This document shows, piece by piece, positions 1-40,913 of a stretch of 40,913 nucleotides of DNA; position 1 is the stretch's first letter; each line of letters starts with the position of its first letter. The notes below the pieces were generated by a model. The model was not told the origin of the DNA. It ran no database searches and saw only the letters and a program-made list of their open reading frames with translations. Source of the stretch: Bacteroidota bacterium (GTDB lineage: Bacteria > Bacteroidota > Rhodothermia > Rhodothermales > Bin80); NCBI GenBank assembly GCA_028875125.1, contig JAPPGC010000024.1, positions 1 to 40,913 on the forward strand, in the 5' to 3' direction. The translations under genes and the position numbers were made by a program.

Positions 1-425
1 AATAGGGGATAGGGAATCTCAGTAAAAAATCCACTACAATGTCGAACTTGCGTCACGGTCGAACTCATTTATCGCGTCGAGTCGTTTGGTGATTGATGCA
101 GGGTGCCTAGACGCCATAGAAAGATCAGGATTGGTGAAATTTAGGGTGGGGAGTTTCAGGCTTCAACGGGGCGCGAGGATGGACGCCCGACGTTGGGTGT
201 TGGTTGCGGAGAGCACTCCATCCTGATTTTGCGCTGGGATCGTTAAGGGCTTCAGGGTTAGCACGAGGAGGGCCACGGTAAGCATGTTGGGCATCACGAA
301 GATAGGCATATCATTGAAGTTGATCAGATCCGGGTGCAAAAACAGACCGGAGCGGAACGACCTGCGGCTGCACTTGCGCAATATGAACCATTCCAGGCCT
401 GTCAGCGGAAAATCTTCCTATCCAG
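1..425. other. Left-edge region with no convincing gene
   Basis: This stretch lies downstream of the minus-strand catabolic operon and may hold its transcription end. The only sizeable reading frame (163-381, minus) begins at TTG, has low-complexity basic and hydrophobic content and matches nothing I recognise. The open frame continues upstream of that TTG to a stop near 418-420 without an ATG. It could be a remnant of a membrane protein, but I do not call it. I see no repeat, RNA gene or clear terminator hairpin here. Confidence 0.5.
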
Positions 426-893
426 TCATTCTGACTGCTCGTTGATCATCTCGACAAGCTTGCCAATAAGATCATTGGGCACGGGCAGCGTAAGGTGATA
501 TTGAACGATTCTCCACGTGTCCTCTTCAAGAATCAAAGTCCCTGTTCCACGAACATCTCCGAACCGTTCATTGAGGAGAATCTCGTCAAACCAGGCAGTC
601 TGACCGTCGGGGGCTGCGTAAACGTAACGGGTTTTGGGCACATAGGTCCAGCCGCGTCCAGCGCTGAAATGGGGCCTGGCATAGTCCTGGAACTCGGCCT
701 TGGTCCAGCGCTCGGTAATGTCTGTCCCCAGAAAGATACTTTCTTCAGCGAGATGACCGAAGTATCGGTCGTAATCGGCCTCGGAAGCTGCAAGATGGAA
801 ATCGTCAAGCACGGACTCAATCGGGGACTGCGCCTGCACCCCCGAGGTTATGGCTAAACCGGCTAGAATGAGAATAATGTAGGGTCGAGTCAT
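426..893 (-). CDS. Exported NTF2/SnoaL-like small protein
   Basis: This 155-aa protein has an N-terminal signal peptide (about residues 1-21, hydrophobic core then AQS) and a single NTF2/SnoaL-like fold domain. What is seen: a helical start (IESVLDDFHLAASEADYDRYFGHL), the 'AEESIFLGTD' turn, a WFDE segment near residue 100 and a final RIVQYHLTLPVPN strand, as in SnoaL_3/DUF4440-type proteins. Such proteins are periplasmic here and can be lyases, isomerases or binding proteins; the sequence does not say which. Its ATG overlaps the stop of the upstream GMC oxidoreductase by 4 nt (ATGA), so it is the last, translationally coupled gene of the operon. A role in processing the operon's substrate outside the inner membrane is inferred from position only. 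Confidence 0.75.
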   Translation of the reverse strand: MTRPYIILILAGLAITSGVQAQSPIESVLDDFHLAASEADYDRYFGHLAEESIFLGTDITERWTKAEFQDYARPHFSAGRGWTYVPKTRYVYAAPDGQTAWFDEILLNERFGDVRGTGTLILEEDTWRIVQYHLTLPVPNDLIGKLVEMINEQSE

Positions 894-2365
894 GGCAGTT
901 GATTTTTCATATTATCAGCGACCCGAAGTGCCTGGGCCGCAATGGTGAGTGCCGGGTTCATGGCCCCGGAGGACGGAAAAAAGGACGCGTCAACGACGCG
1001 AAGGTTTTTGATTTCATGTACACGGCAGTATGGATCAAGCACGCTGTCTTCCAGATCCTTGCCCATACGTAAAGTGCCGCACTGATGGGAATTGGTTTCA
1101 ATCCCCATTTCCTGACTGAACAGGATGGGATATCCCGCACGGCGCAGCATCCTACGTGCCTCGCTCAAAAGACGTCGGTGTGCAGTCAAGTTATTTGGTT
1201 TCCAGTGGATTCGTATCCTCCCGCTGGATGAGAGTGTAACGCGGTTGTCGGGATCGGGTAAATCCTCGCTCATCACCCACCATTCAATGCTTCTGTTTGC
1301 CAGATAGCTCAGCCACGAAAGAGGCAACCGTGGGCGCGCAGATTTCAACATGGATCCTTGGACTTTGCCAATCATCTGCAGGTTTCCCATGGGCCAGGGC
1401 CACGATGACTCTCCAAGGTACCAATCATTGATTGATAATGTTTTCTGGAAGGTGGTTCGATTCGTCTCCCATGGGCGTACAGCAATCAGCGCACTGTTGT
1501 TGTGCGCCATGTAGTTGCGACCGATCAGTTCTGACTTGTTTGGTATTCCTTCGGAGCGAAGCAACAATGCAGCGGAGTTAACGGCACCGCAACTGAGCAC
1601 GTAGGTACCTGCTCTAACGGTTAGCTGTTCACCCTCCCGTTCTAATTCAAGCGAATCAACGGATCCGTCACGTACCACGATGCGGCGCGCCACAGAATTT
1701 GTCCATAAAGTTATGTTTGGGTGGTTAATAGCAGGGCGCACGACGCACACTTCAGCGTCATACTTTGCATGAATTCTGCAAGGAAAACCATCACATGTAT
1801 GGCAACGGAGGCATCGTCCGCCGAGATCGATTCCCAGGGGCAAGTGGGAAGGATGGAGACCCTGTTTCTGCAAGGCGGTGGCAAGACTGGCGATCTGGGG
1901 TTCGTGCGGAACGGCGGTGTGAGGGTAATCTGAAGCACGTACGGGATCAGTAGGATCTTCTCCTGTATTCCCGCGCACACCATACAATGTCTCCGCGAGG
2001 CTGTAATAGGGTTCCAGTTCGTCATAGGTGATTGGCCAACTTGGACTCACTCCACTTTCGTGCTCAAGGCCCCCAAAATCTTCTGCCCGGAATCGCGGCA
2101 GGGCGGCACCGTAAACCTTGGAGTTGCCTCCCACACAATAGTGGACTCCGGGCTTGAAGGAGCGACCATCAGCAGACTCCCAGGTTTCGTCCGGCTTGTA
2201 ACGGTTATCACCAAATACAGCCTCGGGAACCCAGTTCTGTGCCTCCTGGGGTAAAAAATCTCCACGCTCAATCAGGAGGATGCGTGCACCGGTATTGCGC
2301 AGCCCCCAAGCCAGCGTGCCTCCGCCAATTCCAGTACCTACTATGACAATATCAGCAGTGATCAT
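890..2365 (-). CDS. GMC-family FAD-dependent oxidoreductase (sugar/polyol dehydrogenase type)
   Basis: This 491-aa flavoprotein has an N-terminal Rossmann dinucleotide motif (VGTGIGGG, residues 9-16), an FAD-contacting CVGGNSKVYG segment (77-86) and a C-terminal GMC domain with the usual active-site pair, H427 in SHQCGTLRMG and N470 in SGAMNPALTI. It also carries a cysteine cluster, C185-x2-C188-x2-C191-x4-C196. This architecture resembles the pyranose/glucoside/gluconate dehydrogenase branch of the family rather than choline dehydrogenase, and differs clearly from the GMC enzyme at 6895-8484. I see no signal peptide and no neighbouring cytochrome or small dehydrogenase subunit. The likely reaction is oxidation of a sugar or cyclic polyol hydroxyl. 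It overlaps the upstream permease gene by 4 nt and the downstream SnoaL-like gene by 4 nt. Confidence 0.85.
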   Translation of the reverse strand: MITADIVIVGTGIGGGTLAWGLRNTGARILLIERGDFLPQEAQNWVPEAVFGDNRYKPDETWESADGRSFKPGVHYCVGGNSKVYGAALPRFRAEDFGGLEHESGVSPSWPITYDELEPYYSLAETLYGVRGNTGEDPTDPVRASDYPHTAVPHEPQIASLATALQKQGLHPSHLPLGIDLGGRCLRCHTCDGFPCRIHAKYDAEVCVVRPAINHPNITLWTNSVARRIVVRDGSVDSLELEREGEQLTVRAGTYVLSCGAVNSAALLLRSEGIPNKSELIGRNYMAHNNSALIAVRPWETNRTTFQKTLSINDWYLGESSWPWPMGNLQMIGKVQGSMLKSARPRLPLSWLSYLANRSIEWWVMSEDLPDPDNRVTLSSSGRIRIHWKPNNLTAHRRLLSEARRMLRRAGYPILFSQEMGIETNSHQCGTLRMGKDLEDSVLDPYCRVHEIKNLRVVDASFFPSSGAMNPALTIAAQALRVADNMKNQLP

Positions 2366-3177
2366 GCTTTAATCGCGCCAGCTATCAGTCCCCGTACAAA
2401 GAGTTTTCCCAGTCCAATGTAGACCAGAGCCGTAGGCAGGGCCGCGATGACCGCGCCCGCCATAACTACATTCCAGTCCACCGAGAAGGAACCAGAAAGA
2501 TTGTTGAGCGCAATGGTAACTGGTTGGGCTTTCGGGTTCGGAACCACCGTAATTCCAAAGAGAAAGTCGTTCCAGATATTGGTAAACTGAAAAATAAGTG
2601 TGACCGCGAAAGCGGGCAGGGACAATGGCAGCATAACTCGCCAGAAGGTCTCAATCATGCCGGCTCCGTCCACGGTCGCCGCCTCAATGATGGAGCCCGG
2701 AATATTGACGTAAAAATTGCGGAAGATGAGGGTAGTTACCGAGATACCGTACACTACATGAGTTAGCACAAGTCCGGGAAGTGTGCCGTAAACGTTGATC
2801 CACTGCAGGAAGCGGACCAAAGGCAGCAAGATGGCCTGGTAAGGGATAAAGAAGCCAAACAGGAGTAGAGCAAATAAAACTTCGGAGCCGCGGAAACGCC
2901 ATTTCGAAAAAACATACCCGTTCAGCGCACCGATGATTGAGGATAGCAATGCTGCGGGAACGACCATCACGAGGCTGTTGCGCAGGTTGGGAGAAAGCAT
3001 CGCCCACGCTTCTGTAAAGCCACCCAGTGAGGCGCGGCCCGGTAATTGCCACATCGTGGCCAGGCTCACGCTGGATGCATCTTTGAATCCGTTGATAATC
3101 ATCACATAAACAGGCAGCGCGTACAGGATTAGCGCGAACCCCAGAATGAACCACAGAATGCCACGTCTCAGGCTCAT
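2362..3177 (-). CDS. Carbohydrate ABC transporter permease, MalG type
   Basis: This 271-aa inner-membrane protein has six hydrophobic segments and the binding-protein-dependent permease signature EAATVDGAGMIETFWRVMLP at about residues 165-184, the EAA loop that docks the ATPase. The N-terminal YALPVYVMIINGFK segment and the overall length are typical of the MalG/UgpE subfamily. It forms a heterodimer with the permease encoded just upstream (4-nt overlap) and receives substrate from the lipoprotein at 4170-5429. No ATPase gene accompanies it anywhere in the operon, so the transporter must borrow a MalK/MsmK-like subunit from elsewhere. The substrate is not readable from the sequence; the subfamily handles oligosaccharides, sugars, polyols and glycerol-3-phosphate. 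Confidence 0.93.
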   Translation of the reverse strand: MSLRRGILWFILGFALILYALPVYVMIINGFKDASSVSLATMWQLPGRASLGGFTEAWAMLSPNLRNSLVMVVPAALLSSIIGALNGYVFSKWRFRGSEVLFALLLFGFFIPYQAILLPLVRFLQWINVYGTLPGLVLTHVVYGISVTTLIFRNFYVNIPGSIIEAATVDGAGMIETFWRVMLPLSLPAFAVTLIFQFTNIWNDFLFGITVVPNPKAQPVTIALNNLSGSFSVDWNVVMAGAVIAALPTALVYIGLGKLFVRGLIAGAIKA

Positions 3178-4166
3178 GTTTCACGGCTCCTGAATTTGTG
3201 CACGAGGTAAGGCACAATGACTAGACATGATGCGACCAGCATGACAATGGAAGCTGCAGCTCCAAGGTTGTAACGGGCGGCCTTGAACATCATTTCGAAC
3301 ACGAAAATCGCAGGGACATCCGTCGCAAAACCCGGGCCAACCCCGGACATGGCAAACACCAGATCAAAGATTTTTAGCGAAACATGCAAAAGAATGATCG
3401 CTGTCGAAATCGTGATCGGAGTTAGCATAGGAATGATCACGGATCGGTACATCCTGAATTCTCCTGCGCCGTCAATGCGTGCAGCGTCCCGTACCTGCTT
3501 GCTAATGCCTCCAAGCCCTCCCAGATACATAGCCATCACAAATCCAGATAACTGCCAGGTTGCGGCGATGGCTATGGGGATGAGCGCCACCGGGATTCCC
3601 CATTCAATCTGGAATGTGGCCCCGCCAGGCCAGGCATGAGCGAGAACCTGGTTGACAGAAAGAACCACTTCGGGATCAGTTGTCCAGCCTGGTGACAGTG
3701 GGTTCATTCCCGCAGACTCCAGTACCTGATTGATCCCAAGAATGTCAAAGAAAAGGTTTATACCGGTTTCTGGATTGAAAATCCACCGCCACACGACTCC
3801 CGTAACAATGAATGAGAGCGCATACGGGAACAGGAAGGCACTTCGGAAGAAGCCTTTGCCGGCGAGCTGTCGATCCAACAGGATCGCAAGCCCAAGTCCG
3901 GTGCCGACAGCAAGACCGATAAAGAGTATCGTGAATACGAGCGTATTTCTAAGGTCTGCCTGGAAGCGTGGCATGGCTAGCATGTCCGTGTACGTTCTCC
4001 ACAGTGGGTCACGCAGGGACAAATCAACAGCAAGTGTACGCCAGTTGGTAAGCGAATAAAGGAAGCTTGTCCCGATGAATCCGTAGACGAAGATGGCTGT
4101 CAACAGTAGGGAAGGCAAGAGAATGAGCAGCCCTTTATTGCGGACCAGCCAGTGCGGATTGACCAT
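3174..4166 (-). CDS. Carbohydrate ABC transporter permease, MalF/UgpA type
   Basis: This 330-aa membrane protein is the larger permease of the importer. Visible are an N-terminal transmembrane segment (GLLILLPSLLLTAIFVYGF, about residues 13-31), five further hydrophobic helices and the EAA-loop motif DAARIDGAGEFRMYRSVIIP at about residues 234-253. Length and topology fit MalF/UgpA/LacF-type subunits, including an enlarged periplasmic segment (about residues 140-190). It begins 3 nt after the solute-binding protein gene and its last codons overlap the MalG-type gene by 4 nt, so the three are certainly co-transcribed. The EAA loop is intact, so the absence of a local ATPase is unlikely to reflect decay of the transporter. 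Confidence 0.93.
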   Translation of the reverse strand: MVNPHWLVRNKGLLILLPSLLLTAIFVYGFIGTSFLYSLTNWRTLAVDLSLRDPLWRTYTDMLAMPRFQADLRNTLVFTILFIGLAVGTGLGLAILLDRQLAGKGFFRSAFLFPYALSFIVTGVVWRWIFNPETGINLFFDILGINQVLESAGMNPLSPGWTTDPEVVLSVNQVLAHAWPGGATFQIEWGIPVALIPIAIAATWQLSGFVMAMYLGGLGGISKQVRDAARIDGAGEFRMYRSVIIPMLTPITISTAIILLHVSLKIFDLVFAMSGVGPGFATDVPAIFVFEMMFKAARYNLGAAASIVMLVASCLVIVPYLVHKFRSRET

Positions 4167-4169
4167 GCT

Positions 4170-5429
4170 CTACGGACCAAAGCCTGCCGCATGCGCCTCA
4201 CGGGCCAAGGTTTGAGCAAAGGCCTGAGCGTCACGCTGCACAACAAAATTCGTCAGCGCATCATTAAGCGCCTGCTGAAAAGCTGGGGGTGCGGCTGAAC
4301 CGTGGATAACCGTAGGCACAGCCACGTCTTCGGCATACCTGTCCATTGACCACTGAAGGTAGGGACCGAACCGGGACCGGTCGCAGTCAGTTCGCGCACA
4401 GATGGAGCCCTTTATCAGATTGAAGTCTTCCTGAACGACGCGGTCCCCCATGGTCCGCAGCAGGTCAAGGGCTTCTGTAGGATTCGGGGCGTCTTTGGCC
4501 AGGGTAAAACCGTCAGTGACCAACAAGAATGTTCCTTCACTTCCAGGATGGGCAACCCAGCCAAAGTCAACATTTTCTTCCAGTCCGTTCTGGATTAATT
4601 CACCGTAAACCCAGTCCCCCATAGAGTAGAAGGCACAATCGCCTTCTCCCAGTTTTTCAGCTGCCTGGTCCCATGAAAGGGCTGCATGGTCCGTATTCTG
4701 GTAGTCAAGCAATCGGCCATAGTTCTCAATGGCTGCCATCACGTCGGAGTCTGTGAAGCTGACGGTTCCATTCCAAAGCCCTAAATACCTTTCTGGGCCG
4801 ATAGTACCCACGAGAGTATTTTCGAACATGATCCCCGTGGCCCAGATACCAGTATCCCCCATACACATGGCTGGAATATTAACGCGTTGAAGCGATTCTG
4901 CGATACCAAGCAATTCCTCAAAGCTGAGCGAATCTTCAATAACAATTCCGTGTTCGGCGAGTAAGGGCTTGTTGTACCAAAGAGTATTGCTGCGATGAAG
5001 GTTCAGGATGACCAGATAGGGTTCTCCGTCCCGGCTAACCATATCTATGAGGGCGGGGGAGAACAATTCATACCAACCCTCGGCCTCGTAGAGATCCTTG
5101 AGCGATGCGACATAGTCGGGGTTGACGTAATACTCCATCAATTCGGCGCCGTGATGGGTTTGCCAGCTGTCTGGAGGGTTGCCGCCTAGGAGCCTGGTTT
5201 GGAGTATTGGACGGGCAGCTGAGCCTCCGCCGCCAGCGACTGAAGCGTTAATCAGGTCGACCTCCGGGTAGGCTACCCTGTATGCGTCAAGTACAGTTTC
5301 CAGCGCAGTGGCCTCACTGCCGGAGGTCCACCATGTGAAGACCTCTACCTGTTTTTCTGTGTCGGTTTGGTTGTTAGTGCCTTGGCAGGCAGCAAGGAGA
5401 AGTACGGGCAGGAACTTGAGGATACGCAT
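4170..5429 (-). CDS. Extracellular solute-binding lipoprotein of a sugar-type ABC importer
   Basis: I chose the ATG at 5429 over an in-frame ATG at 5450 because it gives a clean lipoprotein signal peptide, MRILKFLPVLLLAAC, with the lipobox LAAC and acylated Cys15, and removes an overlap with the upstream aldehyde dehydrogenase gene. The mature protein is about 400 aa and matches the SBP_bac_1 (cluster B) pattern: VEVFTWWTSGSEATALETVL near the start, a GGNPPDSWQTHHG segment, TLWYNKPLLAEHG and GDWVYGELIQNG. It would be anchored in the periplasm and deliver a carbohydrate-like ligand to the two permeases downstream. It follows the aldehyde dehydrogenase by 11 nt. The ligand cannot be assigned. 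Confidence 0.92.
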   Translation of the reverse strand: MRILKFLPVLLLAACQGTNNQTDTEKQVEVFTWWTSGSEATALETVLDAYRVAYPEVDLINASVAGGGGSAARPILQTRLLGGNPPDSWQTHHGAELMEYYVNPDYVASLKDLYEAEGWYELFSPALIDMVSRDGEPYLVILNLHRSNTLWYNKPLLAEHGIVIEDSLSFEELLGIAESLQRVNIPAMCMGDTGIWATGIMFENTLVGTIGPERYLGLWNGTVSFTDSDVMAAIENYGRLLDYQNTDHAALSWDQAAEKLGEGDCAFYSMGDWVYGELIQNGLEENVDFGWVAHPGSEGTFLLVTDGFTLAKDAPNPTEALDLLRTMGDRVVQEDFNLIKGSICARTDCDRSRFGPYLQWSMDRYAEDVAVPTVIHGSAAPPAFQQALNDALTNFVVQRDAQAFAQTLAREAHAAGFGP

Positions 5430-5440
5430 TGCACAAAGAT

Positions 5441-6895
5441 TTACAGCCACGAACCGGTGTGCCCGCCTATATGGAGTTGAACAGTTTTGAGCTCTGTAAA
5501 TTCGTCAGTAGAAAACCGTCCTAGCTCACGCCCCAGCCCACTGTCCCCGTAGCCACCAAAGGGAAGTTCGGGATACCCGTCCATGAAACAGTTGATCCAT
5601 ATGGTGCCTGCGCGGATATTGCGGCTAACCTCAAAGGCGGTATCAACATTGGCGGTCCACAAGCCGGCGCTGAGCCCATAGAGAGTATCGTTAGCGATCT
5701 GTATGGTTTCCTCTTTTGTTTTGAACGTCAATATTGACAGTACCGGTCCAAATATTTCTTCCCGTGCGATAGCCATCTCTGGAGTCACTCCGTCAAATAC
5801 AGTAGGTTCAAAAAATCGTCCGGTGGGGGTTGGGATACTGTGTCCACCTAGGCGCAGCCGCGAACCGCACGTTGTGCCGTTACTCACATAGCGTTTGATC
5901 TTCTCCAGTTGAGGAATATTGATGATGGCCCCAACCTTGGTGGCAGGGTCAAGGGGATCGCCAACGGGTATGGTACGTGCCAATTCAATCACACGTTCGG
6001 TGAATTCCTGGGCGATACGCTCGTCCAGCAGCAGTCGACTGCCGCTGTTGCAACACTCTCCCATGTTGAAGTAGACGCCAAACACGACTGGATCCAATGC
6101 AGCATCCAGGTCTGCGTCCGCGAATATGATATGGGGGTTCTTCCCTCCGAGCTCAAGAGAACAGCGTTTTAGGTTCCTGCCCGCCGCGGCAGCCACCTGG
6201 CGCCCCACGGCAGTTGATCCAGTGAATGAGATTACGTCAACGTCAGGGTGCTCGGACAAGCGACTTCCTACTGATGCACCAAGGCCGGTTACGACATTGA
6301 TCACACCTTTGGGTACGCCGGCGTCATGCGCCAATCCGGCCAATTGCAGCGTGGTGCCTGGCGTCAATTCGCTGGGTTTGATCACGGCGGTACAGCCGAC
6401 AGACAACGCGAATGGCAATTTCTGACTGATGATGAGCAGCGGAAAATTCCACGGAGTAATCATGCCTACCACCCCCGCAGGTTCGCGCAGTACTAGTCCG
6501 AGTTTATTTTCGCCAAGGCTGTTGTAAGCTTCGCCACAAGTGTGGCGGGCGAGCGTCGCTGCATAGCGCCACAGATCAGCCGCGGCATTCATTTCTGCTT
6601 TGGCCTGCGTAATAGGTTTTCCACTCTCAAGCGTTTCCAGTCTGGCTAGATCATCGTTATGTGTATCAATCAGGTCCGCCGTAGCATTCAGAATGCTTGC
6701 ACGTTCCTGTCCAGACATACGGGGCCATGGTCCGGCATCAAAGGCGACGCGTGCCGCGCGCACCGCCCTATCAATGTCCGAGGCAGTCCCGAGTGCGTAG
6801 TCCCCGACGGTAGCATCGTGTGCAGGGCTCACGGTTGTGAACCGATCTCCAGTCTCTGAACGAGTGTTTGTGCCTCCTATCCAGTGATGCACCAT
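5441..6895 (-). CDS. NAD(P)-dependent aldehyde dehydrogenase, betaine-aldehyde-dehydrogenase-like
   Basis: This 484-aa protein has the full ALDH superfamily layout. The coenzyme site carries TPWNFP (Asn150, oxyanion), the general base is E248 in LELGGKNP, and the nucleophile is C282 in GECCNSGSR. The C-terminal ...PFGGYGDSGLGRELG segment is the usual oligomerisation and coenzyme region. The closest named family is betaine or gamma-aminobutyraldehyde dehydrogenase, but specificity in this group is loose. Its ATG overlaps the TAA of the choline-dehydrogenase-like gene (TAATG), so the two enzymes are coupled and plausibly work in series: alcohol to aldehyde to carboxylate. A strict choline-to-betaine role is possible, but the neighbouring CoA-transferase and sugar-type importer make another alcohol more likely. 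Confidence 0.92.
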   Translation of the reverse strand: MVHHWIGGTNTRSETGDRFTTVSPAHDATVGDYALGTASDIDRAVRAARVAFDAGPWPRMSGQERASILNATADLIDTHNDDLARLETLESGKPITQAKAEMNAAADLWRYAATLARHTCGEAYNSLGENKLGLVLREPAGVVGMITPWNFPLLIISQKLPFALSVGCTAVIKPSELTPGTTLQLAGLAHDAGVPKGVINVVTGLGASVGSRLSEHPDVDVISFTGSTAVGRQVAAAAGRNLKRCSLELGGKNPHIIFADADLDAALDPVVFGVYFNMGECCNSGSRLLLDERIAQEFTERVIELARTIPVGDPLDPATKVGAIINIPQLEKIKRYVSNGTTCGSRLRLGGHSIPTPTGRFFEPTVFDGVTPEMAIAREEIFGPVLSILTFKTKEETIQIANDTLYGLSAGLWTANVDTAFEVSRNIRAGTIWINCFMDGYPELPFGGYGDSGLGRELGRFSTDEFTELKTVQLHIGGHTGSWL

Positions 6896-8484
6896 TAGAT
6901 TGGCTCTCTGATCATGGCAGCTCCCTTTTCACCAATCATGATGGAAGTTGCCTGTGTATTTCCGCTGATGAGGCGGGGCATGATGGAGGCGTCAATAACA
7001 CGAAGTGCCTCAATCCCCCGTACACGAAGCTGTGTGTCTACTACGGCCTCGTTGTCGGTCCCCATCTTGCAGGACCCTACAGGATGATAATCATTTTTAG
7101 CCCATTTTCGGATATATGCCCCAATTTCTTCCTCGCTCTGCGCTTCTGGTCCAGGCAAGATCTCCTCATCAATGTATTGACGGAAAGAAGGCGCACCCAA
7201 TATGCGCCGTCCCCATTTAAATCCTTCCATGGATACCTTGAGATCATTGGTGTCATCCAGGAAATTGGGATCAATTGCGGGATCATCAAACGGATCACTG
7301 CTGCGCAGTGTAATAGATCCAATGCTGCGCGGACGCAGATTACAGGTATTGATGGTTAAGCCGTGCCCCTTGATGGTCATGCGGCCATGGTCTACCACAT
7401 ATGCGGGCAGGCAGTGAATCTGTATATCGGGGGATCGGACTTCCGGGGAGCTTTTGAGGAAACAGCCAGCTTCACATACCGAGGCGGTCACTGGTCCGGT
7501 CTTGTACAGCAGATATTGAATACCATGCAAGATTGCCCTATTCCAGCGGTCGTGTTCGTTATAGCTGATGGGCTTACTTGAAGATGCAGCCAGGTACACA
7601 TCCATGTGATCCTGGAAATTTCTGCCAACACCCGGCAGGTCATGTTCTACGGTAATCCCAAGCGCTTTCAATTCATCTGCAGGCCCGATCCCTGACAACA
7701 ACAGAATCTTTGGAGAGTTGACCGCTCCGCCGCTGAGAATTACCTCCTGTTCCGCATTAGCCTGGACGCGTTTGCCGTTCTGAATGTACTCAATTCCCGT
7801 GGCATGCCCGTTTTCAAGCAGCACGCGTGTTGCAATTGCCCGGGTTTGAATGGTAAGATTCGGTTTGGGCGGGCGCAGAAACGCGGTCGCTGCACTTTCC
7901 CGGCGCACGTTTCGCTGTGTTACCTGGTAATAGCTCACGCCTGACTGGCGAGCGCCGTTCAAGTCAGGGTTATAGGGGATACCTACCTCCTGTGCTGATC
8001 TGACGAACGCGCGAGTAAGAAGATTTGATTGAACCTGATCTGCAATATTTAGTGGACCACCTCGTCCGTGATATTCGTCCACAAAACGCTCGTTGTTTTC
8101 TGACTTCTTGAAATATGGAAGTACATCTGTGTACCCCCAGCCGTCGCAGCCCAACTCACGCCACTCTTCGTAGTCCAGGCGATGCCCCCGGATGTAGATC
8201 ATAGCGTTAATCGATGTACTGCCCCCCAGCGTACGTCCCTGAGGATAGTGCATTTCACGGTTGTTCAGACGTTTCTGGGGTACTGTCTTGAAGCACCAGT
8301 TTACATTTTTGCCGGTCAGCTTGGTGAAACCCGCCGGCATGTGGATCAATGGAGACCGATCGGAGGGGCCGGCTTCAAGTAGCAGTACCCGAGTATGTTG
8401 ATCTTCGGCAAGACGGTGCGCTACGACACACCCTGCGGCACCCGCCCCAACAATTACATAGTCAAACGCACGCTGATGTAGCAT
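6895..8484 (-). CDS. Choline-dehydrogenase-like GMC oxidoreductase
   Basis: The start is the ATG at 8484, giving 529 aa. It begins MLHQRAFDYVIVGAGAAGC, placing the FAD-binding GxGxxG motif at the normal distance, and is preceded by AAGGAAG about 8 nt upstream. A longer frame reaching 8664 would overlap the enoyl-CoA hydratase gene by about 180 nt and is rejected. GMC signature 1 is seen at GRTLGGSTSINAMIYIRG and signature 2 at GAVNSPKILLLSGIGP. The catalytic pair is His in DYHPVGSCKMG and Asn in SGNTQATSIMIGEK. The family oxidises primary alcohols such as choline, alkanols or polyethylene glycols and passes electrons to quinone. It is coupled to the aldehyde dehydrogenase gene downstream by a 1-nt overlap. 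Confidence 0.9.
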   Translation of the reverse strand: MLHQRAFDYVIVGAGAAGCVVAHRLAEDQHTRVLLLEAGPSDRSPLIHMPAGFTKLTGKNVNWCFKTVPQKRLNNREMHYPQGRTLGGSTSINAMIYIRGHRLDYEEWRELGCDGWGYTDVLPYFKKSENNERFVDEYHGRGGPLNIADQVQSNLLTRAFVRSAQEVGIPYNPDLNGARQSGVSYYQVTQRNVRRESAATAFLRPPKPNLTIQTRAIATRVLLENGHATGIEYIQNGKRVQANAEQEVILSGGAVNSPKILLLSGIGPADELKALGITVEHDLPGVGRNFQDHMDVYLAASSSKPISYNEHDRWNRAILHGIQYLLYKTGPVTASVCEAGCFLKSSPEVRSPDIQIHCLPAYVVDHGRMTIKGHGLTINTCNLRPRSIGSITLRSSDPFDDPAIDPNFLDDTNDLKVSMEGFKWGRRILGAPSFRQYIDEEILPGPEAQSEEEIGAYIRKWAKNDYHPVGSCKMGTDNEAVVDTQLRVRGIEALRVIDASIMPRLISGNTQATSIMIGEKGAAMIREPI

Positions 8485-8488
8485 GATA

Positions 8489-9247
8489 TCAGCTTCCTTT
8501 ATAGTCAGGTTTTCGGCGCTCAGAGAAACTCTGCACGCCTTCCTGACCATCGTCTGTGTATGCGCTGAGGGCACCTGCAATGGATTCAAGAGGTGCACTG
8601 CCGGCATCCAAAAGCTGTTTGGATATCTGTACAGCGATGGGAGCATTACTAGAGATTGTCGCAATCAGCTCATCTGCCGCATTAGATAATCGATCGGGTG
8701 AACACGCCTTGGTCACGAGTCCCCAGGCGAGGGCAGTCTTCACATCAATAGGATCCCCGGTGAGGATCATCATTTTGGCCCGGGCAATTCCGATTATCTT
8801 CGCTAATCGGGCGGTTCCGCTCCAGCCAGGGACTGCTGCAATCTTAACCTCAGGCATTGCGAAGGAAGCCGTACTTGCCGCGATGCGGATGTCGCATGCC
8901 AGAGCAAGCTCAAGCCCGCCGCCGAAAGCATATCCATTTATGAGCGCGATGACGGGTTGACGCAAGTTTGCCAGACGCGAAAAAACTCGCTGTCCTCTGG
9001 GGATCCATTCATTCCACATTCCGAGAGCATCCAGCGCTCCCCATGCCTTGATATCGGCGCCTGCACAAAATGCCTTGTCTCCTGCTCCTGAAAGCGTGAC
9101 GACCCGTACTGTCCTGCTGGATTCAAGAGTGGCTAGGTGGGCCTCCAGAGTTTCTAGCATAGCGGGGGTGAGGGCGTTGCGTTTTGCTGGACGGTCAAGC
9201 GTCAGCTTTGCTACAGAGTCACAAATTTCAAGGTGGATGTTACTCAT
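8489..9247 (-). CDS. Enoyl-CoA hydratase/isomerase (crotonase-fold) family protein
   Basis: This 252-aa protein has the two crotonase oxyanion-hole segments, AFCAGADIKAWG at about residues 60-71 and NGYAFGGGLELALACD at about 104-119. The acid/base glutamate that corresponds to Glu144 of mammalian enoyl-CoA hydratase is present in AMPEVKIAAVPG. The residue aligned with Glu164 (in AMEMVLTGD of the rat enzyme) is Met here, in AKMMILTGD. The enzyme may therefore be an isomerase, hydrolase, lyase or modified hydratase rather than a classical two-glutamate hydratase. It overlaps the CoA-transferase gene by 8 nt and lies 4 nt before the choline-dehydrogenase-like gene. It probably acts on the CoA ester that the transferase makes. 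Confidence 0.9.
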   Translation of the reverse strand: MSNIHLEICDSVAKLTLDRPAKRNALTPAMLETLEAHLATLESSRTVRVVTLSGAGDKAFCAGADIKAWGALDALGMWNEWIPRGQRVFSRLANLRQPVIALINGYAFGGGLELALACDIRIAASTASFAMPEVKIAAVPGWSGTARLAKIIGIARAKMMILTGDPIDVKTALAWGLVTKACSPDRLSNAADELIATISSNAPIAVQISKQLLDAGSAPLESIAGALSAYTDDGQEGVQSFSERRKPDYKGS

Positions 9248-10826
9248 TCTCCCGAGACAGTTGGAGATTCATTGGTGCGGGATCAAACAATCGGGGATCC
9301 ATCACGCTTAGTGAGGGGCTGACCTTGAGCTTCAGGAGAGTCTGTGCAAGGACATCACGCTCGAGATCAATTCCCGGGGCGATCTCGGTCACGGTCAGTC
9401 CTTCGGGCAGCAGACGCAGCACACAGCGTTCTGTAATGTAAGTAACATGTTGCCTCAGTCGAAGAGCCCGGTGCCCGCTGAAAGAAACATGTTCTACGGT
9501 AGGCACCAGCTTCTGGATTTTACCTTCCCTGAGAATGCTCAGTTTGCCTTCCTCAATAGTAAGTTGCAATCCACCAGTTGTAAATGTGCCAACAAACGTG
9601 AGATTGCGTGCACTGGCTGTGATGTCAATGAAGCCCCCCACGCCTGCGGTAACATGAGGACGTGCAGCAAGGCGTGAGACATTGACGCATCCTTCGGCAC
9701 CGATCTGCATGAAAGACAGCAGACTCTGGTCAAACCCCCCACCTTGGAAATAAGTGAACTGATCAGGGGACGCGAGAATGGCCTGTGCACCGGAGGCACA
9801 GCCAAACTGAAAGTCCAGGAGAGGGATACCTCCAACTGCTCCCTGTTCGATGACCCAGGTCACATCATCAGACAATCCTTCTTCCAACAGGATGCGGGGG
9901 ACCTGCGCGGATACCCCAAAACCCAGATTGACCGCATCCCCTTTCTTTAACTCCATTGCAGCCCGACGCGCCATCGGTTTGTAAGCCCCCCAGGGCATGA
10001 GATCGTAGGTAATCCCGTCGGGACGCTTCTCGCCGCTGATTGTCGGATCGTAGTCGGTGTTGGTGGTTTGCATCTGATCCGGCGCAGTGACCACATAGTC
10101 TACCACTACGCCTGGCACTCTGACCTCCTGTGACTTAAGCGTTCCAGAGTCCACCACGTGTTTGACCTGGGCGATCACAATGCCTCCGTTATTGTGAGCT
10201 GCAAGCGCCTGGTCATAGATGCCGAGGAACCCCCCTTCGTGTTCAGTGCCAATGTTGCCATGCCTGTCGGCGGTGGTTCCCCTGATGATGGCGACATCAA
10301 CAGGTATCGATCGGTAGAATAGCCATTCATCACCGTCAAATGTAACCCGTTCAACGACATCAGGAGGGCTGCAATCATTCATCCGTGCACCAAGAAGTCC
10401 GGGATCAACAAACGTGTCCATCCCCACCTTGGTGAGTATTCCCGGTCTGTGAGCCGCAGCTTCACGATGCATGTGATACAATACTCCGCTGGGCAGGTTA
10501 TAGGCCTCGACACGGTTTTCGCCAATCATTTGCCATATCCGCGGGGAGGGCATAGAGGAGGGGCCACTTGGCAGGGATCCGGCAACAACGCGTTTCAGCA
10601 GCCCATCATAGGCCAAGTGATCAATCCCGTCAATGCCATACATATCACCTGCCGCAATGGGATGAATCGTGGTCAGCCTGCGTGGGTGGCCCGTACTGGC
10701 CCAGTGCTGGCCGATAGCAGACAGCATGGCATCGGGACACCCCAGACCACTTGATGAACTCACGGTCACCACCGCGTCATCTTTGATCTGTTTGGCAGCA
10801 AAGGCAAATGAGCAAAACTCAGGCAT
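9240..10826 (-). CDS. Class I CoA-transferase (acetate/propionate CoA-transferase, YdiF-like)
   Basis: This 528-aa protein has the two-domain fused alpha/beta architecture of family I CoA-transferases. The N-terminal domain opens with a glycine/serine-rich CoA loop (SSSSGLGCPDAML, about residues 23-35). The C-terminal domain carries the catalytic glutamate E327 in VIEQGAVGGIPLLDFQFG, which forms the glutamyl-CoA thioester intermediate, and a GGGFDQSLLSFMQIG segment. The length fits the fused YdiF/propionate CoA-transferase type rather than the split AtoDA type. It would activate the carboxylate produced by the aldehyde dehydrogenase by exchange with acetyl-CoA or a related donor. It overlaps both flanking genes by 8 nt. 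The natural acid is unknown. Confidence 0.9.
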   Translation of the reverse strand: MPEFCSFAFAAKQIKDDAVVTVSSSSGLGCPDAMLSAIGQHWASTGHPRRLTTIHPIAAGDMYGIDGIDHLAYDGLLKRVVAGSLPSGPSSMPSPRIWQMIGENRVEAYNLPSGVLYHMHREAAAHRPGILTKVGMDTFVDPGLLGARMNDCSPPDVVERVTFDGDEWLFYRSIPVDVAIIRGTTADRHGNIGTEHEGGFLGIYDQALAAHNNGGIVIAQVKHVVDSGTLKSQEVRVPGVVVDYVVTAPDQMQTTNTDYDPTISGEKRPDGITYDLMPWGAYKPMARRAAMELKKGDAVNLGFGVSAQVPRILLEEGLSDDVTWVIEQGAVGGIPLLDFQFGCASGAQAILASPDQFTYFQGGGFDQSLLSFMQIGAEGCVNVSRLAARPHVTAGVGGFIDITASARNLTFVGTFTTGGLQLTIEEGKLSILREGKIQKLVPTVEHVSFSGHRALRLRQHVTYITERCVLRLLPEGLTVTEIAPGIDLERDVLAQTLLKLKVSPSLSVMDPRLFDPAPMNLQLSRENE

Positions 10827-11832
10827 AGGCTACTCTGACATGGGAGCCTGTCTGCGCAGCCTGTTCAACTGCCAAGGCAACCGCAAGCGAGCGAATGCCA
10901 TCTTCAGCCGTTGCAGCCGGGGCTCCATTGCCCTGGACAGCGTTGTTGAAGCATCCTACTGCACGTTCGTAAAGATTGGTATGGGGTGGAAGTTCAATGT
11001 TCTCAAGCAGATCACCACGGCGGAGCGTGATGTTTCCAACTGGTTGCTGCGTCATGACATCTGTAGCAACCAATGATCCGTTGGTGCCATGAACCTCAAG
11101 TCCGGTTCCAGCGTGGCCAATTACGAACGAGTCATGGAATTGAGCCAGTGTACCGTTGTTAAACCGCATGACACCCATTACCGTATCGGAGATTCCGTGT
11201 TCTCCGAGGCCCTGCGCCGAAGTGAATGCCGCCACGGATTCAACCTCATCATCCAAGATAAACCGAAGCGTATCTGTATCATGAACGGTTATGTCCAAGA
11301 CCACCCCGGCTCCGGTTCCAGGATCCTTGATCCGCCAAGTCTGCAAATGTGGAGGCAGCATAACGGCGTGGAACACCCGAACTGCGAGTGGCTGCCCGAT
11401 AGCACCGTCCTGGACAAGCTCGCGAAGTTTGCGGTGTGTGACAGCATTGCGCAGATGATGATTGGTCCCCATGACCACGCCAGCTCTAGTGCAGGCCTCT
11501 GCCATTTGCCGTGCGTCGGCAAGCGAGAGGGCAAGGGGTTTCTCACAGAGAACATGTTTCTGGACAGACGCGGCGGCCAGCGTCTGTGGCTTATGCAGCT
11601 CATTGGTGGTCCCTACGTAGACTACGTCGATGTCTGGATCCGCCAGAAATGCAGAGAGATCGGTATAGGTGCGTGCAATACCGAATTGTGCTCCAAATTC
11701 CCGTCCACGCTGCTGGGATCGGCTCAGAATGGCGGTTACCTGACTTTCGGGGCTTGCGTTAATGGCATTGATCATCCATTCCTTTGCGATCGTGCTCGCA
11801 CCGACAATTCCCCAGTTGATAGACGACTTCAC
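10819..11832 (-). CDS. Gfo/Idh/MocA-family NAD(P)-dependent oxidoreductase
   Basis: This 337-aa protein is the first gene of the operon. It begins at GTG (11832), with no in-frame ATG nearby, and reads KSSINWGIVGASTIAKEWMI, a Rossmann motif typical of the family. The signature segment CEKPLALSLADAR at about residues 96-108 contains the Lys that contacts substrate. A later LDITVHDTDTLRFIL segment carries the usual H-x-x-D catalytic region. Members act on sugars, inositols, 3-keto-glycosides and related polyols. Together with the sugar-type importer and the two GMC dehydrogenases, this argues that the operon's substrate is a hydroxylated, sugar-like compound. The last codons overlap the CoA-transferase start by 8 nt. 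Confidence 0.92.
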   Translation of the reverse strand: MKSSINWGIVGASTIAKEWMINAINASPESQVTAILSRSQQRGREFGAQFGIARTYTDLSAFLADPDIDVVYVGTTNELHKPQTLAAASVQKHVLCEKPLALSLADARQMAEACTRAGVVMGTNHHLRNAVTHRKLRELVQDGAIGQPLAVRVFHAVMLPPHLQTWRIKDPGTGAGVVLDITVHDTDTLRFILDDEVESVAAFTSAQGLGEHGISDTVMGVMRFNNGTLAQFHDSFVIGHAGTGLEVHGTNGSLVATDVMTQQPVGNITLRRGDLLENIELPPHTNLYERAVGCFNNAVQGNGAPAATAEDGIRSLAVALAVEQAAQTGSHVRVAYA

Positions 11833-12105
11833 TCGCTTTTTAATGGTTATGATTGGGAACTCAAATGAATTTAACTAATCAGATTCAATCAGCGTACATG
11901 CACAGGTAGATCGCAGGTTCTTGTATACTGGATAAGTCTGTTCTCTTCGTTGTATAACCGCGGAGTTTATGGGGACAGTCGTTTATTTAAGGCTGTGATG
12001 ATCTCCTATTAACGCATCGTGGGTGCCCAAATACGTTATCAGGGAGTCTGTGTCGAACCGCAGGATTTTTGTGAATTGCCAAGTGATAGTCTTTGTGTTT
12101 AACCG
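11833..12105. promoter_or_regulatory. Divergent intergenic region between the catabolic operon and etfBA
   Basis: These 273 nt separate the minus-strand operon start (GTG at 11832) from the plus-strand etfB start (ATG at 12106), so both promoters should lie here. The sequence is AT-richer than its flanks and contains TATACT (11924-11929) and TATAAC (11953-11958), but no good -35 partner at standard spacing. A TAGTCTTTG element (12087-12095) resembles the Bacteroidota -7 box TAnnTTTG with one extra base. I cannot identify an operator, and no regulator gene is adjacent. Confidence 0.35.
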
Positions 12106-12855
12106 ATGAATATAGCCGTATGCATCAAGCAGACCGCTGATACTGAATCCCGACCCACACTGGCCCCTGATGGATCCAGTGTTGGGGAAGAGGGCCTCGT
12201 ATGGATAATAAACCCACACGACGAATCTGCCATTGAGGTGGCGGTGCGTCTACGTGATGAGCAGGAGGGTACCGTCACGCTCCTTGCCCTTGGACCGGAT
12301 CGCGTAGAAAGCGCACTGCGGCAGGGCTTGGCTATGGGGGCCGATTTTGTAATGCATCTCCAGTGTGATACCATGCCTGATGATCCGAAGATTGTCGCAG
12401 GTGTACTTGCAAACACGATCAGCATGCGTGATTTTGACCTGGTTCTGACGGGTGAGGTGGCCATTGATGGTGCAGGAGCTCAAGTCCCGCAACGGTTAGG
12501 GGTACTACTGAATTGGCCATGCGTTACCGGTGTTGAAGAACTGGAAGTAACCTCAGATGGATTGACCGCCCGGCACCCTGTTGAGCAAGGTGATGAAATC
12601 CATAGATGCAACCTGCCAGCAATCGTCGGTATCAACCGCAGGATTGGTGAGCCGCGCTACCCATCCTTCAGAGGCATTATGAAGGCAAAGCGTAAACCCA
12701 TAGAAAAAGAGGCGGCCGCGCTTGATGTAGCGCAGCTACAGATTGCGTCACTGGCTTTGCCTGCATCTAGGTCAGAAGGTAAAATTCTGGATTACAAGGA
12801 TGGAGTTGCGGAGCGAGTCATCGCACTCTTGCGTGAGGAAGCCAAAGTCATCTGA
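12106..12855 (+). CDS. etfB: Electron transfer flavoprotein, beta subunit
   Basis: This 249-aa protein starts MNIAVCIKQTADTESRPTL and shows the beta-subunit signature region (VLTGEVAIDGAGAQVPQRLG and NWPCVTGVEELE) used to bind AMP and contact partner dehydrogenases. The soluble EtfAB heterodimer carries electrons from acyl-CoA dehydrogenases and related flavoenzymes to ETF:quinone oxidoreductase. The gene is followed 5 nt later by etfA and is divergent from the alcohol/acyl-CoA operon. That position suggests it serves oxidation steps of that pathway, although no acyl-CoA dehydrogenase or ETF:quinone oxidoreductase gene is visible here. It may instead be the housekeeping copy. Confidence 0.95.
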   Translation: MNIAVCIKQTADTESRPTLAPDGSSVGEEGLVWIINPHDESAIEVAVRLRDEQEGTVTLLALGPDRVESALRQGLAMGADFVMHLQCDTMPDDPKIVAGVLANTISMRDFDLVLTGEVAIDGAGAQVPQRLGVLLNWPCVTGVEELEVTSDGLTARHPVEQGDEIHRCNLPAIVGINRRIGEPRYPSFRGIMKAKRKPIEKEAAALDVAQLQIASLALPASRSEGKILDYKDGVAERVIALLREEAKVI

Positions 12856-12860
12856 CCAAT

Positions 12861-13814
12861 ATGATCAAAGTTCTGGTTATAGCGGAATCAAGCGGAGGTC
12901 GCCTGAGTGTATCCACTCTTGAGGTATGCAGGGCCGCGTCCGAACTTTCAGCGCGTTTAGGCGGTCGCTGGGGGATGCTGGTTGATCAAAGGGCCGCGGC
13001 AACCGCTGGGGTACTTGCGCCGGAGGTTTCTGTTTATGATCTGCAGGGAGTAGCGTATGCCGGTCCAGAAATGTTGTCTGATATCGCGGCCCAAGTCGCA
13101 AAGGCGGCGGACATGGTCATCATGCCGGCCACATTAACTGGCAAGGATATGATGGGGCGATTGGCGCAGAAGCTGGATGCTCCCCTGGCACAGGATTGTA
13201 CGGGTTTTGAGGTGATCGCGGGTAGCACTGTTTTCAAACGAGCATTGTACGGGGGGAAGGTGATCGCCCACGTAAAGCTGTCCGGAGAGCCGACTCTGGT
13301 CAGTTTTCGACCAAGATCATATGAACCAATCCTGCAGTCAGGTGAAGTCGTGAAAGCACACTCAAGTGAGTTGCACCTACCAGAGTTGATGGCTACGGTA
13401 ACGCTTCAGGAAAAAGCTTCTAGTGAGCGTCCTGAAGTGACGGAAGCCTCAATTGTCGTTAGTGGAGGCCGGGGTCTGCAGGGACCGGAGAACTGGCATG
13501 TACTGGAGGATCTACTGGATGCACTGGGTCCAGATGCTGCTCTGGGCTGTTCACGTCCGGTGAGTGATGAGAATTGGCGCCCGCACAGCGAACATGTGGG
13601 CCAGACGGGTCGTGCGGTTGCTCCCGATCTGTATATCGCAGTAGGTATTTCTGGGGCAACACAGCATGTTGCTGGCATTGTCCGATCGAAGTGTATTCTT
13701 GCAATCAACAAGGATCCGGCGGCCCCGATATTCAAAATTGCCGACTATGGCATCGTCGGAGATTTATTTGAAGTCGTTCCGGCACTTGCGGCCGCCATTC
13801 GCACTGGAGCATAG
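12861..13814 (+). CDS. etfA: Electron transfer flavoprotein, alpha subunit
   Basis: This 317-aa protein is the FAD-binding partner of EtfB. The C-terminal FAD domain is complete: SGGRGLQGPENW at about residues 194-205, RPVSDENWRPHSEHVGQTG at about 233-251, and the signature ISGATQHVAGIVRSKCILAI followed by NKDPAAPIFKIADYGIVGD. The N-terminal domain (about residues 1-180) interlocks with EtfB. It is read immediately after etfB with a 5-nt gap, and the pair forms a two-gene operon. A 102-nt gap separates it from the convergent chrA gene; I see no strong terminator hairpin there. Confidence 0.95.
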   Translation: MIKVLVIAESSGGRLSVSTLEVCRAASELSARLGGRWGMLVDQRAAATAGVLAPEVSVYDLQGVAYAGPEMLSDIAAQVAKAADMVIMPATLTGKDMMGRLAQKLDAPLAQDCTGFEVIAGSTVFKRALYGGKVIAHVKLSGEPTLVSFRPRSYEPILQSGEVVKAHSSELHLPELMATVTLQEKASSERPEVTEASIVVSGGRGLQGPENWHVLEDLLDALGPDAALGCSRPVSDENWRPHSEHVGQTGRAVAPDLYIAVGISGATQHVAGIVRSKCILAINKDPAAPIFKIADYGIVGDLFEVVPALAAAIRTGA

Positions 13815-13916
13815 CCTGAGTTGTCGGGTGCGGAAGATCGTGTCTGGCAGGTCTATCCAGGGATCAGCAGCAATAGTCTACGCTTGCTCCGTCGAGGGGG
13901 AAGCCGGGTCTTCTAC

Positions 13917-15017
13917 TCAATTGAGCAGTAGTCCAAGGAGTGCCCCACCTGCGACAAGCCAGACCGCGTTTACCTTATAGCGGAGGCTCGCTACTGCCGC
14001 AAGCAGAAAGATCACCGCAGGTGCCCAGCCGGTCAATACACTGATCCCTAATCGTATGGTCACGACCAACATAAGTGCAACTGCACTGACGTTTACTGCA
14101 TTCAGGAATGATCCCATGAGCATTGACTTTCGAAGACGGGGGATGAGCGGATTCAGTATGCTGACAAACACAAAGGACGGCAGGAAGATCGCTAAAGTAG
14201 CTATCACGCCGCCCTGCCAGCCCCCCAGGAAAACGCCAATAAATGTAGCGGTGGTGAGCACAGGTCCCGGGGTGAACTGACCAATAGCTACTGCGTCCAG
14301 CAGCTGCTGTTCGGTCAGCCAGCCGTAGGTCTGTACTAGGCCCCCCTCTAGAAAGGCGATAAGCACATAACCACTCCCATACAGTACCGCACCAACCTTG
14401 AGGAAGAACCATCCCAGGGTCCAGATGCTGTATTCCACTTTGGGAGTTTGCAGGAATCCAACAATAAAAGGTAGTACTCCAAAGGCTGCGAGATGGCGAC
14501 GCCACAGGTAGAGTCCCCCCAAGCCGAGTAGCCCCCCTCCCAGCATAGCAAGCACTTCATTGACGCCCAGCAGTAGCGCTACAGAGACGACGGCACCGAT
14601 AGGGACCAGTGCCCAGGCCTTGACGGCAGATTTTCCTAAACGCCACAGCGCTCCCAGGATGATTGCGAGTACAGCAGGCTTAATACCGCGCAGGAACGGT
14701 TCGACCTCGGGCACTTCGCCATACGAGGCATACAGCCACCCGAGCACGCCAGTCATGAGCGCTGCTGGGAGGATGAAGCAGAGGCCCGCAACGACCAGCC
14801 CACCAAACCCACGCTGTTCATAGCCGACATGCATGGCCATTTCTGTGGAATTTGGACCGGGGATCAGGTTGGTCGCCCCAACCAGATCCAGGAAGTGTTC
14901 CCGGGTAAGCCATTTGCGTCGGGTGACCACCTCGTCATCCATCATTGCGATGACAGCCGCAGGCCCTCCAAAACCGATAAAACCTAACTTCAGAAACAGT
15001 CGTACCAGTTCACCCAT
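13917..15017 (-). CDS. chrA: Chromate transporter, full-length two-domain CHR family
   Basis: This membrane protein of about 366 aa has the duplicated CHR architecture. The N-terminal half has the signature LFLKLGFIGFGGPAAVIAMM (residues 7-26) and a NLIPGPNSTEMAMHVGY motif. The second half repeats the pattern with FLKVGAVLYGSGYVLIAFLE and AIGQFTPGPVLTTATFIG. About ten hydrophobic helices are visible. CHR proteins export chromate, and some members carry other anions. I use the ATG at 15017; an adjacent GTG would add one residue. It is divergent from the DCC-family gene, with only 17 nt between the two start codons, so the promoters must overlap the coding ends. Confidence 0.94.
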   Translation of the reverse strand: MGELVRLFLKLGFIGFGGPAAVIAMMDDEVVTRRKWLTREHFLDLVGATNLIPGPNSTEMAMHVGYEQRGFGGLVVAGLCFILPAALMTGVLGWLYASYGEVPEVEPFLRGIKPAVLAIILGALWRLGKSAVKAWALVPIGAVVSVALLLGVNEVLAMLGGGLLGLGGLYLWRRHLAAFGVLPFIVGFLQTPKVEYSIWTLGWFFLKVGAVLYGSGYVLIAFLEGGLVQTYGWLTEQQLLDAVAIGQFTPGPVLTTATFIGVFLGGWQGGVIATLAIFLPSFVFVSILNPLIPRLRKSMLMGSFLNAVNVSAVALMLVVTIRLGISVLTGWAPAVIFLLAAVASLRYKVNAVWLVAGGALLGLLLN

Positions 15018-15034
15018 CACATGGTCTTGATTTG

Positions 15035-15370
15035 ATGTCCAGAAAGATAGAGATCAATTACGACGATCAATGCGTCTTTTGTCAGCGTTCGGTCAGCTGG
15101 CTTCGTAAACGTGACCACAGCGGTCGTTTTTCATATGCTGCGCTTCCCCCCGGGGCATCATGCGTTACGCTGCGCGACGAGGCAGGAACATCGCAGGCTT
15201 CCACTGCAGCACTGCGTGCATTATGCCATCTGGGAGGTGGATGGCGGATTACAGCGCGCGTATTGCTGATCATCCCACGACCAATACGTGATGCAGTTTA
15301 CCAGATTATCGCCCGTAACCGGCGTCGAAGGATCACTGATTGCGAAGCAACTCAAAATAGCGCTGAATAA
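15035..15370 (+). CDS. DCC-family (DUF393) thiol-disulfide oxidoreductase-like protein
   Basis: This 111-aa protein carries the family hallmark near its start: INYDDQCVFCQRSVSWLRKRD, with a C13-x2-C16 thioredoxin-like pair. The start is the ATG at 15035, since the frame also offers a TTG one codon upstream. The rest fits DUF393: a short beta-strand (FSYAALPPG), STAALRALCHLGGGW and a C-terminal amphipathic helix. The family is predicted to have thiol-redox activity; substrates are unknown. Its last 38 nt overlap the 3' end of the convergent DUF4175 gene, so the two messengers are complementary there. Confidence 0.85.
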   Translation: MSRKIEINYDDQCVFCQRSVSWLRKRDHSGRFSYAALPPGASCVTLRDEAGTSQASTAALRALCHLGGGWRITARVLLIIPRPIRDAVYQIIARNRRRRITDCEATQNSAE

Positions 15371-18300
15371 GCGCCTGATAGTCTTTTGTGTATCCGCTTT
15401 CGAGCGCATCCATGAGCGCGCGTCGCAGCTCATCCTGGGTCAGGTTATTTTGCAATTCTCCGGGACTCACACGCTCAATGTCGGTACTTCGGCGTCCTTC
15501 GCGTCGTTCTTCTTCTCCCCGTTCCTGCAGACTGCGCGATGCATCCAGCAGTCTGGTCAAAATCTGCTGCTGGCGCTGACGCGTCGGACGGTTTACTTGG
15601 CCCGTCTGTAATTCCTGAATTGATTCGGCCATCTGCTCCGCAATCCGTTCCAGGTCACCGGCTAATTGGCTTGCCAGGTCGCGTTCCCTTGCCAGTTCGG
15701 TGAGTTGGCGCCGCATCGCTTCCTGCTGGCCGGCGAGTTGCCGCAGGCGTTCCTGCATGTCTGCGCTCATACGCTCTCCCGGTGATCGCCCGAAAAATTC
15801 TTCAAGCGCCTGGTTCAGCTGATCCTGTTGCATGGCCATCTGCTGAAGCTGCTGAATCATTTGCTCCATGGACATCGCTCCACCACTGCTGGAGGACGAG
15901 GCATCCATGAGCTGGTCCAGCAAATCGCTCAACAGCAAGGCCAAATTATTCAGGTTGGTCATTGCCTCGGCGGCGCTGGACTCAGCTGCGAGCTTGTTGC
16001 TCTCCGTAAGCAATTCGATGGAACTCTCCATACTCATCAGCGCATTGCCGGCAAACTCTTGGACATCCCGCGAAATTTGGGGCAAAGTGCGCCCCAGAGA
16101 CTGGATTGAGTCGGCAACGACTGTTCCACCGATTGCCAGAACTGACTGTTCCCGCGCGAAATCGCGCAGTAGGGGGCTGTCCCGGGTGGCATCTGCAATG
16201 TTACGGCGCAGGTCTTCCTGGTCATAGGACAGTCGTAGAACATTGCTCAGGATAAGTCTGAGAGCAGCCATGTTGACTTGCATCTGCTGTCCCTGCATTC
16301 CCATCTGGACATTTTGCAGGTCAGACTGAAGTTGCTGCATACTCTGACTCATTTGCTGTTGCCCCTGGTTAGCCTGTTGCATCTGACCAGACTGCATTTG
16401 CTGGGCATTCTCCCGCATGCCTTCGGGTAGCTCTTGTGCCTGCGTTTGTTCATTGAGCTGCTCCATTTGCTGTACAGGGGCTCGTTGCAGTTCCCGCATG
16501 CGATCAGCAATTTCTTCCATTCTGGCTTCAATGGCTGACATCTCGTCGGCAGCCTGCATTTGCTCCTCTGCGAGCTCCCCAGGCGTTTCCGTCGGAGTAT
16601 CTTCTGCTGTTTGTTCTGCCAGGTTATCCTGCACCTCTTGAAGGTCCTCAGCACGTCGCTCCGTTTCTTCCAGCTGCTGCTGCACTTGGAAATTTTTGAA
16701 CAATTCGAGGGTCCGCTCTATTCGTTCTCGGAACATCTCCTCATTGAATTCAAAATCTTCGAGCGACTCCTGCATGAGGGCCGGGTCAAACTCAGTAAGG
16801 GCTTCCTGCAACTGCTCGAGTGCCTCCGCGAGCTCTGGAGAGGTGATTTCTTCGGTCACATTCTGCAACTCTTGAAATAAATTCAGTAATTCGTCGCTGA
16901 CCAGATCATGGTCGGCCATCTGCTCAGCCGCCTCCTCCATATTGTTAGTCAGTTCATCTACACGGTTTTGCAGTTCCTCCTGCGCTTGGCGTAAGCTTTC
17001 CAGGCTCTGCTGGTCGTCCCAGTCGGCATCCTGCTTCTCTCGAAGCTCGTCACGCAGCTCTTCAAATTGTTCGCGGACATTTTCCGCATCATCAATGAGC
17101 GACTCAAGACCGGATTCTGTTTCATCTTGTGTGGACTCCAGGGCTTCGTATCGTTCAGCAATTGAGGGAAGGCGCAACTTTTGTGTGGCAGAAACACTTT
17201 TCTTCGGGCCGTTGTAGCCGTCGTTATCCCAGACTGTCACGAAGTAGCTGATTACATCGCCAGGTACAATATCCAGCCCTGTTGTCGTTCCGAGGTCCCA
17301 GAGGTACTGGACCTCGGGGGCGCCCGGCAGCGACAGTATTATTTCCTCGAAGGTCTCCATAGTATCTCCAAATCGGCTGTCAGACAGCCGCCAGGAGAGT
17401 GTTAGCCGTGAAAAACCAAAATCATCCCGGACACGAATATCAAGTGGAACCAACAGCGAAAAATCCATATTTGTCTGAGGAGCCGGAGAAATCAGTTCTA
17501 CAGAGGGGTATTGATCAATGAGGGGGGTAATTGAATAGGTGATCGGATCTAGATTCTGCACACCGCTGCGGGACTGCAGAATGATGCGATACGTGGTTTC
17601 CTCATGGAGCGTGAACGCTCCAGCCATGTCATCAAGAACAAGATCCTGATCCGAGTTATCCATAGATAACCAGGCCGAAACATCAGGATCACTTGATCGA
17701 ACGCGAATATTTGCTACGGTGCCTTGCAATGCCGTGATATTTCCGGTTCCAGGCGGTAGTTGTTCCGCGGGGAGTCCCGTGTAGGCAGGGGGGCGCAAAG
17801 TTACCTGCAGGTTACGAAGAATTGGGCGATCAATTACGGTCACGTCGTACCAGAGCGACCTTACAGAACCAGCCACTGCTCGATATCTCAGGGGCAGGCG
17901 AAGGTTGTGTTCCTGGTGCAGGAACCGACCAGATGCATCAGGTTGGACACTTTGCGAGCGAAGGCTGCTTTCGCCAGGCACTCCGAGCTCGAAGGTTACG
18001 ATTTCCGGGAGCGTTTCGCCTGAGGCTGTGGCAATGATAGTTAAGGAGTCTCCCCTGGTAACTTCAATACTGCCAGGAGTAACTGCCAACGCGAACGGTG
18101 CGGGGCGTTCGAAAGTTGTCCCCGGAGAGAACAGGCGAATCGAAGCGTCCCGGAATCCTTGGGGAGCTGCCAGGGTTAGCACGACAATAAGCCCTAGCGG
18201 GATTGCAGCATATCGGCTCCAGACCATTGGTTGCCTCCAGTTCACTTTCTCAATGAGTGGCAAGCTGGAAACTTCGGTGTTGAGTGCTTTTACTGCACTG

Positions 18301-18731
18301 TCTACCAGAGAACGTGGGGCTGCACTGGATTCACCATTACAAAGCTCAAGCAGGCTGACCAGTTTACTCTGCACGTGAGGTTGATTTCTGGTTACACTAT
18401 GTGCAATCGTTTTGTAGCGTTTGCGGCCAAGCCATCCCGTCATCCACGGGCGAACTACAAACCAAGACAGTAGTGCAACGCCTGTGCCGATCCAGACCCA
18501 GAAGAGTGCGCCGCGCCAAAGAGTTGGAAGCCACAGACGCATCTCTGCCGTAAGGAGTATAAGCAGCGTACCTGTGAGTGTAGTGATGAGCAGAATAAGA
18601 CCAACCGCGACACGTTCTGTGATTAGTCGTCCCCAGCAAGTCCGTAGTCGGATCTGGACTCCATGCAGAATACGTTTGGACTCGTCACTCATCGTGTCAT
18701 GTGTACCGCTGATGATCGTCAACGGTTTCAT
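15333..18731 (-). CDS. DUF4175-family membrane protein with long glutamine/glutamate-rich coiled coil
   Basis: This 1132-aa protein has two or three N-terminal transmembrane segments (about residues 44-67, 75-95 and 170-190). A periplasmic-type beta-rich region follows (about 200-520, with PAPFALAVTPGSIEVTRGD and FGFSRLTLSWRLSD). The rest, about 530-1132, is almost entirely alpha-helical coiled coil rich in Gln, Glu, Met and Arg, with runs such as MQQANQGQQQMSQSMQQLQ. The order matches the DUF4175 family, which lacks an experimental function. A scaffold or envelope role is plausible but unproven. I give the longest ATG start; the ATG at 18692 (MSDESKRILHGVQ) fits equally well. It is divergent from glgC. 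Confidence 0.85.
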   Translation of the reverse strand: MKPLTIISGTHDTMSDESKRILHGVQIRLRTCWGRLITERVAVGLILLITTLTGTLLILLTAEMRLWLPTLWRGALFWVWIGTGVALLSWFVVRPWMTGWLGRKRYKTIAHSVTRNQPHVQSKLVSLLELCNGESSAAPRSLVDSAVKALNTEVSSLPLIEKVNWRQPMVWSRYAAIPLGLIVVLTLAAPQGFRDASIRLFSPGTTFERPAPFALAVTPGSIEVTRGDSLTIIATASGETLPEIVTFELGVPGESSLRSQSVQPDASGRFLHQEHNLRLPLRYRAVAGSVRSLWYDVTVIDRPILRNLQVTLRPPAYTGLPAEQLPPGTGNITALQGTVANIRVRSSDPDVSAWLSMDNSDQDLVLDDMAGAFTLHEETTYRIILQSRSGVQNLDPITYSITPLIDQYPSVELISPAPQTNMDFSLLVPLDIRVRDDFGFSRLTLSWRLSDSRFGDTMETFEEIILSLPGAPEVQYLWDLGTTTGLDIVPGDVISYFVTVWDNDGYNGPKKSVSATQKLRLPSIAERYEALESTQDETESGLESLIDDAENVREQFEELRDELREKQDADWDDQQSLESLRQAQEELQNRVDELTNNMEEAAEQMADHDLVSDELLNLFQELQNVTEEITSPELAEALEQLQEALTEFDPALMQESLEDFEFNEEMFRERIERTLELFKNFQVQQQLEETERRAEDLQEVQDNLAEQTAEDTPTETPGELAEEQMQAADEMSAIEARMEEIADRMRELQRAPVQQMEQLNEQTQAQELPEGMRENAQQMQSGQMQQANQGQQQMSQSMQQLQSDLQNVQMGMQGQQMQVNMAALRLILSNVLRLSYDQEDLRRNIADATRDSPLLRDFAREQSVLAIGGTVVADSIQSLGRTLPQISRDVQEFAGNALMSMESSIELLTESNKLAAESSAAEAMTNLNNLALLLSDLLDQLMDASSSSSGGAMSMEQMIQQLQQMAMQQDQLNQALEEFFGRSPGERMSADMQERLRQLAGQQEAMRRQLTELARERDLASQLAGDLERIAEQMAESIQELQTGQVNRPTRQRQQQILTRLLDASRSLQERGEEERREGRRSTDIERVSPGELQNNLTQDELRRALMDALESGYTKDYQALIQRYFELLRNQ

Positions 18732-18811
18732 CGGTATTCAAGGCTGGAGCGGCGCATTTAAGTAGTATTATTTGTACAGTGGTTCGACTATATCAATAAC
18801 GTTCTTCAATT

Positions 18812-20074
18812 ATGACTGATTGTGCAGCAATAATTCTCGGGGGCGGTACAGGCTCGAGATTATTTCCACTAACCCTGCTTCGTTCCAAGCCTGCTGTGCC
18901 GCTTGCAGGCAAGTATCGGCTCATTGACGTTCCGGTTTCGAACTGTATTAATTCAGGGATCAGCAAGATTTTTGTTTTAACCCAGTTCAACTCTGCCAGC
19001 CTGAATCGCCATTTGGCACATACATACAGGTTTGACGATTATCGGCGAGGTTTCGTGACGGTTTTGGCTGCAGAACAGACACAGAAATCCGCGAACTGGT
19101 TTCAGGGAACCGCTGATGCTGTTCGCCAGAGTATCCCTCATGTCGCAGTCTATCGACATGAGCATGTACTGATTCTTTCGGGAGATCAGCTCTATTCAAT
19201 GGACTATCGGAAACTCCTGGATAGTCATGTCGACAGCAAGGCTACTGTGACAGTTGCTACTATCCCGGTTACGGCGGAAGAGGCTTCTGCATTCGGAATT
19301 CTCAAGACAGATGAATATCAGCGGATCACCGAGTTTCACGAAAAACCGCAGGATCTGACTGGCAAAGAAAGCCCGGTCAGCGCGCCTATGAAAGCAGCAG
19401 GCCGGGTATATCTGGCTTCCATGGGCATTTACGTATTCAATAGTGAACTCCTCTTCAAGATTCTAAACGAGGAACCGGACCACCATGACTTTGGGAAGCA
19501 AATTATTCCGCACGTAATCGAAAGAATGCGCGTGGTCAGTTATCCGTTCGAGGGTTACTGGAGTGATATTGGAACGATCCGGTCCTATTATGATGCCAGC
19601 TTAATGCTGGCCGACTCACAGCCGGGGTACAATCTTTACAATCCTGCAATGCGCCTGTATACCCATGCGAGGATGCTTGCACCGGCCAGGATTTCTGGAG
19701 CAAAACTTACCGACAGCCTGGTCTCCGAAGGATGCGCAATCGGCAAGAGCGAGGTCACCGGATCAGTGATTGGTATCCGCACACAAATTGGCGATCATAC
19801 AACTATCCGCAATTCAGTGGTTTTGGGTGCAGATTACTACCCTTGGCACGGTACGGAAATTCGCGAGCGTGTTGAGGGGCCAGAGCGGCCCGGGATCGGA
19901 GACAATTCGGTTATTGAGGGGGCAATCGTAGACAAAAATGTAGCCATTGGCAGTAGATGCATCATACGTAACACTGAAGGCGTACAAGAGCATGACGGTC
20001 AAGATTTATATATCCGCGACGGGGTCGTTGTGATCCCGAAGAATGTTACGATCCCGGACGAAACTGTAATCTGA
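18812..20074 (+). CDS. glgC: Glucose-1-phosphate adenylyltransferase
   Basis: This 420-aa enzyme makes ADP-glucose from ATP and glucose-1-phosphate, the committed step of bacterial glycogen synthesis. The N-terminal nucleotidyltransferase domain shows LGGGTGSRLFPLT (about residues 9-21), KPAVPLAGKYRLIDVPVSNC and the catalytic-loop segment ILSGDQLYSMDY. The sugar-phosphate region (FHEKPQ, GIYVF, YPFEGYWSDIGTI) is intact. The C-terminal left-handed beta-helix carries hexapeptide-type repeats (SEGCAIGKSEVTGSVIGIRT and similar). The length is normal for the family. No other glycogen gene is nearby. Its TGA overlaps the start of the next lipoprotein gene (TGATG), so the two are translationally coupled. 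Confidence 0.95.
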   Translation: MTDCAAIILGGGTGSRLFPLTLLRSKPAVPLAGKYRLIDVPVSNCINSGISKIFVLTQFNSASLNRHLAHTYRFDDYRRGFVTVLAAEQTQKSANWFQGTADAVRQSIPHVAVYRHEHVLILSGDQLYSMDYRKLLDSHVDSKATVTVATIPVTAEEASAFGILKTDEYQRITEFHEKPQDLTGKESPVSAPMKAAGRVYLASMGIYVFNSELLFKILNEEPDHHDFGKQIIPHVIERMRVVSYPFEGYWSDIGTIRSYYDASLMLADSQPGYNLYNPAMRLYTHARMLAPARISGAKLTDSLVSEGCAIGKSEVTGSVIGIRTQIGDHTTIRNSVVLGADYYPWHGTEIRERVEGPERPGIGDNSVIEGAIVDKNVAIGSRCIIRNTEGVQEHDGQDLYIRDGVVVIPKNVTIPDETVI

Positions 20075-20640
20075 TGCAGCTGGATACGAACAGACGATGG
20101 ACCATTTTTCTATTTGCCGGATTGGTTGTCTTTGCGGGATGCAGGACCTATGGTGGTTCTGAAGACGAGATTGCTCAGAGTCTGTCTGTAACAGTGCAGC
20201 AGATAGCGGCGGAGGCCTCGGCAATGGAATTGGAAGCCGTCAGGCTTGCTGAGGCCGCAGCTACAGATCCCGAATTGTCCGCTTATAGTGACCGTATGCA
20301 GGTCATAGCTTCTGGGTACATGGCGGTGGTACAGAGGCAGGAGGAGTTGATCAACGAGGTATTGGCGACTGGAGATAACGTGCTGACAAACTGGGTTGGA
20401 CGGGCCCGATATGGAGTTTTGCATCGGGCATTCGGTGCACTGATCAGTGAAAGAGAATTGGCGCAGTCCAAGCGGCAAACGCTCTCCAGAGACCTCGGAA
20501 TATACCTCGGCCTTAAACAGCGGGAGCAGGTGCCAGAAGAAGGACGCTTCCAGATCAGACCACACCACTATAACCGGTCGCACAACGCTATAGATTTGAA
20601 GGACCTGTTGGCTGATATAGAATCCGTGTCCGTTCCATAG
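20074..20640 (+). CDS. Uncharacterised lipoprotein, helical
   Basis: This 188-aa protein is not one I recognise. It has a lipoprotein-type signal, WTIFLFAGLVVFAGC, with the candidate acylated Cys at residue 23. The mature part is almost entirely helical, with many Ala, Glu and Gln (QQIAAEASAMELEAVRLAEAAATD), and ends in a short basic tail (IRPHHYNRSHN). It overlaps glgC by 1 nt and lies 39 nt before a TonB-dependent receptor gene, so glgC, this gene and the receptor probably share a transcript. A periplasmic or outer-membrane accessory role for the receptor is an inference from position only. Confidence 0.7.
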   Translation: MQLDTNRRWTIFLFAGLVVFAGCRTYGGSEDEIAQSLSVTVQQIAAEASAMELEAVRLAEAAATDPELSAYSDRMQVIASGYMAVVQRQEELINEVLATGDNVLTNWVGRARYGVLHRAFGALISERELAQSKRQTLSRDLGIYLGLKQREQVPEEGRFQIRPHHYNRSHNAIDLKDLLADIESVSVP

Positions 20641-20679
20641 CCTTGCCGAAGCAGGGCGTGTACCGATTGCAGTGGACAC

Positions 20680-22677
20680 ATGATCCTGAAGGTAGCATTT
20701 TGTTTAGTTACAGCAGTAGGCGGCTTGATTGCGGGGTGGACCGTGCAGGCGCAGGTACCGAATGACTCGCTGAGCCACTACGAATTGGGGGAGATTGTTG
20801 TAGGCCCACAGGGCAGTTCAACCGTGGCTTCTCCTGTATCAACGATGCAGCGCGTCCGTCTGGCCGACATTGCACAGACAGACGTGGCTTCAATAGACTA
20901 TGTTCTCCGGCTTGTTCCGTCCGCACATCTGCAGACAAACTCGCGTGGAGAGTCACTGATTTACCTGCGTGGGTCAGGTGAGCGGCAGGTAAGCATATTC
21001 TTTGATGGGGCACTGCTCAATGTTCCATGGGATAACCGTATAGACTTGAGCCTGATTCCCTCAGAAGTTGTCGGAGAAATCTCAATTGCCAAGGGCGTGC
21101 CGTCAGTGCTCTATGGGGCCAACGTCCTTGGTGGGGCTATCAATCTTACTTCTAGGCAGCTCAGTAATCAGGGGACTTTTACGCAGTTGTCAGGAATTAC
21201 CGGCTCGTATGGCTCGCAGCAGGCCCGACTCACATGGCTTCGCCGCACGGAGCGGTTCCAGTCCACGGTTTTTGCGGGCGTATCAGATCAGAATGGGCTA
21301 GGGGTTCCTGATGATGCAGATTTACCGTACAGTCAACATTCCGATGTACGAACCAATACAGACCGTCGCATGCAGTCTTTATTTGGTCAGGTGGCCTACA
21401 ATGTAGGCAGTGGTGGCAGTATTGGTATTTCGCTTCTGAGCCTTGGCGGCAAAAAGGGCGTTGCCCCCGAAGGTCACCTGGATCCCGAGGTGTTCAGGGT
21501 GCGATTCTGGCGGTATCCAGAGAGGGAGACCAATATGGCCATTTTCAGTGGTCAGCTTCGTGTTCGGAACGGGACCTTACGCGGAGCTGCCTGGGTCAGC
21601 CGTTTTGGCCAGACGATTGCACAGTACTCGAATGCATCCTATCGCGAACAACTCAGCACCCAAATTGACCAAGATGATACGTATGGGTTGCGTCTTGCCT
21701 ACCTGCGTGATTTTTCAGGAAATGGGGTGCTTCGGACCGCGGTAAATTGGTTGTCGTCAAGCCATGAGCAACAGGACCTTGCTATTGGAGAGATTCCCCT
21801 TGTGAGACTCTTTTCACAGCGGGTTCTCAGCAACGGTATTGAATACACAAAGACGGGGCGCTTAAATGTTACAGTAGGTGCCAGTATGGATGTTTTTGCA
21901 ACTCCAAAAACCGGTGACAAGCCGGGTCGGGGCCCACAAACAGGTATGGGCGTCACCTTGGGACTCTCTCAGGACCTTACTCCGGGTATTACGATAAGGG
22001 GAGTTGCAGGGCGTAAAGTACGTTTTCCAACGATGCGTGAGCTGTTCGGGGAAGCGTTAGGGAGGTTTCTTGTGAATCCTGATCTCGTACCTGAATCCTC
22101 TATATTGACAGAGGTTGCCGTGCGTATTGAGCATGGTGAAACTACTGCAGAGGCGATTTTCTTTCTTAACCGGACCCACAACACGATCGGGCAAAGGATG
22201 GTCCTATTAGAAGGCGAAACGCGCTCCCGGCGGCAGCGTGTCAATCTTGATGAAAGCAGGGTACTTGGGCTCGAGGCTACGTTGGTCTCCCGCATAAAGT
22301 CAAGGGTGCTGGCAAGCTGCAGCATGACTATAATGCGTGCACGGGCGGTTACCGCCAATGGTACGGAGCCACTTGTGGAGAAACCGTCCGGGGTCGGAGG
22401 ATGCAGGATTAGTTATCGGTCTGCGGGTGGCTTTTCGGTGGCACTGGAGGAACAATATACAGGCAAGGCACACGGACTAGCACAGGATAACGCATTCGTA
22501 CCGCTTGAGCGCTCTATGGTAACTAATATTCGGTTGGCCTGGCTTCTCCTGTATAAACAATATTCGGCCGAGATTTTTGCACGGGGCAACAATATCACCG
22601 ACGCTGTGACACTGCCGCAATTGGGTCTGCCCGGGCCGGGGAGGGCTTTACACGGGGGCGTTCAAGTAACTTTTTGA
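20680..22677 (+). CDS. TonB-dependent outer-membrane receptor
   Basis: This 665-aa protein has a signal peptide (about residues 1-24, ending VQAQV), a plug domain (about 35-155) and a 22-strand-type beta barrel ending in Phe (GGVQVTF), as outer-membrane proteins require. Plug landmarks include DVASIDYVLRLVPSAHLQ, YLRGSGERQVSIFFDGALLN and the end motif VPSVLYGANVLGGAINLTS. It lacks the extra N-terminal carboxypeptidase-regulatory domain of the receptor at 26317-28611. The general size and plug resemble siderophore, cobalamin or metal receptors, but no adjacent periplasmic binding protein or permease identifies the ligand. Its last 16 nt overlap the 3' end of the convergent monooxygenase gene. 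Confidence 0.92.
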   Translation: MILKVAFCLVTAVGGLIAGWTVQAQVPNDSLSHYELGEIVVGPQGSSTVASPVSTMQRVRLADIAQTDVASIDYVLRLVPSAHLQTNSRGESLIYLRGSGERQVSIFFDGALLNVPWDNRIDLSLIPSEVVGEISIAKGVPSVLYGANVLGGAINLTSRQLSNQGTFTQLSGITGSYGSQQARLTWLRRTERFQSTVFAGVSDQNGLGVPDDADLPYSQHSDVRTNTDRRMQSLFGQVAYNVGSGGSIGISLLSLGGKKGVAPEGHLDPEVFRVRFWRYPERETNMAIFSGQLRVRNGTLRGAAWVSRFGQTIAQYSNASYREQLSTQIDQDDTYGLRLAYLRDFSGNGVLRTAVNWLSSSHEQQDLAIGEIPLVRLFSQRVLSNGIEYTKTGRLNVTVGASMDVFATPKTGDKPGRGPQTGMGVTLGLSQDLTPGITIRGVAGRKVRFPTMRELFGEALGRFLVNPDLVPESSILTEVAVRIEHGETTAEAIFFLNRTHNTIGQRMVLLEGETRSRRQRVNLDESRVLGLEATLVSRIKSRVLASCSMTIMRARAVTANGTEPLVEKPSGVGGCRISYRSAGGFSVALEEQYTGKAHGLAQDNAFVPLERSMVTNIRLAWLLLYKQYSAEIFARGNNITDAVTLPQLGLPGPGRALHGGVQVTF

Positions 22678-22955
22678 GGGAGATAGCTGTGGGCTAGAGC
22701 CGGAGCTGTAAACATCGGTTTAACTGTTGCCCAGGCATCCCTGAATAGCGCGGATTCCCTGTATGTATTCAGATGGGATTCAGAATCCCACTCGCTGTAC
22801 GTTGTGATTACGTTTGAGAATTCAGCATCCACCCAGAGCTCAAGTTTTCTACAACCCTCTGCCTGTCGAATTTTTGGGGCGGTTACGGCAAAGAGATTGT
22901 AGAATGAGCTGACGGCATCGGGTCGCAATGTGAGGCGCACAATCCGGATCAGCAT
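22662..22955 (-). CDS. ABM-family putative quinol monooxygenase
   Basis: This small protein of about 97 aa has the dimeric ferredoxin-like ABM (antibiotic biosynthesis monooxygenase) fold pattern. It starts MLIRIVRLTLRPDAVSSFY, has a central EGCRKLELWVDAE strand and YSEWDSESHLNTYRESALF, and ends with a KPMFTAPALAHSYLP helix. I choose the ATG at 22955, two nucleotides after the pyrF stop, over a TTG at 22961 that would overlap it. ABM proteins include quinol monooxygenases and many of unknown role. It is read as a two-gene unit behind pyrF. Confidence 0.8.
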   Translation of the reverse strand: MLIRIVRLTLRPDAVSSFYNLFAVTAPKIRQAEGCRKLELWVDAEFSNVITTYSEWDSESHLNTYRESALFRDAWATVKPMFTAPALAHSYLPQKVT

Positions 22956-22957
22956 AT

Positions 22958-23785
22958 TCAATGGTTCGTTTGGTTAAGTGCGTCGCGCAGTTTGCGTGTA
23001 GCTTTGGCTGCCATCTGGTCAAAATCCTTGTTCGGCGAAGCATAGAGGATGCTGCGGCTGCTATTTACGAGAACCAGACCTTTTGAGGTTGCTGCACGTG
23101 CAGCTGCTTTTACCGACCCCCCCTGTGCACCCACGCCAGGGATCAGGAAGGGGATGGTTGGATGCTGATCGCGCAGCCGTTGAAGCTCATGGGGCTTGGT
23201 TGCCCCCACCACGAACCCGACAGAGCCAGATGATTTTTCCCCCCAAGCGGCAGCTAGACTGGCGACATGTTCGTATAGCGGTTTTCCGTTCACGATCAGT
23301 GACTGCAATTCATCACTACTTGGGTTGGATGTTCGCACCAGGACAAAGGTTGCTCGGTCGCGATATTCAAGGAATGGTTGTACCGCATCAAAACCCATGT
23401 AAGGTGCAACCGTACAGCCATCAGCCCCCAGCAAGTCGAAGATGCTTGAAGCATAGCTGCGGGCCGTATTGCCGATATCGCCACGTTTGGCATCCACAAT
23501 GCATAGTGCATGGTTCGGGATCAGGTCAATGGTCGCAGCAAGGGTGCTAAATCCACCGCTTCCCAGGTTTTCGTAGAAGGCCGCATTGAGCTTATAAGCA
23601 CAGGCATAGGGAGCCGTAGCCTGTATGATTGCGCTGTTAAAAGCCAGGATAGCAGCCTCCGGTGTCGCGTATTTTTGACGCAGAGCTTCAGGGAGTTTTG
23701 CGATATCTGGATCCAATCCTACGCAAACCATGCTATCGCACGCAGACTGAGCATTGCGTAAGCGTTCAGTGAAGTTAGACTCCAT
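22958..23785 (-). CDS. pyrF: Orotidine-5'-phosphate decarboxylase
   Basis: This 275-aa enzyme decarboxylates OMP to UMP, the last step of pyrimidine synthesis. The conserved lysine of the AYKLN segment (K65) and the catalytic DAKRGDIGNTA cluster (D98, K100, D103) are present. The C-terminal phosphate-binding segment (IPFLIPGVGAQGG and LVLVNSSRSILYAS) is intact. The order and length match the 'long' subfamily (PyrF type 2) found in Bacteroidota, actinobacteria and myxobacteria. No other pyr gene is adjacent. It is followed by the ABM-family gene with a 2-nt gap. Confidence 0.95.
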   Translation of the reverse strand: MESNFTERLRNAQSACDSMVCVGLDPDIAKLPEALRQKYATPEAAILAFNSAIIQATAPYACAYKLNAAFYENLGSGGFSTLAATIDLIPNHALCIVDAKRGDIGNTARSYASSIFDLLGADGCTVAPYMGFDAVQPFLEYRDRATFVLVRTSNPSSDELQSLIVNGKPLYEHVASLAAAWGEKSSGSVGFVVGATKPHELQRLRDQHPTIPFLIPGVGAQGGSVKAAARAATSKGLVLVNSSRSILYASPNKDFDQMAAKATRKLRDALNQTNH

Positions 23786-23816
23786 GCGTGCAAGAGGGAT
23801 GCTGACAGGATAATTC

Positions 23817-24143
23817 CTAAATTAGTGTTTGCGCAGGAATTGGGTGGTGTTTGATTCGGAGTGTTTCTGTGGGTCCTTCGGAGGGGCTTAGGCGGTATCG
23901 CACCTGGTTGGTCTGGTTTTCATACCCAGAGGTCCGATTTATCCGGGACTCGTTCCAGTGAAGTGACGCGGTATCTGCCACTAGCGTCCGGGATTGGCAA
24001 AGCTGCACTGCGAGGACCGTGAATTGGTACCGTACAAGTACATAATTCCCAGGGTTGCGTTGGTATTGATGCGCTACAAGGCTCTGGTCCAACACTAATG
24101 TAGGGTTTCTCCGTGGCCTGAACCCAGATCCAAAGGGTCTCAT
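23817..24143 (-). CDS. Possible small protein upstream of pyrF (doubtful)
   Basis: This 108-aa reading frame starts at an ATG and ends 31 nt before pyrF on the same strand. The start MRPFGSGFRPRRNPTLVLDQ is basic; the rest (VLVRYQFTVLAVQLCQSRTL and RINRTSGYENQTNQVRYRLS) is beta-prone and polar. I recognise no family. The stretch 23786-24274 otherwise lacks a gene, and an alternative frame is also open for part of it, so this could be a chance ORF or a frameshifted gene. Placement with pyrF is the only support. Confidence 0.3.
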   Translation of the reverse strand: MRPFGSGFRPRRNPTLVLDQSLVAHQYQRNPGNYVLVRYQFTVLAVQLCQSRTLVADTASLHWNESRINRTSGYENQTNQVRYRLSPSEGPTETLRIKHHPIPAQTLI

Positions 24144-24274
24144 TATGAATTCAAAGAGTGAGTGTCTGTCAGAATCTGATTGAGCATAGACACTTGCTAT
24201 GTGTACAACCAGTCTGTAAGTTTTCGTAATTGTTCAACGGTGGTTTTTTACTGAACCCCGAAAACTCTAAGCTC

Positions 24275-25426
24275 ATGTCAGTTGCCAGAGAAATTCTAAA
24301 GGAACCGAAACTCAGTATGGGTATCGAGGAGGAGTACCTCATCGTAGAGGAAGATACCGGAAAACTCATTCGCGAAGTGCCGCCCTCAATGCTGCAAGAT
24401 GCACAGGAGGCTCTCGGCGGGCAGGTCTCGCAGGAATTTTTCCAATCCCAGATAGAGGTTGGAACCCATGTTTGTGCAAACGTGCAGGAGGCAAAGGCCG
24501 AGCTGGTTCGATTACGCAGAACAGTATATGATGTGGTGGAGCCGTACGGACTCGCGATTATTGCCGCGTCTTCACATCCAAATGCTTCCTACGTTACCCA
24601 GCGTCATACCCCCCGGGACCGCTATGAAATCCTGGCACAGAACATGCAGGTGATCGCCCAGAGAATGGTCATCTGCGGAATGCATATACATGCGGGGATT
24701 GAGAGTGACAATCTACGGATTGACATGATGAACCAAACCACCTATGTACTGCCACATCTATTGGCTTTGAGCTCGTCGTCACCTTACTGGGAAGGCCAGG
24801 ATACGGGTCTAATGTCATACCGTATTGCGGTCTGGAACGAAATTCCGCGCACAGGACTGCCAGAACACTTCGAGAGCTATGCAGAATTTGAGCGGCATGT
24901 CGATGTATTGGTTCATGCTGGTGTGATAGAGGACAGCACGAAGATCTGGTGGGATATTCGACCTAGTCACCGCTTCCCCACACTAGAGATGCGGGTGACC
25001 GACATTTGTACAAGAGTAGAGGATGCGATCTGCATCGCGGCGTTGTATCAGTGCTGGTTGCATATGCTGTGGCGCCTGCGCCGGGAAAACCAGCGTTGGC
25101 GCAGCTATGCTAACATGCTGTTATACGAAAACCGTTGGCGTGCCCAGCGTTACGGGATTGATGGAGCACTGATTGATTTTGGGAGGGGGCTAACGATCCC
25201 TTACGCGGAGTTGCTTGAAGAGTTATTGGAGTCAGTTACGCCGGATGCAGAAATCCTGGGCTGCGTGGAAGAGATCCAGCATGCACGCACGATCCTGGAG
25301 CGGGGGACCAGCGCACACTGGCAACGCAATGCTTACAAAGAAGCAAAGCGGAAAGGGGCCACAACTGAGCAGGCCATTAAGGCAGTGGTGGACATGCTCA
25401 TCCGGGAAACCATGCACGGAGTATAG
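24275..25426 (+). CDS. GCS2-family carboxylate-amine ligase (YbdK-like)
   Basis: This 383-aa protein belongs to the glutamate-cysteine ligase type 2 superfamily. The ATP/Mg-binding start MGIEEEYLIVEEDTG (about residues 15-29), the SQEFFQSQIEVGTHVC strand, GMHIHAGIES and the WWDIRPSHRFPTLEMRVTDIC segment are conserved. I take the ATG at 24275; an upstream TTG at 24230 would add 15 residues. Members ligate an amine or amino acid to a carboxylate such as glutamate, and YbdK itself has only weak gamma-glutamylcysteine activity. No partner gene for glutathione or a similar thiol is adjacent, so the natural product is open. It ends 3 nt before the 3' end of the convergent DUF4249 gene. Confidence 0.88.
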   Translation: MSVAREILKEPKLSMGIEEEYLIVEEDTGKLIREVPPSMLQDAQEALGGQVSQEFFQSQIEVGTHVCANVQEAKAELVRLRRTVYDVVEPYGLAIIAASSHPNASYVTQRHTPRDRYEILAQNMQVIAQRMVICGMHIHAGIESDNLRIDMMNQTTYVLPHLLALSSSSPYWEGQDTGLMSYRIAVWNEIPRTGLPEHFESYAEFERHVDVLVHAGVIEDSTKIWWDIRPSHRFPTLEMRVTDICTRVEDAICIAALYQCWLHMLWRLRRENQRWRSYANMLLYENRWRAQRYGIDGALIDFGRGLTIPYAELLEELLESVTPDAEILGCVEEIQHARTILERGTSAHWQRNAYKEAKRKGATTEQAIKAVVDMLIRETMHGV

Positions 25427-25429
25427 CCA

Positions 25430-26317
25430 TCACTCTTCTGGAGGAAAAACGGTGAACTGCGTCTTGTCTCTGGCCAGGCTACCAAACAGACCGTGTGCAC
25501 CATAAAGAGTCGGAATGGCATTGGGAATAACTCCGGGACCAAACGTCCCCTCCCCTCCTTGCTGTAACTCGGCAGATCTGACAAAATCGGACAGATTGCG
25601 ATCCAGCGAATTCACGTAGACCACGTTGCGGCCGTAGAAGTTGACTCCTATCCACGGATAGACTAACTCGATCGTGCCGTCAGGAAACCTAAGAAAGTTG
25701 CCCTCTGTAATGATTGGAGATCCACTGAGTCTGAAGTCCTCCAGAGTGAGATCGGAATCGTTCTCCAAGAATCCTGCTGCACTTGGCACCAGAAGATCCT
25801 CTCGCACGTCAAAAGCTTCCGTTACTAGTGTGAAGCTGCTCTGGGTTTGATCACTACCACGACCAGGCGTCACAATGAGGGTCAGTTGTTCATCCGACAG
25901 ATATGTTCCTGCCTCGGGCGAGGCACTCAGGATTTCCAAAACAGTCGGGACATTGGTGGTTCCTGTGATCGTAGTCGCCACACCAGGAACGGTTACCTTC
26001 AAATCATAGCGTGCACCGGGTTGTATGATATGTTTGGGGCCGAGGTATTCGTAAACTCCGGGCTTTACAGTGGATGCCTCCAGCAGCAAATTCGTTGAGC
26101 CTGTACTGAGTACGACCTCCGCATTCGTAATGGCACGCTCCTCAAAATCACTGGATTGGTTTTCCGGTATAATCCTGCTCAAACGTGCCTGGGGGACCGG
26201 CTCATTTGCGATGAGTGTGAGCTCAACCACGGTTTCATAGTCCAGTACACTGAAGTCTGCGGAATCACAGGCAGCGAGAAACAGGAGCAGTCCGGCAAAT
26301 GGAATCTGTCTGAACAT
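25430..26317 (-). CDS. DUF4249-domain lipoprotein paired with a TonB-dependent receptor
   Basis: This 295-aa protein has a lipoprotein signal (MFRQIPFAGLLLFLAAC, candidate acylated Cys17). A DUF4249-type beta-sandwich follows: VVELTLIANEPVPQARLSR, NAEVVLSTGST, then PGVYEYLGPKHIIQPGARYDLKVT, and a C-terminal VYVNSLDRNLSDFVRSAELQ segment. It starts on the last base of the preceding TonB-dependent receptor stop (TGATG), the usual arrangement of this Bacteroidota pair. DUF4249 proteins are thought to act at the outer membrane with the receptor, but their ligand and exact role are unknown. Confidence 0.9.
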   Translation of the reverse strand: MFRQIPFAGLLLFLAACDSADFSVLDYETVVELTLIANEPVPQARLSRIIPENQSSDFEERAITNAEVVLSTGSTNLLLEASTVKPGVYEYLGPKHIIQPGARYDLKVTVPGVATTITGTTNVPTVLEILSASPEAGTYLSDEQLTLIVTPGRGSDQTQSSFTLVTEAFDVREDLLVPSAAGFLENDSDLTLEDFRLSGSPIITEGNFLRFPDGTIELVYPWIGVNFYGRNVVYVNSLDRNLSDFVRSAELQQGGEGTFGPGVIPNAIPTLYGAHGLFGSLARDKTQFTVFPPEE

Positions 26318-28611
26318 CAGAAATCAAGCGTGAAGGATAAGTTGGGAAGAGGGATTGGTATTTGTGGAATGGTTGATCTGGAGAGCGTACCGTCATCTTC
26401 AACCTCGTTAAAGATGAACCAGGTATTGCTCCTTGCATAGATGTTGATGACCTGCATTTGCAGCGTGTAATCTGCAAATCGCTTTAATGAACCGGTCCAG
26501 GTCACTCCCAGATCAAGGCGATGATAGGCCGGTAATCTGGATTGATTAAGGCCAGGGGATACCAGCAGATCAGTTTGTTCCAGGCCATTCGCAAAATCCA
26601 GATCATGGATGGTGTAGGAAGCTTCTGGGCGTGTGTAAGCCTGTCCTGTAGCGAATGTAAATACAGCTCCAAGTTCCCAACGTCGAGAGATTCGCCATTG
26701 GCCCACCACATTCAGGTCATGAAGTCGGTCGTTACGCGGAACAAAGATTTGGGACTCTCCGAACAAATCCTGATTCAGCCTCGGATAAGCCCGGTTCGTA
26801 TGAGACAGGGTGTACGCGATAAAACCGTTGATTCGGCCCTCCTGGCGTGACAGCTGTACTTCTGCACCGCGTGCCATCCCTTCGCCAAAGGCAAACAATT
26901 CTGAATATTCCAGACCCGCCAGGCCGGTACTGAACGGATCAAGCACAAAAAGCTGTCGCATGGTCCTATAGTAAACTTCCGTATCTAGTGTGATCCCGCT
27001 GGACAGGTTGGTCTTCAAGCCCAGAATGATTTGGTCGCCGTACGCTGGTTTGACCCCTTCACCACTTGTCAGCCAAAAGTCAAATCCAGAGAACACCTCA
27101 TTGGTAATAAGGGTCAGGAACTGGTAATACCTTCCGGCGCTTGCCTGAAGCCGTGCGCCCGACTCCAGTTGCCGTTCGAGTGAAAGCCGGGGTGCTAGCG
27201 TAAAATGCCTTCCATAGCCGTAGTACGTACCTCTCAAGCCGGCAGAGATTGACCAGCTCTCCGTTGGGTGATAGGTGTCCTGCAGATAAAAGGACGCATG
27301 TTCGACCCTATTCCGTGTGTGGAATACTTCTCGGTCATCAAAAAAATTCGTTAGCGGCGCATTGAATATACCGGTCCATATTCCACCGGACAGATCATGT
27401 TTCGGTCCTGAGTAGTATTCAAAATCCGCCCGGATTGAGGTTTCCGCCACACGGTTAATCTGTTTAAAGTTAGTGCCGCTAAAAGTTGCACGCGGCATGG
27501 ATTCGTACCAAGAGGTCGTCAATGTAACATTGGTGAAGAACTGATTGGACCACAGGTGCACCCAACTCCCGGCAACTGTCCGGTTACCGTAGCGCAGTTT
27601 GATCTCTATGCCTTCGGTAAAGGTGGAACGCAAGTAATCTGAACCCGCATAGAAGGAGAGGGAAAGCTTGTCGTTCTGGGATGCATCAAGGTTGACTTTT
27701 CCATTGAAATCGTAAAAGTAGAATGCGCGGGGTACGGCGTCAATGTCTTGCAGCGCTCCAAGTAGAGGTTCAAGGGTTGATCTCCTCACCGCAACCATCC
27801 AGGAGCCGCGGGAATACGGTCCTTCGGCAAAAGCTCTGGAGGCCAGCAGGCCAACGCTGAACTTTCCGTGTGTTTCGCGCCGGTTACCGTCCTTGTTTTG
27901 GACGTCCAGTACTGATCCTAGTACACCACCATAGCTAGCAGGAAAACCTCCCTTGTAGAGTCGTACATCCTTGATCGCGTCTGTGTTGAACGTCGAGAAA
28001 AATCCAAAAACATGGCTCGGGTTGTAGATTTTTGTGCGATCCAGAAGAATGAGTGTTTGCCCGGGATCACCCCCGCGGATGTAGAGGCCGCTTGAATAAT
28101 CGGAGGACTGTGCTACGCCGGGCAGCAGCTGAAGAGATCGAAATACATCGGGTTCAAACACCTGTGGCAGTTGCTGAATGGTGGCTACACTGATTTGGCC
28201 TACCCCGATTGAGCGCTGTTCTCCCTCTGTGATACGGTCGGCCGATACCTCGAGGACCTCCAAGAGTTCTTCGGTGGTTGCCAACTCTACGTCAAGCCTG
28301 ACCGATTCGCCTGGGGCAAGGACCACTTCGCGTGTAACCGTATCAAATCCTATGTAGGAGTATCGAACAGTGTAAGTTCCAGGTTCAATCCCCGAAATAG
28401 CATAATACCCTGACAGGTTGCTGGTCGCTCCTCGAAGGGTCCCCTCCAGGATTACGTTTGCAGCGATTAGCGTTTCTCCGTTAGAGGCGTCAGTAATGAA
28501 TCCATCCAACGCGGAGAGCTCCTGACTATGCGCGGAGGTGGCAAAGAGGCCGAACGCAAACAGGAGTATGACTTTTGCAATAACCGAGAGGGTAGTCCGA
28601 GGGGGAGGCAT
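26317..28611 (-). CDS. TonB-dependent receptor with carboxypeptidase-regulatory-like domain
   Basis: This 764-aa outer-membrane receptor has a signal peptide (about residues 1-30, ending TSAHSQE). An N-terminal CarboxypepD_reg-like domain follows (about 32-120, GFITDASNGETLIAANVILE and GYYAISGIEPGTYTVRYSYI). The plug (about 135-235) contains PQVFEPDVFRSLQLLPGV and SSGLYIRGGDPGQTLILLD, and the barrel ends LPNLSFTLDF. It is smaller than SusC proteins and belongs to the FecA-like Bacteroidota group paired with DUF4249. It lies 31 nt downstream of serS on the same strand and overlaps the DUF4249 gene by 1 nt. The ligand is unknown. Confidence 0.93.
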   Translation of the reverse strand: MPPPRTTLSVIAKVILLFAFGLFATSAHSQELSALDGFITDASNGETLIAANVILEGTLRGATSNLSGYYAISGIEPGTYTVRYSYIGFDTVTREVVLAPGESVRLDVELATTEELLEVLEVSADRITEGEQRSIGVGQISVATIQQLPQVFEPDVFRSLQLLPGVAQSSDYSSGLYIRGGDPGQTLILLDRTKIYNPSHVFGFFSTFNTDAIKDVRLYKGGFPASYGGVLGSVLDVQNKDGNRRETHGKFSVGLLASRAFAEGPYSRGSWMVAVRRSTLEPLLGALQDIDAVPRAFYFYDFNGKVNLDASQNDKLSLSFYAGSDYLRSTFTEGIEIKLRYGNRTVAGSWVHLWSNQFFTNVTLTTSWYESMPRATFSGTNFKQINRVAETSIRADFEYYSGPKHDLSGGIWTGIFNAPLTNFFDDREVFHTRNRVEHASFYLQDTYHPTESWSISAGLRGTYYGYGRHFTLAPRLSLERQLESGARLQASAGRYYQFLTLITNEVFSGFDFWLTSGEGVKPAYGDQIILGLKTNLSSGITLDTEVYYRTMRQLFVLDPFSTGLAGLEYSELFAFGEGMARGAEVQLSRQEGRINGFIAYTLSHTNRAYPRLNQDLFGESQIFVPRNDRLHDLNVVGQWRISRRWELGAVFTFATGQAYTRPEASYTIHDLDFANGLEQTDLLVSPGLNQSRLPAYHRLDLGVTWTGSLKRFADYTLQMQVINIYARSNTWFIFNEVEDDGTLSRSTIPQIPIPLPNLSFTLDF

Positions 28612-28642
28612 TGCAGTTTACTTCCTCACAGGACGATTCAAT

Positions 28643-29905
28643 TTAACTGAGATAAGGGATCAGGACTTCGGGCAGTTCATACGAGCAGGTTTCGGTTTGG
28701 TTATGCTCCAGCAAAGCCGCAACGACTCGGGGGAGCGCGAGTGCGCTGCCATTAAGCGTGTGTACGAGTTGTGGTTTGCCGCCACGCTCTGGACGAAACC
28801 GGATATTCATGCGGCGTGCCTGATAATCGGTAAAGTTCGAAATAGAGGATACCTCCAGCCACCGCTCCTGCCCGGCGCTCCATACTTCCAGGTCATACTG
28901 TTTGGTCTGGTTAAAGCCCAACTCACCTGCGCACATTAGTAGGCGTCGATAGGGCAGGTTCAATGCCTTCAGCAACGTTTCTGCATCACTGCGCATGCTT
29001 TCCAGAACCTCATAACTTTGTTCTGGGTGCGTAAGCTGCACGATCTCCACTTTATCGAACTGGTGTAACCGGTTGAGCCCACGCACGTGAGCGCCATAAG
29101 AGCCAGCTTCCCGTCGCCAACAGGGGGTATATGCACAGAGTTTGACGGGTAAGTCGGATTCAGACAGAATCTCGTCCCGAAAATAGTTCGTGAGCGGTAC
29201 TTCGGCCGTGGGCACAGGATAGAGTCCATCCATGGCCACATGGTACATCTGTCCTTCCTTGTCGGGCAGTTGTCCGGTGCCACGCGCACTGGCTTCGTTC
29301 ACGAGAAGTGGTGGACGAACCTCCCTGTACTTGCGTGTTGCGGCATCAAGGAAAAAATTGATCAGGGCTCTGTGCAGCCTTGCGCCGGCATCCATATAGA
29401 ATGGAAATCCTGCGCCTGCTACCTTCGCCCCGCGTTCAAAGTCAATCAATCCGTGTCGGCGGGCAATCTCCCAGTGTGGCAGAGGATCAAACTCAAACGA
29501 GGGAATTTCACCGTGTTGGTAGACTGCTACATTGTCTGATTCGCTCAGTCCGTCAGGAACACTCTCATGCGGAAGGTTAGGGATCGTGAGTAGTAGTTCA
29601 GAGAGGGTTTGTTCTGCATTTGCGGCAGCCTCTCCAAGCTCTTTGATCTCTGCTTTAAGGCTTGATTGGCGTGCAATCGGGGCTTTTGCTGCTTCACGCT
29701 TTCCCTCACGCATAAGATTGCCGATATTCCGGCTCTCGGCATTTGCCTCCCGTTGCTTGGCCTGGAGGTTCGTCAGGGCCTCGCGACGGACTCGATCCTG
29801 TTCTAATACACGGTCAACGAGATCCATGCCTTCAGTGATTCCGCGCCGGGCAAGTGCCTGACAAACTTCCCGGGGGTTTGCTTGAATGAACTCAACACCA
29901 AGCAT
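28643..29905 (-). CDS. serS: Seryl-tRNA synthetase
   Basis: This 420-aa class IIa synthetase charges tRNA-Ser. The N-terminal tRNA-binding coiled coil (about residues 25-105, VRREALTNLQAKQREANAES and similar) is intact. Class II motif 2 is seen as PCWRREAGSYGAHVRGLNRL with the following HQFDKVEIV. Motif 3 is HTLNGSALALPRVVAALLEH near the C-terminus. Length is standard. The start codon lies within the end of the upstream reductase gene (14-nt overlap). Confidence 0.96.
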   Translation of the reverse strand: MLGVEFIQANPREVCQALARRGITEGMDLVDRVLEQDRVRREALTNLQAKQREANAESRNIGNLMREGKREAAKAPIARQSSLKAEIKELGEAAANAEQTLSELLLTIPNLPHESVPDGLSESDNVAVYQHGEIPSFEFDPLPHWEIARRHGLIDFERGAKVAGAGFPFYMDAGARLHRALINFFLDAATRKYREVRPPLLVNEASARGTGQLPDKEGQMYHVAMDGLYPVPTAEVPLTNYFRDEILSESDLPVKLCAYTPCWRREAGSYGAHVRGLNRLHQFDKVEIVQLTHPEQSYEVLESMRSDAETLLKALNLPYRRLLMCAGELGFNQTKQYDLEVWSAGQERWLEVSSISNFTDYQARRMNIRFRPERGGKPQLVHTLNGSALALPRVVAALLEHNQTETCSYELPEVLIPYLS

Positions 29906-30842
29906 CTACCGGAGGATGTCCAGTCCTAGCAGACTTCTTGCGAAGCCGCAGGTGCGCTAAGGCTGCCATAAGGGGTAGGGGGCGGTAGTCGAGTTCGGTC
30001 TCTGCCTTCAGTGTGATGAGACCGGTATGTTTGGGGCGCCGCGCGGGTTGATTATCTGAGCTCTGCAAGACTGGCTTAATGAATTTTGGATTAAGGTCGA
30101 AGGCCTTCGCGATGGAAAGGGCGAAGTCGTACATATTCATAAACTCACGGCCGGACAGGTTATACACCCCAGTCTTCTGGAAGTGTATGATGCGAAGAAT
30201 TCCCAGAGCAAGATCGTGGGTGTATGAGGGAGTACGCCATTGATCGGTATACGCTCCGATCATCTTTTTATTCTGGAGGTTGTCGCAGACCCATTCAACA
30301 AAATCCATTCGTTGGAGTCCTTCTGCCGCACCATAGACTACATTCGTTCGCACGACAGTCCATTTGCCGACCCCCGCTGCACGCGCAGCATTTTCACCCG
30401 CAAGCTTTGTTTTCCCATAAAAGTTCAGAGGTTCGGGACGTTCATTTTCGCGGTACGGTCCATTCTTGCCGTTAAACACAAAATCGGTAGATAACTGGAT
30501 CAGGTGTATACCTCGACTATGGCATGCCTTTGCAAGCTGTTCAACCGCTTGTGCGTTCACACGCCAACACTCGTCACGGTTGGTCTCGCAGGCATCAACT
30601 GCGGTCATTGCTGCACAGTTGATCACGTACTCTGGCGAGAAGTCAGTGAAGATTCGCTGGATATCATCTGCTTGACAAACATCAAGTTTCTCATAGTCGT
30701 ATGGCGGCGACTCCCGTGTGCGGGGCGCAGTTTCCCGGCCGGTGGCTAACAACTTATAGGAATCTCGTTCTCCGAATTTCTGAACAAGCTCTTGGCCCAG
30801 CAGTCCGTCGGCCCCAGTAATCAAGATGCGCTCATTGGCCAT
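29892..30842 (-). CDS. NAD(P)-dependent sugar-nucleotide reductase, RfbD-like extended SDR
   Basis: This 316-aa protein begins MANERILITGADGLLGQELV, the Rossmann motif of extended short-chain dehydrogenases, and reads through YVINCAAMTAVDACE, IQLSTDFVFNG and the catalytic Y-x3-K in NFYGKTKLAGEN. These match dTDP-4-dehydrorhamnose reductase (RfbD) and related enzymes, but no rhamnose cluster is nearby, so the exact substrate is uncertain. The start is the ATG at 30842; a TTG lies one codon upstream. The last 14 nt overlap serS, and the C-terminal residues beyond about 305 may be little constrained. Confidence 0.85.
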   Translation of the reverse strand: MANERILITGADGLLGQELVQKFGERDSYKLLATGRETAPRTRESPPYDYEKLDVCQADDIQRIFTDFSPEYVINCAAMTAVDACETNRDECWRVNAQAVEQLAKACHSRGIHLIQLSTDFVFNGKNGPYRENERPEPLNFYGKTKLAGENAARAAGVGKWTVVRTNVVYGAAEGLQRMDFVEWVCDNLQNKKMIGAYTDQWRTPSYTHDLALGILRIIHFQKTGVYNLSGREFMNMYDFALSIAKAFDLNPKFIKPVLQSSDNQPARRPKHTGLITLKAETELDYRPLPLMAALAHLRLRKKSARTGHPPVDAWC

Positions 30843-30864
30843 CAATTACGTGTTCGTATTTTGC

Positions 30865-31401
30865 CTATAGATCTCTACCCGAAATCGTCGCAATGAGATC
30901 GTCCTTCAGGTACACGGTGTCCGCAAGGGTGATCCTTCCTTTCAGGTGCAGGCGAAGTTCACGGCGCATAGCCGCTTTTTCGTAGCGTTCTTTCTCTAGC
31001 TCTGTTTCTGGATGTATTGGTTGCACCGCGGTTGGGCGGCCTTCATCGTCGAGTGCGACGAACGTAAAGTATGCATGATTGCATTCGCGCCGATCCTTTC
31101 GGTCCAGGTTTTCAGACTCTACAGAAAGTTCAACCTCGAGGGAGGAATTAAATGTCCGGTTCACCCAAGCCTCAATAATCACAACCTCGCCTAGAAAGAG
31201 CGGGGAACGAAACTCCACCGAATCGATCGCCATGGTTACGCATACCAGCCCCGCATGACGCATCGCGCAGATGGCGGCACATTTGTCCATCAACGAAAGC
31301 AGCCGGCCGCCAAACATGGTACCGTGGGCATTGGTATCGTTTGGCAGAACGATTTCGGACATCACACAGCGCGATGCACGCGGGGTTCTTGGTGGGTTCA
31401 T
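30865..31401 (-). CDS. Acyl-CoA thioesterase, hotdog fold (YkhA/BFIT type)
   Basis: This 178-aa protein has a single hotdog domain with the family hallmark SEIVLPNDTNAHGTMFGGRL, including the N-x2-G catalytic stretch, followed by the long helix LLSLMDKCAAICAMRHAG. The strand pairs VTMAIDSVEFRSPLFLGEVV and HAYFTFVALDDEGRP complete the fold, and a short C-terminal helical extension follows. Such cytosolic enzymes hydrolyse acyl-CoAs, often medium- or long-chain. It sits 5 nt downstream of the AsnB-like gene and is read in the same direction. Confidence 0.92.
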   Translation of the reverse strand: MNPPRTPRASRCVMSEIVLPNDTNAHGTMFGGRLLSLMDKCAAICAMRHAGLVCVTMAIDSVEFRSPLFLGEVVIIEAWVNRTFNSSLEVELSVESENLDRKDRRECNHAYFTFVALDDEGRPTAVQPIHPETELEKERYEKAAMRRELRLHLKGRITLADTVYLKDDLIATISGRDL

Positions 31402-31406
31402 GACCG

Positions 31407-32663
31407 TCAGGTCTTTTGTTTTTTCTTGCGGGCCGCCGGGAATAGAATATTATTCAGGATTAGCCGATAGCCTGGCGAGTTTTGATGCAGGCTCAGGTCA
31501 GTTGGAGGATCGCCCACGTAGTGTTGGTAGTCCTCGGGATCGTGGCCGGCATAGTAGGTAAATGTACCCTGACCGTAAGATCCATGCAGGTATTTGACTT
31601 CACCACGCTGTGGAACTTCGGCGAGCACGACCACATTGGGTTTAATGAGATGCTTTCTGAATGCAGTGGTTTGTCCGACGAACCCTTTCACTGTTCCGAC
31701 ATGGTTCTGTGTTAGCATGGAGGGGACAGGATCCCATTTGGCGCTGAATTCAAACAGTGTAAAATAGTCCAGTGCTGGATTTTGCAACTGCTGCGGGGGT
31801 GGCCCGGCATCAATATCGGAATGCTCATATTCAGCAGCGTTGAAACTTGGACGAAAGTCCTCAAAAGCGAGCGAGGCCGAATAATCCAGCTCCCCAATGG
31901 CATTAGGATTAATGGGATCCCCGTCGTACTCAGATGGAACGATGTCGGTTGCGTGTGCAGCCAAGGCAATATCATAGGTATCTGTACCGGAACACATGGC
32001 AAACAAAAAACCGCCCTCGCCAACGTACTGTTTGATGGTTTGCGCGACCAGCAGTTTTAGATGACTCACCTTTCGGTAACCGTGGCGATGGGCGGCTAAT
32101 TCGGCATCGCGCTGCTGTTCAATGTACCAGGGCATATTCCGATATTGATAGAACTTGCCGTACTGTCCGGTAAAATCTTCGTGGTGAAGGTGCAGCCAAT
32201 CGTAGGCAGACAGTGCGCCGCCGAGGACATCGTCATCGTAAATCATATCGTACGGCACCTCGGCATACTCCAGAGCGAGGAGTACCGCGTCGTCCCAGGG
32301 CAGGGTTTGTTGCGGGGCATACACGGCAATACGCGGGGGCGTTTCCAGTCTCACGAGGCCAGTGTTTGCGCGATCACTCTCCACTTCAGCAACAAGTCGG
32401 GCTGTTGCGGTCCCTGAAAGGGATTCGTGTACGATCCCGCGAAGGGCAAGCTCGTTACGTAGTCCAGGGAAATCTGCGGTTAGAAAAGCACCACCGCGAA
32501 AGTTCAACAGCCAGTCGACGGGTTCTCCCCGCTGGAGCGCCCAGTATACTGCACCGTAGGCCTTCAGGTGATCTGACTGGTCGTTATCCATAGGGATGAG
32601 AACATCCTGTGCGTCGGCTGGACAACAAATAAGTAACAGCAGCAATGCTGTAACACTATACAC
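31407..32663 (-). CDS. Exported 'asparagine synthetase B-like' family protein of Bacteroidota
   Basis: I place the start at GTG 32663, overlapping the upstream TPR gene stop by 8 nt. This gives a 418-aa product with a clear signal peptide (VYSVTALLLLLICCPADAQ). A longer frame to 32798 would overlap the TPR gene far more. The mature protein opens VLIPMDNDQSDHLKAYG and continues YDWLHLHHEDFTGQYGKFY and FLFAMCSGTDTYDIALAA. I know these motifs from a Bacteroidota family labelled asparagine synthetase B in databases. The sequence has neither an N-terminal Cys nucleophile domain nor an SGGxDS PP-loop, so that label is not supported. The MCSGTD turn rather recalls a class I amidotransferase-like elbow. 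The function is unknown. Confidence 0.82.
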   Translation of the reverse strand: MYSVTALLLLLICCPADAQDVLIPMDNDQSDHLKAYGAVYWALQRGEPVDWLLNFRGGAFLTADFPGLRNELALRGIVHESLSGTATARLVAEVESDRANTGLVRLETPPRIAVYAPQQTLPWDDAVLLALEYAEVPYDMIYDDDVLGGALSAYDWLHLHHEDFTGQYGKFYQYRNMPWYIEQQRDAELAAHRHGYRKVSHLKLLVAQTIKQYVGEGGFLFAMCSGTDTYDIALAAHATDIVPSEYDGDPINPNAIGELDYSASLAFEDFRPSFNAAEYEHSDIDAGPPPQQLQNPALDYFTLFEFSAKWDPVPSMLTQNHVGTVKGFVGQTTAFRKHLIKPNVVVLAEVPQRGEVKYLHGSYGQGTFTYYAGHDPEDYQHYVGDPPTDLSLHQNSPGYRLILNNILFPAARKKKQKT

Positions 32664-34533
32664 CTGCCGAGCGAAGTGCCCGTATGCGCTCACGTACCTT
32701 GTTGACCAGGAGTGAACCCGGGTATTGTGTGAGCAGATCGGTGTACGCTTGCAGTGCACCTGCAGCATCGCCTTGAAAGGTTTCAAGAATTTCGGCATAA
32801 TAAAAAAGACTACGATCGAGCAGCGGGCTTTCTGGGTGTATGAGTGGGAGTTCGCCGAACGCCATCATGGCTTCATCTGGACGGTTATCAATCAGAAGGG
32901 CCCGGGCGCGTAGAAACCGGACATCATCTGCGATTGGATGTTGCCCCCACTGTGCCAGTATATCCTGAGCGACGCGCGCAGTTGCAGCTGGTTTGTGTTG
33001 TCGAAAGAGCAGCAGGGCCTGTGCGTAGCTTATGAGCGCACTATTAGTAGAGTCGGTGCCGGGGTCTTCCATGAGCAGTACGCCCACCTCAATGGCATCG
33101 TTGGCGGTCTCTTTGTCCATGTTGTCTCTAAGACTATTCAGGATAGATTGCGTCTCAGCAAAATTTCCAGCGTAGAAGTGTGTCATAGCCTCTTCAAATC
33201 GCGCTTTTGCCGCGAGTTCTCCGTCCGCTTGCTCGGCCAGACGCGCAAAGATGGTGCCAGCCTTATTAAGGTTACCATTCGCCAAAGCCAAGCGCCCTAA
33301 ATCAAATCGGGCCTGATGGCCAATTGAGGAATTCGCATATCGTGTGGCCAAAAAGGTTAAGGTACGTTCGGCAGCCTCCTGATCTCTAAAAACGTCCTGA
33401 TGTAGGGCACCGATTCGCGCCATCACAACGGAAGTCTGTGGATGTTCGGGAAAGTCCTTCAGGAATGTCTCATAAGCCTCAAGTGCATGCTTGTACCGCT
33501 CGGGGTTATTATTTTTTTCAGCCTGTAAACGATACATGTCCGCCATACCTAGGCGTGCATCAATGGATATGTCTACGCCGGGATATCCTTCAATTACAGA
33601 CTGGAATGCCCGTCCGGCAACCACAAACGCATCGGCCTCTGCTGCACGCAGGGCAAACTGATAGATTCCCTGTCCACTGGCATCCGTGTCTTCTTCGAGT
33701 GCAATAACTTCCTCAAATGCTTGCTCAAAACTCCCCGCCTGCTCGTAGAGCCACGCCAGAAGGTCACGTAGTTGACGTAGACCGGGTTCAGATACGACAC
33801 GCGCTTCCGTAATACGAATGGCATCTTCAAGGGCGCCATCCTGCTCCAGATCTCTACCGAGTCGACTGCGCACGTAATTCAGTTGTCGCTCGTTGATAGA
33901 CAGAAGGTCCAGGTACTCCTGTGTAGCGAGTTCATGTTGTCCGGTAAGATTGTACAGCTGTGCAAGTTCTGCCTGAAACAGATTCGTATTGCCAATAACC
34001 CTTCTGCCCTGCTTTAATACGTCAATCGCTTGAAGAAGGAGGCGTACTTGAATCATGCTGGCATAGACTACGCGATAGACCGCTTCGGTGTCAGGAGCAG
34101 ATCGCAGGAGTGCAGTCCAGGCTTCCATTGCTGCAGGTTCATCTCCACCGAGATAAAAGAGTTGTGCGCGTTCAGCTTCAAGTTCTGGCTGCACCGCAGA
34201 ACTGCGCGTGAGCGCATCATCTAACAGTGCCACTGCATCGTCATATCGTTTAACATCGACATAAGCTTCCTTGAGCTTGTCAAAGAAAATCTTACGTTCG
34301 GGTTGTTCAGCGTACAAATCACGCAGGATGGCAATGGCGCGTTCAAACTGCATGCCCCGAAGGTACCCGAGGGCAAGTTGATACCGGGAAGCGGCATGTC
34401 CGTCAAGCTGCTCTTCCTCGGTAGGCGGGGGTGTTCGGTTCACACGCTGCGGTTGTGCCAGTGCCAAGTCGACAAATACAAACACACACAGGCAGCAAAC
34501 AGTAAGAAATCGCATTCGGGATACTGAGATCAT
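32656..34533 (-). CDS. Exported tetratricopeptide-repeat protein
   Basis: This 625-aa protein has a signal peptide (MRFLTVCCLCVFVFVDLALAQ, starting at either of two in-frame ATGs, 34533 or 34515). The rest is a helical TPR solenoid: RYQLALGYLRGMQFERAIAI, IFFDKLKEAYVDVKRYDDAVAL, YKHALEAYETFLKDFPEHPQ, RFDLGRLALANGNLNKAGTIF and SLFYYAEILETFQGDAAGALQ. At least ten repeats can be seen. Such proteins are periplasmic scaffolds, often for outer-membrane or motility complexes. It begins the seven-gene minus-strand run and is divergent from dxr, with 63 nt between the starts. Confidence 0.88.
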   Translation of the reverse strand: MISVSRMRFLTVCCLCVFVFVDLALAQPQRVNRTPPPTEEEQLDGHAASRYQLALGYLRGMQFERAIAILRDLYAEQPERKIFFDKLKEAYVDVKRYDDAVALLDDALTRSSAVQPELEAERAQLFYLGGDEPAAMEAWTALLRSAPDTEAVYRVVYASMIQVRLLLQAIDVLKQGRRVIGNTNLFQAELAQLYNLTGQHELATQEYLDLLSINERQLNYVRSRLGRDLEQDGALEDAIRITEARVVSEPGLRQLRDLLAWLYEQAGSFEQAFEEVIALEEDTDASGQGIYQFALRAAEADAFVVAGRAFQSVIEGYPGVDISIDARLGMADMYRLQAEKNNNPERYKHALEAYETFLKDFPEHPQTSVVMARIGALHQDVFRDQEAAERTLTFLATRYANSSIGHQARFDLGRLALANGNLNKAGTIFARLAEQADGELAAKARFEEAMTHFYAGNFAETQSILNSLRDNMDKETANDAIEVGVLLMEDPGTDSTNSALISYAQALLLFRQHKPAATARVAQDILAQWGQHPIADDVRFLRARALLIDNRPDEAMMAFGELPLIHPESPLLDRSLFYYAEILETFQGDAAGALQAYTDLLTQYPGSLLVNKVRERIRALRSAGV

Positions 34534-34596
34534 GCGGATTCGGAGAATACTACGTTATATTCTGATTGATCACTCCACGCGGGTGGACTAGCCGTA

Positions 34597-35778
34597 ATGA
34601 ATATGGACAGGCGCAGTATAAGTATTGTAGGAGCAACTGGATCCATAGGTACGCAGTGTTTGGATATTGTTCAAAAACATACGGATAAGTTACGTGTGGT
34701 AGCCCTTGCCGCCAATCGGAATGTAGACCTGCTGGTCAGACAGGCACGCACATTTGATCCTGATGTAGTTGCCATATCGGACAGGTCGTATACGCAGGCG
34801 CTTCGGAATGGACTTAAGGGGACTGGTATTCGTGTACTTGAAGGTGATGAGGGAGTATGTGCCTGTGCAACGCTTCCGGAAGCGGATATAGTACTTGGTG
34901 CTGCCTCGGGTATTGCAGGACTGAAATCTGTTCTAGCTGCTCTGGAAGCCGGAAAGGTATTGGCTTTGGCAAACAAAGAGACATTGGTAGCCGCCGGTGA
35001 TCTTGCAATGCGGACAGCCAATTCGAACAAGGCTACGATTATACCGGTCGACAGTGAGCATGCAGGAGTGTTTCAGTGTTTAGAGGATAGTACGCGCTGT
35101 GTAGAGAAGATCATACTTACAGCGTCCGGGGGGCCATTCCGCAAGAGCGATCGTACAGCACTCAACAGTGTCACACCTAAGCAGGCTCTCAAGCACCCCA
35201 ATTGGAACATGGGTGCCAAGGTGACGATCGATTCCGCCACCATGATGAATAAGGGCTTGGAGGTAATTGAAGCCTATTGGCTTTTCGGACTTCGTGAGGA
35301 TCAGATTGAGGTAGTCGTGCATCCGCAATCGATTGTGCACGCAATGGTATTGTTTGAGGATGGGTCACTCAAAGCACAACTCAGTATGCCAGACATGCGG
35401 CTACCTATTCAGTATGCACTCAGCTATCCAGATCGATGGTCACTCCCGGAGGGGCGTGTAGACTGGACTCGTCCACAATCCCTGACTTTTGCTCCCCCCG
35501 ATTTGGAGAAATTTCCATGTTTGCGTTTGGCGCGAGAGGCACTGGATGCTGGAGGGAATGCTCCAACCATACTCAATGCCGCCAACGAGGCCGCAGTAGA
35601 CCTTTTCCTAAAAGAGCGATTAGGCTTTATGGGCATACCACGGATGGTAGAGGAGGCGCTTGGCAAGCTTGCAGGTTCCTCATGCAATACGTATGAAGAG
35701 ATTCTACTCGTCGATCAGTCCGCACGACAATTTGTATTTGAGATGTCTAAAAGGTATCCATCCGCGAAAGTCATCTAG
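34597..35778 (+). CDS. dxr: 1-deoxy-D-xylulose-5-phosphate reductoisomerase
   Basis: This 393-aa enzyme converts DXP to MEP with NADPH, the first committed step of the non-mevalonate isoprenoid pathway. The NADPH motif GATGSIGTQCLDIV is at residues 12-25. The metal-binding acid stretch PVDSEHAGVFQCLE, the flexible-loop ASGGPFR and the MMNKGLEVIEAYWLFG segment are intact, and the C-terminal domain (NAANEAAVDLFL) is complete. Length is normal. It is the last conserved chromosomal gene before the accessory island; the decayed recombinase begins about 110 nt downstream. Confidence 0.96.
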   Translation: MNMDRRSISIVGATGSIGTQCLDIVQKHTDKLRVVALAANRNVDLLVRQARTFDPDVVAISDRSYTQALRNGLKGTGIRVLEGDEGVCACATLPEADIVLGAASGIAGLKSVLAALEAGKVLALANKETLVAAGDLAMRTANSNKATIIPVDSEHAGVFQCLEDSTRCVEKIILTASGGPFRKSDRTALNSVTPKQALKHPNWNMGAKVTIDSATMMNKGLEVIEAYWLFGLREDQIEVVVHPQSIVHAMVLFEDGSLKAQLSMPDMRLPIQYALSYPDRWSLPEGRVDWTRPQSLTFAPPDLEKFPCLRLAREALDAGGNAPTILNAANEAAVDLFLKERLGFMGIPRMVEEALGKLAGSSCNTYEEILLVDQSARQFVFEMSKRYPSAKVI

Positions 35779-35886
35779 AATAAAACATCTCAGGAGTAGC
35801 GACATGTGATGTATCATTCGCAGTAGTTTACGAGAATACTTCTGCGAGCCCCTCCACAGGCATGCCTGCGGCCCGAGCGGTATCGG

Positions 35887-36587
35887 GTGCAAAAAAACTA
35901 CAGCCGAACTGGTGGTACGAAACTTGTATACGTCCATGACGGCTATGGAGAGCTCGAAGTCTCAGAGGCCACCTGCAGGCTAATCCAGTCGTGCGCGAGT
36001 GAAAGCATGAAGATAGCCTACGAAAAAGCACTGGATAAGCTCGAGCGGTGGCTGTGTGGGAAGCCGCTGACTGACCGCCTTCCGGCGGAGTACCTCACCC
36101 AGTGTCATGAAGCAGCGGAGCTGGCGCCTGTCGCACTAACCTCGACAGCTATTTGGTTCGCATCGCACTTAGTCATGCAGGACCCTCCGATCGGGCCCGT
36201 GTCCAGAAAGGAATTGCCGGGACCAGCAGAGACGGGAAGCATCATGGCGTGGGGCAGGTCACGGGCATTGGGCACGCCGAGACGAAATCCTTGGCCGCCT
36301 AGATCGCGAAGCGGGGTGTGCCGGGCACGCGCGACGCCGCGATGTTCCGGTTGATGAGCGATTGCCTGCTACGAGTCACGGAGCTGGCGGCGGTGAAATA
36401 AAGGAAATTAAGTCCATCGTGGACGGTTCTGCCAGGCTATAAATCTGCGACAGCACGACAGACAAGGGGGGAGGACGATACCCTCTTTGTCGACGCCTCA
36501 ACCCTTCATCGAGTGACCGACTGGACGGCGCTCATTGAGGAGCAGTTGGGGCACGGCGCCGTAGATGATCCGCCTGAGCGGGATTAG
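35887..36587 (+). pseudogene. Decayed tyrosine recombinase (integrase), frameshifted and truncated
   Basis: No single frame is intact, but pieces of one family line up in order. Frame 1 (35887 to about 36205) has the core-binding segment SMKIAYEKALDKLERWL and PLTDRLPAEYLTQCHEA, as in 'T-x-x-Y-x-x-AL' integrases. Another frame (about 36208-36401) gives GVGQVTGIG, a stop at 36300-36302, then RDAAMFRLMSDCLLRVTELA, the first catalytic Arg region. A third frame gives IVDGSARL and a stop at 36440. The last gives GEDDTLFVDASTLHRV, ending at 36585-36587. That makes at least three frameshifts and two in-frame stops. The catalytic C-terminal HxxR/Tyr part is not seen. It suggests an old integration event next to dxr. 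Confidence 0.75.
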
Positions 36588-36594
36588 GAAGAGA

Positions 36595-36726
36595 ATGAGC
36601 ATGGATGATAATGCTGGGAGCACACAGTTACGTCCGAGAGATATAGTCCAAATTGCGTTTGATCGCATCAAAGCGCACTCAATCCCACGCGATTTCCGCC
36701 AACCACGCGAAACACACGCGTACTAA
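36595..36726 (+). CDS. Very small ORF, 43 aa (doubtful)
   Basis: This frame begins ATG AGC ATG and encodes MSMDDNAGSTQLRPRDIVQI followed by a basic tail. The segment QLRPRDIVQIAFDRIKAH loosely recalls the LTPRSIRRIIKRRA region of tyrosine recombinases, so it may be another fragment of the decayed integrase rather than a gene. I cannot assign a function. The evidence is weak. Confidence 0.25.
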   Translation: MSMDDNAGSTQLRPRDIVQIAFDRIKAHSIPRDFRQPRETHAY

Positions 36727-36815
36727 TCGTGTGAACTTATTGAGGAAGCACAGATAATAAAATGGCACTTATACTAACAGATCATTATGTTGCAACAGCC
36801 TACTAGTATATCGGA

Positions 36816-36908
36816 ATGATGTCTTACGATGAAACCTTGGAGTACCTCGAGTACGAGGATTATCTGCGCGATCGCAAAGATTACTGGAGACAGATTGAGG
36901 AGGAGTAG
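36816..36908 (+). CDS. Very small acidic/aromatic ORF, 30 aa (doubtful)
   Basis: This frame encodes a 30-residue peptide starting MMSYDETLEYLEYEDYLRDR and ending in WRQIEEE. It is strongly acidic and rich in Tyr, and would form one amphipathic helix. It stops 8 nt before the TTG that opens the next frame (36917). It matches no family I know. Its regular composition and position directly ahead of the DUF4238 pair make it worth listing. Confidence 0.3.
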   Translation: MMSYDETLEYLEYEDYLRDRKDYWRQIEEE

Positions 36909-36961
36909 GAAGAGTATTGTCGCAAACACGCGAAAGGAGTAGAACAAGAAACCTAGAAATC

Positions 36962-37204
36962 ATGAGCGCGATCGACTCCGAAGTATCATGCCCTCGCTGC
37001 GAACCCCCTCTGGACTTTGATCTCTCTCTATTGGTGCGGCTACGAAGAAGATTTCAGAAATTTCGAAAAAGTCGCGAGTTCACGACCAGTGAAAGCATGG
37101 CGAAGAACATAGCCGCGGTATATAAGCAAAAACGTGAAAACTCGGATGAGACACCGACTATCGAGCTGCTGACTGGCATAGAACCCAAAAAGTGTAATGA
37201 GTGA
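36962..37204 (+). CDS. Small uncharacterised protein overlapping the DUF4238 gene
   Basis: This 80-aa product starts at ATG 36962 (a TTG at 36917 could add 15 residues). It has a C-x2-C pair near the start (SCPRCEPPLDF), then a basic helical stretch (LLVRLRRRFQKFRKSREFTT) and a polar tail. I do not recognise the family. Its last 8 nt overlap the start of the DUF4238 gene, so the two are translationally coupled. The basic helix could contact nucleic acid or a membrane; nothing in the sequence decides between these. Confidence 0.5.
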   Translation: MSAIDSEVSCPRCEPPLDFDLSLLVRLRRRFQKFRKSREFTTSESMAKNIAAVYKQKRENSDETPTIELLTGIEPKKCNE

Positions 37205-38066
37205 CCCGAAGCGACATCATTACATCCAACAGTCTATTCTAGAGCACTTTTTGCCAGACGGTGAAGTATTGTTCTATTGTTATAATAAGCTGAAAAACAG
37301 GACACATCCCAGTACTCCAAGGGATATGTTTTTCGAATATGAATTAAACACTGATACGAACTGGCTTGGAGAAAATTCAAAATCTATGGAGTTTGAATTG
37401 GGACACTTTGAATCAGAAATATGCAATTTGGTAGAACGTCTTGTGGAGAGAGCGCGAGAAGGGCGTTTTTTCTTAAATCCCGAAGAAAAAGAGCTTTGGA
37501 CAAAATTTTTATTTGTTCAATTTGCCCGACATCCTGAGCGACTTGAAGGACTAAGACGAACTCTAAAGGATGTAGTAAAATCCTTACCCAGAGTCAGACC
37601 AGATGGGGTGCTAATTAATCCGACTGTAAGACAATACTATCAGAACCCTGAAAACCCCGAAAACCAAGATGTTTTAAGGAAGGTTTTTTTGTCTCTTATT
37701 TTTGATCATGCTGCTTACGCTCGATTTAAGCCTATCTTTGATAGCAAAGAAGTTTATGCGATCATCATAGACATTCCAGAGAAGAGTTTTGTCTTAGGAA
37801 ACAAGTCTATCACACGTTGGCCAAAGGGCAACTCTGATTTAAGGGGTCCAAACACTCGTCTATTTTTCCCTGTCAGACCGGATGTTATCATTGCTTGGGG
37901 TGATACAACGGCAAAACACAAAGTAGACATGGTAAATCGTGAAGGAATCCGGACTATCAACGAACTCACGTTATTTCAAAGTGAGTGTATTGTGGGACGA
38001 AATAAAGCACTTATTGAATCTTTGGCACTGCGGATGAAAAGATGCCAACGATCTCACCCAAGTTGA
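37197..38066 (+). CDS. DUF4238-domain protein
   Basis: This 289-aa protein has the DUF4238 hallmark at its start: PKRHHYIQQSILEHFLPDGE with FYCYNKLKNRTH, then a helical ETE-like region (FELGHFESEICNLVERLVER), FLFVQFARHPERLEGL and a C-terminal strand set with FVLGNKSITRWPKGNSDL and RLFFPVRPDVIIAWG. DUF4238 proteins are scattered among bacteria and often sit on mobile DNA; their biochemical role is unknown to me. The coding sequence is visibly more AT-rich than the conserved genes to its left, consistent with transfer. It is coupled to the small upstream ORF, and its stop codon lies inside a long imperfect palindrome. Confidence 0.85.
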   Translation: MSDPKRHHYIQQSILEHFLPDGEVLFYCYNKLKNRTHPSTPRDMFFEYELNTDTNWLGENSKSMEFELGHFESEICNLVERLVERAREGRFFLNPEEKELWTKFLFVQFARHPERLEGLRRTLKDVVKSLPRVRPDGVLINPTVRQYYQNPENPENQDVLRKVFLSLIFDHAAYARFKPIFDSKEVYAIIIDIPEKSFVLGNKSITRWPKGNSDLRGPNTRLFFPVRPDVIIAWGDTTAKHKVDMVNREGIRTINELTLFQSECIVGRNKALIESLALRMKRCQRSHPS

Positions 38067-38178
38067 ACGTACGCCGTGGAAAGGCACTGTCCTGCGGCGG
38101 GTGCGAACCCCGTCCAACACTTATCGCTTCGGTTAGTAGCGGCCTCAGCACCTTTTCATGGCGTACGTTCACCTTGGG
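38057..38178. repeat. 122-bp imperfect palindrome with two internal hairpins
   Basis: The left arm (38057-38089) and right arm (38146-38178) are 33 nt each and pair with 28 Watson-Crick pairs, two G-T pairs and three mismatches; the outer parts read CCCAAGTTGAACGTACGCC and GGCGTACGTTCACCTTGGG. The 56-nt loop holds two further hairpins: GGGT-GCGA-ACCC (38099-38110) and CGCT...AGCG (38125-38141). The left arm contains the TGA stop of DUF4238. The size, the paired AAC/GTT near the arm ends and the position at a gene end recall an integron attC site, but the RYYYAAC/GTTRRRY core is not met. It could instead be a MITE-like element, a structured RNA or a terminator. Confidence 0.75.
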
Positions 38179-38374
38179 TTAGCACAATCGCAATCGTCCC
38201 ACCCCATTTCACGCCAAGGAACGGGAATCGAAATGCGTCTCTTTTTAACGCCACTATTCGCACTGATGTGAAGTCGTCCCTGTAAGAACCACTGTCTTGC
38301 CCGCAATAAAGCCCAAATTGTGGAATCATTAACGCACACGCCAAATTATTACTTTCTGGGGCTTACTTTTGATC
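38067..38374. other. Convergent gap between DUF4238 and the sacsin-like gene
   Basis: Apart from the palindrome (38057-38178), I see no gene in this 308-nt stretch. Short frames here are incoherent on both strands. The two flanking genes converge, so a transcription end for both may lie here, but there is no classical GC-hairpin plus T-run. Confidence 0.5.
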
Positions 38375-39547
38375 TCATTCCTGCTCCTCAAGTATGGTCC
38401 TGATATCCTGAAAGTGGGTCTCGACAAATCGAATGCTTGTATTCAGATCCCCGAGAAGCAGAGGAAGGACACATTCATCCGTGGTCCTAATTACGTGTTT
38501 CAGTTCCACCATAGCCTCTTCGTCAGACTTAACGAATTCTTTGTACATTGCTGAGCACAAAGGACACAAAGCCAAGAATTGTTCTTCATTTTCTCGTGTA
38601 AAATGATCTTTGGTAAGAGCCTCAACAGCTTCGAAATAGTATTCTCCATCACGCTTCCTAAAAGGCATCTCCTCTTTGCATATCTGGCATATCAGCTGTC
38701 CAGCATCATTCGTGTACTGATTCCTGAGCCATGGGGTCGGATCGATTGCACCTCTTGTTGTCCGAACACTTCTGTCCACTTGCTCGTATTTCTTGGTGGA
38801 AGAGTCTTCAAGCTGCTCAGCGAGTTTTATCCGTCTGCGCTCCTGATCAAAAGAGACCCTCTCGGGGAATGCCGGATTCTCCATAACCGCAGCAATGGCC
38901 TCCTTCCATTGCTGAAACTCTGTCGGATGAAGTTTAAGCAGTTCAATATCCTCAGCAGTTACGCCTGTTTCTTCCGCTAGTTTAGCAATAAGATCTAGCT
39001 TCATGCCAAGTTTCTGGGCTAGCTTTTCATCTCTTATGAAGGATTCGGGAAGATCATCGAGCGAGAGTTCCCCCGGTTTCTTCAGGTTTCCGTCTGAAAA
39101 CGGCAGCCAAGTTTTTTCGATCAGCAAATGTCCAAATTCTGATATTCGATCTTCCTTGGTACTGCCCTCATAAGTTTGTCGCGAACACGACTCGACCACA
39201 CCGCGAATACACAAAAAATGTCGAACGGCAATGTTATTCCAGATGAATTCACTTGTCTCAAGCACTGGTGAAGCCAACGCGATTTCTAACCCCTCAACAT
39301 CAATGTATGGATCAAATCCATCAAGACCCCGTTCGTGACAACCATGACGATCCTCCAGAACAACATGCCCTCGCCCGTTTTGTCTCTCCCGTGAAACCCG
39401 TACAGAATCCGCTACCCCAAGTTTCTCAAACAACGTTCTTGAGGATTCAGTGTATTCAGTGTTGACGAATCCAATCGCGTTGTTTCCAGAAAAATACAAG
39501 CGCATTTCATCGCTTCCGAAATAAAGCTCGCATGGTTTCAGGTACAT
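38375..39547 (-). CDS. C-terminal part of an interrupted sacsin-like ATPase-domain protein
   Basis: This 390-aa frame reads on directly from 39554-40913: both are in the same frame, separated only by TAA GAG CCT. It opens MYLKPCELYFGSDEMRLYF, which in relatives I recall lies in the middle of one chain after '...TPFVRA'. The central part (WLPFSDGNLKKPGELSLDDL, MKLDLIAKLAEETGV) is helical. Near the end is a two-part zinc-type cluster, C287-x2-C290 in CQICKEEMPF and C328-x2-C331 in LALCPLCSAMY, then DLNTSIRFVETHFQDI. The family is built of a large N-terminal HSP90/sacsin-type ATPase, which lies outside the window. Without read-through this fragment would need its own start at 39547, where I see no Shine-Dalgarno sequence. 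Confidence 0.7.
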   Translation of the reverse strand: MYLKPCELYFGSDEMRLYFSGNNAIGFVNTEYTESSRTLFEKLGVADSVRVSRERQNGRGHVVLEDRHGCHERGLDGFDPYIDVEGLEIALASPVLETSEFIWNNIAVRHFLCIRGVVESCSRQTYEGSTKEDRISEFGHLLIEKTWLPFSDGNLKKPGELSLDDLPESFIRDEKLAQKLGMKLDLIAKLAEETGVTAEDIELLKLHPTEFQQWKEAIAAVMENPAFPERVSFDQERRRIKLAEQLEDSSTKKYEQVDRSVRTTRGAIDPTPWLRNQYTNDAGQLICQICKEEMPFRKRDGEYYFEAVEALTKDHFTRENEEQFLALCPLCSAMYKEFVKSDEEAMVELKHVIRTTDECVLPLLLGDLNTSIRFVETHFQDIRTILEEQE

Positions 39548-39553
39548 AGGCTC

Positions 39554-40913
39554 TTAGTCATCCTTACTCTCTGCACGCACGAAAGGCGTTTCACATAGCC
39601 GGTCACGGAGACGCCTCTTCTTTTCTTGGGAGTCCGTGCCGTAGGCCTTTTCAATCACAATGATATCGCGTTGGTGCTCCTCGACAGCCACTACTGAATT
39701 GTCGTGGGCATATTTTGGCAGGACGTTCTCAATGACTTCTTCCACGAGATCCAACTCGGGAATACCCAGGTCCCTTAAAAACTGTTGGGGCTCCGTGTCC
39801 TGGCAGAGCTCTGCCTTTACGACGGGCAGGGAAGTCTCAGTGTGATTGCCATCCGACAAGTATGCATTTGGAGATCCATCCTCCCGGAACGGTATAACCT
39901 GTGAACCATCTTGAAGACGAATAATTGGCCTAGAACGTAACGGGCCTGGAGAATTTCCGTGTCCGCTTCCTGTCTGCCAGAGAGCTTTTTGATCACCAAC
40001 ATACCAGTACATTAAAGTCATCCAGTCATCTGGTTGAGCTTTCAAAAACGTCTCTGAGAGCTTTCGGACAAATCCATCTGGTGTGATCTCCTCCACACCA
40101 AGCTCACTCATTAGATACTCTCGCAGGTCCGGCGTTCGATCTTGAGTGATTGTCCCAACCAACCATTTTACCTGACCGCTGGATTGAAATAGAGAGCGGA
40201 GTTGCTCTTGGCCGAGGAGCTTCCTCAGATCGCCACCACGGGCGAGCTTGGCGTCTTTTGCTCCCGCGAAAGTTCCGTCGTCCGCAGGCAGCAATTCATG
40301 CCCAAGAAAGGCAGTGCGGACAGATTCGGCTATGGAAAAAAACATGCTTCCTTTAGGAAAATCGTCCATTCGGATCGGCATTGATTCAAGCAAAGATACG
40401 GTCAGCAATCCCATTGTTCGTAGATTTATCAACGTATCCACGATCAAGCTGGCGGTCTCCTCAATAAGGTTTGTATTCCAAGCGTCATCCTTGGGAATAT
40501 TGTCTCTGGAAGGTGTAGTTCTGTACGGGCCCTGAATGAGAAATCCAAGGCGAGTTGGCTTTTCTGTTGGGAAATACACTGCCAGGGGCGCATCCTTGAT
40601 ACGGGTTATCTGCTCAGTCTTTTCTTTCTTGTCTGTGTCGAACTTAAAGGCCACTTCCACCTTCACATGGGAGTTGCTATTCGGGACGGAAACCGGCTTT
40701 TCAAAGACAAGCCACTTCTCATCCTCATCCTCGCCGTTATTTTGCCCGATCACTTTCACTTGTCTGGCGGGACCGCGGGGGGTCTCTTCACGCAGATATA
40801 CGCCACTTGATTCGTCGGGGAGCTTGTATTCGATCTCCTCGATTTTTCGAAGAAACAGAAGGGAATTATAAGGAAAACTTGACAAATTGAAAAATATACC
40901 GTATTTTAGGAGT
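39554..40913 (-). CDS. Sacsin-like (HSP90-type ATPase) large protein, partial at the right edge
   Basis: The frame stays open to the window end (upstream codons read LLKYGIFFNLSSFPYN), so the apparent start at 40885, a TTG, is internal and the gene begins outside. The visible part corresponds to the region just after the GHKL/HSP90 ATPase domain of sacsin-like bacterial proteins: YNSLLFLRKIEEIEYKL, LGFLIQGPYRTTPSRDNIPK, LTVSLLESMPIRMDDFPKGS, ELLPADDGTFAGAKDAKLAR and PIIRLQDGSQVIPFREDGSP. It ends with RAESKDD at TAA (39554-39556). These large proteins often occur in bacterial defence islands; their mechanism is not established. Confidence 0.75.
   Translation of the reverse strand, partial: LLKYGIFFNLSSFPYNSLLFLRKIEEIEYKLPDESSGVYLREETPRGPARQVKVIGQNNGEDEDEKWLVFEKPVSVPNSNSHVKVEVAFKFDTDKKEKTEQITRIKDAPLAVYFPTEKPTRLGFLIQGPYRTTPSRDNIPKDDAWNTNLIEETASLIVDTLINLRTMGLLTVSLLESMPIRMDDFPKGSMFFSIAESVRTAFLGHELLPADDGTFAGAKDAKLARGGDLRKLLGQEQLRSLFQSSGQVKWLVGTITQDRTPDLREYLMSELGVEEITPDGFVRKLSETFLKAQPDDWMTLMYWYVGDQKALWQTGSGHGNSPGPLRSRPIIRLQDGSQVIPFREDGSPNAYLSDGNHTETSLPVVKAELCQDTEPQQFLRDLGIPELDLVEEVIENVLPKYAHDNSVVAVEEHQRDIIVIEKAYGTDSQEKKRRLRDRLCETPFVRAESKDD

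Follow-up and report, generated by a model that had tools for sequence, protein, structure and literature searches.

A sacsin-like ATPase gene broken by a stop codon and, apparently, by an insertion sequence: a probably decayed member of a probably transferred defence island in a Bin80 genome

The window analysed here, a stretch of DNA of 40,913 nucleotides from a Bacteroidota bacterium of the Bin80 lineage, is the whole of contig C32 in a 3.3-Mb draft genome of 129 contigs, its end being the contig end. At that end lies part of a sacsin-like ATPase gene, which is very probably a recently decayed defence-type gene of a probably acquired island, carrying two lesions, an in-frame TAA and an insertion sequence. 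Set against its intact closest relative, the gene bears disabling lesions (the TAA and the insertion) of the kind by which a pseudogene is recognised. As a pseudogene it is ordinary, and the intact family is of greater interest. For the intact gene we put forward a tentative reading, to which we give somewhat less than an even chance: it would be half of an undescribed two-gene module, composed of a strongly conserved SNF2 helicase, in many loci carrying a HEPN domain, and one or two partners which have a common, probably nuclease-dead HNH-like docking tag and interchangeable sensor/effector middles.

On the minus strand the gene appears as two frames in the same phase, 40912-39554, open at the window edge, and 39547-38375, with nothing but TAA GAG CCT between them, as the preliminary description had reported. 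The translation carried across the stop, with X at the TAA (P0001), has 845 residues and one stop only. Both parts can be compared with the closest relative, an intact gene of 1011 aa in a Candidatus Dadabacteria MAG (locus L038; 86% amino acid identity). The middle part of the gene, 5' of the TAA (39557-40858, minus strand, 434 codons), matches TmtA models and has 433 codons aligned to L038 at 88.9% amino acid identity, and the C-terminal part, 3' of the TAA (38375-39553, minus strand, 392 codons and its own stop), has 390 codons aligned at 85.1%. The TAA itself (39554-39556, minus strand) stands opposite residue 619 of the 1011 in L038, within the variable middle region and without any gap, and the downstream frame begins with an ATG 6 nt past it. 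The Pfam matches of the C-terminal part (YdjO, ANAPC5, TniQ, Tannase) are weak and all under their cut-offs. The gene had been taken to span 38375-40913, which holds up to the insertion site and fails beyond it: the first 17 codons and part of the 18th of the upper frame are insertion-sequence bases (40861-40913) and do not belong to the gene. The ATPase domain from which the gene has its name lies outside the window, on contig C76.

For P0001 we collected relatives at 22 loci in named genomes by a scan with six query peptides, which makes this a biased sample. A single uninterrupted frame was found in 17 of the 22, that of L042 reaching its contig edge. The position of the TAA is covered in all but L044, and none of the 21 covering relatives has a stop there; frames ending at the equivalent of 39554, which the preliminary description had named as telling against its reading, were likewise sought and found in 0 of 21. 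Since both window halves are colinear with one frame of L038 and the alignment is gapless across the junction, the in-phase arrangement is not due to chance, and the two frames are, on this alignment, parts of one chain, as had been suspected from the junction. Five relatives are broken or cut at other places: L026 and L037 have frame changes, L030 has a stop close to its C-terminus, L034 has one close to its contig start, and L044 is truncated at the 5' side behind another long frame.

The larger lesion, missed in the preliminary description, is an insertion sequence at the window edge. The bases 40861-40913 are one end of a multi-copy element with a 24-bp terminal repeat at 40861-40884. Identical copies of the final 53-55 bases of the window stand at the ends of C48, C67 and C102, the C67 copy lacking the counterpart of the last window base, and the 24-base repeat followed by a different inward sequence was found close to the ends of C43, C76, C126 and C129. 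Eight contig ends of the genome thus carry the terminal repeat, and they may be read as the left and right ends, four of each, of one multi-copy element. Contig C76 begins with the right end and continues with a minus-strand ATPase N-terminus of 186 residues, which carries the sacsin/GHKL domain and is 89.8% identical to residues 1-186 of L038. Next to the element, the 8-bp sequence TTCTGTTT occurs on C32 (40853-40860, minus strand) and again on C76, and it is single at the corresponding site in L038. By blastn, moreover, L038 runs unbroken from 53-10098 of C76 into 38176-40863 of the window. From the duplication at both flanks, single in L038, together with the colinearity, we infer that C32 and C76, which no contig joins, are the two sides of one insertion and hold one interrupted gene. 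A second copy of the element has an 8-bp duplication of its own, ATAAATAA, on C48/C43, and the flanks of the remaining four ends gave no pairable duplication. On C67 and C126 (L009 and L018), the 15 bases flanking the element are exact reverse complements of each other, with no direct duplication.

Regarding its family, a related terminal repeat was found in genome G029, identical at 22 of 24 bases (L050:858-881) and located 55 bases before an IS1595 transposase gene (L050:937-1893; PF12762, E 1.5e-37). Elements of the IS1595 family make 8-bp target duplications. The element that cuts the sacsin-like gene is like them in its related repeat beside such a transposase and in its 8-bp duplication, and it differs in that no transposase of its own was found in the stretches examined; its assignment to IS1595 is probable. 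At the element end, an outward promoter-like pair (TTTTCA, 17, TATAAT) is seen on the minus strand at 40865-40893, directed toward the broken gene. The promoter scan gave two promoter-like sites, shuffled sequences giving 1.6 on average, and the pair at the element end did not exceed the shuffles.

Upstream of the sacsin-like gene, C76 carries a 1199-aa HEPN_Swt1-SNF2 helicase gene, a HARE/Mrr nuclease gene, and then genes for a YgjP peptidase, HsdR, HsdS and HsdM. On the window side the island is preceded by the housekeeping genes for DXP reductoisomerase and SerS and by a DUF4238 gene. The window part of this probably transferred island is 38176-40863, 89.6% identical to L038 in DNA, and it continues on C76; together with 53-10098 of C76 (L048), the block common to L038 amounts to at least 12.7 kb at about 90% DNA identity, and it may extend further, as L038 was compared up to the 10098 side of C76 only. 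The GlyA proteins of the L038 contig and of the Bin80 genome are only 59% identical. Given about 90% for the island against 59% for GlyA, horizontal transfer is the simplest reading, and the defence island has probably moved between distant lineages; alternatively, one of the contigs may be mis-binned. The HsdR gene of C76 is in two frames of 794 and 310 aa, and it is intact with 1035 aa in L038. Relative to L038 it has one-base insertions near 6776 of C76 and right at its beginning (9077), and near 6976 a pair of changes which compensate each other; the split near 6776 may reflect either an additional lesion or an error of the draft. An imperfect inverted repeat with 37-nt arms (38053-38182; arms 84% identical) lies between the DUF4238 gene and the island, and the block common to L038 starts at 38176, inside the second arm of the repeat. 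It has no second copy in the Bin80 genome, and as a canonical attC site it was rejected by inspection only. The whole window gave no Rfam match at the gathering thresholds.

How old the inactivation might be was considered from pairwise comparison with L038. The dN/dS values of the sacsin-like gene are 0.198 for the N part, 0.231 for the middle and 0.311 for the C part, and those of its island neighbours are 0.176 for the helicase, 0.227 for Mrr, 0.080 for YgjP, and 0.157 and 0.133 for the two parts of HsdR. As the values are well under 1 in all parts of the gene, any decay is recent. Among nine outgroups, of which L026 and L030 are broken copies, conservation reaches at least 85% at 327 columns; of these, 11 are changed in the window copy only and 4 in L038 only, a weak excess (one-sided p 0.059); at 178 fully conserved columns the changes are 3 and 3. 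Both kinds of counts are compatible with recent inactivation, and low dN/dS together with so weak an excess means that loss of function is not proven by the sequence alone.

Several other explanations of this arrangement need to be weighed. One may suspect that the TAA is a consensus or assembly error, so that the gene would be broken by the insertion sequence only, or would be broken in some members of the population and not in others. The suspicion is invited by a draft of 129 contigs, where a single substitution suffices for the stop; the HsdR frame lesion might itself be a draft error. Against it, dN/dS is higher in the C part, which follows the TAA, than in the other two parts (0.31), although this is a small contrast, and substitutions would be a rare consensus error if the coverage of C32 is good. 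We consider this explanation unlikely. Much less probable, in our judgement, is that the terminal repeat marks an unrelated assembly breakpoint and that the ATPase domain of C76 comes from another copy of the gene. It is true that C32 and C76 are not joined physically and that the repeat occurs at eight contig ends; however, short element matches at contig ends aside, the search of the genome gave no further homologue of the middle part or of the C part, and the pairing of the two contigs agrees with the 8-bp duplication and with 12.7 kb of colinearity to L038. We give this the least credit of all.

The preliminary description had left three options for the break at the single in-frame stop, namely fresh inactivation, read-through of the stop, and two working proteins, and it is the first of them that fits best. 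A working split protein, made by read-through of the TAA or by restart at the ATG 6 nt downstream, is a highly improbable explanation, even though the long downstream frame begins with that ATG and both halves look constrained. The low dN/dS of the halves would follow from their common history before inactivation. TAA, moreover, is a working though uncommon stop in the Bin80 genome: it ends SerS, one of nine annotated or named frames of the window, and 3 of 15 further long frames, though not one of six island genes examined on C76 (five end in TGA and one in TAG), a point in favour of read-through. It also tells against a working split protein that the ATPase domain and the upstream operon are severed by the element, and that none of the 21 covering relatives has the split, or a two-gene form, at the TAA point. 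Programmed read-through and a two-gene split were rejected on these grounds, and we retain the reading of a recently decayed gene with two lesions.

The intact family can be described from L038 and the other relatives. That the gene is sacsin-like, as had been proposed from the window, is borne out by L038, which scores 68.3 with PF25794 (cut-off 32.8; the piece on C76 scores 65.6) and is also over the cut-off of NF047352. A Pfam search of the L038 protein gave no domain beyond PF25794. L038 matches nine TmtA profiles, with a best E of 4.8e-70, and matches to such profiles were also obtained for the middle part in the window (7.6e-26) and the N part on C76 (3.1e-35). The best model is matched over 33-808 of its 1302 positions only (about 60%), by residues 37-787 out of 1012 in the L038 protein, so L038 does not have the full-length TmtA architecture.

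In 20 of the 22 loci the gene is preceded, on its own strand, by a helicase match upstream, the exceptions being L034 and L044, where upstream parts are missing. The matched stretches of helicase and partner are separated by at most 160 bases in 16 of the 20. The distance is about 0.7 kb in L026, L027 and L028; in L046 it reaches 1.9 kb, with a module-bearing gene standing between. Contig ends truncate the helicases of L030, L032 and L037, and L035 has only the last 98 helicase residues. Among the 16 full-length helicase matches, with L038 counted, 10 include the HEPN part, and the other 6 (L027, L028, L029, L039, L046 and L047) begin at residues 158-180; the HEPN domain is thus, from these matches, not constant in the helicase partner. 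Compared with L038, the helicases at the other loci are 54-93% identical (rows of at least 98 residues; 69% in L045, taking its adjacent copy). The ATPase domains reach 30-76% and the C-terminal modules 49-76%, apart from the first L047 copy at 26.7%. The middle has 22-57% identity or escapes detection. In Desulfobulbus alkaliphilus (L031:5920-12544), the helicase is 93% identical to L038 and the middle of the partner only 43%, which would mean either partner exchange or fast divergence. Tandem pairs of module-bearing genes occur in L046 and in L047. Immediately following the helicase gene of L046, and ahead of a sacsin-like gene, there is a gene for a 619-aa protein (L046:8660-10519), without the sacsin domain and with the same HNH-like module at its end, and in L047 (6418-13402) one helicase is followed by two tandem sacsin-like genes, the module of the first being much diverged. 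Between lineages the middles of the partners differ, and for one partner of L046 this extends to the entire N-terminus.

Beyond these loci, L064 and L065, two loci of one genus found by the module profile, also have the helicase (70-71% identity), as do Rhizobium and Ensifer plasmids (48-49%). On the latter (L060:2667-3197 and L062:2685-3239) a small gene precedes the helicase, where L038 has the fused HEPN. The module-less relatives L066 and L067 do not have this helicase beside them; about 8 kb from the L067 gene there is a distant match to SNF2 (34-37%). In a Proteus plasmid, the neighbourhood of a protein that matches the module at 29% shows no match to the island helicase; an annotated DEAD/DEAH helicase lies about 2.4 kb off on the other strand.

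The C-terminal zinc/HNH-like module, detected in the window at 38387-38884 (minus strand) with profile A1, which was built from 24 module sequences, matches EcoKMcrA (6ghc) with an E of 1.3e-5 across its HNH region. Its predicted structure has a mean pLDDT of 80.3, and a Foldseek search with it again gave 6ghc as best match (E 2e-3), with none at or below 0.001. Structural alignment by VIA-align was middling, with a Z of 6.0 for TagI (rmsd 3.7, 97 residues aligned) and 5.8 for 6ghc (rmsd 3.8, 94 aligned). Three cysteine columns of the module are invariant and a fourth is conserved in at least 90%. The aligned paired histidines (HH) of 6ghc, which we take to be its catalytic HNH histidines, are replaced, and the module thus falls outside the McrA-type HNH definition; because of this replacement, nuclease activity of the module is unlikely. 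A search of 50,697 phage records with the L038 version of the module gave no match, one of 72,556 plasmid records gave 6 at E 1e-5, and profile A1 matched 3 of 394 genomes of the phylum at E 1e-8, the Bin80 genome itself included.

Taken together, these observations suggest how the gene may have worked and how it was probably lost. An island of type I R-M, YgjP, HARE/Mrr and HEPN-SNF2 genes would have had the GHKL/sacsin ATPase of about 1011 aa as its last gene. One lesion is then the TAA at residue 619 and the other the insertion at about residue 186, which parts the ATPase domain from the rest and left the 8-bp duplication. The broken gene presumably yields no functional protein, and the pair would be reduced to the helicase alone in the Bin80 genome. 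The intact protein and the adjacent helicase may act on foreign DNA, which the pair would sense and along which the helicase would translocate; the GHKL ATPase may serve as a switch, the variable middle as the specificity part, and the HNH-like module, probably inactive as a nuclease, may dock on DNA or on the helicase.

As to its meaning, the window is a clear example of how a defence island, probably a transferred one, decays through two lesions in one gene, and it cautions that the edge of a draft-genome window can conceal a transposon. Broken or cut copies in 5 of 22 relatives would suit a costly or conditionally useful gene, some of them being perhaps due to draft errors and contig ends. 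If the helicase, the variable ATPase and the HNH-like tag form one system, Tiamat-like ATPases would be joined to restriction-type helicases, and the tag would be a testable docking module. No description of the combination of helicase, sacsin-like protein and HNH-like module was found in the literature searched, mostly outside subscription journals, nor in the accessible parts of PMC12629846, PMC3710099, PMC12839542 and PMC10853773.

Parts of the proposed system resemble known ones. Fusions of HEPN domains to SWI2/SNF2 ATPases, and HEPN domains within R-M operons, are tabulated in the accessible part of Anantharaman et al. 2013 (PMC3710099), which names no sacsin-like or HNH-like partner for such fusions. 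These fusions being already in print, together with the 6 of 16 helicases without a HEPN match, weakens the two-gene-module reading. DrmD of DISARM is the best PADLOC match of the C76 helicase (E 5e-111); unlike DrmD, the helicase here stays below the curated cut-off (L038 helicase against NF038317: 307.6 bits, NCBIfam equivalog cut-off 610) and has an N-terminal Swt1-like HEPN domain. The module is like the HNH domains of EcoKMcrA and TagI in its profile, its fold match and its kept cysteines, but lacks the paired histidines of 6ghc. With the sacsin-type GHKL ATPases (PF25794, NF047352), the likeness is an N-terminal domain over both curated cut-offs in L038, and the difference is that the protein here is bacterial and belongs to a defence island. 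Tiamat (TmtA) is a single-gene anti-phage ATPase, with which L038 has in common the GHKL/sacsin N-terminus and the profile matches, whereas the L038 family ends in an HNH-like module and has, in 20 of 22 loci, a helicase gene upstream.
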